Position numbers and translations under genes: made by a program. A DNA stretch of 64,000 nt from Pseudotabrizicola sediminis (lineage in GTDB: Bacteria > Pseudomonadota > Alphaproteobacteria > Rhodobacterales > Rhodobacteraceae): assembly GCF_004745575.1 (NCBI RefSeq), contig NZ_RPEM01000003.1, positions 62,001 to 126,000 on the forward strand, in the 5' to 3' direction. Within the stretch, counting starts at the first letter, position 1, and every line of letters starts with the position of its first letter. Of the stretch, positions 1 to 64,000 are shown in pieces. The notes beneath the pieces were generated by a model. That model did no database searches and was not told the DNA's origin. It was given only the letters and a program-made list of their open reading frames with translations.

Positions 1-15
1 GAGTTTCTTGGATCA

Positions 16-405
16 GTGAGCATGCAACGCAAAGTCTCTGCACTCACGAAAGAACGTGCCTTTGCGACAATTAAAATAGTCGCGAAGGCATCGTTAGCTG
101 GTGAACTGGCCCTTACCTATTCCGAACTGGCGCGCAGACTTGGCATGTCGAAAGTCAATGGCCAAGGACTCAGCAGCTATCTAAACGAAGCAGCAGCGCT
201 GTGTGCCGAACACGGGCACCCAAATGTCTCCGTGCTGGTCGTGTCAAAGGATAGCCTCGATAGTGGTGCGCCAATGCCGTCAGAGGGTTCATTCGCTGAC
301 GGATTTTACGCCAGCACTGGGCTAACCAGAGATGACATCCCCGCAGAGCAAGATCGCGTCAGAGCATATGATTGGCGGTCTGTCAGATCACTGAACCTCG
401 ACTAA
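16..405 (+). CDS. Hypothetical protein, low-GC
   Basis: I do not recognise this 129-residue protein. It is soluble, with no signal peptide or membrane segment. Residues about 35-60 (LTYSELARRLGMSKVNGQGL) look like a short helix-turn-helix-type fold. The following stretch, with SVLVVSKDSLDSGAPMPSEG, is predicted extended. The frame starts at GTG 16; an in-frame ATG at 22 is an alternative, and the window edge hides the promoter. Its base composition is visibly poorer in G+C than the genes after it, with many A/T third positions, which fits acquired DNA. It is followed by a REP-like palindrome. Confidence 0.55.
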   Translation: MSMQRKVSALTKERAFATIKIVAKASLAGELALTYSELARRLGMSKVNGQGLSSYLNEAAALCAEHGHPNVSVLVVSKDSLDSGAPMPSEGSFADGFYASTGLTRDDIPAEQDRVRAYDWRSVRSLNLD

Positions 406-449
406 CTGGCCTGTCAGTGGGTTTTCGGTTGACCAATGTTCACCCTTCC

Positions 450-506
450 GTAGGGCGGGGTTCACCCCGCCTTTGGTCGCGTGCGGCGGGGTGAACCCCG
501 CCCTAC
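450..506. repeat. REP-like palindromic element, copy 1
   Basis: Two perfect 22-base inverted arms (450-471 and 485-506) enclose a 13-base loop. Each arm contains its own smaller hairpin, GGCGGGG-TTCA-CCCCGCC. An element with the same arm sequence lies at 61993-62051 with an unrelated loop, so the arms are conserved and the loop is not. This is the architecture of REP/BIME-type intergenic repeats. It sits between the low-GC gene at 16-405 and the HlyU-like gene. Confidence 0.85.
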
Positions 507-609
507 CGCTTTTTGCCCGGCAGCGCCGATTGGGGCAAGGCTGCCGCGCCCGCCCTTGCCTCGCCGTGCAAAACCGACCATTCTTGCCCGACACGCTCGG
601 AGCCGTCAC

Positions 610-891
610 ATGACCTCATTTCTCTCCCGCCTGCTCGGCAAATCCGCCGCCACTCCCCCGGCGGCCCCCGAGCCCATCCTGCACAACGATTTCCGCATCT
701 TTCCCGACCCGATCAAAGAGGGCAGCACCTTCCGCATCGCCGCCCGCATCGAGAAAACCATCGCGGGCGAGGTGAAAACCCACCGGCTGATCCGCGCCGA
801 CACCCGCGCCACGTTGGACGAAGCGACCGAGGCGTCGGTCACCAAGGCCAAACAGGCCATAGACCAGCTGGGCGACACGCTGTTCGGCTGA
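610..891 (+). CDS. HlyU family transcriptional regulator-like protein
   Basis: A 93-residue cytoplasmic protein matching the small alphaproteobacterial HlyU family. The family core covers residues about 23-66 (ILHNDFRIFPDPIKEGSTFR onward), rich in beta strands, followed by a C-terminal helix (70-90). The N-terminal 20 residues are a Pro/Ala-rich linker. In Vibrio, HlyU activates haemolysin expression; the alphaproteobacterial members have no demonstrated role that I can cite, so regulation is a family-based inference. ATG 610 is chosen because the longer open frame upstream runs through the REP-like repeat. Its stop faces the convergent gene at 970. Confidence 0.75.
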   Translation: MTSFLSRLLGKSAATPPAAPEPILHNDFRIFPDPIKEGSTFRIAARIEKTIAGEVKTHRLIRADTRATLDEATEASVTKAKQAIDQLGDTLFG

Positions 892-969
892 CCCTGTCAA
901 GGCACGCTGTGGGCTCGCCCGCAACAGACGCACCCGGCACCTGAAACCGGCCAGCCCCCCCCGCCATGC

Positions 970-1281
970 TCACGCCGGGTCGCCCTCCACCACCTCCCAG
1001 GCCTCTCCCATCGCCACGATACAGGCCCGCCCGTCGGTGTAGCTTTGCACCAGCGTCCAGTCGCCGCGCGGCGTGGTCCAGACCTCCATCACCATCTCAA
1101 GGTTGCGCACCCCCTGCCCGGCCAACTGCGCGCCATAGGTCAGGGTCAGGCGCTGCAACATCTCGGCACGCGGCGCGCAGATCACCTCGGCAATCGGCGA
1201 CCCGGCAGCCCCGGACGCAGGCAGCACAACCTGCCAAAGCAGGGACAGGCAGACCACAGCGGGGATGATTCTGCTGCTCAT
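970..1281 (-). CDS. Secreted hypothetical protein
   Basis: A 103-residue protein with an N-terminal signal peptide: Arg4, then hydrophobic residues 5-20 ending near PASGA. The mature part has two cysteines (in EVICAP and GRACIVAMG) that could form a disulfide, and a closing segment GEAWEVVEGDPA. I infer a small periplasmic protein of unknown function. ATG 1281 is preferred over a start 13 codons upstream because it places the signal peptide at the N-terminus. No strong ribosome binding site is visible. It is convergent with the HlyU-like gene. Confidence 0.6.
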   Translation of the reverse strand: MSSRIIPAVVCLSLLWQVVLPASGAAGSPIAEVICAPRAEMLQRLTLTYGAQLAGQGVRNLEMVMEVWTTPRGDWTLVQSYTDGRACIVAMGEAWEVVEGDPA

Positions 1282-1605
1282 GCAGAAAATTGTAACACAG
1301 GAATGACGCATACCAAGCATCCTGCCAGCCTGCGCTTAATCTTGTCTTGCCGTCGCGCGCGCCGGTCCCCGGCGCAGCCCGCCGGCGCACAAACGTCATG
1401 CGCAAAGCCATACGTCCGCCATACGCAAACCCGACGCACATCAGCCCCCCTGAGTCCGCGCCGCCACACATCCCCCCCCAGATCATGTGCCCACAACTTC
1501 GCCCTAGCCCAGATCGCTGGCTTGCCCCTATAGTCTGTGCATATCAACCCGGAGCATACCGGGACCAGAGGCAGGCATATCAACGAACAAGCGAGGAGGG
1601 AGCCA
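1282..1605. other. Intergenic region between divergent genes, with repeat copy
   Basis: This 324-base divergent region separates the secreted protein (minus) from nrdR (plus). It contains copy 1 of the CGTATGGC dispersed repeat (1394-1438) and, at its right end, the nrdR ribosome binding site (GAGGAGG, 1593-1599). I found no clear -35/-10 pair and no convincing NrdR box. Confidence 0.6.
1394..1438 (-). repeat. CGTATGGC dispersed repeat, copy 1
   Basis: Read on the minus strand this contains two CGTATGGC units (1418-1425 and 1407-1414), 11 bases apart, followed by a degenerate form of the CGTCATGACG palindrome (CGTCATGCGC on the plus strand from 1394). Related copies lie at 33612-33655 and 62450-62505, with a weak one at 44724-44752. 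Confidence 0.65.
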
Positions 1606-2073
1606 ATGCGCTGCCCATTCTGCGGCAATATCGACACCCAGGTGAAGGACTCGCGCCCGGCCGAGGATCATGTCGCCATCCGGCGCCGGCGCTTCTGCCC
1701 GGCCTGCGGCGGGCGCTTCACCACCTATGAACGCGTGCAATTGCGCGATCTTGTGGTCATCAAATCCAGCGGCAAACGCGAGGATTTCGACCGCGACAAG
1801 CTGGAACGCGCCATCCGCATCTCGATGCAAAAGCGCCCGATCGACCCCGAACGGATCGACCAGATGATCAGCGGAATCGTGCGCCGGCTGGAATCCATCG
1901 GCGATACCGACATCCCGTCGCGCACCATCGGTGACATCGTGATGGAAAGCCTCGCCCGGATCGACACCGTGGCCTATGTGCGTTTTGCCAGCGTTTACAA
2001 GAACTTCCAGGCCGCCGACGATTTTGACAAATTCGTCAGCGAACTCCGCCCGGGTGAGAAACCCGAAGAGTGA
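1606..2073 (+). CDS. nrdR: Transcriptional repressor NrdR
   Basis: A 155-residue regulator of ribonucleotide reductase genes, of the usual family length. The N-terminal zinc ribbon has CPFC (residues 3-6) and CPAC (31-34), with the basic patch IRRRRFC before the second pair. Residues about 46-136 form the ATP-cone that senses ATP/dATP. ATG 1606 follows an excellent ribosome binding site and matches the invariant family start MRCPFC. The stop codon overlaps the GTG start of ribD by four bases (GTGA), so the two are translationally coupled, a common nrdR-rib arrangement. Confidence 0.97.
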
Positions 2074-3161
2074 GCGCCACCGACGAAGACCATATGGCAC
2101 ACGCCCTCGCGCTTGCCGCGCGGGGGCTGGGCCGCACCTGGCCCAACCCGGCCGTCGGCTGTGTGATCACCCGCAAGGGCCGCATCATTGGCTGTGGCTG
2201 GACCCAGCCCGGAGGCCGCCCGCACGCCGAACGCCGCGCGCTGGATCAGGCGGGCGATGCGCGCGGTGCCACCGCATACGTGACGCTGGAACCCTGCGCC
2301 CACCACGGCCACACCCCCCCCTGTGCCGGGGCGCTGATCGCGGCGGGCGTCGCCCGCGTGGTAACGGCCCTGACCGACCCCGACCCCCGCGTGTCGGGCA
2401 AGGGCCACGCCATGCTGCGCGCGGCGGGCATCGCAGTCACCGAAAATATCCTTGCAGAACAAGCCACTCGCCTGAACGCAGGCTTCCTCAAACGCGTGAC
2501 CCAAGGCCTGCCCTTCGTCACCCTGAAACTCGCCACCACTCTCGACGGGCGCATCGCAACCGCCAGTGGTGAATCGCGCTGGATCACCGGCCCGCAGGCC
2601 CGGCGCTATGTCCACGGACTGCGGCTGACCCATGATGCCGTGATGGTCGGTTCCGGCACTGCGCGCGCCGATGACCCCGACCTCACCGCGCGCGACATCG
2701 GGGCCACGCATCAACCGGTCCGCATCCTGCTGGACCGGACCCTCAGCCATTCCCCCGAAAGCCGCCTCGGCCTGACCGCGCAGCAGCATCCGGTCTGGGT
2801 TTTGCACAGCCCCGACGCCCTGCCGCAGGCGCAAGCCGCATGGTCAGCCACCGGGGCGCGACTGCTGCCCTGCCCCTTGGCACACGGCCATCTGGACCTG
2901 ACAGCCGCCCTGAAAATCCTTGCCGCGCAAGGCATTACCCGCATCTTGAGCGAAGGCGGCGGCACCGTCGCTGCCGCGCTGATCGCAGCCGGACTTGTCG
3001 ATGACCTGATCCACCTGACCGCCGGCAGACTTATCGGCGCCGATGGCACCGCAGCGCTCGGCCCGCTCGCCCTGCCTCGTCTGGCCGACGCCCCCGCCTT
3101 CCGGCTGATCGCGCAGCAAAGCCTCGGCCCCGATACGCTGACCCAGTGGTCGCGCCCTTAA
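2070..3161 (+). CDS. ribD: Riboflavin biosynthesis deaminase/reductase RibD
   Basis: A 363-residue bifunctional enzyme that deaminates the GTP-derived pyrimidine and then reduces its ribosyl side chain with NADPH. The deaminase domain has the zinc site HAE (52-54) and [11 protein letters not shown] (75-85). The reductase domain follows from about residue 148 ([20 protein letters not shown]) and includes the late Gly-rich [13 protein letters not shown]. Start GTG 2070 overlaps the nrdR stop. The next gene is on the opposite strand, so ribE is not adjacent here. Confidence 0.96.
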
Positions 3162-3169
3162 GTCATTGC

Positions 3170-3212
3170 ACCTGCTGCAAATACTCCCAGCGGAGTGGCC
3201 CCCGCTGCAGGT
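3170..3212 (-). other. Gene-end hairpin element (GTATTTG family)
   Basis: Directly downstream of the stop of the minus-strand gene at 3213. A hairpin (CAGCGG 3188-3193 / CCGCTG 3202-3207) is followed on the minus strand by GGGAGTATTTGCAGCA. It shares its layout with elements at 6098-6150, 33681-33720, 38930-38975, 50520-50570 and, degenerately, 54860-54914. It may act as a transcript end between convergent ribD and its neighbour. Confidence 0.5.
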
Positions 3213-4013
3213 TCACTGTCGCGCCATCACCTTGGCGATGGCCGCCGGCATCATACCGGTCTGATCGCCGAAAACCCGCACACCCTTGCCTTTCTCCCAC
3301 AACGCCACCAGCAGCCAGTCGCGGTACATCGCGATAGCCCCTTCCGTGATGTCGCAGGCGTGCGGCTGGCAGCCGCTGGCCACCACCCAATCGCCCACCG
3401 TCTCGAAGGTGGTCGCAACCGAGATGATCCGCTGGGCATCCAGCAACCCCTCCGCACCCATCTGAGCCAGCAGCCGCCCGCGTTGCTCGGGGGCCGACAG
3501 GAACTCGCCGGGATGGCGGCCCAGCCAGGCCGCTGGCGGCGCGGTCGCCGGGATGCCGCTCGGCGGCTGCGGCAGCGCAACCTCACGGATGGCCGCCGCT
3601 TTCCCGTCCCAATGAAACGCCACCGGCCCCTCACCCGGGCGCATCGACGGCAGGGTCACGATCACCGACTCGGCGTCCCAACTGACCTCGGCAAGGTCCG
3701 AACAGGTGCCAAACCGGTCGGTTATCCGAACCTTACCCGGCCTTGTGTCCAGCCAGACAAATTCCGCCGGGCAGGCAGAGCCGCCAGAGGAGACGGACAG
3801 CAGCACCACATCGCCAAGCCGCTCGCCAAAGGACACATAGGGCATCCCTTCAAACACAAAGCCCTGCCCGCCGATGGTCAGCACAGAATCGACCCCCTGC
3901 TGCGTGAGTGTCGCCGTGCCCGACGGCGTCTCGATCCGGTTATAGGTATCTTGCGCCTGCACAGGCCCCGCGACACAGGCCATCAGGCCCAGAACAGGCA
4001 TACGCATGATCAT
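3213..4013 (-). CDS. Periplasmic hypothetical protein downstream of ruvB
   Basis: A 266-residue exported protein with signal peptide residues 1-20 (cleavage near GPVQA-QD). The mature part begins with beta-rich sequence (TPSGTATLTQQGVDSVLTIG) and holds two cysteine pairs, SACPAEF with FGTCSDL and SGCQPHAC. I recognise no enzyme motif and give no function. It starts two bases after the ruvB stop, so it is probably the last gene of the ruvB transcript, although its export signal argues against a recombination role. An ATG two codons in (4007) is an alternative start. Confidence 0.65.
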   Translation of the reverse strand: MIMRMPVLGLMACVAGPVQAQDTYNRIETPSGTATLTQQGVDSVLTIGGQGFVFEGMPYVSFGERLGDVVLLSVSSGGSACPAEFVWLDTRPGKVRITDRFGTCSDLAEVSWDAESVIVTLPSMRPGEGPVAFHWDGKAAAIREVALPQPPSGIPATAPPAAWLGRHPGEFLSAPEQRGRLLAQMGAEGLLDAQRIISVATTFETVGDWVVASGCQPHACDITEGAIAMYRDWLLVALWEKGKGVRVFGDQTGMMPAAIAKVMARQ

Positions 4014-4015
4014 CC

Positions 4016-5047
4016 CTACCCTTCTGCAAACAAATCACTTTGTCCCGGTGCCCGTGGTGCCTCCAGCCCCAGATGCCGCCAGGCCTTGGCCCCCAGCATC
4101 CGCCCGCGCGGGGTGCGCAGGATCAGGCCCTGCTGCAACAGATACGGCTCGATCACCTCTTCAATGGCATCGCGCGGCTCGCTCAGGGCCGCGGCAATCG
4201 TCTCCACGCCCACCGGGCCGCCGCCGTAATTCTCGGCCAGCAGCACCAGATAGCGGCGGTCGGCCCCGTCAAGGCCAAGGTGATCCACCCCAAGCCGCGT
4301 CAGCGCCCGGTCGGCCAGCGCCCGGCTGATCCGCCCGCCCTCTTCCACCAGCGCGAAATCCACCACCCGGCGGAGCAGGCGCCCGGCAATGCGCGGCGTC
4401 CCGCGCGCGCGCCGCGCAATCTCGCGGCAGCCCTCCGGCTCGGCCTGCACGCCCAGCAGCCGTGCACCCCGGGTCACGATCTCGAACAACTCGGCCTCGG
4501 TATAGAATTCCAGCCGTGTCGGAATGCCGAACCGGTCGCGCAAGGGCGTGGTCAAAAGCCCCAGCCGCGTGGTGGCCCCCACCAGCGTAAAGGGCTGCAA
4601 CTCAATACGAACCGTCCGCGCCGCAGGCCCCTCGCCGATCACCAGATCCAGCGCAAAATCCTCCAGCGCCGGATACAGCACTTCCTCCACCACCGGAGAC
4701 AAGCGGTGGATCTCGTCGATGAACAGCACATCGCGCGGTTCCAGATTGGTGAGGATCGCCGCAAGATCGCCCGGTTTGGCCAACACCGGGCCAGAGGTCA
4801 TGCGAAACCCCACCCCCAGCTCGCGCGCCATGATCTGCGCCAGCGTGGTCTTGCCCAAGCCCGGTGGGCCGTGAAACAGCGTGTGGTCCATCGCCGTGCC
4901 GCGCATCTTCGCGGCCTCGATGAACACGCGCAGATTGGCACGCGCATCTTGCTGGCCGATGAATTCGTCCAGCCCCTGCGGGCGCAGGGCGCGGTCAGTG
5001 TCTTCGGGCAGGCGCTCGGGGCGCAGGGCGGGGTCTGGCTGCAACAT
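4016..5047 (-). CDS. ruvB: Holliday junction branch migration helicase RuvB
   Basis: A 343-residue AAA+ motor that drives branch migration of Holliday junctions on RuvA. The Walker A motif GPPGLGKT is at 60-67 and Walker [10 protein letters not shown] at 106-114. A sensor/arginine-finger region ([20 protein letters not shown]) and a C-terminal winged helix follow (about 260-335). It has full family length. It lies 44 bases downstream of htpX, which separates it from ruvCA. Confidence 0.97.
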
Positions 5048-5091
5048 GGCAGAACAATCCCCGAACGCCGGGGGTTTTGCAAGCTGTCAGA

Positions 5092-6015
5092 TCAGACCCA
5101 AGGACCGGACCTGGGTGCTGATCCAGACATGGGCCGCCCGCCCACACGCGGGATCGAAGACCGTGCCACCGGCTGGCGCGTCACCCGCATCTTCTCCAGC
5201 GCGGCAATCCGGTTGGCGGTGTTGGGGTGGGTGGAAAACAGCTTGTCATGCGCATGGGCATGCAAGGGGTTGATGATAAACATATGCGCAATCGCCGGGT
5301 TGCGTTCCGCCGCATTGTTGTCGATCCCCTTGGCAAAGCTCTCGATCTTGTGCAGCGCCGATGCCAGCCACGACGGCTCACCACAGATCTCGGCCCCGAC
5401 CCGGTCGGCCTCATACTCGCGCGACCGCGAGATCGCCATCTGCACCAGCGCCGCCGCAAGTGGCGCAAGGATCATCAGGGCAATCGTCCCGATCATGCCG
5501 CCGGGCCGCTCCCGGTCGCCGCCAAAGAACAGGGCGAAATTGGCCAGCATGGAAATCGCACCGGCAAAGGTCGCGGTAACCGTCATGATCAGCGTGTCAT
5601 GATTGCGGATATGGGCCAGCTCATGCGCCATCACCGCCGCCACTTCCTCATCCGTCAGCCGCCGCAAAAGCCCGGTGGTCGCCGCCACCGCCGCATTCTG
5701 CGGGTTGCGCCCGGTGGCAAAGGCATTGGGCTGGTCGGTGTCGATCACATAGACCTTGGGGCGCGGCATCCCTGCCCCGTCGGCCAGCCCGTTGACCATC
5801 CGCACCAGACCCGGCGCGCTGGTCTCGTCCACCGCCTTGGCCCCGGTCATCGACAGCACAGCCTTATCAGAATTCCAATAGGCAAACAGGTTCATCGCCG
5901 CCGCTACCGCCAGCGCGATCACAGCCCCGCTCGTCCCGCCCAGCATGGCGCCCAACCCCATGAACAGCGCCGTCAGCGCCGCCATCAGCATGAATGTCTT
6001 GACGTAGCCGCCCAT
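5092..6015 (-). CDS. htpX: Membrane zinc metalloprotease HtpX
   Basis: A 307-residue inner-membrane M48 protease involved in quality control of membrane proteins. Two N-terminal membrane segments (about 7-25 and 28-46) precede the active site HELAH (131-135), and two further hydrophobic segments follow. The third zinc ligand is expected in the [13 protein letters not shown] stretch. ATG 6015 ([10 protein letters not shown]) is chosen over an open extension to 6111 because the extension runs into the gene-end hairpin element. It sits between ruvA and ruvB on the same strand. Confidence 0.94.
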
Positions 6016-6097
6016 CGGTCCCCTCACGTTTGCTGCAAAATATATGGGAAACCCACGCCCACTTGAAAAGAGCAACGGGTCAATTCGTCCTGTGAAA

Positions 6098-6150
6098 TAC
6101 AGCTTTTCCAAATGCTCAGGGGGGAAGCCGCCGGCGGGGGGCAGCGCCCC
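6098..6150 (-). other. Gene-end hairpin element after ruvA
   Basis: Begins immediately after the ruvA stop. On the minus strand it reads GGGGGC-GCT-GCCCCC, a GC-rich spacer, then GAGCATTTGGAAAAGC. It has no U-run, so it is not a classical intrinsic terminator. It belongs to the family listed at 3170-3212 and may end or process the ruvCA message before htpX. Confidence 0.5.
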
Positions 6151-6831
6151 CTACTTCGGTGCCAGCAGACGCAACGCCTGACGGATGATCGTCGCTGTCT
6201 CGGCCTCGGGCTCTTCCCCGGCCACCGTCGCCACCGCCTGCGCGGCGTCGCCATGGCCATAGCCAAGGTTCAGCAGCGCCGACAGCGCATCGGCAGTGGC
6301 CCCGGCGCGCCGGGCCGGGCCCGCGTCGGGTTTTGTCGCCTTCTTCGGGGCCGGAACCGGGGCCATATCCTCGATCACAGACTCGTCCGCCTCGGCCCGC
6401 GCCGACAGGCTGACGCCTGCGGCCATCACCGCCGGGGCCTTGGCCTTCAGCTCCAGTATCACCCGCTGCGCCAGTTTCGGCCCCACACCCGGTGCCGCCT
6501 GTACCGCCCGCGCATCGCCCAGCGTGATGGCCCGCGCCACACCTTCGGCCCCCAATGCGCCCAGAATCGACAGCGCGGCCTTGGCCCCCACACCCTGCAC
6601 CGTCACCAGCAGCCGGTGCCATTCCTTTTCCAGCATGGTGGGAAAGCCGAACAATTGCAGCAGATCCTCGCGCACCAGCAGCTCGGTATACAGCGACACC
6701 GGCTCCCCCAGCAGCGGCAGGCTGGCCATGGTGCGGTCAGACACATGCACGATGTATCCCACGCCGCGCACGTCGATCAGCACTTCGCCCGTACCGCGCC
6801 AGTCCAGCCGGCCCGAGATTTTCCCGATCAT
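6151..6831 (-). CDS. ruvA: Holliday junction DNA-binding protein RuvA
   Basis: A 226-residue subunit whose tetramer holds the Holliday junction for RuvB. The N-terminal OB-fold starts [10 protein letters not shown] and contains the family motif FGFPTMLEK (61-69). Paired helix-hairpin-helix motifs follow ([10 protein letters not shown] 78-87, [10 protein letters not shown] 113-122). An Ala/Pro linker leads to the C-terminal RuvB-contacting domain (about 180-226). Its ATG overlaps the ruvC stop (ATGA), showing translational coupling. Confidence 0.97.
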
Positions 6832-7340
6832 CCTGCCGCCCTTTTCAATGCCGACTCCAGCCGCCCTGCCGATTGCAGATGATGCGCATGGCAGATCGCA
6901 ATGGCCAGCGCATCCGCCGCGTCCGGCCCGGCAATCACCACGCCGGGCAGTTGCAGCCGCACCATATGGTCGACCTGCACCTTGGCGGCATGGCCCACAC
7001 CCACCACGCATTTCTTCACCGCATTGGGGGCGTATTCCCCCACCTCCAGCCCGAACTGCGCAGGCACCAGCAGCGCGATGCCCCGAGCCTGCCCCAGTTT
7101 CAGCGTGGCCACCGCATCCTTGTTCACAAAGGTATGTTCGACCGCCGCCGCCTCGGGTTGCCAGAGCTTGATCACCTCGGTCAGTTGCGCGTGCAGACTG
7201 CGCAGGCGTTCGGCCAGCGACCCCTCTGCCCCATCGGAATGACAGATGCCATTGGCGACATGCGTGAGGCGCGCGCCGGCCACGTCGATCACGCCCCAGC
7301 CAAGGTTTCGCAACCCCGGATCGATTCCCACAACCCGCAT
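6828..7340 (-). CDS. ruvC: Holliday junction resolvase RuvC
   Basis: A 170-residue endonuclease that cuts Holliday junctions as a dimer. The four acidic metal-binding residues are all present: Asp7 (MRVVGIDPG), Glu68 (AVEHT), Asp140 and Asp143 (GPDAADAL). The start ATG 7340 is preceded by AGGG and gives the family N-terminus; in-frame ATGs at 7352 and 7364 are possible. It is the first gene of the ruvC-ruvA pair. Confidence 0.96.
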
Positions 7341-7387
7341 CCCTGCCCGCATCCCTGTTTTCCGGTCTGTCTGTTTTGCAAGGGCTA

Positions 7388-7402
7388 GCACGAAAGGGGA
7401 AC
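7388..7402 (-). promoter_or_regulatory. Possible LexA (SOS) box upstream of ruvC
   Basis: Minus-strand sequence GTTC-N7-GTGC lies about 48 bases before the ruvC start. Alphaproteobacterial LexA sites are direct repeats of the type GTTC-N7-GTTC, so this has one mismatch. ruv genes are LexA targets in many bacteria. The match is short and could be chance. Confidence 0.25.
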
Positions 7403-7574
7403 ATTCGCCAAGCCAATTCCCCACGCAGGTCACAATCGGCCCCTTCATCGGGCCCCCGGTTACAGCGCCGTTACACTTCGGGCCTGATTGCGACACCTCG
7501 CGTGCGAAAGACGACGACTTGCGCCAAATCCTTAAAATAAAGGCAAAAATTGGCCGATCGCCCATGCGTTTGCT

Positions 7575-7589
7575 GCATGGCAGCCATGC
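7575..7589. promoter_or_regulatory. Perfect 7-bp dyad upstream of DUF1127 gene
   Basis: GCATGGC-A-GCCATGC is a perfect inverted repeat with one spacer base, about 97 bases before the DUF1127 start and 235 bases before ruvC. It could be an operator. No regulator can be named from the sequence. Confidence 0.3.
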
Positions 7590-7685
7590 CAAGCCGTCCT
7601 CTTGCTTTGCACATGCAGCATTGTTATCTGGCAAAGCGAGGGCAAAAATGCCTCTCAGTTACGCAGTTTAAAAAGGATCACCGCA

Positions 7686-7889
7686 ATGGCCGCCTATGAG
7701 ACGACCCGCACGGCGCCGTTCGGCGCCATCTCGATTTTCCGCGCCGTTCAGGGCGTCGGCAGCATGTTCGCCGCCGTTTCCGCCTGGAACGATGCCCGTA
7801 TTACCCGCAAAGCCCTGTCCAAATTGTCGGACCGTGAGCTTGACGATATCGGCCTGTGCCGCGGCGACATCGAGACCCTGACCCGCTGA
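7686..7889 (+). CDS. DUF1127 small basic protein (YjiS-like)
   Basis: A 67-residue protein ending in the DUF1127 signature ALSKLSDRELDDIGLCRGDI (residues about 42-61). In other alphaproteobacteria small DUF1127 proteins have been tied to RNA turnover, phosphate and carbon metabolism and stress responses. That is family knowledge, not shown here. ATG 7686 follows AAAAAGGA with normal spacing. A clear intrinsic terminator lies 60 bases downstream, so it is monocistronic. Confidence 0.9.
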   Translation: MAAYETTRTAPFGAISIFRAVQGVGSMFAAVSAWNDARITRKALSKLSDRELDDIGLCRGDIETLTR

Positions 7890-7949
7890 ACCGGACCCCG
7901 GCCCAGGTGCCGCACCGGTCCCGCATAAGGATCAGCCGAATGACATAAG

Positions 7950-7979
7950 GCCGCCGTGCAACGCTCTGGCGGCTTTCTT
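7950..7979 (+). terminator. Intrinsic terminator after DUF1127 gene
   Basis: GCCGCC (7950-7955) and GGCGGC (7968-7973) form a stem with a 12-base loop, followed by TTTCTT. It lies downstream of the plus-strand DUF1127 gene. Confidence 0.75.
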
Positions 7980-8006
7980 GTTGGTCCGCATCGATAACGC
8001 TAACCG

Positions 8007-8378
8007 TCAGCCGTCCAGCCGCCCGAACAGCGAAATCTGCCGCGCAATCGCCGTGGTGACAGGATCGGCCTGCATCAGCCAGCCGCCGATGCGATCAACC
8101 CCTTGCCCCGCCATCAGATCGGCCACCCGATCAGCATAGGCCACGCTTCCCAGTTGATACAGGAAGGCCGCCTTCATCAGGGTGCCGACGAAGACCGCGA
8201 TCAAAAGCGGGCGCAGCACCGGCACATGCATCCGCACCCTGCGTCGGTATCGGGGGTGGGACCGGGTGTAGAACGAACGTCCAAGCGCGCCCTCGGCCTC
8301 GAACCCATAGCCAGTGGCATGGGCCTTATGAATGCGCGCAATACGGGTCTTGAATTCAGCGATGCCTGGATCAGACAT
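8007..8378 (-). CDS. Single-pass membrane protein, unknown function
   Basis: A 123-residue protein with a basic, Arg-rich N-terminal half (SFYTRSHPRYRRRVRMHVPV), one membrane segment near residues 60-78 (PLLIAVFVGTLMKAAFLYQL) and a C-terminal domain including MAGQGVDRIGGW. The charge bias suggests the N-terminus is cytoplasmic and the C-terminus periplasmic. ATG 8378 has GGAG upstream; the longer open frame to 8513 would overlap prmA and lacks a site. Function unknown. Confidence 0.65.
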   Translation of the reverse strand: MSDPGIAEFKTRIARIHKAHATGYGFEAEGALGRSFYTRSHPRYRRRVRMHVPVLRPLLIAVFVGTLMKAAFLYQLGSVAYADRVADLMAGQGVDRIGGWLMQADPVTTAIARQISLFGRLDG

Positions 8379-8482
8379 GACAGTCTCCACACTCAACGCC
8401 CCACCCAAGTAACATAGGGCGGAAATGTGGCAGCTTCGGGGCAATAAAGGCGGCTTCCCGGCGACAATCGCCCGGCTTTGTC

Positions 8483-9598
8483 TCACAAACGCCGCATAAC
8501 CAGCGTGGACCATTCGCCGTTGTCTTCACGCCCGGCCAAAGCAAACCCGGCGGCGACATAGGCCGCCGTCACAGTCTCGGCCTGCACCACCAGCAGGCCA
8601 GACAGAATGCACAGCCCCCCCGGCACCAGATGCGCCGCCATCGGCGGGGCCAGTTCGATCAGCGGGCCTTTCAGGATATTGGCAAAGACCAGATCAAAGG
8701 GGGCCACTTCGGCCAGACGCGGATGGGCAAAGCCCGCCGCCTCCATACACTCGATCCGGCCCTCCAGGCGATTGATCGCCACATTGGCGCGGGCCACATC
8801 CACCGCCACCTGATCAATGTCACTGGCCAGCACCAGCGCATCGGGCAGTACCGCCGCCGCCGCCATGGCCAGAACGGCAGTGCCACAGCCGATATCGGCC
8901 ACCTTTGCCGGCGCAAACCCATCGCTGAACAGCCGGTCAAAGGCGCGCAGACAGCCCAGCGTGGTGCCATGATGCCCGGTGCCGAAGGCCACCGTCGCCT
9001 CAATCTGCAACGCCACCCGGTCCCGATCCAACGCCGCGACACGGTCTGCATCATGGCTGCCGAACACAAAGAACCGCCCGGCCTCGACCGGGGCCAGCTC
9101 GCGCCGCACCTTGGCCACCCAGTCAATTTCCGGCAGTTCCGAAATGGCAAAGGGCTTGGCCCCATGCGCGGTCCCCAAAGCGTCCAGCATCCCGGCATCG
9201 GGTGCCTCAAGAAAATACGATCCCACCTCCCACAGCCCGGACTCGTCTTCGATCTCGAACGCACCCACACCGTAGGGGGCCGGTTCCATCGTCTCAATCG
9301 CCTCGGCAAGCGCCTTGGCCGCCGCCTCGCCCGGCAGGGTGGTCAGCGCGGTAAAGGTGTGCTGCGCAGTTTCGGTCACCGTGAAGGGGGTCGCGCTAAA
9401 TGCCTCGGCCAGCACGTCAAGCAGCGTGGCGTCGGGGGCCTTTGCAAACAAGGCAACAACCCGGGCCAGATCCGGCACTTCGGGGTCGTCGTAGATTTCC
9501 ACTTCCAGCGGTTCGGGCTGCATCCGCTCCAACGCCTGCGCCAGACTTTCGGCGGCGTCTTCGCCTGCAATGGTGGTAAGGGCGGTGAATGTGGGCAT
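8483..9598 (-). CDS. prmA: Ribosomal protein L11 methyltransferase, duplicated N-domain
   Basis: PrmA trimethylates L11 using SAM. The catalytic domain is clear: VADIGCGTAVLA (233-244), then NILKGPL in the position of the family substrate-pocket motif. The protein is 371 residues, about 75 longer than usual, because the N-terminal recognition domain occurs twice in tandem. Residues 3-78 (TFTALTTIAGEDAAESLAQA) and 81-154 (TFTALTTLPGEAAAKALAEA) align without gaps over their first 30 positions. ATG 9598 gives the MPTFTALTT start seen in relatives. Both copies are in frame and intact. Confidence 0.93.
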   Translation of the reverse strand: MPTFTALTTIAGEDAAESLAQALERMQPEPLEVEIYDDPEVPDLARVVALFAKAPDATLLDVLAEAFSATPFTVTETAQHTFTALTTLPGEAAAKALAEAIETMEPAPYGVGAFEIEDESGLWEVGSYFLEAPDAGMLDALGTAHGAKPFAISELPEIDWVAKVRRELAPVEAGRFFVFGSHDADRVAALDRDRVALQIEATVAFGTGHHGTTLGCLRAFDRLFSDGFAPAKVADIGCGTAVLAMAAAAVLPDALVLASDIDQVAVDVARANVAINRLEGRIECMEAAGFAHPRLAEVAPFDLVFANILKGPLIELAPPMAAHLVPGGLCILSGLLVVQAETVTAAYVAAGFALAGREDNGEWSTLVMRRL

Positions 9599-9704
9599 GG
9601 CGAAAACCTCTGGCAGCTGCGCCATTGGCCCTAGCCGCCGCCGCCGGTGGCGTCAAGGCGACTGGCGGGCGGTGATCGCGTCACCACCGCCCGCCAACGC
9701 CGGA

Positions 9705-10361
9705 TCAGGCCGAAACGCCGGTCCCGATCGGGCAGGTCACGCCGGTGCCGCCAATCCCGCAATAGCCGTTGGGGTTCTTTTGCAGGTATTGCTGGTGATA
9801 GTCTTCGGCAAAGAAGAATTCCGGCACCGGCACGATCTCGGTCGTGATCTCCCCTTTGCCGGCCTCGCTCAGCGCCGTCTGATACACCGCCTTCGATGCC
9901 GCCGCCGCCGCCGCCTGTGCGTCCGTGTAGGTGTAGATCCCCGAACGGTAGGTCGAGCCCACATCATTGCCCTGCCGCATGCCTTGGGTCGGGTCATGCC
10001 CTTCCCAGAACAGCTTCAAGAGCTGCTCATAGCTGATCACCGACGGGTCATAAATCACCCGCACCACTTCGTTATGGCCGGTCAGCTGGGTGCAGGTTTC
10101 CTTGTAGGTCGGGTTCGGCGTGTAGCCGCCCGCATACCCCACCATGGTCAGCCAGACGCCGGGGGTCTGCCAGAACTTGCGCTCCACCCCCCAGAAACAG
10201 CCCATGCCGAACATTGCCTCTGCCATGCCCTCGGGCACCGGCGATTTCAGCGGGATACCGGAAATGAAATGCGTCTCGGCGGTCGGCAGTGGTGTCGTCC
10301 GGCCCGGCAGCGCGTCTTTCGGGTCAACCATCTGCGATTTGGCGCGGTTCATGAAGAACAT
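9705..10361 (-). CDS. msrA: Peptide methionine sulfoxide reductase MsrA
   Basis: A 218-residue enzyme that reduces methionine-S-sulfoxide in proteins and the free amino acid. The active-site motif GCFWG is at 54-58 (nucleophile Cys55). [24 protein letters not shown] and [12 protein letters not shown] follow, all standard for MsrA. A near C-terminal Cys (GVTCPIGTG) is a possible resolving cysteine. There is no signal peptide, so it is cytoplasmic. It is transcribed with the same polarity as prmA and the MFS gene. Confidence 0.96.
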
Positions 10362-10418
10362 CTTGAAACTCCCCTGAGGTCAGACAGGATATATAGGCGG
10401 GCTTGCCCAAATCACCAC

Positions 10419-11651
10419 TCACTCCGCAGGCTGTGGCAGGCCCCGGGCGAAAATCGTCTCATACCCCGGCACCGGGTGGCGCGGGATCAACAGCACCAGC
10501 CCCAATGCAATCAAGGCCATCCCGGCCCCCAGCAGGAACACATAGTCCGGCGAGGTCGCCCACAGATACCCCATTCCGGCGGGCAGGAACACCGCTGCGA
10601 TATGGTTGATGGTGAAGGCCACCGCCGCCGTGGGGGCAATGTCTGCCGGATCGGCGATCTTCTGGAAATAGGTGCGCAGCGCAAAGGACAGGGCAAAGAA
10701 CATCTGGTCGGCGATATAGAGCGCGCCCGCAATCACCAGCCCCCAGCCGAACCAGTAGATCCCGCCATAGAACAGAAACACCAGCGTCAGCCCGACATAT
10801 TCGAACGCCATCACCGACCGCTCGCCAAACCGGCCCAAAGCGCGGCCCATGGCGGGGGCGGCCACCATCTGCAGCACATAGTTGATCAGCAACAGCGCCG
10901 TCATCTCCGACACTTTCATGCCAAAGCGTTCCACCATCATGAATCCGGCAAAGACCACAAAGATCTGCCGCCGCGATCCCGCCATGAATTGCAGCGCATA
11001 GAACAGCCAGTAACGGCGGCGCAGCACGATGGTGTTGCGTTGCTTGATCGGGTTCACAAACTGCGGATAGGCCACAGCGGCAAACACCGTCAGCGCAATC
11101 GTGGCCCCACCCGCCACCATATACACCGTGTCATAGGTGAGTTGCCAGCGGTCCCACAGCAGCATCAGCAGCCCGTAGGCCAGCAACGATGCCCCCGACC
11201 CCACCGCCACGATCCGCCCCAGCACCTGCGGCGCGCGGGATTTTTCCACCCATTGCAGTTGCAACGACTGGTTCACCGTCTCGAAATAATGAAACCCGAT
11301 CGATGACAGCAACGTCACGATCAGCAACCCGCCAAAGCTGGGAAACCAGGCGGTAATCACCGTGGCCACCCCCAGCAGCAGCAGGCTGCACAGCGCCAGC
11401 ATCTGTTCGCGGAACACCAGCAGCAGCGCAATCACCCCCACCGCCAGCAGCCCCGGAATCTCGCGCACCGTGTGCAGCCAGCCGATCTCCACCCCGGTGA
11501 ACCCGGCCATCTCGATCACGAAATTGTTCAAGACCGCCGACCATGTGGCAAAGGCCAGCGGCATCGCGGCGGCCATCACGTACAGCAGCGCCTCGGGCCT
11601 GCGCCAGCGGGGCAAGGTGTGGGCGTCATCAAGGGACATGCGCTCGAACAT
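10419..11651 (-). CDS. Major facilitator superfamily transporter
   Basis: A 410-residue polytopic membrane protein with about 12 hydrophobic segments in two halves, typical of MFS carriers. The cytoplasmic loop after the first pair is short (TVREIPGLLAVGV). A central charged linker (QFVNPIKQRNTIVLRRRYWL) separates the halves. No substrate-specific motif is recognisable. An ATG four codons in (11639, MSLDDAHTLP) is an alternative start. It ends 57 bases before msrA, so co-transcription is possible. Confidence 0.85.
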   Translation of the reverse strand: MFERMSLDDAHTLPRWRRPEALLYVMAAAMPLAFATWSAVLNNFVIEMAGFTGVEIGWLHTVREIPGLLAVGVIALLLVFREQMLALCSLLLLGVATVITAWFPSFGGLLIVTLLSSIGFHYFETVNQSLQLQWVEKSRAPQVLGRIVAVGSGASLLAYGLLMLLWDRWQLTYDTVYMVAGGATIALTVFAAVAYPQFVNPIKQRNTIVLRRRYWLFYALQFMAGSRRQIFVVFAGFMMVERFGMKVSEMTALLLINYVLQMVAAPAMGRALGRFGERSVMAFEYVGLTLVFLFYGGIYWFGWGLVIAGALYIADQMFFALSFALRTYFQKIADPADIAPTAAVAFTINHIAAVFLPAGMGYLWATSPDYVFLLGAGMALIALGLVLLIPRHPVPGYETIFARGLPQPAE

Positions 11652-11725
11652 GCAAATGTCCTACACGCAGATCTGCGGTTCAGCCAGCACGCGATTGTGA
11701 CCGATACAGCAGCCCGAAACCGGGG

Positions 11726-12427
11726 CTAGCGCAGACCCGGACGTTCCGGCAGAACCTGCTGCGCGATCCCGGCAAAAGTCAGGTAAAGCGACGTGATGAT
11801 CAGCCCCCAATGCGCCCAGGAGGCCGGGTGAAAGTCAACAAAAGCCGCCCATCCGGCAAACACCACCCACAGCAATGACATCGGCAGCGACACGCTGCGC
11901 CAGCGTTTGGTGCGGGTGGGGTGAATAAACTTCAGGTTGCAGAACATCGCCACTGTCAGCGCGATCACAATCGCCAGCACCATGGCCGTGCCCGGGGCCA
12001 CGGCAAACAGCACCAGCACCACCATGTTCCAGCAGGCCGGAAAGCCGGCAAAGGACTTGTCCTTGGTTTTCATGCGGGTATCGGCAAAATAGATCACCGA
12101 CCCATAAACGATCACGATGATCGCAATCCACCCGGTCCAGCCCGGCAACAGCCCGGATTTGAACAGCGCATAGGCCGGAATGAACACATAGGTCAGAAAG
12201 TCGATGATCAGGTCCAGCAACACGCCGTCATAATTCGGCCAGTTCTTGTCCACCTCGTAGCGGCGCGCCAATGGCCCGTCGATGCCATCGACGATCAGCG
12301 CGAACACCAGCCAAAGGAACATCAGGCTCCACTTTTCCTCGACGGCGGCCAGCATGGCAAACATCGACAAGACCGCACCGGTGGCGGTCAGCAGATGAAC
12401 GGACAGGGCTTTGTAACGAAGTTGCAT
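11726..12427 (-). CDS. pcs: Phosphatidylcholine synthase
   Basis: A 233-residue membrane enzyme that condenses CDP-diacylglycerol with choline to make phosphatidylcholine. The CDP-alcohol phosphotransferase signature is present with the wider spacing typical of Pcs: Asp47-Gly48, Ala54-Arg55, Gly68, Asp72, Asp76 (DGIDGPLARR ... NYDGVLLDLIID). About seven to eight hydrophobic segments follow. ATG 12427 (MQLRYKALSV) is preferred to an upstream ATG at 12445. Choline-dependent phosphatidylcholine synthesis is common in plant- and animal-associated and marine alphaproteobacteria. Confidence 0.92.
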   Translation of the reverse strand: MQLRYKALSVHLLTATGAVLSMFAMLAAVEEKWSLMFLWLVFALIVDGIDGPLARRYEVDKNWPNYDGVLLDLIIDFLTYVFIPAYALFKSGLLPGWTGWIAIIVIVYGSVIYFADTRMKTKDKSFAGFPACWNMVVLVLFAVAPGTAMVLAIVIALTVAMFCNLKFIHPTRTKRWRSVSLPMSLLWVVFAGWAAFVDFHPASWAHWGLIITSLYLTFAGIAQQVLPERPGLR

Positions 12428-12466
12428 CGGGTTTTGATGGCGCAAACCGCCGGTCAGTGCAACCGG

Positions 12467-13387
12467 TCAGGCGCGCGGATGCGCCTTTTCATAGACTTCC
12501 ATAAGCCGGGCGGCATCAACTGCCGTATAAACCTGCGTTGTCGACAGCGACGCATGGCCCAGCAATTCCTGTATCGCGCGCAGGTCGCCCCCGGCCGACA
12601 GCAGATGCGTGGCAAAGCTGTGGCGCATCGCATGCGGTGTCGCGGTCGCGGGAAGGCCCAGCTGCATCCGCGCCTTTTCCATCACGGCGGATATCAGCCT
12701 TGGGTTCAGTGGCCCGCCGCGCGCGCCGCGAAACAGGGCCTGACCGGCGTCCAGATCAAACGGGCACAGCCGCACATAATCCGCCACCGCCGCCCGCGCC
12801 ACCGGCAGCACCGGCACCAACCGCGTCTTGTTGCCCTTGCCGGTGATGCGCAACACCTCCGGCAACGGATGCGCCGTCCCGGTCAGGCCAAGCGCCTCGG
12901 ATATCCGCAAGCCGCAGCCGTACAGCAGCGTCACCACCGCCCGGTCGCGCGCGCCCACCCAGTCTTCGCGCCCCTGATCGGCCACCGTGTCGATCATGTC
13001 CTGCGCGCCGCTCACCGACAGCGGGCGCGGCAGCTTGCGCTTGAAGCGTGGTGCGCGGGCCGACAACACGGTGGTCGCATCCACGCCCGCGCGGTCCGCC
13101 ACCCATGCGGTGAAGCTTTTCACCGAACTCAGCGCCCGCGCCAGCGACCGCGCCGACACCCCGCGCGCCCGTTCATGCGCCATCCAGGCCCGCAAGTCCC
13201 CCTGCGGCAGGCTGGCAAGCCCCGCCAGCCCTTCGGTCCCGCCGCGATGGATCGCCAGAAACTGCAGATAACCGGTCACATCGCGCAGGTAGGCGGTCAC
13301 CGTGTTCTGCGCCGCGCCATGGATTGCTGACAACTGCTGGCTCCAGGTCGCCAAAGCCTCACGCACCTGCGGCGAAATCGCGGTCAT
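12467..13387 (-). CDS. xerC: Tyrosine recombinase XerC
   Basis: A 306-residue site-specific recombinase that resolves chromosome dimers with XerD at dif. All catalytic residues are visible: Arg161 (GCGLRISEAL), Lys184 (GKGNKTR), His252 and Arg255 (HAMRHSFATH), His278 (LGHASLSTT) and nucleophile Tyr287 (QVYTAVD). The SAM-like core-binding domain occupies residues 5-100. ATG 13387 lies 10 bases after the DUF484 stop. The DUF484-xerC pairing is widespread in proteobacteria, so this is the housekeeping XerC and not an integrase of a mobile element. Confidence 0.95.
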   Translation of the reverse strand: MTAISPQVREALATWSQQLSAIHGAAQNTVTAYLRDVTGYLQFLAIHRGGTEGLAGLASLPQGDLRAWMAHERARGVSARSLARALSSVKSFTAWVADRAGVDATTVLSARAPRFKRKLPRPLSVSGAQDMIDTVADQGREDWVGARDRAVVTLLYGCGLRISEALGLTGTAHPLPEVLRITGKGNKTRLVPVLPVARAAVADYVRLCPFDLDAGQALFRGARGGPLNPRLISAVMEKARMQLGLPATATPHAMRHSFATHLLSAGGDLRAIQELLGHASLSTTQVYTAVDAARLMEVYEKAHPRA

Positions 13388-13397
13388 GCCTGCAAGC

Positions 13398-14096
13398 TCA
13401 CGACAACCAGCGGCGCATCGTCCGCTCGAACACGCCCGCGAAATGCGCCAGCAGATCGGTGCCATGGGTCGGCTTGAACTGGTGCGGGTCTTCCGCGCCC
13501 AGCACCAGCATACCCGGCAGCCGCCCCTTGCCGAAATCCAGTTTCAGCAGCGCCTCGGACCTTATCCACCCCGCCCGGTCGCCGTAGATCAGGTCCGATG
13601 TGGGAATCGTCTGGCGCAGGGTCACCGGGCGCAGCGGCACATTGCGCCCACCCGTCAGATACTCCCCCACAAACCCCGGCTCGGCCACAAACAGCACCTC
13701 GCCCAGCTTGCGCAGCGCCGGGTCTTCGGCATCCTGCACCGATTCCAGCACCAGCCGGATGCAGTCGACCCGGAGGGTGGCGGCCACATCGGTGGACAGG
13801 TTCTTCAGAAAATCCTCAAAGCTCAGCGGGTCCAGCATCTGCAGAATCGCCCGGTGCACCTGATTGGTCCCGGCAAGGTTTTCATAGGCCGCTGCAATCA
13901 CCGTGCGGTGGGTGTCTTCCAGCCGGTCCAGCCGGCTTTCCAGCCGCTCCATCGCGATGCCGCGCAGATCGACGATATTGCTGCCCATCGCCCGCTCGTT
14001 CGCCCCGATCAGCGCCGCCATCAGATCGCGGTCTTCCAGAATCGTCTCGGGTTGCGCAATGATGCGGTCACGCAGGTCTTGCTCGATCATGGTCAC
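13398..14096 (-). CDS. DUF484 family GAF-like protein
   Basis: A 232-residue soluble protein of the DUF484 family. The N-terminal helical segment (EQDLRDRIIAQPETILEDRD) leads into a coiled section (residues about 40-75) and a GAF-like domain ending RLPGMLVLGAEDPHQFKPTH. The C-terminus (HFAGVFERTMRRWL) matches the family. It is directly upstream of xerC and probably co-transcribed. The biochemical role is unknown. An ATG two codons in (14090) is an alternative start. Confidence 0.88.
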   Translation of the reverse strand: MTMIEQDLRDRIIAQPETILEDRDLMAALIGANERAMGSNIVDLRGIAMERLESRLDRLEDTHRTVIAAAYENLAGTNQVHRAILQMLDPLSFEDFLKNLSTDVAATLRVDCIRLVLESVQDAEDPALRKLGEVLFVAEPGFVGEYLTGGRNVPLRPVTLRQTIPTSDLIYGDRAGWIRSEALLKLDFGKGRLPGMLVLGAEDPHQFKPTHGTDLLAHFAGVFERTMRRWLS

Positions 14097-14251
14097 TCTG
14101 CCCGGTTCTTTTTTGGTGATTTGGCACTGATGATAGCGGAAAGGGCAATGCAGGGGGAAGGATTTCCACCTGCGTCCTGTGCGCCTGCCCGCATTCCGCT
14201 GCGGCCCTGTATCTGATATGTCGCGCCGATGACATGCGCGGGACGTCCATA

Positions 14252-15103
14252 ATGACCAGCCTTCTGATCCTTTACACCGGCGGCACCATCGGCATGGTGC
14301 CCGGCCCGGGCGGCCTGCAACCGGGAACCGGCGTGCTCGAGTCCGCGCTCCCCGCGCTGACCCCGGCGGGTGTGACCTTTACGGTCGAACACTTCTCCCC
14401 CCTGATCGACAGCGCCAATATCCGCCCCGCCGACTGGAACCACATGCTGGACCGTGTTGAGGCATGGCAGGGTCAGGCGGTGATCATCGTGCACGGCACC
14501 GACACGATGGCCTATACGGGGGCGGCCCTGTCCGGCGCGCTGCCCGACCTGCGCCTGCCCGTTATTCTGTGCGGGTCGATGGCGCCGCTGCACACCGGTG
14601 GCGATGCCGAAGGCAACCTTGGCCTCGCGCTCACCTCTGCCCTGACTGCCCCGCCCGGTGTGTGGCTGGCCTTTGCCGGCCGCCTGTTGCCCGCCGCCGG
14701 GCTGGTCAAGCAGGACAGCCACGCCGCCGACGCCTTCCGCAGCATCGCGCAAACCACCCAACCATCCGCCGCCCGCCGCTTTGCCGACCGCAGGGTGGCC
14801 ATTCTGTCGCTATCGCCCGGCCTGCCCGCCGCCGCCCTGCGCGGGGCACTGCATGAACTCGACGGCGCGGTGCTGCGGGTCTACGGCGCCGGCACCATGA
14901 TGAACGACCCCGCGATCATCGACGCCCTGCACAGCGCCATCGCCCGCGGCTGTCGCCTGCGCGCGGTCAGCCAATGCGAAAACGGCGGGCTTGAACCCGC
15001 CGCCTATGCCGCCGGGGCGGCACTCTGGTCTGCCGGTGTGGAAAACGGCGGCAGCGAGACGGCCGAACTGGCACTTGCGCGCCTCTGGCTGGCCCTGTCC
15101 TGA
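14252..15103 (+). CDS. L-asparaginase (type I-like)
   Basis: A 283-residue amidohydrolase that converts asparagine to aspartate and ammonia. The first catalytic motif is YTGGTIGM (8-15, nucleophile Thr12) and the second HGTDTMAYTG (81-90). There is no signal peptide, so it is cytoplasmic. It is shorter than E. coli asparaginase I (about 338), lacking part of the C-terminal domain, as in many alphaproteobacterial homologues. ATG 14252 (MTSLLILYTGG) is chosen over an ATG at 14234. It converges on the aldolase gene across a long hairpin. Confidence 0.88.
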   Translation: MTSLLILYTGGTIGMVPGPGGLQPGTGVLESALPALTPAGVTFTVEHFSPLIDSANIRPADWNHMLDRVEAWQGQAVIIVHGTDTMAYTGAALSGALPDLRLPVILCGSMAPLHTGGDAEGNLGLALTSALTAPPGVWLAFAGRLLPAAGLVKQDSHAADAFRSIAQTTQPSAARRFADRRVAILSLSPGLPAAALRGALHELDGAVLRVYGAGTMMNDPAIIDALHSAIARGCRLRAVSQCENGGLEPAAYAAGAALWSAGVENGGSETAELALARLWLALS

Positions 15104-15104
15104 A

Positions 15105-15133
15105 CCGCCCCCCTCCCGGTGGGAGGGGGGCGG
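15105..15133. terminator. 13-bp perfect hairpin between convergent genes
   Basis: CCGCCCCCCTCCC (15105-15117), loop GGT, then its exact reverse complement (15121-15133). It sits just after the asparaginase stop and before the aldolase stop, and could end both transcripts. There is no T-run on either side, so it is only terminator-like. Confidence 0.6.
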
Positions 15134-15147
15134 AACCTATCCCGAGA

Positions 15148-15801
15148 TCACAGAATCTTCTGCCCGGTCTGCGCCCAGTCCTTGGTGAACTGATCCAGCC
15201 CCTTTTCGGTCAGCACATGGGTCGCCAGCGCCTTGATCACCGAAGGCGGCGCGGTCATCACATCGGCACCGATCAGCGCGCATTGCGTGACATGGTTGGC
15301 CGTGCGGATCGACGCGGCCAAAATCTGCGTGTCAAAACCGTAGTTGTCATAGATCTGGCGGATGTCGCTGATCAGCTCCAGACCATCCAGGTTGATGTCA
15401 TCCAGCCGTCCGATGAACGGGCTGATGAACGTCGCCCCGGCCTTGGCGGCCAGCAGCGCCTGATTGGCAGAAAAGCACAGGGTCACGTTGACCATCAGAC
15501 CATCATCCGACAGCACTTTGCAGGTTTTCAGCCCGTCCCAGGTCAACGGCACCTTGACGGCGATGTTCTCGGCAATATCGGCCAGCTTGCGGCCTTCGGC
15601 GATCATGTCTTCGGCCTTCAGGGCCACCACTTCGGCCGACACCGGGCCAGAGACCATGTCGCAGATCTCTTTGGTGACCTCCAGAATATTGCGGCCGGAT
15701 TTCAGAATCAGCGACGGGTTGGTGGTGACACCATCGACCATGCCAAGGTCATTGAGCTCGGCAATCGCCGCAACATCGGCGGAATCTACGAAAAATCTCA
15801 T
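15148..15801 (-). CDS. fsa: Fructose-6-phosphate aldolase / transaldolase-like enzyme
   Basis: A 217-residue class I aldolase of the short transaldolase (MipB/TalC/Fsa) subfamily. The Schiff-base lysine is Lys83 in [38 protein letters not shown] and [17 protein letters not shown] are signature stretches. It either cleaves fructose-6-phosphate or acts as a transaldolase; short members do one or the other and sequence alone does not settle this. It is divergent from priA across 89 bases. Confidence 0.9.
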
Positions 15802-15890
15802 GGGGCGCGTCCTTCGGGTAAGTGCCGCGGGGGGTTGCGACAGGTTCCGGGGGGGTTTACCCCAAGACCATCAAAAGCGAAAGACAGGTG

Positions 15891-18104
15891 ATGGCGCAAA
15901 CAGTCACAGACCGGACCTATGCGCCGGGTCAGACCGTGGGGGTGCTGATCACCGAGGCCTTGGGCCGGGCCGGCCCAGGCGTGCTCGACTACCGCGCGCC
16001 CGAGGGCGGTTGTGGCGATGGCGATCTGGTCGAGGTGCCGCTTGGCCCGCGCAAGATCCTCGGCGTGGTCTGGGGACCGGGGGAAGGCACCTATGACCCC
16101 GCCAAGTTGCGCGCCATTGCGCGCGTGCTCGATGCCCGCCCGATGCGGGCAGAGTTGCGGTCTTTCCTCACCCGCGCCGCCGATTACACCCTGACCCCCC
16201 TGCCCGCCATGCTGCGCCTTGCCACCCGCGCGCCGGGGCTGATGTCGGGGGCTGCCACCCGCCGCGTCTACCGGCTTGCAGGGCCCGTGCCCAACCAGCT
16301 GACCGACGCGCGCTTCCGCGTGATCGAGGCGCTGCGCGACTATGGCGGTGCCTCGGTAACCCTTGCCGAACTGACCGAAGCGGCAGGCTGCACGGCATCG
16401 GTGGTCAAGGGTCTGGTCGCCAAGGGCGTGCTGGCCGAAGAAGACGCACCCAAAGACACGCCCTACCCGCCCCTGAACGCCCATGCCGATGGCCGTCTGG
16501 CAGGCGACCAGATCGCCGCAGGCGATGCGCTGGTGGCGGCGGTCGACCGCAATGACTATTCCTGCACCCTGCTGAAGGGCGTGACCGGGTCGGGCAAGAC
16601 CGAGGTTTACCTGGAGGCCGTTGCCGAATGCCTGCGCCAAAGGCGCCAGGCCCTTGTCCTGCTGCCCGAAATCGCCCTGACGGCCGATTTCCTCACCCGC
16701 GTGCAGGCCCGCTTCGGCGCGCGCCCCGCCGAGTGGCATTCCGGCGTGACCATGACCGAACGCCGCCGCCTGTGGCGCATGGTGGCGACAGGCGGCGCGT
16801 CCTTCGTCGTCGGTGCACGCTCCGCCCTGTTCCTGCCGTTTCAGGACCTTGGCCTGATCGTGGTGGATGAAGAACACGACACCTCCTACAAGCAAGAGGA
16901 AGGTGTCCTGTATAACGCCCGTGACATGGCGGTGCTGCGCGGCGCCATCGTGGGCTGCCCGGTGGTGCTGGCTTCGGCCACGCCAAGCTTGGAAAGCTGG
17001 GCCAATGCCGACGCGGGCAAATACCTGCGCCTGAACCTCAGCGCCCGTTTTGGCGCGGCAGAAATGCCCCAAATGCACGCCATCGACATGCGTGCCGAGG
17101 CGCTGACCAATGACCGTTTCATCTCCCCCAGCCTCGCCGCCGCCGTCACCGCCCGCGTGGCAAAGGGCGAGCAGTCGCTCTTGTTCCTCAACCGGCGCGG
17201 CTATGCCCCGATCACGCTCTGCCGCGCCTGTGGCCATCAGGTCGGCTGCGATGATTGCGACGCGCGCATGGTGGAACACCGCTTCCTCAAACGCCTTGTC
17301 TGCCACCAATGCGGGGCGACCAAACCCGTCCCTACCACCTGCCCCGCCTGCAAGGTAGAGGGCAAGATGGCCGCCGTCGGCCCCGGCGTGGAACGGCTGG
17401 CCGAAGAGGTCACCGCCCGTTTCCCGGGTGCCCGCGTGGCGGTGCTGTCGTCCGACCTGTTCGGATCGGCCCGCGCGCTGAAAGCGCAGATCGAGACCAT
17501 TGCGGCGGGTGGGGCCGATATCATCATCGGCACCCAGATCGTGGCCAAAGGCCACAACTTCCCCCTCCTCACCCTCGTCGGCGTCATCGACGCCGACCTC
17601 GGGTTGCAGGGGTCAGACCTGCGGGCCGCCGAGCGTACCTTTCAGCTGATGCGGCAGGTCGCAGGCCGCGCCGGTCGCGCCGAGTTGCGCGGCACCGCCC
17701 TGCTGCAAACCCACCAGCCCGACCATCCGGTGATCCGCGCCATCCTTGGCGGCGATGAAGAGGCGTTCTGGAAGGCCGAAGCGGCTGAGCGCCAGGCCGC
17801 CGGCGTGCCGCCCTATGGCCGGATGGCGGGCATCATCCTGTCCGGCCCCGATGTGGCACAGGTGTTTGACGTGGGCGCCGACCTCGCCCGCCGCGACGCG
17901 CCCCTGCGCCGGATCGGCGCGCAGGTCTTCGGCCCCGCCCCCGCCCCCATCGCCCGCGTGCGCGGCCGCCACCGCGTGCGGCTGCTGATCAAGGCCGACA
18001 AAGGCACCAGCCTGCAAGCCGCGCTCACCGAATGGGTGGCACAGGTGAAACTGCCCGCCAACCTGCGGCTGGCCATCGACATCGACCCCCAGAGTTTCTA
18101 CTAG
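15891..18104 (+). CDS. priA: Primosomal replication restart helicase PriA
   Basis: A 737-residue DEAH-type helicase that reloads the replisome at collapsed forks. The N-terminal 3'-DNA-binding domain starts TYAPGQTVGVLI. Walker A GVTGSGKTEVYLE is at about residues 231-243, and the DEEHD box follows at about 326. The zinc-binding cysteines are in CRACGHQVGCDDCD and CHQCGATKPVPTTCPACK. ATG 15891 after AAGACAGG is chosen; an open frame upstream to 15822 has no site and overlaps the divergent promoter region. Confidence 0.96.
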   Translation: MAQTVTDRTYAPGQTVGVLITEALGRAGPGVLDYRAPEGGCGDGDLVEVPLGPRKILGVVWGPGEGTYDPAKLRAIARVLDARPMRAELRSFLTRAADYTLTPLPAMLRLATRAPGLMSGAATRRVYRLAGPVPNQLTDARFRVIEALRDYGGASVTLAELTEAAGCTASVVKGLVAKGVLAEEDAPKDTPYPPLNAHADGRLAGDQIAAGDALVAAVDRNDYSCTLLKGVTGSGKTEVYLEAVAECLRQRRQALVLLPEIALTADFLTRVQARFGARPAEWHSGVTMTERRRLWRMVATGGASFVVGARSALFLPFQDLGLIVVDEEHDTSYKQEEGVLYNARDMAVLRGAIVGCPVVLASATPSLESWANADAGKYLRLNLSARFGAAEMPQMHAIDMRAEALTNDRFISPSLAAAVTARVAKGEQSLLFLNRRGYAPITLCRACGHQVGCDDCDARMVEHRFLKRLVCHQCGATKPVPTTCPACKVEGKMAAVGPGVERLAEEVTARFPGARVAVLSSDLFGSARALKAQIETIAAGGADIIIGTQIVAKGHNFPLLTLVGVIDADLGLQGSDLRAAERTFQLMRQVAGRAGRAELRGTALLQTHQPDHPVIRAILGGDEEAFWKAEAAERQAAGVPPYGRMAGIILSGPDVAQVFDVGADLARRDAPLRRIGAQVFGPAPAPIARVRGRHRVRLLIKADKGTSLQAALTEWVAQVKLPANLRLAIDIDPQSFY

Positions 18105-18164
18105 ACCGGCCCTTGCGCGGCCTGCACCGTCGGGGGGCCTCCGGCAAGATGCCCCCCTGCAGGA

Positions 18165-21161
18165 TCAGCCCAGAACCGTGTCGCAGCGCTTGCAGACTCC
18201 GGGGTGCTTGTGGCTTCCGACATCCGGCAAAATCTGCCAGCAGCGCTGGCATTTCTGGCCCGACGCGGCGGCAAACGCCACGCCGACACCCGGCACATCG
18301 GGCAGGGTGAACGCGCCCGCCGGGGCAGACCCGGTTGACAGGGCAAGCGCCGAGGTAATGGCGACCTGTGCCATATCAACCTTGTTCAGCGCCGCCTGCA
18401 GCGCGGCAGAGTCGACATAGACCTGCGGCGCCGCCTCAAGCGACGACCCGATCACCTTGGCGGTGCGCTGCACCTCCAGCGCGGCCGTCACAACCCGGCG
18501 CACCTGCCGCACCTGCGCCCATTTGGCACCCAATGCATCGTTGCGCCAGCTGGCGGGGGTTTCCGGGAAATCGGTCAGGTGCACCGAAGAGTCCTCGCCG
18601 GGGAAACGCTCCAGCCAGACTTCCTCCATCGTGAACACCAGGATCGGCGCAAGCCAGCGCGTCAGCCGGTGATACAAAAGATCCAGCACGGTGCGCGCCG
18701 CGCGGCGGGTGACCGCGTCCGGGCCATCGCAATACAGCGTGTCCTTGATCACGTCGAAATAAAACGCCGAAAGGTCGGTGGTGGCAAAGGTGAACACCTC
18801 TCGGAACACGCCCTGGAAGTCATAGCGCGCGTAACCGCTCCGCACTTCGGCATCCAGTTCCGCCATCCGGTGCAGCACCCAGGCGTCCAGCTCGGGCATC
18901 TGCTCCATCGGCAGCCGTTCGGCTTGGTCAAAGCCATGCAGCGCGCCCAGCATATAGCGCATGGTGTTGCGCAGGCGGCGGTAGCTGTCTGCGACGCCTT
19001 TCAGGATCTCTTTGCCGATCCGCAGGTCAACCGTGTAGTCAGACTGCGCCACCCACAGCCGCAGGATATCGGCACCGTATTCGTCGATCACCTGCTGCGG
19101 GGCCACCGTGTTGCCCAGCGACTTGGACATTTTCATGCCCTTTTCGTCCAGCGTGAACCCGTGGGTCAGCACCCCCCGATAGGGCGCGCGGCCCTTGGTG
19201 CCACAGGCTTGCAGCATCGAGGAATGGAACCAGCCGCGATGCTGGTCGGTGCCTTCCAGATACAGGTCAGCAATGCCATCGCTGGCCCCGTCTTCCCGGT
19301 CGCGCAGGACGAAGGCGTGCGTGGAGCCGCTATCAAACCACACATCCAGCACATCGAAGACCTGTTCATAATCCAACGGATCGACGATGCCTTCCAGCAC
19401 CCGTTCCTTGAATCCTTGCACATACCAGACATCTGCGCCGTCCGCCTCGAACGCGGCCTTGATGCGGGCGTTGACGTCGGCGTTGCGCAGCAGGAAATCG
19501 GGGGCAGTCGGCTTGGCCCCCTTTTTCACAAAGCAGGTCAGCGGCACGCCCCAGGCACGCTGGCGCGACAGCACCCAGTCGGGCCGCGCTTCGATCATCG
19601 AATGCAGCCGGTTGCGGCCGGTTTGCGGGGTCCATTGCACCAGCTGGTTGATCGAGGTCAGCGCGCGGGCGCGGATGCTCCCGCCATAGGTCGTCATCCC
19701 GTCGTCCAGCGGCTTGTCGATGGCGACAAACCACTGCGGCGTGTTGCGAAAAATCAGCGGTGCCTTGGACCGCCAGGAATGCGGGTAGGAATGCTTCAGC
19801 TTGCCCTTGGCAAGCAGCGCGCCCTGCGCATGCAGCGCCTTGATGTTGGACACATTGGCCGGGCCTTCCTTGCCCTCCGCCGTCAGGATCGCCTGGCCGC
19901 CGAACACCGGCAGATCGGTGCGATAGCTGCCATCGGCCTCAACGTTATAGGTCATGGCAAGGCCGAACTTGAGGCCCAGCTGATAGTCGTCATCGCCATG
20001 GCTGGGGGCCGTATGCACAAACCCTGTGCCCGCCTCGTCGGTGACATGGTCACCGGGCAGCATCGGCACGTCATAATCCCACTCGCCATTGCCCTCCGCG
20101 ATGCCACGATAGGGGTGGGCGAGTGTCATTGAATTGAGTGCGTCACCAGATACATCCCGAACTTCGACCCAACTTGCAATCTTACCTGCAGTTTTCACTG
20201 TTTCGGCAAGCTTCTTGGCAACGATAACTCTTTCACCGATGCGAGCAGTACTGCCCTCGATCAGGGTTTCGATCAGATACATTGCATAGTCGATCCCTTG
20301 GCCATGGCCGTGCGCGACCGCACGGTTCTGCGGGATAGTCCAAGGTGTCGTTGTCCAGATGACGACGCTGGCACCTTTTAGGTCCATCGAGTTTCCGTCA
20401 GTTTTCGGATGGTCGTCCCATCCCTTCAGGACGGCGTCTTTCAGAGAGTCTTGCTCAACGCCGACAACTGGAAACCGCACCCAGATCGTATGGCTGGTGT
20501 GGTCGTGATACTCCACCTCGGCCTCAGCCAAAGCCGTCTTTTCCACCGGCGACCACATCACCGGCTTACTGCCCTGATACAGCGACCCGTTCATCACGAA
20601 CTTCATGAACTCATCCGCGATCACCGCTTCGGCGTGGTAATCCATCGTCAGATAGGGGCGGTCCCATTTGCCGGTGATGCCAAGGCGCTTGAACTCGTCG
20701 CGCTGGATGTCGATCCAACCCTCGGCGAACCGGCGGCATTCCTGACGGAAGGTGACGATATCGACAGCGTCCTTGTCCAGACCCTTGGCGCGGTACTGTT
20801 CCTCGATCTTCCACTCGATCGGCAACCCGTGGCAATCCCAGCCCGGCACATAGCGGGCATCAAACCCCATCATCTGCTGGCTGCGCACCACCATGTCCTT
20901 CAGCACCTTGTTCAGCGCATGGCCGATGTGCAGGTGCCCGTTGGCGTAAGGGGGGCCATCGTGCAGCACAAACGGCGCGCGACCCTTGCCGGTTTCGCGC
21001 AGGCGGTCATAAACCCCCAGCCGCTCCCACCGTGCCAGCCACTCCGGCTCGCGCGCGGGCAGGCCCGCCCGCATCGCAAAGGTGGTGTCGGGCAGGAACA
21101 CAGTGTCACGGTAATCGGGCAGGGCAGTATCAACGGCGGTGTCAGGCGTATCGGCACACAT
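18165..21161 (-). CDS. ileS: Isoleucyl-tRNA synthetase
   Basis: A 998-residue class I synthetase charging tRNA-Ile. The HIGH motif is at residues 78-81, the CP1 editing domain with WTTTPWTIPQN follows, and KMSKSLGN marks the second ATP site. The C-terminal zinc site CQRCW ... CKRCD is retained. The segment encoding part of the editing domain (about 20130-20400) is markedly poorer in G+C (28/60 in 20161-20220 and 30/60 in 20221-20280 by hand count, against 38/60 in 20041-20100). It is convergent with priA. Confidence 0.97.
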   Translation of the reverse strand: MCADTPDTAVDTALPDYRDTVFLPDTTFAMRAGLPAREPEWLARWERLGVYDRLRETGKGRAPFVLHDGPPYANGHLHIGHALNKVLKDMVVRSQQMMGFDARYVPGWDCHGLPIEWKIEEQYRAKGLDKDAVDIVTFRQECRRFAEGWIDIQRDEFKRLGITGKWDRPYLTMDYHAEAVIADEFMKFVMNGSLYQGSKPVMWSPVEKTALAEAEVEYHDHTSHTIWVRFPVVGVEQDSLKDAVLKGWDDHPKTDGNSMDLKGASVVIWTTTPWTIPQNRAVAHGHGQGIDYAMYLIETLIEGSTARIGERVIVAKKLAETVKTAGKIASWVEVRDVSGDALNSMTLAHPYRGIAEGNGEWDYDVPMLPGDHVTDEAGTGFVHTAPSHGDDDYQLGLKFGLAMTYNVEADGSYRTDLPVFGGQAILTAEGKEGPANVSNIKALHAQGALLAKGKLKHSYPHSWRSKAPLIFRNTPQWFVAIDKPLDDGMTTYGGSIRARALTSINQLVQWTPQTGRNRLHSMIEARPDWVLSRQRAWGVPLTCFVKKGAKPTAPDFLLRNADVNARIKAAFEADGADVWYVQGFKERVLEGIVDPLDYEQVFDVLDVWFDSGSTHAFVLRDREDGASDGIADLYLEGTDQHRGWFHSSMLQACGTKGRAPYRGVLTHGFTLDEKGMKMSKSLGNTVAPQQVIDEYGADILRLWVAQSDYTVDLRIGKEILKGVADSYRRLRNTMRYMLGALHGFDQAERLPMEQMPELDAWVLHRMAELDAEVRSGYARYDFQGVFREVFTFATTDLSAFYFDVIKDTLYCDGPDAVTRRAARTVLDLLYHRLTRWLAPILVFTMEEVWLERFPGEDSSVHLTDFPETPASWRNDALGAKWAQVRQVRRVVTAALEVQRTAKVIGSSLEAAPQVYVDSAALQAALNKVDMAQVAITSALALSTGSAPAGAFTLPDVPGVGVAFAAASGQKCQRCWQILPDVGSHKHPGVCKRCDTVLG

Positions 21162-21466
21162 CGGCGAAATCCTTGGAAGGGGGCGTGGAGACAGCGGCCA
21201 AGACCGGCCGCGCGCAAGGCAAAGGGCGTCCCGGACGTTTCAACGAAGCCGTCAAAACGCCGGGCGGCTAATTCGCGCTATGATCCGGATCATCCACATG
21301 GCCGCCTTATACGCGCCGGATCGGCGGCGGTCCAGATCACCCCGTGCGATCACCGAACAGAGATTGAAGCCTGCGGCACTGCCGCGCGCTGTGCCGCAGG
21401 CACGCCCCCAAGCCCGGGGTGGACAGCCCCGCCCCACCGCCTATCATCGACAAAAAGGAACGCGCC
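21162..21466. other. Intergenic region upstream of DUF2237 gene
   Basis: A 305-base divergent region between ileS and the DUF2237 gene. The notable feature is an 11-bp perfect dyad, GCCTGCGGCAC / GTGCCGCAGGC (21369-21379 and 21391-21401), with an 11-base GC-rich loop. The DUF2237 ribosome binding site AAAAAGGAA ends near 21459. There is no T-box-like leader, and I cannot place a confident promoter. Confidence 0.45.
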
Positions 21467-21847
21467 ATGAAAGAACCATCCGTAAACGTGCTCGGCGGCC
21501 CGCTGGAGCCGTGTTCCACCACGCCCATGACCGGGTTTTTCCGCAACGGCTGCTGCGACACCGGCCCGATGGACCGTGGCTTGCACACCGTTTGCGCGGT
21601 GATGACGGCGGAATTCCTCGCACTGTCGAAATACCTGGGCAACGACCTGTCCACCCCGCGCCCCGAATTCGGCTTTGCGGGCCTCAAACCCGGTGACCGC
21701 TGGTGCCTGTGCGCCGGGCGCTTCCTGCAGGCGCATGAAGAAGGCGCGGCCCCAAAGGTCAACCTTGCCGCCACCCATGCCATCACCCTGCAGGTTGTAC
21801 CGCTCGATGTGTTGCAAACCTATGCCACCGGCCCCACGGCAGACTGA
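21467..21847 (+). CDS. DUF2237 family protein
   Basis: A 126-residue soluble protein. It contains the family signature SVNVLGGPLEPCSTTPMTGF, FRNGCCDTGPMDRGLHTVCA and GLKPGDRWCLCAGRFLQAHE, including five or more conserved cysteines that could bind metal or form a redox site. The function is unknown for the whole family. ATG 21467 has AAAAAGGAA in the right place. A possible small gene follows 29 bases later. Confidence 0.88.
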   Translation: MKEPSVNVLGGPLEPCSTTPMTGFFRNGCCDTGPMDRGLHTVCAVMTAEFLALSKYLGNDLSTPRPEFGFAGLKPGDRWCLCAGRFLQAHEEGAAPKVNLAATHAITLQVVPLDVLQTYATGPTAD

Positions 21848-21876
21848 CCGCTGCGACACTGCACAGCCTTGCCCCC

Positions 21877-22026
21877 GTGCCGGATCTGCGCGATCCCCTT
21901 ATCATGATCCCCCCGCGCTTTGCCATCACCGCCGCCGCATGGTCGGCACTGGCCCATCGCATCGGGCGCGGCATGCAGATCGCGGTGCACGACCGCGACA
22001 GCGCAGGCCCGCCCAGTCTGGGTTAG
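21877..22026 (+). CDS. Possible small protein or gene remnant
   Basis: A 49-codon open frame from GTG 21877 (or 40 codons from ATG 21904) with strongly G/C third positions, as in real genes here. The sequence ends AHRIGRGMQIAVHDRDSAGP and has no recognised family. Its last bases overlap the stop of the LuxR-type gene on the other strand. No good ribosome binding site is visible. It could be a real short protein, the remnant of a longer one, or chance. Confidence 0.25.
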   Translation: MPDLRDPLIMIPPRFAITAAAWSALAHRIGRGMQIAVHDRDSAGPPSLG

Positions 22027-22544
22027 GCAGCGTCCAGCGGCTGCTTGACCGGACGCACCGCCCCATCATCTCGCATCAGGTCTTCGATGAACAGGCTCAG
22101 CAGCTGTGAACGCCCGGTCACGCCGGCCTTGCGGTAGATCGCGTTGGTCTGCGCCTTGATCGTCCCCTCACTGGTGCCGCGCAGCGCCGAGATGTCGGCG
22201 GTCGACAAGCCCTTGATCGAAAACAGCGCAACATCGCGCTCGGCCGGGGTCAGGGACCATTCGTCGAACCGCTCGTTCAGCAAATCCATGAAGGCACCCG
22301 AAGCCCGACGCAGCCGCTCTTGCGCCTGATTGCGCTCTTGCAGGGTGCGGCGCAACAGCAGCCCGCCCAACCCGAGGCCCAGAAGCAGCCCCGCTGCCGC
22401 GCCAAGCTCCATCAACTCGCGCACTTTCCAGGCGACGGGGCCGCTGAAAAGCCCGACATAAGACGACAGGATATCGGCCACGACAAAAATCGCGCAAAGC
22501 GCCTGAATCAGCAGAACCGCAATGATGGCGCCCTGCCGTCCCAA
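22023..22544 (-). CDS. Membrane-anchored LuxR-type HTH regulator
   Basis: A 173-residue protein with two N-terminal membrane segments (about 6-28 and 46-64), a charged coiled linker (RRTLQERNQAQERLRRASGA, 65-84), and a LuxR/GerE helix-turn-helix (about 97-152) with SLTPAERDVALFSIKGLSTA and GTIKAQTNAIYRKAGV. There is no receiver or ligand domain, so any signal must come from the membrane or the short periplasmic loop (about 29-45). It is the last gene after the two poly-Asp protein genes, 28 bases downstream of the nearer one, and probably shares their transcript. Confidence 0.85.
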   Translation of the reverse strand: MGRQGAIIAVLLIQALCAIFVVADILSSYVGLFSGPVAWKVRELMELGAAAGLLLGLGLGGLLLRRTLQERNQAQERLRRASGAFMDLLNERFDEWSLTPAERDVALFSIKGLSTADISALRGTSEGTIKAQTNAIYRKAGVTGRSQLLSLFIEDLMRDDGAVRPVKQPLDAA

Positions 22545-22572
22545 TACTCAGGCCGCCAGTGTCTGACCGGAA

Positions 22573-22971
22573 CTAGTCATCATCGTCATCCCCATCGTCG
22601 TCGTCATCATCGTCGTCATCGTCATCGTCGTCGTCGTCGAGATCACCTGCTCCACCACCGGACTGTCCTGTGCCGCCACCACCGCCCCCCCGGTCATCCA
22701 CGAGGTCTGCACCGCCCGAGCGGCCGTCTGCCGCAATCCAGAGGTCACGCAGGATTTCGCCGGTCTTGGGGTTCAGGACAACCTCGCGCAAGCCGCCGCC
22801 CCGGGTCGCCGTGATCCTGGTTCGGCCCAGCAGTGTTCTTGCAACGACAATGTTGCGATAGCCCTGGCGTCGCAACTGCCGGACCACCTTATCCGAAAAC
22901 CCCGAGGCAAACGCAGGCAGGGCCGCTGCCAACCCGCCTGCCATCGTCAGAATGAACGCCCGCCGCTTCAT
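22573..22971 (-). CDS. Exported PepSY-like protein with poly-Asp tail (second)
   Basis: A 132-residue protein with a signal peptide (1-23, MKRRAFILTMAGGLAAALPA). Its globular part (about 25-80) matches its neighbour at 23070: GYRNIVVART, RITATRGGGLREVVLNPKTG, EILRD. That pattern resembles PepSY-type domains. A Gly-rich linker (95-109) leads to a C-terminal run of about 15 Asp, one Gly, then five Asp. Such an acidic tail could bind Ca2+ or other cations in the periplasm; this is inference. Its DNA is a GAC/GAT trinucleotide tract that may change length. Confidence 0.75.
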   Translation of the reverse strand: MKRRAFILTMAGGLAAALPAFASGFSDKVVRQLRRQGYRNIVVARTLLGRTRITATRGGGLREVVLNPKTGEILRDLWIAADGRSGGADLVDDRGGGGGGTGQSGGGAGDLDDDDDDDDDDDDDDDGDDDDD

Positions 22972-23069
22972 GATGTGGTCCCGACCGCAAGGGTGCGGCA
23001 TCTTTTATCCGTCAAATGCTGCGGCCCGGCAAGGCCGGACCGCAGCTGCCCCTCTGCTCCGTCGGGGGA

Positions 23070-23543
23070 TCAGTCGTCATCCCCATCATCATCGTCGCCG
23101 TCGTCATCGTCATCGTCGCCGTCGTCATCATCATCGTCGTCGTCATCATCGTCATCATCGTCTTCATCATCCCGGTCATCATCCCGGTCGTCGTCGCGGT
23201 CGTCGTCGCGGTCGTCATCCCAGTCATCATCATTGCTCTGCCCGCCCCGGACAAAGTCCCGATCACGGTCTTCAACACGGACTCCGGTTCGCGTGGAGGG
23301 ACGCTCAAGCCGGTCCCGGTCACGCTTCAGTACGGCCCCGGTGGAAATGTCATAGACGACCTCGATCTTTTCAGTGCGGCTCGTCGCCTCGACCTTGATC
23401 TGGGTCGGGCCACGCTTGACCTCGATCCGGGAATAGCCGGCCGCCTGATACTTCGAAATCAGCGCGTCAGAAGTGACCGCCCCATGGGCGATGCTGCCAG
23501 CGACGGCAATCGCTGCGGCAAGCAGTATCAGTCTTTTCTTCAT
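23070..23543 (-). CDS. Exported PepSY-like protein with Asp/Arg-rich tail (first)
   Basis: A 157-residue protein with a signal peptide (1-22, MKKRLILLAAAIAVAGSIAH). The globular section (24-73) parallels the second protein: GYSRIEVKRG, KVEATSRTEKIEVVYDISTG, AVLKRD. A basic/acidic linker (RDRDRLERPSTRTGVRVEDR) is followed by four DDDR units (about 109-124) and an almost pure Asp tail broken by single Glu and Gly residues. The ribosome binding site AAAGGA precedes ATG 23543. First gene of the likely three-gene operon. The function is unknown; cation binding or envelope sensing is suggested by composition. Confidence 0.75.
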   Translation of the reverse strand: MKKRLILLAAAIAVAGSIAHGAVTSDALISKYQAAGYSRIEVKRGPTQIKVEATSRTEKIEVVYDISTGAVLKRDRDRLERPSTRTGVRVEDRDRDFVRGGQSNDDDWDDDRDDDRDDDRDDDRDDEDDDDDDDDDDDDDDGDDDDDDGDDDDGDDD

Positions 23544-23671
23544 GATCTGTCCTTTCAAAAACCTGAAGGGGTGCCGCCCTTGTGGGGACGACACCCCGGT
23601 TCTGTCGGCATTTTCCGCATCACACCATTGGCCGCAGGTTTATTTGAAAGGGTCTGGTCCGCCGGTTTAGC

Positions 23672-23693
23672 GGCATAAGCCTGAGTTTATGCC
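23672..23693. promoter_or_regulatory. Dyad upstream of the poly-Asp operon
   Basis: GGCATAA (23672-23678) and TTATGCC (23687-23693) form a 7-bp inverted repeat with an 8-base spacer, about 130 bases before the first poly-Asp gene. It could be the operator of that operon. The adjacent LuxR-type protein is a candidate ligand. Confidence 0.35.
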
Positions 23694-23713
23694 CTTGCCA
23701 CCCTCCGGACAGC

Positions 23714-23742
23714 AAAAAGCCCCGGCGCATCTGCGCCGGGGC
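23714..23742 (-). terminator. Intrinsic terminator of trpB
   Basis: On the minus strand an 11-bp perfect stem (GCCCCGGCGCA, loop GA) is followed directly by TTTTT. It lies 27 bases after the trpB stop and separates trpB from the poly-Asp operon on the same strand. Confidence 0.9.
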
Positions 23743-23768
23743 CCGGGGGCCGCGTGCAATCACGCGCC

Positions 23769-25001
23769 TCAGATCTTCATGTCAAAGCCCAGATGCTTGG
23801 CCACGGTAAAGATGTCCTTGTCGCCCCGGCCACACATGTTCATCACGATGATATGGTCCGCAGGCAAGCCGGGCGCGATCTTCATCACATGTGCCAGCGC
23901 GTGGCTTGGTTCCAGCGCCGGAATGATCCCCTCCAGCGCGCAGGACAGCTGGAACGCCTCCAGCGCCTCCATATCCGTGATGCTCACATATTTCGCCCGG
24001 CCCACATCATGCAGCCAGGCATGTTCCGGCCCGATGCCGGGATAATCAAGGCCCGCACTGATGCTGAACCCTTCCAGAATCTGCCCGTCCTCATCCTGCA
24101 ACAGATAGGTGCGGTTTCCGTGCAGCACGCCGGGGCGCCCTCCGGTCAGGCTGGCGCAATGCTCCATCCGGTCGTCCACGCCCTTGCCGCCTGCTTCCAC
24201 CCCGATGATCCCGACCGTCGGGTCATCCAGGAACGGATAGAACAGCCCCATCGCATTCGACCCGCCGCCGATGGCCGCGATCACGGTGTCGGGCAGGCGC
24301 CCTTCACCCTCCTGCTCGGCCAGCTGCCAGCGCACTTCCTTGCCGATGATGCTTTGGAAATCGCGCACCATCGCCGGGTATGGGTGCGGCCCCGCCACCG
24401 TGCCGATGCAATAGAACGTGTCGCGCACATTGGTCACCCAGTCCCGCAAGGCATCGTTCATCGCATCCTTCAGCGTGCCACGACCGGATGTCACCGGCAC
24501 CACCTCGGCCCCCAGCAGACGCATGCGGAACACGTTGGGCGCCTGACGCTCCACATCATGCGCGCCCATGTAGACCACGCATTTCAGCCCGAACTTGGCA
24601 CAGACCGTCGCCGTCGCCACCCCATGCTGCCCGGCACCCGTTTCCGCGATGATCCGGGTCTTGCCCATGCGCCGCGCCAGAATGATCTGCCCCAGCACAT
24701 TGTTGATCTTGTGCGCGCCGGTGTGGTTCAGCTCGTCACGCTTCATGTAGATCTTGGCACCGCCCAGATGCTTCGTCATCCGTTCCGCATAATACAGCGG
24801 CGACGGGCGGCCCACGTAATGCGTCCACAGATCTTCCATCTCGGCCCAGAAATCCGGATCGGTCTTGGCGAACTCATAGCGCTCTTCCAGCTCAAGGATC
24901 AGCGGCATCAGCGTTTCCGACACAAAGCGCCCGCCAAAGATGCCAAAGCGCCCGGCCTCATCCGGCCCGGTCATAAAGCTGTTGATTCCGTCCTCGGCCA
25001 T
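23769..25001 (-). CDS. trpB: Tryptophan synthase beta subunit
   Basis: A 410-residue PLP enzyme that joins indole and serine into tryptophan. The PLP lysine is Lys98 in [11 protein letters not shown]. The phosphate-binding loop [11 protein letters not shown] and the catalytic Glu region ([17 protein letters not shown]) are intact. It starts [10 protein letters not shown]; an ATG three codons upstream (25010) is less likely. trpF lies about 1.1 kb upstream on the same strand but is separated by an opposite-strand gene, so trpB has its own promoter. Confidence 0.97.
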
Positions 25002-25098
25002 CGCACCCATCCCTCATATCCCCAGACCATCCCCGGCCTGACTGTTCCAGCCTACCTAGCGCGCTCCCCCGGTCTGGTAAAGCCGCGCGGCAGGCCCG

Positions 25099-25118
25099 TG
25101 ATAACGCTTTCGTTATCA
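25099..25118. promoter_or_regulatory. 8-bp palindrome between trpB and DUF4394 gene
   Basis: TGATAACG-CTTT-CGTTATCA is a perfect inverted repeat in the 201-base divergent region, 97 bases from the trpB start and 84 bases from the DUF4394 start. It has the form of an operator for a dimeric repressor and could control either gene. Confidence 0.5.
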
Positions 25119-25202
25119 GGCCGCCTGAAACTTCACCCGAAATCCTTACGTATCCAGCCCGCAAAGGCCATCACGGCCACCCTGACAAAACGGAGTGACA
25201 TC

Positions 25203-25982
25203 ATGACACGCATCTTCACCGCCCTTCTGGCGACCGCCGCCCTGACTGCCCCGGCCTATGCCGAAACCGCGCTGGGCCTGACCGGCGACAAGACACTGGT
25301 GATGATCGACACGCAAACTGCCGCAGTGACCAACACGGTTGAAGTGCAGGGCGTCACCCGCCTGCACGGCATCGACTACCGCCCCGGCACCATGACCGTG
25401 ATCGGCGTGACCGACGAACAGGCCATCGTGGTGATTGACCCGATGACCGGTGAAACCACGCCGCTGGCGACCATGAACACCATGATGGACATTGCCGATG
25501 GCGCGCCCGTCATCGTCGATGTGAACCCGGCGGCCGACCGTCTGCGCTTCATGTCGGGCACCACCAACCACCGCGTCAACATGGACACCGGCGAAGTCAC
25601 CGTGGATGGGGCGCTGGCCTGGGACGCGGCGGATGCCAATGCCAGCACCGGGCTGATGGTGGCCGCAACCGCCTATACCAACAGCTACGGCAAGCCAGAG
25701 CAGACCGCGATGTACAATATCGACACCGGCATGTCGGCGCTGCTGCAGCAGACTGCCCCGAATGACGGTACAAATGCCACCATCGGCATGCTCGGCGTCA
25801 CGCTTGAAGGCCCGGTCGCGCTGGATGTCTACACCACCGAAGACGGCACCAACACCGCTTGGCTGGCCGCAAACGGGGGCTTGCACACCGTCGACCTCGC
25901 CACTGGCGCGCTGACAGGCACCTGGGCGATCACCGGCACCGATCAGGCGCTGCGCGACCTGACCATCCTGCCCGCCATGTAA
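25203..25982 (+). CDS. DUF4394 domain protein, exported
   Basis: A 259-residue periplasmic protein. The signal peptide (1-20, MTRIFTALLATAALTAPAYA) is followed by a DUF4394 beta-propeller-like domain with repeated blades such as ETALGLTGDKTLVMIDTQTA, LHGIDYRPGTMTVIGVTDEQ, VDVNPAADRLRFMSGTTNHR and GPVALDVYTTEDG. The function of the family is unknown. It lies on the opposite strand between trpF and trpB, two genes that often adjoin. It is flanked by a palindrome upstream and a strong terminator downstream, so it is a self-contained unit. Confidence 0.88.
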   Translation: MTRIFTALLATAALTAPAYAETALGLTGDKTLVMIDTQTAAVTNTVEVQGVTRLHGIDYRPGTMTVIGVTDEQAIVVIDPMTGETTPLATMNTMMDIADGAPVIVDVNPAADRLRFMSGTTNHRVNMDTGEVTVDGALAWDAADANASTGLMVAATAYTNSYGKPEQTAMYNIDTGMSALLQQTAPNDGTNATIGMLGVTLEGPVALDVYTTEDGTNTAWLAANGGLHTVDLATGALTGTWAITGTDQALRDLTILPAM

Positions 25983-26007
25983 GGTTTCCATGCTGGGGAA
26001 GTCGAGG

Positions 26008-26035
26008 AAAGGGGGGCAATTCATTGCCCCCCTTT
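26008..26035. terminator. Bidirectional intrinsic terminator
   Basis: AAAGGGGGGCAAT and its reverse complement (26023-26035) form a 13-bp stem with a 2-base loop, and the stem ends in TTTT on either strand. It lies between the convergent DUF4394 gene and trpF, serving both. Confidence 0.88.
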
Positions 26036-26103
26036 TCTGTCGGACCCACCTCATCCACCATGCCAGAAATGCTCCCGCAGGGGCACCCCGCTGCCGCCAG
26101 ACC

Positions 26104-26766
26104 TCAGCGCAACATCGGCACCGCAGGCGCACGGGTCGCCGCGACAAAAGCCGCAATCTTGCTTGCGTCTTTCACCCCCGGCGATGCCTCAACCCCGGAC
26201 GACACATCCACCTGCCGCGCATTGGTCAGCCGGATCGCCTGCGCCACGTTGTCAGGCGTCAGCCCCCCCGCCAGCATCCACGGCTTCAACCACCGCCGCT
26301 GCGCCACCAGCCGCCAGTCAAACGACAGCCCGTTGCCGCCGGGCAGATCGGCGTTCTTCGGCGGCTTGGCATCGACCAGAATCTGATCCGCCGCCAGCGA
26401 ATAGTCCAGCACGGCGGCCAGATCGCCCTCGTCCGCCACCCCCACCGCCTTCATCACCGGCAGGCCATAGCGGGCGCGGACCTCGGCCACCCGCTCGGGG
26501 CTTTCATGGCCGTGCAGCTGCAACATATCCAGCGGCATCGCCTCGGTGATGGCGTCCAGCGCCGCGTCATCGGCGTCCACCACCAGCGCCACCTTGGCCA
26601 GCCCGACGGGTGCCGCCAGCGCCAGCACCCGCGCCTGCGCAATCGTCAGGTGCCGCGGGCTTTTGGGAAAGAACACGAACCCGGCATAGGCCGCACCCGC
26701 CGCCGCCACAGCCGCCACATCCTCCACCGTCCGCAGACCGCAGATCTTGACCCGGATATCCACCAT
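26104..26766 (-). CDS. trpF: Phosphoribosylanthranilate isomerase
   Basis: A 220-residue TIM-barrel enzyme, the third step of tryptophan synthesis. The general base Cys8 is in VKICGLR and the C-terminal phosphate site is [25 protein letters not shown] and [11 protein letters not shown] are family stretches. It follows lapA by 6 bases, which fits the rpsA-ihfB-lapA-trpF order of related genomes. Confidence 0.95.
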
Positions 26767-26772
26767 AAGAAT

Positions 26773-27132
26773 TCAGCCCGCCTTGCGCTGGTCCAGGATC
26801 GCCAGAACATCATCGCGCTGTTCCGGCTTGGTGTCGCGCATCACCGCCAGCTCCCGCTCCAGCTTGGACACTTCGCGGGACTTGGTGCTCATCTCGGCGC
26901 GGTACTTGTGCTCGCGGAACCATTCCCAGATGAACCCGATCAGCACCCCCGCCAGAATGCTGGCAAAGATCACCGCGTATAGCGGCAGGTCGATCTGCCA
27001 GCCAAAGCCCGCAAAGGCTGCAAGATCATCGGGCAAGGCGCGCAGCGTCACCGGGGCGCGGTTGGCCAACGCCACGGTCAGCAGGGTGATGGCAAGCAGG
27101 GCCAGCCACAAATAGCGCAAGTAACGGATCAT
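26773..27132 (-). CDS. LapA family membrane protein (DUF1049)
   Basis: A 119-residue inner-membrane protein with two hydrophobic segments (about 5-23 and 50-70) and a cytoplasmic coiled-coil tail (EHKYRAEMSTKSREVSKLER). LapA with LapB helps regulate lipopolysaccharide synthesis in enterobacteria; here it is assigned by family pattern only. ATG 27132 has GGGAG eight bases upstream; a GTG at 27138 is also possible. Confidence 0.85.
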   Translation of the reverse strand: MIRYLRYLWLALLAITLLTVALANRAPVTLRALPDDLAAFAGFGWQIDLPLYAVIFASILAGVLIGFIWEWFREHKYRAEMSTKSREVSKLERELAVMRDTKPEQRDDVLAILDQRKAG

Positions 27133-27225
27133 CGACACACTCCCGGGTGGCAGGTCTGACGCCGAGTATCGGCGCTGGGGCCGCCCGGCGCAAGGGGCGC
27201 GCGTGTCACGCCTGCCGGCAGGGCC

Positions 27226-27510
27226 TCAGCCCTTGCCGTTCAGCCGGTCGCGCAAGAGCTTGCCGGTCTTGAAGAACGGCACCTTCTTGTCCTCGACCTC
27301 CACCGCCTCGCCGGTGCGGGGGTTACGACCCACGCGCGCATCGCGCGCCTTGACCGAGAACGCGCCAAAGCCGCGCAGCTCCACCCGGTCGCCCTTGGCA
27401 AGCGCCTCGATGATTTCTTCAAACACCGTGTTCACGATGCGCTCGACATGGCGCTGCGTCAGATGCGGATTTTCATCCGCAATTTTCTGGATCAGTTCCG
27501 AACGGATCAT
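27226..27510 (-). CDS. ihfB: Integration host factor beta subunit
   Basis: A 94-residue DNA-bending protein of the HU/IHF family, acting with Ihf[41 protein letters not shown] and the beta-arm [10 protein letters not shown] with the intercalating Pro are all present. It lies downstream of rpsA behind a terminator, so it probably has its own promoter as well. Confidence 0.96.
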
Positions 27511-27644
27511 CCGAAGTGTCCCCCCTGTGGCCGGTTCGCGGTTCGATCACGCAAATGCTGCCGCCACGTTAATTATTGTGATCCGACTATAGGCAAAAAA
27601 AATCGCGCCACACAAACGAAAAGGCAGGAATCCCCGTAAGATAC

Positions 27645-27671
27645 AAAAAGGCCCCGCCTTTCGGCGGGGCC
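27645..27671 (-). terminator. Intrinsic terminator of rpsA
   Basis: GGCCCCGCC (27650-27658), loop TTTC, GGCGGGGCC (27663-27671), followed on the minus strand by TTTTT. It lies 27 bases after the rpsA stop. Confidence 0.92.
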
Positions 27672-27697
27672 TTTCATCAACAATCGAGGGGAAAGCC

Positions 27698-29380
27698 TCA
27701 GTTCTTGTCGCCTTTCAGCGCTGCACCAAGGATATCGCCCAAGCTGGCACCCGAATCGGACGAGCCATACTGCTCAACCGCTTCTTTCTCTTCGGCGATC
27801 TCGCGCGCCTTGATCGACAGACCCATGCGGCGGGTCTTGGCGTCGATGTTGGTGACGCGCACGTCAACCTTGTCGCCAACCTGGAACCGCTCGGGGCGCT
27901 GGTCGCCACGGTCACGGCTCAGGTCGCTGCGGCGGATGAACGACTTGGCGCCGTTGTACTCCACCTCGACGCCACCCTCTTCGATCGCGGTCACTTCGAC
28001 CGTGATCACCGAGCCGCGCTTCACGCCGTCAACCGCATCGGTAAAGGTGTCTTCGCCCAAAGCCTTGACCGAGAGAGAAATCCGCTCTTTCTCGACGTCG
28101 ACTTCAGAAACCGACGCCTTGACGGTGTCGCCCTTGCGATAGTTCGCAATGGCATCCTCGCCGCGCTGGTCCCACGACAGGTCGGACAGGTGAACCATGC
28201 CGTCGATGTCGTTTTCCAGACCGATGAACAGACCGAATTCGGTGATGTTCTTGACTTCGCCCTCGATGGTCGAGCCAATCGGGTTGTTCTCGGCGAACAC
28301 TTCCCACGGGTTGCGCTGGGTCTGCTTGAGGCCAAGCGACACACGGCGCTTGGCGGAGTCGATCTCCAGCACCATGACGTCGACTTCCTGGCTGGTCGAC
28401 ACGATCTTGCCGGGGTGCACGTTCTTTTTGGTCCACGACATCTCAGAGACGTGAACCAGACCTTCGACACCGGCTTCCAGCTCAACAAATGCGCCGTAAT
28501 CAGTGATGTTGGTCACGCGGCCCTTGTGGACCGAGTTCAGCGGATAGGCGCGTTCCACCGCATCCCATGGATCTTCCTGCAGCTGCTTCATGCCGAGGCT
28601 GATCCGGTGGGTTTCCTTGTTGATCTTGATGACCTGCACTTTGACAGTCTCACCAATGGCAAGGATTTCCGACGGGTGGTTCACACGGCGCCAAGCCATG
28701 TCGGTCACGTGCAGCAGGCCGTCAACGCCGCCCAGATCAACGAACGCACCGTATTCGGTGATGTTCTTGACCACGCCGTCGACCGTCTGGCCCTCGGTCA
28801 GGTTGCCGATGACTTCGGCGCGCTGCTCGGCACGCGATTCTTCCAGGATGGCGCGGCGCGACACAACGATGTTGCCACGGCGACGGTCCATTTTCAGAAT
28901 CTGGAACGGCTGCTTCAGCCCCATCAGCGGGCCAGCGTCACGCACGGGGCGCACGTCTACTTGCGAACCGGGAAGGAAGGCAACAGCGCCACCCAGATCC
29001 ACGGTAAAGCCACCTTTGACACGGCCAAAGATCGCGCCATCGACGCGGGTCTCGGCGGCATAGGCTTTTTCCAGACGGTCCCAGGCTTCTTCGCGCTTGG
29101 CCTTCTCACGGCTGATCTGGGCTTCCCCGCGCGAGTTTTCCACGCGGTCCAGATAGACCTCGACTTCGTCGCCGACATTGATGTCAGGCTGCTCGCCGGG
29201 GTTGGCAAATTCTTTCAGATCGATGCGGCCTTCCATCTTGTAGCCGACGTCGATGATGGCCTGGCCCGCTTCAATCGCGATGACCTTGCCTTTGACAACC
29301 GAACCCTCTTCGGGGGTGTCAATTTCGAAGCTTTCCTTCAACAGGGCTTCAAAGTCTTCCATGGTAGCTTTAGCGCACAT
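27698..29380 (-). CDS. rpsA: 30S ribosomal protein S1
   Basis: A 560-residue mRNA-binding ribosomal protein with six S1 (OB-fold) repeats. The first two are divergent. The later ones show the repeating core VKNITEYGAFVDLGGVDGLLHVTDMAW and its variants, with endings such as RRVSLGLKQTQRNPW. ATG 29380 (MCAKATMEDFEALL) follows AAAAGGAC and matches relatives. In many related genomes cmk directly precedes rpsA; here about 2 kb with two other genes intervenes. Confidence 0.97.
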   Translation of the reverse strand: MCAKATMEDFEALLKESFEIDTPEEGSVVKGKVIAIEAGQAIIDVGYKMEGRIDLKEFANPGEQPDINVGDEVEVYLDRVENSRGEAQISREKAKREEAWDRLEKAYAAETRVDGAIFGRVKGGFTVDLGGAVAFLPGSQVDVRPVRDAGPLMGLKQPFQILKMDRRRGNIVVSRRAILEESRAEQRAEVIGNLTEGQTVDGVVKNITEYGAFVDLGGVDGLLHVTDMAWRRVNHPSEILAIGETVKVQVIKINKETHRISLGMKQLQEDPWDAVERAYPLNSVHKGRVTNITDYGAFVELEAGVEGLVHVSEMSWTKKNVHPGKIVSTSQEVDVMVLEIDSAKRRVSLGLKQTQRNPWEVFAENNPIGSTIEGEVKNITEFGLFIGLENDIDGMVHLSDLSWDQRGEDAIANYRKGDTVKASVSEVDVEKERISLSVKALGEDTFTDAVDGVKRGSVITVEVTAIEEGGVEVEYNGAKSFIRRSDLSRDRGDQRPERFQVGDKVDVRVTNIDAKTRRMGLSIKAREIAEEKEAVEQYGSSDSGASLGDILGAALKGDKN

Positions 29381-29549
29381 ATGCAGTTTGTCCTTTTTCG
29401 TGGTTTTCTGGCCATGCGGTTGGCTCCGCCGGTCTTTGATCCGCCTGCAGGACAAAGGCACGACCCTTGAAAACGGCCATGAAGACTCCTGTCAGGATGC
29501 GCGGCCTATATCCAAAGATGCGGCCAAGGGCAAGACAAAGCGGGCGCGC

Positions 29550-30533
29550 TCAGCCCATATCGGCGCGGATGCCCAACCTGTCCGGCGGAAATCCGGCGCG
29601 GGCAAAGATCGCCAGCACCTTTTCCCCGAACGCCGCCCCCGCCACGTTCAGACAATTGCGCGCGAAATACCAAAACAGGAACCGCGCATAATCGGGCTCC
29701 GGCCCGGCCAGCACCCTCGCCAGCGCCCGTGGAAAGTCTTCCGGCTGGCGGACCGTTTCGGCCAGATGGTGAAAATCCGACGGGCCGAACAGAATGGCGG
29801 GCGTAGCTTGCAAAAACCCTTCCATCGCACAGGCAGAATTGGCACTGACCGTCGCCACCGATGCGGCAATCATGTCATTCACATTCGCGTTCGTGGGGGT
29901 CACCGGCAGCCCGTCGGACATGACCCGGGCGATCACCCCGGCATCATGTTCCACCGCCAGCGGATGCGGCTTGACCAGCACCGCCCGCCCGCCTGCCCCA
30001 AGCGCCACCGCGCGCAGCATCGCCTCTCCGCCCGCATAGGCCAGCCCGTATTCTTCCGGCAGCGGGCCTTGCAGGAACACCGAAATCGCCCCCGCCGGAA
30101 ACCGGGTCACCTCCGCGTCCTGCTCCCGGCGCGACCTTCGCTGCGCCGGAAACCGCGCTTGCATCCGCTCGTAAAACGCCTTTGCCGGCTTGGTCCTGAC
30201 CCTTGATGCATCGAAAACGCGCGCCCCGATGCTGCTTTCGGCCAGCACGCCCACAGAGTCCAGATGCCAGAACGGATGCAGATAGGCGACCGAAGCGTTC
30301 AGCACCCCCGGCCCACGCGCCCGCCCCGTCTCCAAGATATGCAGATCCCCGTCGTCATAGGCCGGGGTATCACCGCCCTGAAACGGCCCGTCCTGCCGGT
30401 CGCGCACCACGATCGCAGCGCCAAGCGGGGCAAACACCTCTTCGATCCGGCGGAACAACAACAGATGGCGCGCCGCGCGCCAATCGTCATGATGACGGGC
30501 GGGCAGATGAAACACGATGCGCGCCTGCGCCAT
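29550..30533 (-). CDS. Putative surface-polysaccharide export/processing protein
   Basis: A 327-residue soluble protein. Its C-terminal half has features of the capsule polysaccharide (KpsC/KpsS-like) and glycerophosphotransferase superfamily: AVLVKPHPLAVEHDAG and SVATVSANSACAMEGFLQAT followed by PAILFGPSDFHHLAE. The N-terminal half begins ARIVFHLPARHHDDWRAARH. I place it in this broad fold class without a specific reaction. It stands alone between rpsA and the nitroreductase, with no other polysaccharide gene in the window, so it may be a stand-alone glycosyl-processing enzyme. Confidence 0.5.
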   Translation of the reverse strand: MAQARIVFHLPARHHDDWRAARHLLLFRRIEEVFAPLGAAIVVRDRQDGPFQGGDTPAYDDGDLHILETGRARGPGVLNASVAYLHPFWHLDSVGVLAESSIGARVFDASRVRTKPAKAFYERMQARFPAQRRSRREQDAEVTRFPAGAISVFLQGPLPEEYGLAYAGGEAMLRAVALGAGGRAVLVKPHPLAVEHDAGVIARVMSDGLPVTPTNANVNDMIAASVATVSANSACAMEGFLQATPAILFGPSDFHHLAETVRQPEDFPRALARVLAGPEPDYARFLFWYFARNCLNVAGAAFGEKVLAIFARAGFPPDRLGIRADMG

Positions 30534-30708
30534 GGCCGGTCATTCCCTTGCCGCAATCCCTGTCGGGCAAGCAGTAGCGCAGATGGGGTGGTCCTGCACA
30601 GCCCAAACCGCCCGACAGGTGCCCCCGACAAGACACAGGCGCGACACCCTCTGGATGCCGCGCCTGTGAAAATCAAAGCGTCGCAGGCGGCCCGATGGGC
30701 CAACCGGC

Positions 30709-31341
30709 TCAGGCGACTTCGGTCACCATCTCTGCCAATGGCTTGCGCACCTTTTTCATGCCCTGCAGCCAGTCGCCCTCCGCAGCGCGGTAGCCCAGCG
30801 GCAACAGCGTGACAGACCGCAGACCGCGCGCGCGCAGGCCAAGGATCTCATCGACGGCTGCCGCATCAAAGCCTTCCATCGGGGTCGAATCGACCTCTTC
30901 AAAGGCGGCGGCGGTCAGGCCGATGCCAAAGGCGATATAGGCCTGGCGTGCCGCATGTTCGAAGTTCACGTCGGCGTCGCGGGGCAGCAGCATCGACTTG
31001 AGGTTGTCATAGTAGTCCGACACGGCAGACCGCGGAATGCCACGCTCTTCCACCAGCTGGTCCACCACCGCATCAACGCGCTCGGCGGTGTAATTGTCCC
31101 AGGCGGCAAACACCAGCACATGGCTTGCGTCGGTGATCTGCGCCTGATTGTAGCCCACGTCGCGCAGCTTGGCCTTGATGTCCGGATTGGTGACCACGAT
31201 CACCTCAAACGGCTGCAACCCGCTTGAGGTGGGGGCCAGCTGAATCGCCTCCAGAATGCGGTCGACCTTGTCCTGCGCCACGGCCTTGGACGGGTCCATC
31301 TTCTTGACGGCATAACGCCAGTTCAGTTTTTCGTTCAGCAT
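30709..31341 (-). CDS. NAD(P)H nitroreductase family protein
   Basis: A 210-residue FMN-dependent oxidoreductase resembling NfsB/oxygen-insensitive nitroreductases. It begins MLNEKLNWRYAVKKMDPSKA, with RYAVKKMD forming part of the phosphate-binding region. APTSSGLQPFEVIVV is the FMN-binding loop, and VTLLPLGYRAAEGDW ends the domain. Likely substrates are quinones or nitroaromatics. An upstream dyad (31404-31422) may be its operator. Confidence 0.88.
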   Translation of the reverse strand: MLNEKLNWRYAVKKMDPSKAVAQDKVDRILEAIQLAPTSSGLQPFEVIVVTNPDIKAKLRDVGYNQAQITDASHVLVFAAWDNYTAERVDAVVDQLVEERGIPRSAVSDYYDNLKSMLLPRDADVNFEHAARQAYIAFGIGLTAAAFEEVDSTPMEGFDAAAVDEILGLRARGLRSVTLLPLGYRAAEGDWLQGMKKVRKPLAEMVTEVA

Positions 31342-31403
31342 GGGACAAGCCTTCTTTCTGATCGGCCCTTGACCGGACCGTCTTGTGATATTCAGAACTT
31401 GAT

Positions 31404-31422
31404 GTAAGTCCCAAGTCCTTAC
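31404..31422. promoter_or_regulatory. Dyad upstream of nitroreductase
   Basis: GTAAG (31404-31408) and CTTAC (31418-31422) form an inverted repeat containing a direct repeat of AGTCC. It lies 63-81 bases before the nitroreductase start, a plausible operator position. It shares the core GTAAGT with the site in front of the HxlR gene at 51460. Confidence 0.4.
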
Positions 31423-31454
31423 AGAACCATACTGCACCCGCGCACAGGTCCTGT

Positions 31455-32054
31455 TCAGCCGCGCAAGGCCAGATCCAGCCGCGCCCGCACCACGGCCACC
31501 GCGCGGTCAATCGCCGCCGCCACCGCCAGGTCAGATGTATCCAGCATCACCGCATCCGTCGCCGGTTTCAGCGGCGCATCGGCGCGGTTCATGTCGCGGT
31601 CGTCGCGCTCGCGCACCTCGGCCAGAACCTGCGCCGCGTCTCCGCCCAGCTCCAGCCAGCGCCGGTGCGCCCGCACCTGCGCACTAGCGGTCACGAACAG
31701 CTTCACCTCTGCCTCGGGGCAGATCACCGTGCCGATATCGCGCCCGTCCAGCACCGCGCCCCCGGCCCTCCGGGCAAAGCGGCGCTGAAAATCCAGCAAT
31801 GCCGCCCGCACCTCCGGTATCACCGCCACCCGGCTGGCAGCCTGCCCGGCCCCCAGCGTGCGCAGGTCGTCACGCACCAGATCCTCGGGCACAAGGTTTC
31901 GCGCCGCCAGCACCGGATCGCCCCCCATGGCCCCCACCGCCCGGTACAGCGCCCCGGTGTCCAGATGCGCAAACCCGAAGGCATCCGCCACCGCCCGGCT
32001 GATCGTGCCCTTGCCCGCTGCCGCAGGCCCGTCAATCGCGACTGTAAAGATCAT
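31455..32054 (-). CDS. cmk: Cytidylate kinase
   Basis: A 199-residue kinase phosphorylating CMP/dCMP. The P-loop is [15 protein letters not shown] (about 6-20). [13 protein letters not shown] and the later [16 protein letters not shown] carry the base- and phosphate-binding residues. It lies 55 bases downstream of aroA, the usual aroA-cmk order in this family, but rpsA is displaced by two inserted genes. Confidence 0.95.
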
Positions 32055-32109
32055 GCGTGCCCTCTTGTCCTGTCAGGCCGGGATGGACCGACATCCGGAA
32101 CGCCTCCGG

Positions 32110-33456
32110 TCACCCGCGCCGGATCGCCGCGCCAAGCCCGTTCATCAGATCCTCAAAAATCGGAAAGGACGTCACGATGGGCGAGGCATCATCCACCGAA
32201 ACCGCCGCTTTCGCCGCCATCCCGGCAATCAGGAACGACATCGCGATCCGGTGGTCCAGATGGGTGGCGCAGACAGCCCCGCCCGGCATCCCACCGGCCC
32301 CCATGCCATGCACGATCAGCGTGTCCTCGTCTTCCTCGATGGTCACGCCGCACGCCTCCAGCCCGCGCGCCATCGCGTCGATCCGGTCGGATTCCTTGAC
32401 CCGCAACTCCTTGACCCCGCGCATCACCGTGCGGCCCGTGGCAAAGGCCGCGACAACCGACAGAATGGGGTATTCGTCAATCATGCTGGGCGCGCGCTCG
32501 GGCGGCACCTCGATGCCCTGCATATTGTCCGAAAACCGCACCCGTAGGTCGGCCACCGGCTCGCCACCCTCGGTCCGCGGGTTCAGGAACGCGATCTCAG
32601 CCCCCATTTCGGCCAGCGTGATATACAGCCCGTTGCGCGTCAGGTTCTGGCTGACACCGGGCACCGTGATGTCGGACCCTTCCACGATCAGCGCCGCACA
32701 GGTCGGAAACGCGGCTGACGACGGGTCGCGCGGCACTGCCACCGTCTGCGGGCGCAGCTCTGGCCGCCCCTTCAGGGTAATCACATGGCCCTCGGCGGTC
32801 TGCTCCACCGACAGGTCCGCCCCGAACCCCAGCAGCATCCGTTCCGAATGGTCCCGCGTCGGTTCGCGCTCGATCACCACCGTCTCGCCCGGCGCATTCA
32901 GCCCGGCCAGCAGCACCGCCGACTTCACCTGCGCAGACGCCACCGGCAGCGCATAACGCACCGGCACCGGGTTGGCGGCCCCCACCACCGTCATCGGCAG
33001 ACGCCCGCCCTTGCGACCGTAAGACTGCGCGCCAAACAGCGCCAGCGGGTCCGTCACCCGCGCCATCGGGCGCTTGCGCAAGCTGGCGTCGCCGGTAAAG
33101 GTCACCGTCATCGCCGTGGTCGCCATGCAGCCCATGATCAGCCGCACGCCGGTGCCTGAATTGCCGCAATCAATCACATCAGCCGGTTCCGAAAACCCGC
33201 CCACGCCCACGCCATGCACCGACCAGTCGCCCGCCCCGTGCTGCACCACCTCGGCCCCGAAGGCGCGCATCGCCCGCGCCGTATCCAGCACATCCTGCCC
33301 TTCCAGCAGCCCGGTGATCTTCGTCTCCCCCACCGCCATCGCGCCGAACAGCAGCGCCCGGTGCGAGATCGACTTGTCGCCCGGCACAGCCGCCGTCCCC
33401 CGCAAGGGCCCGCATTTTGCGGAAGTCATCGGTTGCGCATCGCCATGGCCGGACAT
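32110..33456 (-). CDS. aroA: 3-phosphoshikimate 1-carboxyvinyltransferase
   Basis: A 448-residue EPSP synthase of the shikimate pathway. [20 protein letters not shown] is the phosphoenolpyruvate/S3P-binding start. [13 protein letters not shown] and [15 protein letters not shown] are also standard. Residues following GNSGTG and the [14 protein letters not shown] stretch place it with the alphaproteobacterial class II type. Three ATGs lie in a row (33462, 33459, 33456); the last has GGGAG at the best spacing. Confidence 0.95.
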
Positions 33457-33611
33457 CATCATCTCCCGAATGTGAACGCCCGCCTGATAGCGCAAGCAGC
33501 AGCGGCGGTCCATGGGGGGTTGATGCCAGTAGCACGCAGCGCTTGGCCTGATGCGTCACCGCTTGGCCGCCCCCTGCGCCAAAACGGGTCAGCCGCCAGA
33601 AACCGCACAGA

Positions 33612-33655
33612 CGTCATGACGTAAGCCATACGCAAACCAGACGCGGATCAGACCC
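33612..33655 (-). repeat. CGTATGGC dispersed repeat, copy 2
   Basis: Contains one CGTATGGC unit (33625-33632, minus strand), then TTACGTCATGACG, whose palindrome CGTCATGACG is perfect (33612-33621). The flank TGATCCGCGTCTGGTTTG matches the flanks of copies 1 and 3 in part. It is the single-unit version of the family. Confidence 0.65.
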
Positions 33656-33680
33656 AAACCATACCAAAAATTTAGCCCGT

Positions 33681-33720
33681 TTTCAAATACTTGAACCCGG
33701 ATCACGCGCCCCTCGCGGGG
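33681..33720 (-). other. Gene-end hairpin element downstream of trmB
   Basis: On the minus strand CCCC-GCGA-GGGG (33709-33720) is followed by a 22-base spacer, then GTATTTGAAAAC. Same architecture as the elements after ruvA, phoH and the gene at 3213. Confidence 0.45.
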
Positions 33721-33782
33721 TCAGGGTCTGTCCCCAACGGCTGGGGCACGTCAGCCCGCCCAACCTCAGCCATGCGGCCATC

Positions 33783-34481
33783 TTACCCCAGTCGCCGGAA
33801 GGTCAGGTAATGCGGTGCGCGCCCCTCGCGCAGCGCCTTTTGCTCATAGCGGGTGGAAATCCAGTCGTCCCACGCCGCACCCTCCCCGGTCTGGGCAATC
33901 AATTCAAACCCGGCGACCGGCACCTCTTCCAGCGTCTGGCGCACGTAATCGGGAATGTCGGTCGCCACGCGGAACTCGGCCCCCGGTTTCATCACCCGCG
34001 CCAGCAACTCCAGATACCCCGGCGTCACAAAACGGCGGCGATGGTGGCGGGCCTTGGGCCAGGGGTCGGGGTAGTTCAGAAAAACCTTGTCCACACAAGC
34101 AGTTGGCAGCACATCGAACAGATCGCGCACATCGCCGGGATGAATGCACAGGTTCGTCACCCCCGCCTGACGGATCTTGCCCAGCAGCATGGCAATGCCG
34201 TTCACAAACGGCTCACAGCCGATGATGCCAACCTGCGGGTAGCGCGCCGCCATATGCACCAGATGCTCGCCGCCGCCAAAACCAACCTCCACCCACAGCG
34301 GGCGCGGGGTGGGAAACAGCGCGGCCACATCCAGCGGTGTCCGCTCAGGGTTCTCTTCGCGGACCACACCCTGCAACCGCAGCGCTTCCAGATCGTTTTC
34401 CAGATAATCCTTCTGGCTCGCGCGCAGGGTCTTGCCATGCACACGGCCATAAAAGTTGCGACGTATCCTTGGCTCGGTCAT
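33783..34481 (-). CDS. trmB: tRNA (guanine-N7-)-methyltransferase TrmB
   Basis: A 232-residue SAM enzyme that methylates G46 of tRNA. The SAM motif is VEVGFGGGEHLVHMA, and the family signature VFLNYPDPWPKARHHRRRFV follows. IIGCEPFVNGIAMLL is the SAM-acidic region. It lies downstream of metK on the same strand, a fitting place for a SAM-using enzyme. Confidence 0.96.
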   Translation of the reverse strand: MTEPRIRRNFYGRVHGKTLRASQKDYLENDLEALRLQGVVREENPERTPLDVAALFPTPRPLWVEVGFGGGEHLVHMAARYPQVGIIGCEPFVNGIAMLLGKIRQAGVTNLCIHPGDVRDLFDVLPTACVDKVFLNYPDPWPKARHHRRRFVTPGYLELLARVMKPGAEFRVATDIPDYVRQTLEEVPVAGFELIAQTGEGAAWDDWISTRYEQKALREGRAPHYLTFRRLG

Positions 34482-34565
34482 GCAGCGTGATCCTGTTCCC
34501 GGTTCTGGCGCGCCTGATGTCAGGCCGGGCCGTTCGGGTCAAGGCTTGGCACCACGTGCTATCGC

Positions 34566-34600
34566 CCTGTGCGCGCCCGGAACGCCCGGGCGCGCACAGG
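34566..34600. terminator. 15-bp perfect hairpin between metK and trmB
   Basis: CCTGTGCGCGCCCGG (34566-34580), 5-base loop, exact reverse complement (34586-34600). It starts a few bases after the metK stop. No T-run follows on the minus strand, so it may attenuate or stabilise the metK mRNA end rather than terminate fully. Confidence 0.6.
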
Positions 34601-34607
34601 TCTTTGG

Positions 34608-35774
34608 TCAGACGGCGTTCTTCAACGCCTCAACCAGATCGGTTTTTTCCCAACTAAATCCGCCATCTGCGTCCGGCGTGCGGCCAAAATGGCCGTAAGC
34701 GCTGGTGCGGGCATAGATCGGGCGGTTCAGGTTCAGATGCGTGCGGATGCCGCGCGGCGTCAGGTCCATGCAAGCGGCCACGGCGCGCTCGATAGCCGCC
34801 GCCTCCACCTGCCCGGTGCCGTGCGTATCGACATAAATCGACAGCGGCTCGGCCACACCGATCGCATAAGACACCTGCAGCGTGCAGCGGTCGGCCAGCC
34901 CTGCGGCCACCACATTCTTGGCCAGATAGCGCGCGGCATAGGCGGCCGAGCGGTCCACCTTGGTCGGGTCCTTGCCGGAAAACGCGCCGCCGCCATGCGG
35001 GGCCGCCCCGCCATAAGTGTCCACAATGATCTTGCGCCCGGTCAGCCCGGCATCTCCATCGGGCCCGCCGATCACGAAAATACCCGTGGGGTTCACGTGC
35101 CATTTCGTCGCCTCGGTCAGCCAGCCATCCGGCAAAACCTCACGAATATAAGGCTCTACAATGGCGCGGATATCGGCCGAGGTCTGGCTTTCCAGCGCAT
35201 GCTGCGTGGACAGGACGATAGAGGTCACCTCAACCGGCTTGCCATCCTCATAGCGCAGGGAAAGCTGCGATTTGGCATCCGGGCCCAGAGTCGGCTGTTC
35301 GCCCGATTTGCGCACTTGCGCCAGACGGCGCAGGATGGCCTGGGCATATTGCAGCGGTGCCGGCATCAGCTCGGCCGTTTCGCGGCAGGCATAGCCGAAC
35401 ATGATGCCCTGATCGCCGGCACCGTCCTTGTCAACGCCCTGCGCGATATGGGCCGATTGCCCGTGCAGATAGTTCTGCACCTTCAAGGTCTTCCAGTGGA
35501 ACGCATCCTGCTCGTATCCGATGTCGCGCACACAGTCGCGCACGATGCCCTCGACACGCTCCAGCATGGCATCGGTGGCTTGCTTGCTTGACAACCCCAC
35601 CTCGCCACCAACCACCACGCGGCCTGTCGTCGCAAAGGTCTCGCAGGCGACGCGCGCATTTGGCTCTTCGGTCAGAAAGGCATCGAGGATGGCATCCGAC
35701 ACACGGTCACAGACCTTGTCAGGATGCCCCTCGGAAACGGATTCCGAGGTAAATACGTAATTCTTGCGGCTCAT
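34608..35774 (-). CDS. metK: S-adenosylmethionine synthetase
   Basis: A 388-residue enzyme forming SAM from methionine and [23 protein letters not shown] is the ATP/methionine start. [10 protein letters not shown] and the [19 protein letters not shown] phosphate loop follow. ATG 35774 (MSRKNYVF) is set by the riboswitch, which contains the ribosome binding site GGAG about 10 bases upstream. Its expression is probably repressed by its own product. Confidence 0.97.
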
Positions 35775-35782
35775 TGGGGTAG

Positions 35783-35830
35783 TGCTCCATTTGAATGATC
35801 CCTGCCACGCCAGGAAGCCGTTGTGGCAGT
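35783..35830 (-). promoter_or_regulatory. SAM/SAH riboswitch upstream of metK
   Basis: Minus-strand sequence CTGCCAC-AACGGCTTCCTGGC-GTGGCAG (35829 to 35802) followed by ATTCAAATGGAGCA matches the SAM/SAH class found in Rhodobacterales before metK: one short stem (TGCCAC/GTGGCA), the conserved loop with AACGGCTTCCTGGC, and a downstream GGAGC that pairs back to form the pseudoknot. The GGAG is the ribosome binding site of metK, so ligand binding hides it. The control is therefore translational. Confidence 0.87.
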
Positions 35831-35864
35831 TCACCTTGGTGCGTAAGCCCAATGGCGCAAGGCG

Positions 35865-37361
35865 TCAAGCAACGCGGGGTCTGCGGCGCAGCAAAGACCC
35901 TCCAATTAGAGCAACCAGCATCAGAAGCACCGGCCCCTCGCCCCACGCCGCATAAGGCGTCACCGCCAGCGCACCGGGCACCTGCGCCACATCCAGATAC
36001 CCCGCGGTGCCAAAGGGCAGCGATTGCACCACCCGTCCCCGCGCATCAATCACCGCCGTGACCCCGGTATTGGCCACGCGGATCAGCGGCAGGCCCTGTT
36101 CAACTGCCCGCAGCCGCGCCTGCTCGAAATGCTGGAACGGCCCGGTCAGCGTGCCGAACCACGCGTCATTGGTGATCTGCAGCATCCAGTCCGGACGCTC
36201 CGGCGCGCCGCGCGCAATCTGCGGAAACACCGCCTCATAGCAAATCAGCGGCAGCACCTTGCCAAGTGCAGCCCCCAGATCAATCACCTGCGGCCCGTTT
36301 CCCGGCGAATAGCCATTGCCCACCTGTGCGGCGAAGGCCCCGATCCCGAACCAGTCCTGCAACAGATCGCCCATTGGCATGTATTCGCCAAACGGCACCA
36401 GATGGAACTTGTCATAGGTGGCACTCACGCGCCCCTCGCCCTCCAGCAACCGCAAGGAGTTCCAGCCCCGGTCACCCTCAACCCGTTGAATCCCAATCGC
36501 CACCTTGTTGCCGCCAGAGGCCCCGGTGATAATCGGGGCCACTTCGGGCGAGTATTCCAGCAGGTACGGCACCGCCGTTTCCGGCCAGATCGTCAGATCG
36601 GCGGGCGTGCCCGCACTGGTAAACTCCAGCTGGCGCTGAAACAGGATGCGCGCCTGATCGGGGTCCCATTTCAGATGCTGTTCGGCATTGGGCTGAACCA
36701 GCCGCAAAGACGCCTCTCGCGCCGCAGGCTCGGGCTGCTCCAACTGCCACAGGCCAAAGCCCGTACCCGCCAACAGCAAGGCGACAGCCCCCACCGCACC
36801 CCGCCAGCGGTGCAGCAAGGGCAAACTGGCCGCCGCCAGCGTCACCACCGTCAGCCCCGTCGCCCCCCACAGCGCCACTGTCTGCACCACTGGCCAACCA
36901 TGCCACATGTGCCCGACCAGCGCCCAGGGAAACCCGGTGAAGATGTGCCCGCGCACCAGTTCCACCGCGCCAAGGCTTGCGGCAAGCGCCAACGGTCTGA
37001 CCGGAAAGCGATACGCCACCGCAGCCGCCCCGGCCCAGAACAGCCCAAAGCCAAAGGCCATCAGCACCACCGCAAACGGGGCCATCCAGCCATAGACCAC
37101 GGGGTCAATCAGAAACGGCGACACAATCCAGTTGAGCGAGGCCCCGAAATACCCGGCACCCACCAGCAGCCCTGCCCAGCCCGCTCCTGCCGCCGACACA
37201 GGCCGCACCATGCGCGACATCGCCCAGATCAGCGCCGGAAAGGCCAGATACCAGGCCGAAAGCGGCGCCTGCCCCAAGGCAACCGCCGCCCCCGCCAGCA
37301 GATCAAGCCCTGCCTGCCGCCGGACCGGCACCTCAGCAAACAGCCTGCGCCGCAGGCTCAA
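35865..37361 (-). CDS. lnt: Apolipoprotein N-acyltransferase
   Basis: A 498-residue inner-membrane enzyme that adds the third acyl chain to lipoproteins. About six to eight N-terminal membrane segments are followed by a periplasmic nitrilase-like domain. The catalytic triad is in WPETAVPYLLEY (Glu), YDKFHLVPFGEYMP (Lys) and PLICYEAVFP (Cys). A last hydrophobic segment (VLLMLVALIGG) closes it. Its start overlaps the corC stop by four bases (ATGA). Confidence 0.95.
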   Translation of the reverse strand: MSLRRRLFAEVPVRRQAGLDLLAGAAVALGQAPLSAWYLAFPALIWAMSRMVRPVSAAGAGWAGLLVGAGYFGASLNWIVSPFLIDPVVYGWMAPFAVVLMAFGFGLFWAGAAAVAYRFPVRPLALAASLGAVELVRGHIFTGFPWALVGHMWHGWPVVQTVALWGATGLTVVTLAAASLPLLHRWRGAVGAVALLLAGTGFGLWQLEQPEPAAREASLRLVQPNAEQHLKWDPDQARILFQRQLEFTSAGTPADLTIWPETAVPYLLEYSPEVAPIITGASGGNKVAIGIQRVEGDRGWNSLRLLEGEGRVSATYDKFHLVPFGEYMPMGDLLQDWFGIGAFAAQVGNGYSPGNGPQVIDLGAALGKVLPLICYEAVFPQIARGAPERPDWMLQITNDAWFGTLTGPFQHFEQARLRAVEQGLPLIRVANTGVTAVIDARGRVVQSLPFGTAGYLDVAQVPGALAVTPYAAWGEGPVLLMLVALIGGSLLRRRPRVA

Positions 37362-38323
37362 GACGCGACCTTCTCCATGATGGAAGACACAGGCGCGGCA
37401 GATGCAGGCGACTCGGCCTCGATCACCGGGTCGCGCTTGCTGCCCGGCAGGCGGACCCGCAAGCGTTTGATCCGGCGCGGATCGGCATCGACCACCTCGA
37501 ACTCGGCCCCCGATTCATGCGGCACAATCTCACCCCGCACCGGCACCCGGCCGATGCGCACAAACACCAGCCCGCCCAGCGTGTCGATCTCGTCATCATC
37601 CTCGCCGTTGCGCAGCTTCATCCCGATGACAGCCTCGAACTCCTCCAGCGGTGCTGTGGATTGCGCCAGGAACACGCCCGGCTTTTCCTCTTTCCACAGC
37701 ACGCTTTCGTCTTCGTCATGCTCGTCCTCGATCTCGCCGATCACCGTCTCGATCAGGTCCTCGATGGTGACAAGGCCATCCACCCCGCCGTATTCGTCGA
37801 TCACCAGCGCCATATGCACGCGCTCGCGCTGCATCTTCTGCAGCAGAACCCCGATCGGCATCGACGGAGGCGCATAAAGCAAGGGGCGAAGCAGCTTGCG
37901 CAACGAAAACCGGCCCGACGTGCCAAAGCCGTGCTGCAACGCCAGATCCTTCAGCAAAACAAGGCCCTGTGGATGGTCCAGCGTGCCCTTGTAGACTGGC
38001 AGGCGCGAAAATCCCTGCTCGCGGAACACTTCGACCAGATCATCGCGACCAATGTCGACGGGCACGGCAACAATATCCACCTTGGGAATCGCCACATCAT
38101 CCACCCGCAGCCGCCGCAGGTTGCCAAGCCCCGGCACCGATGCGCTGCCGCTTTGCACCACTGGCGCGGGGGCATCCGATCTGCCCCCCGGCGGGCTGTC
38201 GGCCCCCGAGAACACGCCCATCAACCGCCCGAACAAACTTCTACTCGGAGGTTGATCGTCTTCGGCCTGCACATCAGACGGCGCGCCCTGCGCCGCCATA
38301 GACCCGTCGTTACTACTGCCCAT
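37358..38323 (-). CDS. corC: CorC/HlyC family CBS-domain protein
   Basis: A 321-residue cytoplasmic protein with two CBS domains (about 72-200; DDVAIPKVDIVAVPVDIGRD and VHMALVIDEYGGVDGLVTIE) and a C-terminal CorC_HlyC domain (TLGGLVFVRIGRVPVRGEI). It lacks the DUF21 membrane domain. Homologues are linked to Mg2+/Co2+ efflux, although the gene is often just called a hemolysin-like protein. It has a Pro/Gly-rich N-terminal extension. It is translationally coupled to lnt and 40 bases downstream of ybeY. Confidence 0.93.
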   Translation of the reverse strand: MGSSNDGSMAAQGAPSDVQAEDDQPPSRSLFGRLMGVFSGADSPPGGRSDAPAPVVQSGSASVPGLGNLRRLRVDDVAIPKVDIVAVPVDIGRDDLVEVFREQGFSRLPVYKGTLDHPQGLVLLKDLALQHGFGTSGRFSLRKLLRPLLYAPPSMPIGVLLQKMQRERVHMALVIDEYGGVDGLVTIEDLIETVIGEIEDEHDEDESVLWKEEKPGVFLAQSTAPLEEFEAVIGMKLRNGEDDDEIDTLGGLVFVRIGRVPVRGEIVPHESGAEFEVVDADPRRIKRLRVRLPGSKRDPVIEAESPASAAPVSSIMEKVAS

Positions 38324-38363
38324 CAGTCCTTATCCAGAAAAGCACCCTGTTTCGGGTACGGTT

Positions 38364-38867
38364 TCAATATGGGTCATCAACCCCAAGCGTGGCAAGTATC
38401 GCCACCTCATGTTTTTCCATCAGCGCCGCATCGGCATCATCAATGTGATCATAACCCAGCAAATGTAACACTCCATGAACCACCAGATGCGTGACATGAT
38501 CGGCCAGCGGCTTGCCCGCCGCCTCCGCCTCGCGCGCACAGGTGTCATAAGACATCGCAATATCGCCCAGGGACCAAGGCTCGTCCGCCTCGCCCGCCAA
38601 GGGCCGCGCAGGCGCTATCCCCGGCACACCCTCGGACAGCTCCTCCGACGGCCAGCTCAGCACATTGGTCGGCGTGGGCTTGCCCCGGAAGTCTGCATTC
38701 AGCACCGAAATCCGCGCATCATGGCAGCCCATCACGCACAGCGTGAACCCCTGCAGGGGCAGCCCCAGCGCCACCAGCACCGCCTCGGCTGCGCGCAAGG
38801 ACAGGGCTTCAAGCCCCAACGCTTCCCAACGCACATCCTCGATTACACAATCCACCAGCGGTTCCAT
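38364..38867 (-). CDS. ybeY: Endoribonuclease YbeY
   Basis: A 167-residue metal-dependent RNase needed for 16S rRNA 3'-end maturation and ribosome quality control. The zinc motif HGVLHLLGYDH (about 135-145) is complete, and ADFRGKPTPTNVLSWPSEE precedes it. It lies between phoH and corC in the conserved order. A gene-end hairpin element separates it from phoH. Confidence 0.95.
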   Translation of the reverse strand: MEPLVDCVIEDVRWEALGLEALSLRAAEAVLVALGLPLQGFTLCVMGCHDARISVLNADFRGKPTPTNVLSWPSEELSEGVPGIAPARPLAGEADEPWSLGDIAMSYDTCAREAEAAGKPLADHVTHLVVHGVLHLLGYDHIDDADAALMEKHEVAILATLGVDDPY

Positions 38868-38929
38868 AGCCGCGCCCTACCCCAAGCAACAAGATCGGGC
38901 AAGCCATTCCAAAGCCCGCCCCATTATCT

Positions 38930-38975
38930 GTTCTCAAATATCCTCGGGGGGTCCGGGGGGCAGACAGCCCCCCGG
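38930..38975 (-). other. Gene-end hairpin element after phoH
   Basis: Downstream of the phoH stop on the minus strand: a 9-bp stem (CCGGGGGGC, loop TGTCT, GCCCCCCGG; 38953-38975), a short spacer, then GAGGATATTTGAGAACAG. Same family as the elements at 3170, 6098, 33681 and 50520. It interrupts the phoH-ybeY transcript. Confidence 0.5.
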
Positions 38976-38996
38976 CGCGTTCAGCAGGCCCAAATC

Positions 38997-40004
38997 TCAG
39001 GCCTGTGGCGCTTCATCCGATTCGTAAGCCTCGATGATCCGCGCCACCAGCGGGTGGCGCACCACATCTTTCGAGGTAAAGTAGTTGAACGTCACGCCGC
39101 GCACACCGGCCAGAATACGCTCGGCATCGGCCAGCCCCGATGGCATGCCGCGCGGCAGGTCCACCTGGGTGCGGTCGCCGGTGATCACCATGCGGCTGCC
39201 CTGCCCCAACCGGGTCAGGAACATCTTCATCTGCATGGTGGTGGCGTTCTGCGCCTCGTCCAGCACCACAAAGGCATTGGCAAGCGTCCGACCGCGCATG
39301 AATGCCAGCGGCGCGATCTCGATCCGCTTTTCCTCCATCAGCTTCTGCACCTGCTTGGCGGGTAGGAAATCGTTCAGCGCGTCATACAGCGGCTGCATGT
39401 AGGGATCGACCTTCTCCTTCATGTCGCCTGGGAGGAAGCCCAAACGCTCCCCCGCTTCCACCGCAGGGCGGCTCAGGATGATCTTCTCGACCGCCCCCGA
39501 CACCAGCATGGTCACGCCGACCGCGACCGCCAGATAGGTCTTGCCGGTGCCCGCAGGCCCGATGCCGAAGCCAAGCTCGTGACTGAACAGGTTCGCGACA
39601 TAGGCCTTCTGCGCCTCGGTCCTGGGCTCCACCGGTTTCTTGCGGGTGCGGATTTCCATTCCGGGGTTGAACAGTTCGATCTGTTCGCCCTCGGCCCCGA
39701 TCGTGCCCTGACCCAGACGCATCGCACCGTCAATGTCGCCCGCGGCGACCGTGCGACCGGATTCGAGCCGGGCATACAAGCTGCGCAGCACGGCTGCCGC
39801 CTGATCCCGCGCTCCCTTGTCCCCGATCACCGCAAGGCGGTTGCCACGCCGCAGAATGTGAACGCCCATCTGGTGTTCCACCTGTGCCAGATTGCGATCA
39901 AACTCGCCGCACAGGTCAATCAGCAAACGATTGTCCGGAAATTCGAGAACAGACTCGATCATGTCCTCGGGTTTGGTCGGGGGGGTCAGCGCGCTGATGC
40001 CCAA
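38997..40004 (-). CDS. phoH: PhoH family ATPase
   Basis: A 335-residue P-loop ATPase. Walker A is GPAGTGKTYLAVAVG and Walker B FVVLDEAQNAT. The N-terminal KH-like section contains VLEFPDNRLLIDLCGEFDRN. PhoH-like proteins adjoining ybeY are linked to RNA metabolism. The start TTG 40004 is chosen because AAGGAG lies six bases upstream and it gives the family N-terminus (M)GISALTPPTKPED. An ATG at 40064 would add 20 unmatched residues. Confidence 0.93.
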   Translation of the reverse strand: MGISALTPPTKPEDMIESVLEFPDNRLLIDLCGEFDRNLAQVEHQMGVHILRRGNRLAVIGDKGARDQAAAVLRSLYARLESGRTVAAGDIDGAMRLGQGTIGAEGEQIELFNPGMEIRTRKKPVEPRTEAQKAYVANLFSHELGFGIGPAGTGKTYLAVAVGVTMLVSGAVEKIILSRPAVEAGERLGFLPGDMKEKVDPYMQPLYDALNDFLPAKQVQKLMEEKRIEIAPLAFMRGRTLANAFVVLDEAQNATTMQMKMFLTRLGQGSRMVITGDRTQVDLPRGMPSGLADAERILAGVRGVTFNYFTSKDVVRHPLVARIIEAYESDEAPQA

Positions 40005-40010
40005 TGAGGT

Positions 40011-40016
40011 CTCCTT
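40011..40016 (-). promoter_or_regulatory. Ribosome binding site setting a TTG start for phoH
   Basis: AAGGAG on the minus strand, six bases before TTG 40004. No in-frame ATG occurs within range of this site. The weak start codon behind a strong site may tune the PhoH level. Confidence 0.7.
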
Positions 40017-40165
40017 ATTGCTAGGGCCTGTATGTATCGTGCGCCGCGTCACATGATCTGGCAAGCACCGATTTTGTATCGATCAGAGTTTATATCCAGC
40101 CACCGCACGGATTTGTGACATCCGCCCAAAACCCGGGCAAAACCTGATCTGACCCAGAAACCAAC

Positions 40166-40194
40166 AAAAAGGGGCCACGGTTCCCCGTGACCCC
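40166..40194 (-). terminator. Intrinsic terminator of the lipoprotein/OmpA pair
   Basis: Minus strand GGGG-T-CACGG-GGAA-CCGTG-G-CCCC (one G-T wobble) followed by TTTTTG. It lies 25 bases after the lipoprotein stop, so the pair forms its own transcription unit inside the miaB-phoH interval. Confidence 0.88.
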
Positions 40195-40218
40195 AAAATA
40201 TCGTACCGCAACCGACCG

Positions 40219-40599
40219 TCAGTTCGCGCGACGCACCACGGTGCGGATGCCCGGACCGGACACGCGGTCGGCAATACCAGGAGAACTGCTCTGGTAATTC
40301 TTGAGCACAGTCCCCGGCGGATAGTGGTTGTTGCAGACCGGCAGGCCCGACACCGGATCGTAGCGGGGGCTGGAATAGCCTTCCAGACCATCATCGATGA
40401 TCCAGTTCTGGCAACCGTCGGGGTCATAGGCAATGGCCGCATGACCATTGCGCAGCACGCCCGAATCGTGGCCCTTGTCCAACCCGGTGGCAATGACAGA
40501 ATTCGGCCCGGAATAGGGCCGGGTGCCTTCAAAACCTTCGGTACAGCCGCTCAGTGCCAATGCTGCAACGGCGACGCTCATTCTGACTATGTTGTTCAT
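40219..40599 (-). CDS. Small lipoprotein with DGC-W-PVC motif
   Basis: A 126-residue lipoprotein. The lipobox is LALSGC (Cys19). Residues 59-89 carry a motif shared with the OmpA-like gene just upstream: D-x-D-G-C-x2-W-x2-D-x-G-x-E-G-Y-x2-P-R-x2-P-x2-G-x-P-V-C. The two Cys could form a disulfide that closes this small domain. There is no peptidoglycan-binding domain. ATG 40599 lies five bases after the OmpA-like stop. The function is unknown, but the shared motif suggests a common ligand or contact. Confidence 0.75.
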   Translation of the reverse strand: MNNIVRMSVAVAALALSGCTEGFEGTRPYSGPNSVIATGLDKGHDSGVLRNGHAAIAYDPDGCQNWIIDDGLEGYSSPRYDPVSGLPVCNNHYPPGTVLKNYQSSSPGIADRVSGPGIRTVVRRAN

Positions 40600-40604
40600 G
40601 CTGA

Positions 40605-41174
40605 TCACCACCGGTAGCAGACGACTTCAACCCGACGGTTCTTCTGCATACCGGCTGCAGAAGCGTTCGAGGCGACAGGCTGGCGCTCGCCATATCCGAT
40701 TTCGCGTTCCACATGCGCCCCGACCGACCGGGCGACATTGGCCACGGCAGCGGCTCGGCGCTTGGACAGGCCCATGTTGTATTCATCAGATGCGCGGCTG
40801 TCGGTATGGCCATAAATGGCATAGCCAAACGCCCCGGCACCGCGGAAGAACGACTGCAACCGTGACCGCCCGTGCGACGTCAGCTGGGCGCTGTCGGTCG
40901 CAAACAGCTGATCGGTGTTTTCCACCAGACAGGTGTTGCGCTTGAGGCAGACCGGCTTTCCATCCTTGGGGTTACGGCGCGGCACCATATAGCCTTCAAC
41001 CCCGCCATCCGCCCACCAGTGCATGCAACCGTCATCGTCGATCCACACGCCCCATTCGATCTGGCCGACAATTTCGGGGGCCCCCTGTGCCATGGCCGGC
41101 GTCACACCCGACAGCCCGACAGCAAGCGCCGCGCCCCCAAGGATCATCCGCACCGCTTTGGAAATCCGTTCCAC
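40605..41174 (-). CDS. OmpA family protein with DGC-W-PVC motif
   Basis: A 189-residue exported protein. The signal peptide ends near MAQ (residue 30). Residues 46-76 carry the DGC-x2-W...PVC motif shared with the neighbouring lipoprotein. Residues about 85-187 are an OmpA-C peptidoglycan-binding domain (GHTDSRASDEYNMGLSKRRA, NRRVEV). There is no transmembrane beta-barrel, so it is a periplasmic or outer-membrane-associated binder. GTG 41174 follows AAGGGGG; a GTG at 41210 is an alternative. Confidence 0.82.
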   Translation of the reverse strand: MERISKAVRMILGGAALAVGLSGVTPAMAQGAPEIVGQIEWGVWIDDDGCMHWWADGGVEGYMVPRRNPKDGKPVCLKRNTCLVENTDQLFATDSAQLTSHGRSRLQSFFRGAGAFGYAIYGHTDSRASDEYNMGLSKRRAAAVANVARSVGAHVEREIGYGERQPVASNASAAGMQKNRRVEVVCYRW

Positions 41175-41382
41175 AGCCGCAACCCCCTTCTTACCTGACA
41201 ATTCACACACAAATTATCCGACAAGGATTGACGTCGAGGAAAAGTGAAGTAAAGCGAAATTTGAACAATTCAGGGCATTTATGCGGCAGAATCTGGGCAA
41301 ATACCCCACATCCGCTGCGCCAGTCCGTGCCATTGTCCCCGCTGCGCAGGCAAAACGCAGCCTCAACCCAAACTGTTCACGC

Positions 41383-42693
41383 TCAGGAAATTCTGACCGC
41401 CGACAACGAGTTGGCCGCCGAAGCCACCACCCGCACCCGCGCCAGCTCGCCCACCTGCCCCGTCGCATCGTCGACGTGCACCGCATGAAGGTGGTCAGAC
41501 TTGCCCACCATCTGTCCCGGCTGGCGTCCGGCCTTTTCATACAGCACCGTCACCTCACGCCCGACCATCGCCTCTTGCCCCGCGCGCTGCTGGTCAAGGA
41601 TCAGCGCTTGCAACTCCTGCAACCGGCGGTCCGCCACTGCTGCCTCCACCGGGGGCTTTTCCGCCGCAGGCGTTCCGGGCCGCGCCGAGTACTTGAACGA
41701 ATAGGACTGGCCGTACCCCACCCGCCGCACCAGATCCAGCGTGTCGGCAAAATCGGCATCGGTTTCACCCGGAAAACCCACGATGAAATCGGACGAAAAC
41801 AGCGTGTCGGGCCGCACCGCGCGGATACGGTCGATCACCCGGAAATAATCGTCCCGCGTATGCTTGCGGTTCATCGCTTTCAATATCCGGTCAGACCCGG
41901 ACTGCACCGGCAGGTGCAGATAGGGCATCAACTGCGGCACATCGCCATGGGCCGCGATCAGATCGTCGTCCATATCATTGGGATGGCTGGTCATGTAGCG
42001 CACGCGCTCCAGCCCCTCGACCTGCGCCAAAGACCGGATCAACCGGCCCAGCGTCCAGGCCCCGCCCTCGCCTGCACCGTGATAGCCATTCACGTTCTGA
42101 CCCAGCAACGTCACCTCACGTACCCCGCGCGACACCAGATCGCGCGTTTCGCGCAAGATGCGGTCCACCGGGCGGCTGACCTCGGACCCACGGGTATAGG
42201 GCACCACGCAAAACGCGCAGAACTTGTCGCAGCCTTCCTGCACCGTCAGAAACGCCGTCGGCCCGCGCAGGGCGCGGCGCTCGGGCAGGTGGTCAAACTT
42301 GTCCTCGGCCGGAAATTCGGTGTCCACCTGCGGTCCGGTCGCCCGCGCAAGCGCAGGCAAGCGGTGATAGGCCTGCGGCCCGACCACGATATCCACAAGC
42401 GGCATCCGCCGCTGAATCTCCGCCCCTTCGGCTTGCGCCACGCAGCCCGCCACCCCGATCTTGAGGTCCGGCCGCGCGTCCTTGAGCGGGCGCAACCGGC
42501 CCAGATCGGAAAACAGCTTTTCACTGGCCTTTTCGCGGATATGGCAGGTGTTCAAAAGCACCATGTCGGCATCTTCCACCACATCGGTCAGCGTATAGCC
42601 GTCCGCGCCCATGGCCTCGGCCATGCGCTCGCTGTCATAGACGTTCATCTGACAGCCATAGGTCTTGATGAACAGCTTCTTGGCATCAGACAT
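41383..42693 (-). CDS. miaB: tRNA-2-methylthio-N6-dimethylallyladenosine synthase MiaB
   Basis: A 436-residue radical-SAM methylthiotransferase modifying A37 of tRNA. The N-terminal cluster cysteines are in [19 protein letters not shown] and AGCVAQ. The radical-SAM motif is [10 protein letters not shown]-terminal TRAM domain ([20 protein letters not shown]) binds tRNA. It is full length. In relatives miaB is close to phoH-ybeY; here the OmpA-like/lipoprotein pair lies between. Confidence 0.96.
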
Positions 42694-42825
42694 GGGCTAC
42701 CCCGCCGTGGATCAGCGCGTGTTCTACCGCGAACAGCAACCGGGCGCAACGCGAAGCCCCCCCTTGCAAAACGCCCCCCCATCGCCGAGTCTGGTGACAT
42801 CAGCGGGGAAGGACAGAGGGGAAAC

Positions 42826-43695
42826 ATGCGCCACAGCGGACTGACCTCCTTCCTGACCACGGCCCACGCCATCATCGGCAAAGGCCCGGTCGCCGTGATC
42901 ATGGCCGAAGACGAGGTTGAGGTGGACACCACCCTGCGCCACCACCAGACCGCCGGCTTCCCGGCGATTGTGCTGCTTGCGCCACCCGAAATCACCCTGC
43001 CCGCCAGCATCGAGGGCAAGATTCACCGCGTCGATCACGACGTGCATGCCGAAGGCGCGCTGGTCACCGCCGTAAACCGCATCATCGCTGCGGTGCCGGG
43101 TGTCTGGCTGTTCTACGGCTACAACGCCGAATACCTGTTCTACCCGTTCTGCGAGACCCGCAATGTGCTGGAACTGCTGGCCTTTCATACCGAAGAGCGC
43201 CGCGACGCCATCCTGACCTATACCATCGACCTTTATGCAGGCGATCTGGACCGCTTTCCCAATGCGGTCTCGCTGTCCGATGCGCATCTGGACAGGTCGG
43301 GCTATTACGCCCTTGGCCGCCCCGATCCGCTGAACCACAATTACCCCAAGGAACGGCAGCTGGATTTCTTCGGCGGGTTGCGCTGGCGGTTCGAAGAACA
43401 CGTCTCGCCCCAGCGGCGCAAGATCGACCGGATCTGCCTGTTCAAGACCCGTCCGGGCCTGACCCTGCGCCCCGATTTCACCCTGTCGGATGAAGAGATG
43501 AACACCTACGCCTGCCCGTGGCACAACAACATCACCACGGCGCTGGTGTCGTTCCGAACCGCCAAGGCCCTGCGCACCAACCCCGGCTCGCGCTTTGACA
43601 TCCATGATTTCCGCTGGCGCAACTCCACGCCCTTTGATTGGCACAGCCAGCAACTGATGGACCTTGGCCTGATGGAACCGGGGCAATGGTTTTGA
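42826..43695 (+). CDS. GT-A-like conserved protein, unknown function
   Basis: A 289-residue soluble protein. The start (FLTTAHAIIGKGPVAVIMAE, DEVEVDTTLRHHQTAGFPAI) resembles the nucleotide-binding half of family-2-like glycosyltransferases. HDVHAEGALVTAVNRIIAAV and FYGYNAEYLFYPFC follow. I do not see a clean DxD triad, so activity is uncertain. Conserved-looking aromatic and His clusters sit near the C-terminus (TPFDWHSQQL). ATG 42826 has AGAGGGGAA upstream. It is divergent from miaB. Confidence 0.6.
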   Translation: MRHSGLTSFLTTAHAIIGKGPVAVIMAEDEVEVDTTLRHHQTAGFPAIVLLAPPEITLPASIEGKIHRVDHDVHAEGALVTAVNRIIAAVPGVWLFYGYNAEYLFYPFCETRNVLELLAFHTEERRDAILTYTIDLYAGDLDRFPNAVSLSDAHLDRSGYYALGRPDPLNHNYPKERQLDFFGGLRWRFEEHVSPQRRKIDRICLFKTRPGLTLRPDFTLSDEEMNTYACPWHNNITTALVSFRTAKALRTNPGSRFDIHDFRWRNSTPFDWHSQQLMDLGLMEPGQWF

Positions 43696-43842
43696 CCGCC
43701 TGAAGGTGGGGGCGCGGCACAAGCCCCCCAAAGATACCCTACACAGGGCGGAACCATTTCCAGTTTCATGCGTTTGTGACGTGGGCGGGCCCGACGAAAT
43801 TCCTGCGTCGTTACAGTCGCTTCGTCCGAAAGGAACCACGCC

Positions 43843-44634
43843 ATGCGCACTTTGACTTTTCCGCTTCTGCTGATCGCCGGTCTCGGCGCCGCCGCCCCCG
43901 CAACCGCGCAGGATTTCGGCGACATCCTGTCCGGTGTCGCGAAATCACTTGTCACCCAAGAAATGGACAAGAACGCCTTTTCACAGGCGCAAAGCCAGAA
44001 CACCGTTACCGCCTATCGCAGCTATCTGTCGCAATATCCGCAGGGTGCCTATCGCATCAATGCGGAACGCGCGCTGCAACGGCTGGGGGCTTCTGTCACG
44101 CAACCCGCCCCGGTTGAACCGGCGCAGCCCGTCAGCGCAGCGGCCCGCGCCGCTGCGGCCGAGGCCGCCCTTGGCCTGACCCGCACCCAACGCGTGCAGC
44201 TGCAAACGCAGCTCACCAAGCTTGGCTACCCCACCGGCGTGGCCGACGGGCTCTGGGGGTCGAACACCCGCACAGCGATCCGCCGCTGGCAAACCGCCAA
44301 CAAACTTACCTCGACCGGCTATGTCACCCAGGCGCAGGTCACCCTGATCGCCCGGCAGGCCGGCCCCGTGGCAGGCCCGGCCCCCGTGACACCCGACCCT
44401 GATGCCGTCGATGACCGCACCGAAGAACGCCTGCTGGGCCTGACCGTGGCCGAACGGCGCGAAATCCAGCGCCGGCTTACAACTTTGGGCTACCGCACCG
44501 GCGGCGTCGATGGCGTCTTCGGGGCCAACACGCGCAGCGCCCTGTCGGCGTGGCAGCGCGACGAAGGCCTGCGCGCCACCGGCTACATGACAGCCGACCA
44601 GCTGCGCGAATTGCGCCGCCAGACCGGCATCTAA
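43843..44634 (+). CDS. Exported peptidoglycan-binding protein, two PG_binding_1 domains
   Basis: A 263-residue protein with a signal peptide (1-22). A helical N-terminal section (AYRSYLSQYPQGAYRINAER) is followed by two PG_binding_1 domains, at about 110-170 (LQTQLTKLGYPTGVADGLWG) and about 200-260 (IQRRLTTLGYRTGGVDGVFG). Each domain has the typical N-T-R-x-A helix. There is no catalytic domain, so it probably anchors to or senses the wall. GAAAGGAA precedes ATG 43843. Confidence 0.87.
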   Translation: MRTLTFPLLLIAGLGAAAPATAQDFGDILSGVAKSLVTQEMDKNAFSQAQSQNTVTAYRSYLSQYPQGAYRINAERALQRLGASVTQPAPVEPAQPVSAAARAAAAEAALGLTRTQRVQLQTQLTKLGYPTGVADGLWGSNTRTAIRRWQTANKLTSTGYVTQAQVTLIARQAGPVAGPAPVTPDPDAVDDRTEERLLGLTVAERREIQRRLTTLGYRTGGVDGVFGANTRSALSAWQRDEGLRATGYMTADQLRELRRQTGI

Positions 44635-44723
44635 CCCTGCCGGCGGGCCATACCAGCGGTCAAAGGCCCGCCGTCCTCTGGGCGGTTGCCAAGCGCATAG
44701 CACCATCACCCACCCCAAACCCC

Positions 44724-44752
44724 CGATACGCAACCGTACGAAGATCAGCCCC
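44724..44752 (-). repeat. CGTATGGC dispersed repeat, degenerate copy 4
   Basis: Minus strand CTGATCTTCGTACGGTTGCGTAT resembles the CTGATCCGCGTCTGGTTTGCGTATGGC flank of copy 2, but the CGTCATGACG part is absent. It lies between the peptidoglycan-binding gene and the chemoreceptor gene. It may be a decayed copy or chance. Confidence 0.35.
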
Positions 44753-44773
44753 GCCCAAAGACCGGCAGGCCCC

Positions 44774-45913
44774 TCATACCTTGCCGCTTCGCATCGCTGC
44801 AATCATGGTGCTGAGGTCGTCAGACCGGGTCTTGAGCGAAGCGCTGGTCTGGGTTGCGGAGTTTGCCGTGGCTGCACTGTCCTGGATAACCCGGTCCAGG
44901 TCGCGGATCGCCTGATTGACCTGCTCGCCGCCCACCTGTTGTTCACGGGTGGCCGCCGAGATCTCCCGCACAAGATCAGCCGTCCTGGCGATTTCAGGGA
45001 CAAGGGCAGCAATCTCTCGCCCCGCCTCTTGTGAGGCTTTCAGCGTCTCTGAAGACAGCCGGACGATTTCAAGGGCTGCGGCATTGCTTCGTTCGGCCAG
45101 CTTGCGCACCTCAGAGGCCACGACTGAAAACCCCTTGCCATGGCTCCCCGCCCGCGCGGCTTCGATGGCCGCGTTAAGCGCCAGCAGATCGGTCTGGCGC
45201 GAGATTTCCTGCACGATCCGGATCTTCTCGGCAATTTCCGCCATCGCCTGAACCGCGCGGGACACAGACTCACCGGCGCATTGCGCATCCTTGGAACAGC
45301 CTGTCGCGATCTTCTCGGTTGTTGCGGCATTCTGTGCGCAATTCCGCAAAGAGGCGGTGATCTCTTCCATCGCAGCTGATGCAAGTTGCGCAGACGACGC
45401 CTGACGCGCTGCGCCCTCGCTGATCGTGGTCGAAAGGTCGGCAACCTTTTCGCAATCCACCACAACCAGATCAACGCTTGTGCCGGCGCGATCAAGAATG
45501 TCGTTGCGCGTCGCAATCTCCTTGGACATGTCCCGGATGAAAGCGGCATAGACCCAGGACCCCCGGACTTTCATCTTCGACAAGGCCAGACTTGCAGGCA
45601 CAGTCGAGCCATCCTTGCGGGGAATGATGACCTCGCGGCTGGTTCCGACGATCTTGTTGATCCCGGTGGTGCGGTTGGCGTCGATCAGGGCGTCATGATT
45701 GTGCCGGTGGGCTTCGGGAACCAGCATCGATACGTTTTTCCCCAGCACCTCGGCGCGACGGTATCCCCACAGCGCTTCAGCCGCATCGTTGAAGTATGTC
45801 ACGGCGTTCGACACATCAATCAGGACCACGGCATCGATCGCCTGCGCGACCGCACTTTGCAACAGCGCGGCCGAAGGAATGCCCCCTTTGCCCTGCCCAA
45901 ACCCTTTCAACAT
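44774..45913 (-). CDS. Soluble PAS-containing methyl-accepting chemotaxis protein
   Basis: A 379-residue chemoreceptor-like protein without membrane segments or a signal peptide. A PAS domain (about 20-125: [40 protein letters not shown]) leads to an MCP signalling domain with the hairpin tip [20 protein letters not shown] followed by [18 protein letters not shown]. It probably senses a cytoplasmic or redox signal through the PAS domain. No other chemotaxis gene is in the window. ATG 45913 is preferred to one at 45949. Confidence 0.88.
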
Positions 45914-46182
45914 TTTGATAGCCCCATGACCTGCGCATCTTCCGTGCAAGATAATCAGCGAGGCATGAAAAAAGGTTTATCGGTGGCGCACATCAAATCG
46001 CTGGGTTGGATCTGTCACAGTGCCGGGGCAACCCATCCCGCACCCGCAGTGCGCAGAACCGCAGGACGATGACGGTCAAAACCGGTGCGCGCAGCGGGCG
46101 CGCGGTGTCAAGCCTTCCTCCAGAAGCGCCAATAAGGCGACACCCGAAGACGAAACCAGCGCAACGATTTGGTGAATTTAAG

Positions 46183-46258
46183 TGGTGCCCGGAGACGGAT
46201 TTGAACCGCCGACACGCGGATTTTCAATCCGCTGCTCTACCAACTGAGCTATCCGGGC
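46183..46258 (-). tRNA. tRNA-Phe (anticodon GAA)
   Basis: A 76-base cloverleaf on the minus strand: acceptor GCCCGGA/TCCGGGC, D-arm GCTCAGTTGGTAGAGC, anticodon stem GCGGA/TCCGC with loop TTGAAAA (GAA at 46223-46225), T-arm GGTTCAAATCC, and an encoded CCA. It lies downstream of yacG, as in related genomes. Confidence 0.97.
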
Positions 46259-46363
46259 ACCGGACCTTGCAGCACCGCTGCTTTCGGTTGGCGGGTGATA
46301 CGTCAGGGCGGCGGGGCTGTCCAGAGGCTTTTTCGGCTTTTTGCCCGCAGCCCCTCTCCCCGC

Positions 46364-46543
46364 TCAATGACGCGGCAGACGGTCCTCGTCATCAGCGTCG
46401 GGCGGGGTCTCTTCCTCACCCTCGGGTGCGGGAATCACATAGCTTTCGGTCAGCCAGCGGCCCAGATCCACATCGGCGCAGCGGCGCGAGCAGAACGGAC
46501 GGTAGTTCGCATCGGTGGGCTTTTTGCAGATCGGGCAGCTCAT
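46364..46543 (-). CDS. yacG: DNA gyrase inhibitor YacG
   Basis: A 59-residue zinc protein. [19 protein letters not shown] contains CPIC (3-6), then FCSRRCADVDLGRWL with the second cysteine pair (18 and 22), and an acidic tail (EGEEETPPDADDED). YacG binds GyrB and inhibits gyrase in E. coli. Its ATG overlaps the stop of the RNase gene by four bases (ATGA). This gene is short and easily missed. Confidence 0.94.
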   Translation of the reverse strand: MSCPICKKPTDANYRPFCSRRCADVDLGRWLTESYVIPAPEGEEETPPDADDEDRLPRH

Positions 46544-47589
46544 GCGAACAGCCCCCCCGCCACCTCGGCCAGCGGCAGCCGGTCGCGCTTGCGGGTCAGC
46601 TCGTACAGGCCCAGCGTGGTCCAGCCCGCCAGATTGGCCTCGCCGTCGCCCTTGAAGGCGGCCTTGATCACCTGATCCAGAATGGCGCGGTCTTTCTTCG
46701 ACATCGGCGCGAAATCCACCACCACCTGCCCGCCAAGGCCGCGCAGCCGCAATTGGCGCGGCAAATCACGTGCGGCGGCGATGTTCACCTTCAGGCTGGC
46801 GGCGGGGCTGGTGTCCGGCCCGGTGTTCACATCCACCGCGACCAGCGCCCGCGTCGGCTCCACCATCATGTGCCCGCCGCCCACAAGGTCAACGCGCGGG
46901 GTCAACAGGTCCGCCACCATGGCATCGACGCCATGTTCTGCAAAACCGCCGGGTTCCGTCACCACGTCATCCGGGGCCGGGTCCAGCCAGTCGCGGAACG
47001 CAATGTCATGCGCGCCCGGGCCATCGACCAGCAGTTCGGCGTCGCCCTTGATATCCACCAGCACCGCCTCGGCCAAGCCCCGCATCGCGGCGATGTCCTC
47101 GGCTATGGCATCGGCTTCGGCCCCGTCACAGGACGACCGCAGGATCAGGCCCAGCGTTTCCGCCGCGCCCGCCATACCGGCGCTGGCAAGCTCCGCCAAC
47201 TCGGCCCGCAGGTCTTCGTCACGGATGCGGCGGCTGATGTTCAGCCCCGGCGCGTCCGGCGTCACAATCGCAAAGCGCGACTTGAACAGCAGCCGCGCCG
47301 TCACCGGAATGGCCTTGCCGGCCTCTGCCGGCCCCGTCACCTGCACCAGAATGCGCTGACCGGGGGCAATGCCGCTGATCTGGCGCAGAAAGCCAGACCC
47401 GCCCGGCAGCTTCACGAAAATCCCGCCCTGCCCCTTTACGGGCCTGTCGGCAATGGCGCGGTAGATCGCACCCGGCAGCACTGCTTCGGCCCCCGGGTCC
47501 ACCGACAGCTCTTGCAACTGCCCGTCCACCACCAGCGCCGCCATCTGCCGGTCGCCCACCTCGTCCAGTATCACCACGCGACCGATCAT
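46540..47589 (-). CDS. rng: Ribonuclease E/G family protein
   Basis: A 349-residue RNase E/G-type endoribonuclease. The RNase H-like and DNase I-like core is represented by [40 protein letters not shown] (with the metal-binding Asp) and [20 protein letters not shown]. It is shorter than RNase G (about 490), as the alphaproteobacterial infA-maf-linked forms are, and lacks the long scaffold tail of RNase E. ATG 47589 overlaps the maf stop. Confidence 0.9.
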
Positions 47590-48161
47590 GCCTGCCTCCA
47601 GACCGGATAGCCGATGGCCTCCAGCAAAACTGCGGTTTCCGCCACCGGCAAACCCATGATGCCGGTAAAACTGCCCTGAATCCAAGGGATCAGCGCGCCC
47701 GCAAGCCCTTGGATGCCATAGCCGCCCGCCTTGCCCTGCCAGTCGCCCGACGCAAGATACCCGTTCAACTCGGCATCCGACAACCGCTTCATCTTGACCG
47801 TGCTCACCGACTCGCGGGTCAGAATTCGGCCCCCCCGGCGCACGGCCACTGCGGTGATCACCTCATGCCGCCGCCCGCCCAGCAGCGTCAGGAACGCCGC
47901 AGCCTCACCCGCGTTCGCGGGCTTGCCCAGAATGCGGCGGCCAAGCGCCACCGTGGTATCGGCGCAGATCACCACGTCGTCGGGCCCGGCCTCCACCGCC
48001 AGCACCTTTTCCCGCGCAATCCGCGCGCAATAGGGCCGCGGCAATTCGCGGGGGCGCGGATCTTCGTTGATGTCGGGGGGAAGGATGGCATCCGGCACCA
48101 GCCCTATCTGCGCCAGAAGCTCTTTCCGGCGCGGGCTGGCAGAGCCTAAAATCAGCCGCAA
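47586..48161 (-). CDS. maf: Maf-like nucleoside triphosphate pyrophosphatase
   Basis: A 191-residue house-cleaning NTP pyrophosphatase. [19 protein letters not shown] is the family N-terminus. [20 protein letters not shown] carries the catalytic Asp, and [18 protein letters not shown] the substrate-binding motif. It starts one base after the infA stop, with a four-base overlap to the RNase gene, giving an infA-maf-rng-yacG operon. Confidence 0.94.
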
Positions 48162-48162
48162 C

Positions 48163-48381
48163 TTACTTGAAACGATAGTTGATACGGCCCTTCGACAGGT
48201 CGTAGGGGGTCATTTCCACCTGTACCTTGTCGCCTGCCAGAACGCGGATGCGGTTCTTGCGCATCTTGCCTGCCATCACCGCAATCAATTCATGGCCATT
48301 GTCGAGTTCAACCTTGAATGTCGCGTTCGGCAGGAGTTCCTTGACGACACCGGGGAATTCGAGAATGTCTTCCTTGGCCAT
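48163..48381 (-). CDS. infA: Translation initiation factor IF-1
   Basis: A 72-residue OB-fold protein, the standard size. [20 protein letters not shown] and [20 protein letters not shown] are family-typical, ending [11 protein letters not shown] 48381 is chosen over an open extension to 48423. First gene of the infA-maf-rng-yacG operon. Confidence 0.97.
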
Positions 48382-48549
48382 GGTCACTCCAATAAATATG
48401 AGCCCGCGGGAACCGCAGGCCATGTGCGGCGCATATGCGCCTGATTCCCCGGGTTTTCAAGAGGATTCTCCGCCACTCGCCCCACGCAGCGGCGCAGACG
48501 CGCCGCGCCCGAAGCGATCCGCGCCGTCAGGCAGGCAACGCAGCCCGCG

Positions 48550-49431
48550 TTATCCTGCGGTGCGCGCCGCCTGTTCGCCCCAATGCAGATGGTTCAACAC
48601 CCGTCCATCGCGCCGCACATGGCGGATCGCCTCAAGGCTCACCTCTGCCACTGCCCAGCCCGGCACATTCAGCGTGGTTTCGGCCAGAATCCCCGTCGGC
48701 GGAAAGCCGGTATCGGGCGGGCCATAGATCGACGCCGACCCCGTGTTCATATCCACCGCCGGGCAAAAATCGCAGGGGCCAACCGTGGGGGCATGGGCCA
48801 CAACACATTGATTTTCCAGCGCCCGCGCCATCGACCCGATCCGCACCCGGGAAAACCCGGCCAGAGATTCGGTGCAGGACGGGGCCAGCAAAATCTCAGC
48901 CCCCTGATCCACCAGATGCCGCCCCAGCAGCGGAAATTCACTGTCATAGCAGATGATCACCCCGATGCGGCCCAGATCGGTGTCAAACGGCGTCAGGCCC
49001 TGCCCGGCCACCACATCCCACTCCTCACGCTCGAACCGGGTCATGATCTGCTTGTCCTGATGCCCGATAATCCCGTCCGGCCCATAGAGCGTGGCCCGGT
49101 TCACCGGGCGGGGGCCCGCGAAAAACGGCCGCGACGCGCCAAGGATCAGGCAATCATGCGCCCGCGCCAGGTCCAGATGCAGCGCATCGGTGGCAGGCCC
49201 GTGCCGCGCCACCTCATGCAACCCCGCCTCCAGATCCGCCGCCACCGCGCGCCCGCCCAGACTGCACAGCTCCATCGCGCCATATTCGGGGAACACCAGC
49301 AGCTTTGCCCCCTGCGCCGCCGCATCCGCAACCCACCTGCCCAGCTTGGCGGCATGGTCGTCGAAATGGTCAAACCAGGTCAGATCGTAGGCGGCAGCGG
49401 CCAAGGTAAAGGTTGTGGTAAAGCTGGTCAT
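48550..49431 (-). CDS. Carbon-nitrogen hydrolase (nitrilase superfamily)
   Basis: A 293-residue amidase/nitrilase-like enzyme. The triad is complete: Glu49 (VFPEYGAM), Lys127 (GHQDKQIMTRFE) and Cys161 (IICYDSEFP). It has no signal peptide. The substrate is not predictable. It is the third gene of a tightly coupled operon (SnoaL-like, GNAT, this), with four-base ATGA overlaps at both joints. Confidence 0.9.
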   Translation of the reverse strand: MTSFTTTFTLAAAAYDLTWFDHFDDHAAKLGRWVADAAAQGAKLLVFPEYGAMELCSLGGRAVAADLEAGLHEVARHGPATDALHLDLARAHDCLILGASRPFFAGPRPVNRATLYGPDGIIGHQDKQIMTRFEREEWDVVAGQGLTPFDTDLGRIGVIICYDSEFPLLGRHLVDQGAEILLAPSCTESLAGFSRVRIGSMARALENQCVVAHAPTVGPCDFCPAVDMNTGSASIYGPPDTGFPPTGILAETTLNVPGWAVAEVSLEAIRHVRRDGRVLNHLHWGEQAARTAG

Positions 49432-50051
49432 AAGGCGCGCATCCAGAATTGCAGGGGTTTCTTGGTCTCGACATCATGGCCCACATCGCGCCATGAAAAT
49501 TCAGCAATCACGCCCGGCAAGGGCGCATAGCCGCGCCCCAGCCAGAACGCATCATTGCTGCGGTGAAGATCAGGCCGCAACGGGTGATCAACAGGCCGCT
49601 GAACCGAGCAATAGGCCACATGACTGCGCCCCAAGGCGCGGGCATGATCTTCGCGCAGATCAAAGAACCTGTGCCCCAGCCCCAGCCCGCGATACTCCGC
49701 CAGCAGCACCGATTCCGCACCGTACAGGATAGAGGTCAGCGGCAGCCCCAGCCCGGCAAGGGGGGCGGCGAATTCCGCCGCATGATCCTCCATCGGGGTC
49801 GAGGTCGAGGCCCCGATCAGCCGATCGCCATCAAATGCCCCCACCAGCAGGGCCTGCGGCGCATCGCGGTAGGTCTGCAGATAATCGCGCTCATATTCCA
49901 GCGCGCCGTCGTACAGATAGGGCCAGTCGCGGAATACCGCGATCCGCAGGCCCGCCACCGCATCCAGATGCTGCTCCAGCTCTGCCCCCTGCAGGGCGCG
50001 GACACGGAGTCCCTCCGGCAGGTCGGGCCGCGCTGCGGCAGCATCGCTCAT
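49428..50051 (-). CDS. GNAT family acetyltransferase
   Basis: A 207-residue protein with the GNAT fold. The acetyl-CoA-binding loop is in LLAEYRGLGLGHRFFDLRED, preceded by strand 4 (ILYGAESVLLAEY). HVAYCSVQRPVDHPLRP may line the acceptor site. Acceptor unknown. ATG 50051 overlaps the SnoaL-like stop; its own stop overlaps the nitrilase start. Confidence 0.82.
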   Translation of the reverse strand: MSDAAAARPDLPEGLRVRALQGAELEQHLDAVAGLRIAVFRDWPYLYDGALEYERDYLQTYRDAPQALLVGAFDGDRLIGASTSTPMEDHAAEFAAPLAGLGLPLTSILYGAESVLLAEYRGLGLGHRFFDLREDHARALGRSHVAYCSVQRPVDHPLRPDLHRSNDAFWLGRGYAPLPGVIAEFSWRDVGHDVETKKPLQFWMRAL

Positions 50052-50452
50052 GCCGACACCATCGCCACCCAATCCGACAGGTTGTAAAACGTGGTGATGC
50101 GGGCGATTTTCCCCTCCCGCAGATCAAAGAACGCCCCCGCCGGCAGCACATAGCGCTGCCCCCGCGCCTCGGGCAATCCGGGGTCGGTCTTCAGATATTC
50201 GCCATGCACGGTAAATTCCGCCGCGCCGCGCGTGCCGTCGGGCGAGGTGAAAATCACCAGATCGTGCAACTGCTCGCGGTAGCTGACGCCCATATGCGCA
50301 CAAAACTCCGCGAACTTTTCGCGCCCGCGCCGGATGCCCCCCTCATTCACCCGATGTTCCACATCATCGGTGACCAGCGCCAGCATTCCGGTGGGGTCGC
50401 CCGCATTGAAGGCGGCGTAATAGGCGGCAAGGGTGATTTCGGCTTGGGACAT
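50048..50452 (-). CDS. SnoaL-like / NTF2-fold protein
   Basis: A 134-residue protein of the ketosteroid-isomerase-related NTF2 fold. AAYYAAFNAGDPTGMLALVTDDVEHRVNEG is the helical start with the acidic pocket. FTSPDGTRGAAEFTVHGEYL and FFDLREGKIARITTFYNLSD are the sheet. Reaction unknown: isomerases, hydrolases and binding proteins share this fold. First gene of the three-gene operon. Confidence 0.85.
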   Translation of the reverse strand: MSQAEITLAAYYAAFNAGDPTGMLALVTDDVEHRVNEGGIRRGREKFAEFCAHMGVSYREQLHDLVIFTSPDGTRGAAEFTVHGEYLKTDPGLPEARGQRYVLPAGAFFDLREGKIARITTFYNLSDWVAMVSA

Positions 50453-50519
50453 GGGACAGCTCCGGGTTCTGACCGCACGATAGCGGCATTAAACCGGATG
50501 GCCAGTCCTTTTGGCCAGC

Positions 50520-50570
50520 GGTGGAGTGGGGGCCAGCCCCCACTCCACCGGGGTATTTGGAAAAGCCGCA
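50520..50570 (+). other. Gene-end hairpin element, 14-bp stem
   Basis: GGTGGAGTGGGGGC (50520-50533) and its exact reverse complement (50536-50549), loop CA, followed by CGGGGTATTTGGAAAAGCC. This is the longest stem of the family. Its plus-strand orientation is opposite to the two flanking minus-strand genes, unlike the other copies. Confidence 0.55.
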
Positions 50571-50574
50571 AATA

Positions 50575-51417
50575 TCAGAAACTTGCCAGCGCCTGCGCGA
50601 TTCCCTCTGCCATCGGCGTGGTCGGGCGACCAATCAGGCGCGACAGGGTGCCGCTGTCATCGTGCAGTGCGCCCTGTGCCGCCTTGGCATCGCTGTCGGC
50701 CAAGATGCGGGCAAAGCCTTCGGGCAGGCCAAAGCCGATCAGGATATCGGCATAGGTCGCCTCGGGCAGGCTGTCATAGCGCATCGCCTTGCCGGACTGG
50801 CGGCCCAGTTCGGCCGCGAACTCCGCCATGGTAAAGGCAGTATCGCTCGCCAGTTCATAGACCGCATTGTCATGGCCTTCGGTTGCGGCGGTGACCGCAA
50901 TCGCTTCGGCAAAATCCGCGCGCGCAGCGGCAGAGAACAGGCCCTCGCCAGCGGACCCGATGACCGCGCCATGCGCCAAGGCTGCTGCCAGCGATCCGGT
51001 CAGGTTTTCCAGATACCAGCCATTGCGCAGCAGCGTATAGGTCAGACCCGACGCCTTCAGCGCCGCTTCGGTCGCACAATGATCCTGCGCCAGCATCATG
51101 GGGGACGCATCGCCCTTGAGGATCGAGGTGTAGATCACCCGCTCCACCCCCGCCGCCTTCGCCGCCGCAATCACATTGCCATGCTGCCCGGCGCGGTCGT
51201 TGAAATCATTGGACGAAATCAGCACCAGCACATCGACCCCCGCAAGCGCGGCGGCATCCGGGGCGGTGTAGTCAAAGGCGCGCACCTCCACCCCCAGATC
51301 GGCGGCCTTTTCCGGGCTGCGGGCAAGGGCGATGGGGCGTTCCCCCCGGGCGATCAGGGCGGCAATGGCAAGGCGGCCAAGCTGGCCGGTGGCTGCGGTC
51401 ACGGCGATGGTGGTCAT
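50575..51417 (-). CDS. NmrA/SDR-type NAD(P)H:quinone oxidoreductase (QorB-like)
   Basis: A 280-residue atypical short-chain dehydrogenase. The nucleotide-binding motif is VTAATGQLGRLAIAAL (5-20). RVIYTSILKGDASPM and LRNGWYLENL fit the QorB/NmrA type that reduces quinones with NAD(P)H. The canonical YxxxK is not evident, as in this subfamily. ATG 51417 has GGAGA upstream. It is divergent from the HxlR regulator, a classic quinone-sensing pair. Confidence 0.87.
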   Translation of the reverse strand: MTTIAVTAATGQLGRLAIAALIARGERPIALARSPEKAADLGVEVRAFDYTAPDAAALAGVDVLVLISSNDFNDRAGQHGNVIAAAKAAGVERVIYTSILKGDASPMMLAQDHCATEAALKASGLTYTLLRNGWYLENLTGSLAAALAHGAVIGSAGEGLFSAAARADFAEAIAVTAATEGHDNAVYELASDTAFTMAEFAAELGRQSGKAMRYDSLPEATYADILIGFGLPEGFARILADSDAKAAQGALHDDSGTLSRLIGRPTTPMAEGIAQALASF

Positions 51418-51459
51418 GGAGATCTCCTGAAATTGCGACACGACCGAAGTACCGCCTTT

Positions 51460-51476
51460 ACTTCCTTATCGTAAGT
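51460..51476. promoter_or_regulatory. Dyad between QorB-like and HxlR genes
   Basis: ACTT-CCTTATCGT-AAGT with CTTA-TCG-TAAG nested inside (51465-51475). It lies 43-59 bases before the QorB-like start and 36-52 before the HxlR start, the expected position of an operator shared by the two. Confidence 0.45.
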
Positions 51477-51511
51477 ACATACATTTTTGTTAGTATACCG
51501 CAGAGGCGCAC

Positions 51512-51916
51512 ATGACCCCTTCCACCACAGCACACAACCTGATCGACCAGTGGCGCAGGGGCGATGTTCTGGCAGCGAACTGCCCTTCGCGCGGCATCCT
51601 GCAGCACCTGACCAGCAAATGGGGCACGCTTGTCATGGTGACCCTTGCCACCGGCCCGCACCGCTTTGCCCAGTTGCGCCGCCGGATCGACGGGGTCAGC
51701 GAACGGATGCTGGCGCAAACCCTGCAACAGCTTGAGGCGGATGGTTTTATCCTGCGCGTGGCCCGCGATGTGGTGCCGCCGCATGTCAGCTACAGCCTGA
51801 CGCCCTTGGGGACCGAAGCCGCGGCGCATGTCATCGCGCTGACCGCGTGGATCGAAAGCAATCTGCCCAGAATGGGTGCCACCCCGGCCCAGCCAGAACC
51901 GGAAGCGGCCCTCTAA
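51512..51916 (+). CDS. HxlR family regulator (quinone-sensing type)
   Basis: A 134-residue winged-helix regulator. The core runs from PSRGILQHLTSKWGTLVMVT to GVSERMLAQTLQQLEADGFI. Cys24 (AANCPSRG) is at the position where QorR/YodB-type members carry the redox- or quinone-reactive cysteine. It probably represses the divergent QorB-like gene until quinones or diamide-like stress modify Cys24. That mechanism is family-based inference. Confidence 0.9.
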   Translation: MTPSTTAHNLIDQWRRGDVLAANCPSRGILQHLTSKWGTLVMVTLATGPHRFAQLRRRIDGVSERMLAQTLQQLEADGFILRVARDVVPPHVSYSLTPLGTEAAAHVIALTAWIESNLPRMGATPAQPEPEAAL

Positions 51917-51922
51917 GGGTCT

Positions 51923-52390
51923 TCACCCCGCCGCCGCCCCTTCGGTCGGCGCGCCAAAGCGGCCAATCATCCGCTCGCGGATCTGGTCGCGCGCCTGCCG
52001 GTAGGCCGACAGCTTGTGTTCGCGCGACTCCCCCAGACCGGTTGGGTCGAGGACAGGCCAATACTCGATATCCAGATGGAAATGCCGCGTCAGCTCCAGC
52101 GCCATCCGCTGGCTGGCGGGCGACAGTGCGATGATCAGGTCGAACTGCGACAGATCATCGCCCCATTCCTGCATCTCCTCAAAGCTGCGGCTGCGATGGC
52201 GCGACAGCTCGATCCCCAGCTCTTGGCAGACGGCGACCGAAAACCCGTCCACCTCCATGTCATTCCTGACACCGGCCGACTGCACATAGGCGCGCTGACC
52301 GTAGAACTTCTTCATCAGCCCCTCGGCCATCGGCGAGCGGACAGCGTTGTGATCGCAGCAAAACAGCACCGATTGGGGAAACGCAGCCAA
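51923..52390 (-). CDS. Low-molecular-weight phosphatase family protein
   Basis: A 155-residue protein with the LMW phosphotyrosine phosphatase/arsenate reductase P-loop CDHNAVRS (Cys12, Arg18) and the general acid region WPVLDPTG. The substrate is unclear; these alphaproteobacterial forms are often annotated as arsenate reductases without proof. It starts 4 bases after the UPF0262 stop. infA usually follows in relatives; here five genes intervene. Confidence 0.87.
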   Translation of the reverse strand: MAAFPQSVLFCCDHNAVRSPMAEGLMKKFYGQRAYVQSAGVRNDMEVDGFSVAVCQELGIELSRHRSRSFEEMQEWGDDLSQFDLIIALSPASQRMALELTRHFHLDIEYWPVLDPTGLGESREHKLSAYRQARDQIRERMIGRFGAPTEGAAAG

Positions 52391-52394
52391 AACC

Positions 52395-52874
52395 CTACCG
52401 CCAGTGCAGGACGCAGATCAACGTGAACAGCCGTCGGGCCGTATCGGTGTCCACCCCGGCCTTGCCCTCCAGCCGTTCCTGCAGAATGCGCGCGCCCTCG
52501 TTGTGGATACCACGCCGCGCCATGTCGATCGCCTCGATCTGGCTGGGGGGCAGGCGCTTCACGGCCTCGAAGTAGCTTTCGCAGATCTGGAAGTAATCCT
52601 TCACCACCTGCCGGAACGGCCCGAGTGACAGGTGGAACGCCCCCACCGCCGCCCCGTCCTCGGCAGCCACATCAAACACCAGCCGCCCTTCACGGATCGC
52701 CAGCCCCAGCCTGTACGGCCCCGCAGGCACCGCCCGCCCGTCGCGCGGCGGCAGATCGAACGAGTTCTCTTCCAGCAGATCAAAGATCGCGACCCGCCGC
52801 TCCTGCTCGATCTCCGCCGTGGGGCGGGCCAGGCCCTTGTCGTCGATCTCGATGTGGCAGATGCGGTTCGTCAT
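52395..52874 (-). CDS. UPF0262 family protein
   Basis: A 159-residue conserved protein of unknown function typical of alphaproteobacteria. MTNRICHIEIDDKGLARPTA, ENSFDLPPRDGRAVPAGPYR and SLGPFRQVVKDYFQICESYF are its signatures. ATG 52874 is chosen over an open extension to 52901. It is coupled to the phosphatase gene and normally follows hisD. Confidence 0.88.
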   Translation of the reverse strand: MTNRICHIEIDDKGLARPTAEIEQERRVAIFDLLEENSFDLPPRDGRAVPAGPYRLGLAIREGRLVFDVAAEDGAAVGAFHLSLGPFRQVVKDYFQICESYFEAVKRLPPSQIEAIDMARRGIHNEGARILQERLEGKAGVDTDTARRLFTLICVLHWR

Positions 52875-52998
52875 GGGTTTGGGCCTTGCGCGGGGATACA
52901 CAGGTGATGCCTGACAGTAGGGTGCTGTGCAAGAGACTTGACCGGCTCAGAATCAGGCAGCACAATTTCACAATGCAAAACTGTTGAGGGAAGCCGAT

Positions 52999-53481
52999 AT
53001 GCTATTTTTGCGCGCCGCCGCTGCATGTTTTCTCATCTCGCTCTGCATCATCCCGCCCGCCACGGCCCAAACCGACGTGACAAGTAGAGCCACCGTCTTT
53101 GCTGGTCCCTATGCAGCAACCGTTGTCCGGGTCATCGACGGCGATACTCTTCAAGTCAACGTCGCACTCTGGCCCGGCCTGCGCGCAGAATATGCTGTGC
53201 GGGTCAGGGATATAGGTGCGCCGGAACTCTTCCGGCCAGATTGCGAAAAGGAACTCGACAACGCCATAGCGGCCAAAGCTCAGGTCGAAAAACTCTATCC
53301 CACCGGGCTAGACGTTCAGCTCAGACAGGTCAGCTATGATGCGTTTTCAGGCCGCGTTGTCGCAGATGTCCGGCGCTGGGTCAGTGACCGCTGGCTGCCG
53401 TTGTCCAAGGAGTTGCTGGACCGGCAGCTCGCGGTTGAATGGTCACCACATCAGTCAGCGTTCAATTGGTGCCTCGACTGA
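52999..53481 (+). CDS. Exported staphylococcal-nuclease-like protein, low-GC
   Basis: A 160-residue protein with a signal peptide (1-24). Its mature domain resembles thermonuclease: VVRVIDGDTLQVNVALWPG, then VRVRDIGAPELFRPDCEKEL, and a later GRVVADVRRWV. The Asp in DGDT, an Arg and Glu in VRDIGAPE, and a later Arg match the usual active-site layout. It is richer in A+T than its neighbours and sits on the opposite strand between hisD and UPF0262, which are normally adjacent. It was probably inserted there. Confidence 0.8.
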   Translation: MLFLRAAAACFLISLCIIPPATAQTDVTSRATVFAGPYAATVVRVIDGDTLQVNVALWPGLRAEYAVRVRDIGAPELFRPDCEKELDNAIAAKAQVEKLYPTGLDVQLRQVSYDAFSGRVVADVRRWVSDRWLPLSKELLDRQLAVEWSPHQSAFNWCLD

Positions 53482-53484
53482 CAA

Positions 53485-54786
53485 TCACCCGTTCAACCGG
53501 TCCAGCCGCGCCCGCACGCTCAACCCATGCGCCTCAAGGCTTTCGCTGATCGCCAGCCGCTCCGCCGCGGGACCAATCGCCTTCAACGCCTCTGGCGTCA
53601 TCCGCGCCATCGTGGTGCGCTTCATGAAGTCGAGCACGTTCAACCCCGATGAGAACCGCGCCGACCGCGCGGTGGGCAGCACATGGTTCGGCCCGCCGAC
53701 ATAATCGCCGATGGCTTCTGGCGTCCACGGCCCAAGGAAGATCGCCCCCGCATGCGGGATCATCGCGGCCAAAGCCTCGCAATCCTCCACCATGATCTCC
53801 AGATGTTCGGGCGCAATCCGGTTGGCCAGTGCCGCCGCCTGCACCAGATCCCTCACCACAATCACCGCACCATTGTCACGCCAGCTGGCCCCGGCAATCT
53901 CGCGCCGCTCCAGCGTCTGCAACCGCACCTCGACCGCCGCCGCCACGGCCTTTCCCAAAGCGGCATCGGTGGTGATCAGAATGGCCTGCGCGCTCTGGTC
54001 ATGCTCGGCCTGGCTCAGCAGATCCAGCGCGATCCAGTCCGGATCGTTGCCTGCATCCGCAATCACCAGAATTTCCGACGGCCCGGCAATCATGTCGATG
54101 CCCACCCGGCCAAACACCCGCCGCTTGGCCGCCGCCACGAATGCATTGCCCGGCCCAGTGATCTTGTCCACCGGCGCAATCGTATCGGTGCCATAGGCCA
54201 GCGCCGCAATCGCCTGCGCCCCGCCGATGCGGTACACCTCATCCACCCCGGCAATCTGCGCGGCCAACAGCACCAGAGGGTTCACCACCCCGTCCGGCGT
54301 CGGGCAGGTCACCACCAGCCGCCCCACGCCCGCCACCTTGGCAGGAATCGCATTCATCAGCACCGATGACGGATAAGACGCGAGCCCCCCCGGCACATAC
54401 AGCCCCGCCGCCGATACCGGCGTCCAGCGCCAGCCAAGGCTCGCCCCTGCCGCATCGACCCAACTTGCATCCTCGGGCCGCTGCGGCGCGTGATAGGCCC
54501 GGATGCGCTCTGCCGCCAGTTCCAGTGCTGCCCGGTCCTCCGGCGAAACCCTGGCCACCTCTGCCGCAATCTCGGCCGCCGAAAACGCCATCCCCGCCGC
54601 CGTCAGCTCCAGCCGGTCATACCGCGCCGTCAGCTCCAGCACGGCGTCGTCCCCCCGCGCCCGCACATCGGCGATGATCCCGGCCACCGCCTGATCCACG
54701 TCCTCGGCCTCTTCGCGCTTCATCCCCAGAAGCTGCGCAAAGCGCGCCTCGAAATCCGCCTCATCAAAGCTCAGAAACACAGGCAT
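53485..54786 (-). CDS. hisD: Histidinol dehydrogenase
   Basis: A 433-residue zinc enzyme that oxidises histidinol to histidine with two NAD+. AGLYVPGGLASYPSSVLMNA, KITGPGNAFVAAAKR and GIDMIAGPSEILVIAD are family blocks. QAEHDQSAQAILITTD carries the zinc ligands and catalytic His region. It ends 3 bases from the convergent nuclease-like gene. Confidence 0.97.
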   Translation of the reverse strand: MPVFLSFDEADFEARFAQLLGMKREEAEDVDQAVAGIIADVRARGDDAVLELTARYDRLELTAAGMAFSAAEIAAEVARVSPEDRAALELAAERIRAYHAPQRPEDASWVDAAGASLGWRWTPVSAAGLYVPGGLASYPSSVLMNAIPAKVAGVGRLVVTCPTPDGVVNPLVLLAAQIAGVDEVYRIGGAQAIAALAYGTDTIAPVDKITGPGNAFVAAAKRRVFGRVGIDMIAGPSEILVIADAGNDPDWIALDLLSQAEHDQSAQAILITTDAALGKAVAAAVEVRLQTLERREIAGASWRDNGAVIVVRDLVQAAALANRIAPEHLEIMVEDCEALAAMIPHAGAIFLGPWTPEAIGDYVGGPNHVLPTARSARFSSGLNVLDFMKRTTMARMTPEALKAIGPAAERLAISESLEAHGLSVRARLDRLNG

Positions 54787-54859
54787 GGCAGCACCCTTTC
54801 CACAATCCCGCCCCAGATAGCGCGCCCCCGCCCCCCCCTCAACCCGGCAATTGCGATTG

Positions 54860-54914
54860 CACCCTTTCCGATTGCTCCGGGGGAGCGCGGCACGCGTGGG
54901 GGGCAGCGCCCCCC
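54860..54914 (-). other. Gene-end hairpin element (degenerate) after MATE gene
   Basis: Just after the MATE stop on the minus strand: GGGGGGC-GCT-GCCCCCC (54898-54914), then a GC-rich spacer and CCCCGGAGCAATCGGAAAGG, a weakened GAGTATTTGGAAA. No T-run follows. Confidence 0.4.
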
Positions 54915-54921
54915 TCCGCCC

Positions 54922-56304
54922 TCAGACAGCAGGTGCCGCAGGCAGCCGCGACCAGAACCGCGCCATCAGGCTCACCGCCGCACAGGCAAGCCCGATCACC
55001 AGCCCGATCCACAGCCCGACCGCGCCATAGCCCATCGGGAACGCCAGAATATAGCTGGCCGGTATCCCGATCAGCCAATAGCTGATCGCGGCATAGATCA
55101 TCGGCACCTTTGTGTCCTGCACCCCCGCCAGCAGCCCCAGCGCCATCACCTGCATCGAATCTGCCATCTGGAACACCGCCGCACAGGCCAGCAGCGATGC
55201 CCCCACCGCCAGAATCACCCCCCGCGTAGGCTCGTCGGGGCTGATGAATACCGAAATCAGCGGCTCGGGCAGCGTCAGGAACAGCACCATCGTCAGCCCC
55301 GCCACCACGACCGACAGCATGATGGCGACCTTGGCCCCCAGCCGCATCGCCGCGTAATTCCTGGCCCCGGCAAAGCCGCCTGTCCGCACCGTCACCGCGT
55401 TCGACAGGCCCACATGCACCATGAAGGTCAGCGCGGTAATCTCCAGCGCAATCCCGTGGGCCGCCAGTTCAACCGTCCCGATCCACCCCATCATCAAGGC
55501 CGACGCGTGAAACAACCCGCTTTCCGCCAGCCCGGTCAGCCCCATCGGCCAGCCCAGACGGAACACGGCGGCAAAGGCAGACCAGTCCGGCCGCCAGAAC
55601 CGCAAAAACAGCTGATAGCGCCGCAAGCTGGGCAACAGCGCCGCATAGAGGCACAAAAACAGCAGCGACAGGATCTGAATGGTCACCGTCGCAATCGCCG
55701 CCCCCATCACCCCCAACTCCGGCGCGCCCCAGTTGCCAAAGATCAGCGCCCAGTTGATCGCCACGTTCAACGGCACCGCCGCCACCGTGATCCACAGCAC
55801 CACCTGCGTCCGTTGCAGCGCCGACAGATAGCTTTTGAGCACCATCACCAGCAGCGCCGGGATCATCCCCAGCCCCACAACGCGCAGATAATCCTGTGCC
55901 AGCGCCGACACATCCGGGGCCTGCCCCAGCGCCAGCAGAATGGCCTCCGACCACCAGAACACCGGATAGATCAGCACCCCGAATAGGATTGACAGCCACA
56001 GCCCCATCCGCGCCACCCGGCGCACCTGCACCTCATCGCCCTGCGACTGTGCATTGGCCACCATCGGCATCACGGCTTTCGCAAAGCCCGAACCCATGAT
56101 GAACAGCACGAAAAAGCTCGACGCGCCCAGCACCCCCGCCGCCAGCGGCACCACGCCATACCAACCCAGCATGATGGTATCGGTCACATGCAGCCCGAAT
56201 TGCGCGACATGGCTGCCGATCAACGGCAGCCCCAGCGCCAGCGTGGCGCGGACATGATCCGTCGCAGTTTGCGACGCAGGGGGGGAAACAGGCGCTGAAT
56301 TCAT
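54922..56304 (-). CDS. MATE family efflux transporter
   Basis: A 460-residue inner-membrane exporter with about 12 hydrophobic segments, of the NorM type. The first half has IGSHVAQFGLHVTDTIMLGW and the second AAHGIALEITALTFMVHVGL. Substrate drugs or cations are exchanged for Na+ or H+; the coupling ion is not decidable here. ATG 56304 is chosen over an upstream ATG at 56340 for a better hydrophobic start. It lies 39 bases after the NicO gene stop. Confidence 0.93.
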   Translation of the reverse strand: MNSAPVSPPASQTATDHVRATLALGLPLIGSHVAQFGLHVTDTIMLGWYGVVPLAAGVLGASSFFVLFIMGSGFAKAVMPMVANAQSQGDEVQVRRVARMGLWLSILFGVLIYPVFWWSEAILLALGQAPDVSALAQDYLRVVGLGMIPALLVMVLKSYLSALQRTQVVLWITVAAVPLNVAINWALIFGNWGAPELGVMGAAIATVTIQILSLLFLCLYAALLPSLRRYQLFLRFWRPDWSAFAAVFRLGWPMGLTGLAESGLFHASALMMGWIGTVELAAHGIALEITALTFMVHVGLSNAVTVRTGGFAGARNYAAMRLGAKVAIMLSVVVAGLTMVLFLTLPEPLISVFISPDEPTRGVILAVGASLLACAAVFQMADSMQVMALGLLAGVQDTKVPMIYAAISYWLIGIPASYILAFPMGYGAVGLWIGLVIGLACAAVSLMARFWSRLPAAPAV

Positions 56305-56343
56305 GGGCAAACCGATACGACGCCCCTTGCCCTTAGGCAAGCG

Positions 56344-57255
56344 TCAGAACGACCCCGCCAGCAAAGCCAACGACAGGGCAGCAATCACCGCGCCCGCCAC
56401 CAGTTCCACCCCCGGCAGCACCCGCGCCAGCCCCGCCCCGGGCAGGGTGGCAAAGGCCCCCTCGCGCGCCCAGACCGCCAGGCCCGCCACCAGAATGGTC
56501 ACCGATGCCGTGCCCAACCCCATGGCAAAGGTGCCCGCCACCCCGGCCCAGCCAATGCCCATGGCGAATGTCAGGATCAGCAGAAACAACGCCCCCGAAC
56601 AGGGCCTGAGCGCAATCGCCCCGATCAGCAGCGCCGCATCGCGGGCACTCGTGACCTGCGCCACCTGCTCCACACTCGGCCCATGCGCGTGCCCGCAGCC
56701 ACAGTCCTCGTGGCTGTGATGCTCATGCTCATGCGCCACCTCGGTCACACGCCGACCCGCCCACAACCCCCGCGCCCCCCGCCACACCAGCCACAGCCCC
56801 AGCCCGGCGATCAGCCCATGCGACACCGGCACCATCGCGGTCTCGGCAAAGCCCTCCATCCGCACCCGGGTCCAGCCCAGCGCAAAGGCCCCACCCGCCA
56901 CCAGCACCACCGCGACCAAAGCCTGCGCCAGCGATGACGCCAGCGCCAGCCCGGCCAGCGGCACCAACCGCACCCGCCGCGCCAGCCCGTAACCACCAAT
57001 CACCGCCTTGCCATGCCCCGGCCCGACCGCGTGAAAGAACCCATAGGCAAAACACACCGCCAGCAGCGCCGACCACGCCCCCGGCTGCCCGGCCCGCAAG
57101 GCGCGCACCGCCACGGCCAGCCCCTCCTGCACCGCGCGCTGCTGGCCGGCCGCCCAGCGCGCCACCGGCTCCAACCAGCCAAAGCCCCACAGCGCCGCCA
57201 GCACAAGCGCCACCGCCAGCCCCGCCAGCGCAAACACCCCGCCTACGGCGCGCAT
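56344..57255 (-). CDS. NicO/RcnA family nickel/cobalt transporter
   Basis: A 303-residue membrane protein with about six hydrophobic segments. The signature FFHAVGPGHGKAVIGGY is in the second segment. A cytoplasmic metal-binding loop reads EHEHHSHEDCGCGHAHG, rich in His and with two Cys, and GAIALRPCSGALFLLI is the second family motif. Members either export Ni/Co or work with a periplasmic partner in uptake. It overlaps the DUF1007 gene by 13 bases, and the two form an operon. Confidence 0.9.
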   Translation of the reverse strand: MRAVGGVFALAGLAVALVLAALWGFGWLEPVARWAAGQQRAVQEGLAVAVRALRAGQPGAWSALLAVCFAYGFFHAVGPGHGKAVIGGYGLARRVRLVPLAGLALASSLAQALVAVVLVAGGAFALGWTRVRMEGFAETAMVPVSHGLIAGLGLWLVWRGARGLWAGRRVTEVAHEHEHHSHEDCGCGHAHGPSVEQVAQVTSARDAALLIGAIALRPCSGALFLLILTFAMGIGWAGVAGTFAMGLGTASVTILVAGLAVWAREGAFATLPGAGLARVLPGVELVAGAVIAALSLALLAGSF

Positions 57256-57896
57256 GAAATCCGCGCCTCCTCGGCATAGGCGCTGCCAATCGCCGGAAAC
57301 TCGGTTTCGGCATCGGCACTGCCCGCCAGCTCCTGCAGCGCCGCCTCCAGCCGCGCGTCCGCCGCCGCCCGGTCCGGCTCGTACACCTGTACCCGGCAGC
57401 CCGTCCGCCCGGTCAGCACCGGCGTTCCGGCAATCAGATAGGATGTGTAAAACGACGGATCATAGACCTGCACCACCAACTCACCCTCCCCCAACGCCAC
57501 AGGCTCCGACAACCGCCGCAGATGGGTCGACACCAAGGATCCGTCTTGATAGGCCGCCGTCGACTCAACCGGCTGCGACAGCCCCAGCGGCACATCACCC
57601 AGCAAGGCATAGGTGTCGCCCGCAAACTCCGCATGCCACTCCATGTCAAACCCCGCCAGCGCCGCCTCTTCCTCCGGCGTCAGCACCCCGTCAAAATCCG
57701 GATCTAGCCCCTGCTCGGCCACATAGGTCATCGAAAACAGCGAATCATAGGTCCAACCGATCCGCACCGCCTCGGCCCGGCCCTCCGCGTCGAAAATCAC
57801 CTCGATGGTGGCATCGATAAACACATGCGGATGCGCCGCCGCCCCGACAGGAGCAGACAGGATCACCGCAACACAGACCGCTCTCAGGGTTCTCAT
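57243..57896 (-). CDS. DUF1007 periplasmic protein
   Basis: A 217-residue exported protein (signal peptide 1-21, ending GAAAHPHVFIDA). The His-rich mature start AHPHVF could bind metal. An EF-hand-like acidic loop, DPDFDGVLTPEEEAA, follows. Two Cys lie near the C-terminus. DUF1007 genes are typically paired with NicO transporters, as here, and may deliver or sense the metal. Confidence 0.88.
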   Translation of the reverse strand: MRTLRAVCVAVILSAPVGAAAHPHVFIDATIEVIFDAEGRAEAVRIGWTYDSLFSMTYVAEQGLDPDFDGVLTPEEEAALAGFDMEWHAEFAGDTYALLGDVPLGLSQPVESTAAYQDGSLVSTHLRRLSEPVALGEGELVVQVYDPSFYTSYLIAGTPVLTGRTGCRVQVYEPDRAAADARLEAALQELAGSADAETEFPAIGSAYAEEARISCAP

Positions 57897-58086
57897 GCCA
57901 TATGATTAGCCCAAAGCCGCCCGCGCCGCCATGCCCGCAAACGGCCCGAACGCAGCCCCCGGCACAGAATTGCCAGCCCGCCCCGGCTGTCTCTGGCAAC
58001 GGCCAGCGCCCAAACCCCGCATTCCCCCCTTGCTCGCCCCCCGCGCCCGTGCTGCACTCACATCATCCACAAAAGGACAGACCCCG

Positions 58087-58743
58087 ATGCTGACCATTTA
58101 CGGCGTATACCGATCCCGCGCGATCAGGCCCCTCTGGGTGCTAGAGGAATGCAAGGCTCCCTTCAGCCATATCCCCGTCATTCAGGCTTACCGACTGACC
58201 GATGCCACGGCGGCCAGCGCCGCGCTGAACACCGCCATGCCGGATTACCTCGCCATCAACCCGCTGGGGCAAGTCCCCGCCATGCGCGATGGGGCACTGC
58301 TGCTGACTGAATCCCTTGCCATATGCCTGCACATCGCCCGCAAATATGGCGGCACGCTTGGCCCCGCGTCGGATGACGAGGCATCCTTGATGGAACAATG
58401 GGCGCTGTTCGCCGCCACCGCAGTCGAACCCGCTGCCATCGAAATCCTCTACACCACCCGCGACGGTCAGGCCGACTCGCCCACCGGTCAGGGCATCATC
58501 CGCCTAGCCGCCGAAAAGCTCAAACGTCCTCTGTCGCGGCTGGAACAGCATCTGGCACACCATGACTGGCTCATGAACCGCTTCACCGTCGCCGACATCA
58601 TGGTGGCCGAATGCCTGCGCTACGGCCAGTCCTACGCGCCCCTGCTCACCGATTTCCCCAAAACCGCCCGCTGGCTCAGCGCCGCCCAAAGCCGCCCCGC
58701 GTTCAACACGGTATGGTCCCGGCGCGCAGCCGAACCCGAATAG
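58087..58743 (+). CDS. Glutathione S-transferase family protein
   Basis: A 218-residue thioredoxin-fold plus helical-domain protein. MLTIYGVYRSRAIRPLWVLE carries the active-site Tyr/Ser region, INPLGQVPAMRDGALLLTES the glutathione gamma-glutamyl site, and DWLMNRFTVADIMVAECLRY the C-terminal N-capping box (TVADI). ATG 58087 has AAAAGGA upstream. The substrate is unknown. Confidence 0.92.
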   Translation: MLTIYGVYRSRAIRPLWVLEECKAPFSHIPVIQAYRLTDATAASAALNTAMPDYLAINPLGQVPAMRDGALLLTESLAICLHIARKYGGTLGPASDDEASLMEQWALFAATAVEPAAIEILYTTRDGQADSPTGQGIIRLAAEKLKRPLSRLEQHLAHHDWLMNRFTVADIMVAECLRYGQSYAPLLTDFPKTARWLSAAQSRPAFNTVWSRRAAEPE

Positions 58744-58860
58744 GGGGGCCAGCCCCCCGGCTTCGCCTCCGCGCGTCCCCGAGGAGACGCGGCGCAGCCG
58801 CGCGACGAGGCAAAAACCGCGCGGCGCAGCCGCTCCTTCAGATCAACTCTGGCCCGCAGA
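58744..58860. other. GC-rich repeats between GST and the dehydrogenase
   Basis: After the GST stop, GGGGGGCCAGCCCCCC (58743-58758) forms a compact hairpin. Two copies of GCGGCGCAGCCGC follow (near 58790-58804 and 58820-58832). The convergent arrangement suggests a transcription end. No gene is visible. Confidence 0.45.
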
Positions 58861-59757
58861 TCAGCCGTGGCCGGGCAGAATGTCCCGCCAGTCATGCGCG
58901 TCCTCAAACCCCAGCACATCGCGGATCTTGCGGTTCGACATCAGGCTGTCCCATGGTCCCAGTTCTTCCGTCACCGGCACGCCCGGAAAATACCGCGCCA
59001 GCAACTCCGCATTGGGAATGTTCATGCCATTGGTCGAATTGCAGGCGTTGAACACCTCAAACCCCAGCCCATCCTTCTTCAGGCACAGATCCACGATCTG
59101 CCCCAGATCCCGCGCGTCGACATAGTTGAACGCATTCCTGCGCCGCACTTCGGGGTTCGCGAAATACTGCGGAAACAGCGTCTCATACTCTTGCGGTTCC
59201 ACCACATTGCCGATCCGCAGCGCATAGATATCGGCGCCAGATCGCTGCGCAAAACTGCGCGCCGTCACCTCGTTCACCTTTTTCGAGGTGCCATAGGTGT
59301 CCATCGGGTCGATGTCATAGTCCTCATTCAGCGGCAGGGAATGCGGATCGGTCACCCCATCGGCAAAGCAGATGCCATAGGTTGTTTCCGAGGATGCGAT
59401 GATCACCTTGCGGATGCCCAGCTTCACCGCCGCCTCGATCACGTTATAGGTGCCGACCACATTGACCCGCCAGGTCTCGGTATCCGGGCACATCATCATG
59501 CGCGGGATGGCGGCAAAATGCACCACCGCGTCAAACGCCCTTGCCCCCTGCCCGGTTTCCAGCTCGTCATACCCGGCGTGGGAATGCATCGCCGAATAGA
59601 CCTGCCCCGCATCGGCTATATCGCCCAACAGGTCATGCACCCCCGCGCCGCCCAGCGGCACCCGGTCAAAGTTCAGCACCCTGTGCCCCTGCGCCACCAG
59701 ATACGGGATCACATGTTTGCCCGCCTTGCCCGATCCGCCTGTGAAAAACACCCGCAT
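58861..59757 (-). CDS. NAD(P)-dependent epimerase/dehydratase-type dehydrogenase
   Basis: A 298-residue extended SDR. The nucleotide-binding loop is FFTGGSGKAGKHV (4-16) and the catalytic pair Tyr155-x3-Lys159 (YGTSK). VVHFAAIPR and YDIDPMDTYGTSKK fit uronate dehydrogenase or UDP-glucose epimerase-like sugar enzymes. The exact substrate is not clear. It is divergent from parE across 151 bases. Confidence 0.82.
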   Translation of the reverse strand: MRVFFTGGSGKAGKHVIPYLVAQGHRVLNFDRVPLGGAGVHDLLGDIADAGQVYSAMHSHAGYDELETGQGARAFDAVVHFAAIPRMMMCPDTETWRVNVVGTYNVIEAAVKLGIRKVIIASSETTYGICFADGVTDPHSLPLNEDYDIDPMDTYGTSKKVNEVTARSFAQRSGADIYALRIGNVVEPQEYETLFPQYFANPEVRRRNAFNYVDARDLGQIVDLCLKKDGLGFEVFNACNSTNGMNIPNAELLARYFPGVPVTEELGPWDSLMSNRKIRDVLGFEDAHDWRDILPGHG

Positions 59758-59908
59758 GCCCGTTCCTCCCTGTTAGGCCCCCAGACCTAGGGCACGCAGC
59801 CAGCCGCGGCAATGCCCCCATATCTTGCGCCTCCACGTCTTGCGCCCCCGGCCCCTTGGGTGATCTAATGCGCGCCAGCCCTGACCCAGAACAAGAATCG
59901 AGCATGCC

Positions 59909-61864
59909 ATGGCCAATGACCTCCTTTCCGGCACCACGCCCGTCTACGACGCCTCCTCCATCGAGGTGCTCGAAGGGCTGGAACCGGTCCGCAAGCGCCC
60001 GGGCATGTATATCGGCGGCACCGACGAGCGTGCCCTGCACCACCTCGTCGCCGAAATCCTCGACAACGCGATGGACGAGGCGGTGGCCGGCCATGCCACC
60101 CGGATCGAGATCGAACTCCACGCCGGCAACACCGTCACCATCCGCGACAACGGCCGTGGCATCCCCATCGACCCGCACCCGAAATTCCCCGGCAAATCCG
60201 CGCTCGAAGTCATCCTGTGCACCCTCCACGCTGGCGGCAAATTCGGCGGCGACGCCTACGCCACCTCCGGCGGTCTGCACGGCGTCGGCGCCTCCGTCGT
60301 CAATGCACTCTCCGACCACATGCGCGTCGAAGTCGCCCGCAACCGCGAGCTTTACGTACAGGAATTCTCCCGCGGCATCCCGCAAGGCCCGGTCCAAAAG
60401 GTCGGCCCCGCCCCCAACCGGCGCGGCACCTCCGTCACCTTCCACCCCGACCCGGAAATCTTCGGCTCCCTCACCCTCAAACCCGCCCGCATGCTCAAGG
60501 CCGCGCGGTCAAAGGCCTACCTGTTCTCGGGCGTGGAAATCCGCTGGAAAACCGCCGTCAACGATGGCGAGACCCCGCTGGAAGCCACCTTCCACTTCCC
60601 CGGCGGCCTCGCCGATTACCTCACCGACACGCTCGCCAAATCCACCACCTATGCCGACCGCCCCTTCGCCGGCAAAGTCGCCTTCACCGAGAAGTTCCAG
60701 GTCCCCGGCTCCGTCGAATGGGCGATCAACTGGACGCCCGCGCGCGATGGCTTCATCCAGTCCTATTGCAACACCGTCCCTACGCCAGAGGGCGGCACGC
60801 ACGAATCCGGCTTCTGGGCCGCCATCCTCAAGGGCATCCGCGCTTACGGCGAGCGGGTGAAGAACCGCAAGGCCGACCAGATCACCCGCGAAGACCTCCT
60901 CACCGGCGGCTGCGCCCTCGTCTCCTGCTTCATCCGCGAACCGCAATTCGTCGGCCAGACCAAGGACCGTCTGGCAACCGAGGAAGCCGCCCGCTATGTC
61001 GAACTCGCCGTGCGCGACCACTTCGACACCTGGCTCGCCGCCGACCCCAAATCGGCAGGCAGCATCCTCGATTTCCTGATCCTGCGCGCCGATGAACGCC
61101 TCCGCCGCCGGATGGAAAAGGAAACGCAGCGCAAATCCGCCACCAAGAAACTGCGCCTCCCCGGCAAGCTGACCGATTGCACCGCGAAAAACCGCGAAGG
61201 CACCGAACTGTTCATTGTTGAGGGCGACAGCGCCGGCGGCTCCGCCAAGGGCGCCCGCTCGCGCGAAACCCAAGCCCTCCTCCCCCTCAAGGGCAAGATC
61301 CTCAACGTGCTCGGCGCGGCCTCCAACAAGCTCAACGACAACTCCGAAATCCGCGACATCTGCGAGGCGCTCGGCGTCTCGATGGGCACCCGCTTCAACG
61401 TCGATGACCTGCGCTATGACAAGATCATCATCATGACCGACGCCGATGTCGACGGCGCCCATATCGCCAGCCTGCTGATGACCTTCTTTTTCACCCAGAT
61501 GCGCCCGCTGATCGACAAAGGGCATTTGTACCTCGCCTGCCCCCCCCTCTACCGCCTGACCCAAGGCGCGCGCCGCATGTACGTGGCCGACGACGCCGAA
61601 AAAGAGCTGTGGCTGGCCAAGGGCTTGGGCGGCAAAGGCAAAATCGACGTGCAACGCTTCAAGGGTCTGGGCGAGATGGACGCCAAGGACCTGAAAGAAA
61701 CCACCATGAACCCCGCGTCGCGCAAACTGATCCGCGTCACGATTGACGAGGACGAACCGGGCATGACCGGCGATCTGGTGGAACGGCTGATGGGCAAGAA
61801 ACCGGAACTGCGGTTCCAGTACATTCAGGAAAACGCGCGGTTTGTGGAGGAGTTGGATGTGTGA
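59909..61864 (+). CDS. parE: DNA topoisomerase IV subunit B
   Basis: A 651-residue GyrB-type subunit that, with ParC, decatenates chromosomes. The GHKL ATPase starts MANDLLSGTTPVYDASSIEV and includes EVILCTLHAGGKFGGDAYAT. The TOPRIM domain has FIVEGDSAGGSAKGARSRET and MTDADVDGAHIASLL. YCNTVPTPEGGTHESGFWAA favours ParE over GyrB, and the length is right for ParE. It is the first gene after a divergent promoter region. Confidence 0.95.
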   Translation: MANDLLSGTTPVYDASSIEVLEGLEPVRKRPGMYIGGTDERALHHLVAEILDNAMDEAVAGHATRIEIELHAGNTVTIRDNGRGIPIDPHPKFPGKSALEVILCTLHAGGKFGGDAYATSGGLHGVGASVVNALSDHMRVEVARNRELYVQEFSRGIPQGPVQKVGPAPNRRGTSVTFHPDPEIFGSLTLKPARMLKAARSKAYLFSGVEIRWKTAVNDGETPLEATFHFPGGLADYLTDTLAKSTTYADRPFAGKVAFTEKFQVPGSVEWAINWTPARDGFIQSYCNTVPTPEGGTHESGFWAAILKGIRAYGERVKNRKADQITREDLLTGGCALVSCFIREPQFVGQTKDRLATEEAARYVELAVRDHFDTWLAADPKSAGSILDFLILRADERLRRRMEKETQRKSATKKLRLPGKLTDCTAKNREGTELFIVEGDSAGGSAKGARSRETQALLPLKGKILNVLGAASNKLNDNSEIRDICEALGVSMGTRFNVDDLRYDKIIIMTDADVDGAHIASLLMTFFFTQMRPLIDKGHLYLACPPLYRLTQGARRMYVADDAEKELWLAKGLGGKGKIDVQRFKGLGEMDAKDLKETTMNPASRKLIRVTIDEDEPGMTGDLVERLMGKKPELRFQYIQENARFVEELDV

Positions 61865-62272
61865 TGGAAACGGATGGAAAAGCCTAAACGCCGCCATACA
61901 ATTCATCGGATATATCTAGGGTCAGGACCCATCCGCACAAAACAAAAATTCTCATACGATTGAGTGACTGCAGCAAGAACATATATGCGAGCGTAGGGCG
62001 GGGTTCACCCCGCCACCCCGCGCCACATTGGCGGGGTGAACCCCGCCCTACCGCATGCCCCTCGTCCGGGAGTGCCCCGATCAAACGATCCACCCAACTG
62101 CCCACCCCCACCCCTTGCCTTCCCCTCGCCAAACGCCCATCTTCGCTCTACAGGCTCCGCCCCCATCGAGGGCCGCCCCTGATGCCTGCCGCTCTGTGGC
62201 GCAAAGCCCTCTGGCAGGCAGCGATCCCTCTGGCATGGGCTGGCGGGAACCCTCATCACAAAGGACTGCGCC
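61865..62272. other. Intergenic region with REP-like element
   Basis: A 408-base region after parE. Bases about 61880-61990 are A+T-rich for this genome. The REP-like element (61993-62051) follows. The right half is GC-rich with no open frame that looks real, and AAAGGA near 62261-62266 serves the small gene at 62273. Confidence 0.6.
61993..62051. repeat. REP-like palindromic element, copy 2
   Basis: Arms 61993-62014 and 62030-62051 are identical in sequence to those of copy 1 at 450-506; the 15-base loop differs. Each arm holds the GGCGGGG-TTCA-CCCCGCC hairpin. It directly borders an A+T-rich stretch. Confidence 0.85.
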
Positions 62273-62404
62273 ATGGGCAAGGAAAAGAACAAGGGCGGCA
62301 AGGAAGCCAAGAAGCCCAAGAAGGAAGTCGTCAAGGTTCTGGCCACCGCCAACTCGGGGCTGTCCAAGGATGGCACCACGATTGCCGGAAAACGGGTCAA
62401 GTAA
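62273..62404 (+). CDS. 43-residue Lys-rich small protein
   Basis: The frame starts MGKEKNKGGKEAKKPKKEVV and ends ANSGLSKDGTTIAGKRVK. It is strongly basic (about one third Lys/Arg) and has AAAGGA at the right spacing. It probably binds nucleic acid or other polyanions; this is inference. A hairpin GGCGGGG/CCCCGCC (62420-62438) after the stop may end the transcript. Confidence 0.65.
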   Translation: MGKEKNKGGKEAKKPKKEVVKVLATANSGLSKDGTTIAGKRVK

Positions 62405-62419
62405 CAGCGTTTGTGCCCC

Positions 62420-62438
62420 GGCGGGGGGCTTCCCCGCC
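62420..62438 (+). terminator. Hairpin after the Lys-rich small gene
   Basis: GGCGGGG (62420-62426), loop GGCTT, CCCCGCC (62432-62438), 16 bases after the stop. There is no T-run, so it is weak as a terminator. The stem is the same 7-mer found inside the REP-like arms. Confidence 0.45.
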
Positions 62439-62449
62439 AGCGGCGCCAG

Positions 62450-62505
62450 CGTCATGACGTAAGCCATACGTGCGCCATACGCGGGCCACACCCAGACCAG
62501 ACCCG
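62450..62505 (-). repeat. CGTATGGC dispersed repeat, copy 3
   Basis: The most complete copy. It has two CGTATGGC units (62474-62481 and 62463-62470, minus strand, 11-base period), then TTACGTCATGACG with a perfect palindrome CGTCATGACG (62450-62459). It lies upstream of the DUF1194 gene and downstream of the Lys-rich small gene. Confidence 0.65.
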
Positions 62506-62580
62506 TTTTGCGCCGGTTGACGCCAAAATCACCCACGCCATCGTGATCGCACCCGCCCGCCATCCGCGCTAGGCTTTGCC

Positions 62581-63273
62581 ATGCGATGGATCATGCCCCT
62601 GCTGTTCCTCCCCCTGCCCGCCCTCGCGCAAGAGGTGGATCTGGAACTGGTGCTTTTGGCCGATGCCTCTGGCTCGATTGATCAGGAGGAGGTAGAGTTC
62701 CAGCGGCAGGGCTACGCCACCGCCATCACGCATCCCGATGTTTTATATGCGATTTCTTCCACCCTCACCGGCACCATTGCGGTGACTTACGTGGAATGGG
62801 CCGCCAATCAGGTGGTGGTGGTCGACTGGGCGGTGATCGACGGACCCGAGGCCGCGCAGGCCTTTGCCGCCCGCCTGCTGATCCCGCCCCGCCTCGCCAC
62901 CGGGCGCAATGCCATCGGCGCGGCGCTCCTGGAAGGCAAGCGGCTGATCGAGGACAACCAGATCACTAGCCTGCGGCAGGTCATTGATTTTTCAGGGGAT
63001 TCCATCGGAAACTTCTCTGGCCCCCGCATCAGTGATGCCCGTGCCGAGGTGCTGGCGGCGGGCATCACCATCAACGGCCTGCCCATCCTGCGCGATGCCC
63101 GGGCGCAGGATCTGGCACAGGCCTATGCCGATCAGATCATCGGCGGCCCGGGCGCCTTCGTGGTCGCCGCCACCAGCCGCGACACCTTTGCCAGTGCGGT
63201 GCGCCGCAAGCTGGTGCTGGAAATCGCCGGCATGCCCGAGGGCCAGGTTATCGCACAGGCCATAAGCCCGTAA
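62581..63273 (+). CDS. DUF1194 von Willebrand factor A-like protein
   Basis: A 230-residue exported protein (signal peptide 1-16, ending LPALAQ). The vWA MIDAS motif DASGS is in ELVLLADASGSIDQEEVEFQ, and VIDFSGDSIGN supplies the other metal-binding part. It probably binds a divalent cation and a protein partner in the periplasm. Function unknown. Its stop codon directly abuts the stop of the convergent cytochrome gene. Confidence 0.88.
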   Translation: MRWIMPLLFLPLPALAQEVDLELVLLADASGSIDQEEVEFQRQGYATAITHPDVLYAISSTLTGTIAVTYVEWAANQVVVVDWAVIDGPEAAQAFAARLLIPPRLATGRNAIGAALLEGKRLIEDNQITSLRQVIDFSGDSIGNFSGPRISDARAEVLAAGITINGLPILRDARAQDLAQAYADQIIGGPGAFVVAATSRDTFASAVRRKLVLEIAGMPEGQVIAQAISP

Positions 63274-63687
63274 CTACCTGATCTGAATGGATTTCAAATG
63301 CTCGGCAATCTGCACCAACCGCACCGGCGTTGGCGTCATGATCCCGTCGCCGCCATCATAGGGAACCAGCTCACTGTCCAGCAGCGGGCCGAAATTCGGC
63401 ATCACATCGCTGCCCTTGCCACCGGTATAGCCCCAGATCTTGGCCATCACCTGCGTCGTCGGGAATGTCCCGCCATTGCGCCGCGCCAGCAGGGTAAGAT
63501 CGGCGGGGCGGCGGGCAAGCGTGCCTGCCAGCTCTCCGGCACCCTTTCCACTAAGCCCATGACAGCCCGCACAAAAATCGGCAAAGTCCTCCGCCCCGGT
63601 TGGCACCGGCTCGGGCGTGGTGCCAAGCACGCAGGCCCCCAGACCAAGGGCTGCAAACAGGGATAGTATCGGCAACGGCTGCGCCAT
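63274..63687 (-). CDS. Lipoprotein c-type cytochrome
   Basis: A 137-residue lipoprotein (lipobox LGAC) with one haem-binding CAGCH, and a Met ligand likely in the VMPNFGP stretch. It probably faces the periplasm and carries electrons to an unknown partner. ATG 63687 is chosen over an upstream ATG at 63741. It lies 60 bases after the LolD-like gene. Confidence 0.85.
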   Translation of the reverse strand: MAQPLPILSLFAALGLGACVLGTTPEPVPTGAEDFADFCAGCHGLSGKGAGELAGTLARRPADLTLLARRNGGTFPTTQVMAKIWGYTGGKGSDVMPNFGPLLDSELVPYDGGDGIMTPTPVRLVQIAEHLKSIQIR

Positions 63688-63747
63688 GGCGGCCTCCTTT
63701 GGGACTTTTGCCGCATGGTGACAGGGCCACAGGCTCGGCACAAGCCC

Positions 63748-64000
63748 TCAGGCAACGCGCCCCTGATCCAGCCGCACGATCCGGTCCATCCGGGCCGCAA
63801 GTTCCATGTTGTGCGTGGCGATCAGTGCGGCCAGCCCGGTGGCCCGCACCAGATCCATCAGCGCGCCAAACACCTGGTCCGACGTGGCGGGGTCAAGGTT
63901 GCCCGTCGGCTCATCGGCCAGCAACAGGCGCGGTGCGTTGGCCATCGCCCGGCAAAACGCCACCCGCTGCTGCTCCCCCCCCGACAGCGCGGCGGGGCGG
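63748..64000 (-). CDS. ABC transporter ATP-binding protein, LolD-like (partial)
   Basis: Only the last 83 or so codons are in the window; the N-terminus lies beyond position 64000. The signature [20 protein letters not shown], Walker [17 protein letters not shown], the D-loop and the switch His (ATHNMELA) match LolD/MacB-type ATPases. LolCDE extracts lipoproteins from the inner membrane. The partner permease gene is outside the window. Confidence 0.85.

Follow-up and report, generated by a model that had tools for sequence, protein, structure and literature searches.

It is only recently that secreted PepSY proteins were shown to regulate histidine kinases from the periplasm. According to the accessible part of PMC12714742, DbfQ of Vibrio cholerae, a secreted PepSY protein of 135 residues encoded upstream of dbfRS, controls the kinase DbfS as its periplasmic partner, and the DbfQRS promoter follows the pathway output, which is termed suggestive of positive autoregulation. 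In the same text, the Pseudomonas aeruginosa BqsRS system is accompanied by two PepSY proteins, PA2658 and PA2659, the former predicted to bind BqsS, and the screen of gene neighbourhoods was confined to kinases and response regulators. Further, UipA (PMC8963506) and LanP (PMC11845868) are metal-binding PepSY proteins (uranium, lanthanides).

The locus described here lies in the window, that is, the whole 64,000-nucleotide stretch of Pseudotabrizicola sediminis DNA that was analysed, and codes for P1 and P2, two PepSY-like exported proteins whose tails are rich in Asp, and for a LuxR-type regulator (REG). Similar to DbfQRS and BqsRS as presented in the accessible text of PMC12714742, small secreted PepSY genes stand just upstream of a membrane sensor, two of them as in Pseudomonas. 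In contrast to the histidine kinase and response regulator of DbfQRS described there, the window has a single membrane-tethered LuxR protein and no kinase, and its module carries Asp-rich tails and a putative operator of its own. UipA and LanP likewise belong to the PepSY family and are extracytoplasmic, but in the accessible text of the two papers (PMC8963506, PMC11845868) they have tandem PepSY domains, with acidic metal sites in the folded domains and not in a polyaspartate tail, and no LuxR partner is mentioned for them.

The window module would be a one-component counterpart of DbfQRS, made up of PepSY protein, membrane hairpin, HTH and own operator, and hence a further form of PepSY-controlled signalling, not a categorically new system. 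One-component regulators of the ToxR/CadC type are membrane-tethered and have a single membrane segment, a winged-helix domain at the N-terminus and a domain in the periplasm; REG shares this tethered principle but has a C-terminal GerE domain and two segments. The membrane-spanning LuxR regulators of Eggerthella lenta (PMC9734109) share with REG a LuxR-type DNA-binding domain on membrane segments. Regulators of this kind have many such segments and are not known to have a PepSY partner. Among 5.39 million open-access papers, PepSY and LuxR were found together in PMC3377617 alone, which in its accessible part concerns iron limitation in Pseudomonas fluorescens; no paper combined PepSY, LuxR and Rhodobacter, and no PepSY paper was among the 20 matches listed, out of 2,384, for PepSY with Rhodobacterales names. 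As far as these searches of the open literature show, the module is apparently undescribed. Its recurrent pairing of PepSY proteins with a kinase-free membrane-tethered LuxR protein extends the principle to one-component regulators, in a small testable system of three genes, one promoter and a predicted operator.

The whole P1-P2-REG set spans 23543-22023 on the minus strand (Table 1), and a gap of 28 bases (22545-22572) separates the P2 stop from the REG start. A gene that we take to be trpB lies upstream, and since a terminator-like hairpin sits after it, 23716-23544 leaves the operon space for a promoter of its own; on the other strand, downstream, lie a presumed DUF2237-like gene and then, presumably, ileS. 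Judged by eye, the window neighbours of the operon (trpB and open reading frames) include neither a kinase nor a response regulator. No sigma-70 consensus promoter was found at the locus, and an Rfam scan of window positions 21900-24000 gave zero matches. A chance origin of the gene set was rejected, as the set recurs in Rhodobacterales.

Table 1. Features of the P1-P2-REG locus, in window positions.
Feature	Position	Strand	Evidence
P1, exported PepSY-like protein, Asp-rich tail, 157 aa	23070..23543	-	PepSY_2 14.3 bits; relatives' PepSY_2 matches; profile comparisons
P2, exported PepSY-like protein, Asp-rich tail, 132 aa	22573..22971	-	Relatives' PepSY_2 matches; profile comparison with P1
REG, LuxR-type regulator, two N-terminal membrane segments, 173 aa, TTG start	22023..22544	-	Pfam GerE, alignment, hydropathy
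O1, operator-like palindrome CATAAACTCAGGCTTATG	23674..23691	-	Dyad and matrix scans of upstream regions
O2, weaker second element, consensus YAAACC-N3-GG	23655..23669	-	Stacked upstream regions; window placement by hand count
O3, third element TAAACCTGCGGCCAAT	23627..23642	-	Stacked upstream regions; window placement by hand count
Terminator-like hairpin between trpB and the P1-P2-REG operon	23717..23744	-	

Both P1 and P2 open with what looks like a signal peptide, continue into a core of about 50-60 residues and finish in an Asp-rich tail. The PepSY_2 score of P1 is below the Pfam cut-off of 24.3 bits, and P2 has no PepSY or PepSY_2 match (PF03413, PF13670) at E≤1, so the two window proteins are termed PepSY-like. 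Among their relatives, PepSY_2 was matched at E≤0.05 by 22/32 of P1 (best 5.9e-6) and 7/40 of P2 (best 1.2e-4). In hhalign comparisons, the P1 family reached 98.4% with canonical short PepSY_2 proteins, and the P1 and P2 families reached 99.2% profile to profile over a stretch that excludes the tails. Judged by family-level homology, P1 and P2 belong to PepSY/PepSY_2, and the common core that the sequence-only reading saw in two neighbouring exported proteins is borne out. The P2 core follows the pattern TLLGRxRI...REVVLNPKTGEILRD, and a PDB sequence search with the P2 family returned four weak matches, none relevant. P1 signals look Sec-type; the P2 signal begins KRRAFI and is twin-arginine-like, as in 56/79 relatives by pattern match alone, and P2 may therefore be exported folded.

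To follow the gene set across genomes, 84,980 species genomes were scanned, giving 434 REG relatives, the best 80 of which were kept for locus analysis. In 79 of these 80 loci, the start of a P2 homologue is no more than 1.2 kb upstream of REG; in the remaining one (L011), REG starts 228 bases from the stretch end, with an Asp-rich open frame alone before it. A separate upstream gene matching P1 (phmmer E<0.01) was present in 63/80, not 65, because in L071 and L073 the P1 match is the P2 gene itself, and in L050 and L079, which are without a P1 match, another acidic exported-looking frame was seen by eye upstream of P2. Among the 74 loci with at least 1.5 kb of upstream sequence, 59 carry two or more PepSY genes, 15 one and none zero. 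Cultured environmental strains with the operon include Tabrizicola aquatica RCRI19 (L034) and Gemmobacter straminiformis CAM-8 (L070).

Close relatives are mostly syntenic, with trpB upstream in 55/68 and a DUF2237-like gene downstream (its cluster seen in 73/80), and hence are not independent, so that distant homologues provide the stronger test of linkage. REG homologues were found in 90/149 genomes of the order; in the class sample, 10/190 genomes had one, 7 of them outside the window's family, and in the phylum sample 24/299, 13 of them outside it. A PepSY-type secreted gene lies within 1.5 kb upstream of 34/52 distinct, mostly distant REGs, or 33/51 when one close member (the first REG of L121) is left out, as counted with a short-PepSY profile whose 19 source proteins are among those it recovers; as an independent check on this profile, the short PepSY proteins of distant loci match PepSY_2 in 19/19 and align with the P1 family in hhalign. 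The other 18 had no PepSY gene within 1.5 kb, some flanks being short, nor had any of the ten REGs examined in the phylum-sample loci L215-L225 (flanks 1.5 kb), two of which have a cytochrome-like gene directly before REG. The sequence-only reading had made conserved linkage one of its tests, and linkage is what was found, both in the close loci and upstream of 34 of the 52 mostly distant REGs. Neighbourhood through conserved synteny alone, with no functional link, would explain the shared flanking genes of the close relatives, but is very improbable, as PepSY and REG recur together in other contexts and, across 149 genomes, operator and regulator tend to occur together (see below).

In the REG tree, a PepSY partner was recorded for 122 of 148 REGs, the window's REG being labelled by hand. 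Many distant REGs pair with a short PepSY_2 protein lacking the acid tail, often with a gene in between that, from its motif, we take to be cytochrome b561-like. A second branch of the REG family with this arrangement comprises L097, L099, L104, L123, L126, L130, L132, L137 and L141, and a presumably cytochrome c1-like gene stands further upstream in L131 and L141. A second same-strand REG copy occurs in 8/80 loci (L009, L012, L015, L017, L020, L028, L032 and L042), and seven of these copies form one clade with P2-like genes of their own. In L121 (G003), two REG paralogues lie tail to tail, each with a PepSY gene upstream, one Asp-tailed and one not. The P1-P2-REG unit is accessory within the genus, since a close REG (E below 1e-80) was found in 9/16 genomes, the window's included and several drafts being incomplete. 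Over 42 loci, correlations of pairwise protein distances were 0.52-0.75 among the three genes, against 0.17-0.23 between these and trpB (0.29-0.41 with gaps left out); this co-variation did not single out which of the PepSY cores would meet the hairpin, the bootstrap differences including zero.

The Asp-rich tails were then compared, with the boundary between core and tail drawn by simple patterns. The last 81 residues of P1 contain 48 Asp and 3 Glu, and the last 56 of P2 contain 25 Asp. In 57 P1 and 79 P2 relatives, respectively, the median net charge of the tail was -39 and -21, the Asp:Glu totals were 2175:313 and 1799:264, and the acid fraction ranged over 0.16-0.76 and 0.09-0.68. Eight genus-mates have tails with no fixed common sequence, and distant members retain PepSY and regulator with no acid tail. 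As charge is retained, sequences differ and distant members are tail-less, the tail is kept as an acidic, low-complexity property, not as a sequence, in most close members, and the wider family manages without it.

These tails could also be functionless products of drift or slippage, with the PepSY cores and REG alone mattering, an explanation that we consider unlikely though not negligible. It fits the window tail DNA, which is made of tandem repeats, the differences even among genus-mates, P2 acid fractions down to 0.09 and the tail-less distant members, but not the strong negative charge of most of the 57 P1 and 79 P2 relatives, retained although the sequence is not, or the use of both Asp codons in the window (27 GAC and 21 GAT in P1, 15 GAC and 10 GAT in P2). 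The bias for Asp over Glu is weak evidence, because changes between GAC and GAT are silent. Long Asp runs at both C-termini, as first described, are thus present in the window and usual among relatives, but they are variable and not the constant part of the system; the spread of acid fractions and the tail-less distant members count against the tails as its centre. If the tails bind cations, the ligand-binding part of the sensor would be a disordered polyanion.

Upstream of the operon, the palindrome TAAAC-N4-GTTTA was found by matrix scan in 70/74 relatives, the 6/80 loci with <1.5 kb upstream being left out, and in 0/75 downstream stretches; it was absent in 4 of the 74. In 54 upstream regions, taken from the window plus 53 of the 80 loci, the dyad TAAA-N6-TTTA was counted in 46 vs. 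0.1 in shuffles, and exact TAAAC-N4-GTTTA was present in 47/54 and one base off in two, the window among them. Twelve of the 65 P1-match loci did not enter this set: 7 with a weak or minus-strand best match or a match that is the P2 gene, 4 with no recognised core or start, and L005, with too little upstream sequence. The operator matrix was made from 49 of the 54 regions and found a site in 20/23 loci not used to build it. The O1 core, TAAACTCAGGCTTA, lies at 23676-23689, 146 bp before the P1 start codon, and is one base off the consensus. Two more elements, at fixed spacing about 20 and 47 bp on from O1, appeared when the 49 regions were stacked ungapped.

Consistently, the extended exact pattern occurred at 38 sites in 34 of 149 genomes; 30/38 are followed by a REG gene at a distance of 0.67-2.03 kb, counting REG matches down to E 1.4e-60, and an exact site was present in 33/58 genomes with a strong REG match vs. 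1/91 others. Among genus-mates, 7/8 have a good operator site, the one without being the close genus-mate L243. The 149-genome and genus-mate counts are not fully independent of the 54-region count, because the sets overlap in part (e.g., L058/G073 and L073/G122) and several genus-mates repeat listed loci. The window's own genome has no exact extended site, the operon site being one base off. In more distant loci, the changed half-site form TAAGC-N4-GCTTA was found in 6/24 short-PepSY upstream regions (absent in 18/24) and in none of the shuffles, and ten distant P2/P1-type upstream regions showed no clear common palindrome.

Because the palindrome is conserved upstream and the sites go with REG, REG very probably binds its own operon, O1 being its predicted operator. 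This operon is the best supported DNA target of REG and perhaps the main one; REG may have few other targets, since among the sites scored in the window's genome the operon site reached 26.0 and the next one 13.7. The search of that genome gave no sign of a wider regulon, with one-mismatch matches numbering 14, fewer than the 59 of a control pattern, and a longer pattern with three mismatches giving 21 matches per strand vs. 43 and 36 for the control. The second-best extended-operator match in the window's genome, CATAAGCCCAGATTTATG at G000:C12:215438-215455 (L232), has two mismatches, and a methyltransferase-like gene is not far off.

REG itself scored 27.8 bits against Pfam GerE (PF00196), above the gathering cut-off of 23.5, and has hydrophobic segments at about residues 6-22 and 47-63, in agreement with the initial description of a LuxR-type gene 28 bases after P2, carried on two membrane segments. 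An in-frame TGA stands two codons before its TTG, which is the first usual start codon beyond that stop and matches the start column of the relatives, and exactly two hydrophobic segments were counted by simple hydropathy in 144/148 homologues. The best NCBIfam match was the LIC13292 family (NF047608; residues 70-159, E 1.5e-16), with a score of 61 bits, below the cut-off of 200, and the N-terminal half unmatched. No kinase or receiver match was found in Pfam at E≤1, and a PDB sequence search gave one match, a response-regulator DNA-binding chain. In an alignment of 37 sequences, the membrane hairpin was near-invariant, with W39, E43 and E46 in 37/37 and D24, P36 and R42 in 36/37. The sequence-only reading, which gave the regulator no sensor domain of its own, misleads on this point, because these hairpin residues are as conserved as the HTH, and the hairpin may be the receptor.

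The hairpin could even be the receptor by itself, for a lipid, quinone, proton or redox cue, with P1 and P2 as regulated output that protects the envelope as polyanions and not as partners. The near-invariance of the hairpin, the redox theme suggested by the cytochrome b561-like gene often found between PepSY and REG in distant members, and the operon as best supported target would all suit such a receptor, which we nevertheless regard as doubtful: the PepSY-REG linkage persists despite altered tail, neighbours and operator, and, as the case of DbfQ demonstrates, a membrane sensor can be under the control of such PepSY proteins.

We regard it as reasonably probable that the locus is an autoregulated envelope-sensing module, in which a PepSY core contacts the REG hairpin and REG controls mainly its own operon. 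REG would sit in the inner membrane, its HTH on the cytoplasmic side and its short, conserved hairpin in the membrane and periplasm; P1 and P2 would be exported, and a PepSY core would touch the hairpin and set REG activity. P2 is the most likely contact, as it is the neighbouring and most constant partner. Ahead of P1, REG would bind O1 and probably also O2 and O3; by controlling mainly its own operon, it would close a feedback loop. By analogy with DbfQ, the PepSY protein is expected to hold the system off. The Asp tails would be a rapidly evolving polyanionic addition, whose most likely role is to bind cations or cationic molecules close to the membrane. Cations are a reasonable candidate signal, since PepSY proteins binding uranium and lanthanides are known, and envelope damage is an equally good candidate. 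Of the sensing system first proposed, the conserved unit stands, with its PepSY homology, its two-segment regulator and a conserved operator that accompanies the regulator, and exported proteins informing REG is the reading that best fits linkage, operator and precedent; the sensing itself, like operator binding by REG, the PepSY-REG contact, the regulatory sign and the signal, is what we infer. More tentatively, and with the balance leaning against it, the secreted PepSY proteins could be co-receptors of the two-segment LuxR regulator, in a new class of one-component signalling, and their Asp tails could in this branch gauge cations, be it Ca2+, lanthanides, other metals, polyamines or cationic peptides; titration of the tails would drive a homeostatic loop acting almost only on its own operon.

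Eight exact extended sites in the 149 genomes lie away from REG and count as leads only: five at one small gene, two before a reductase-like gene and one elsewhere. In detail, L192-L196, from five species of one genus, carry one and the same 16-base operator-like site where the small gene starts, a gene that looks L,D-transpeptidase-like. In L197 and L198 (G071 and G041, of one genus), a second exact site precedes a membrane reductase-like gene, presumably ferric-reductase-like, by about 110 bp and is a possible extra REG target.
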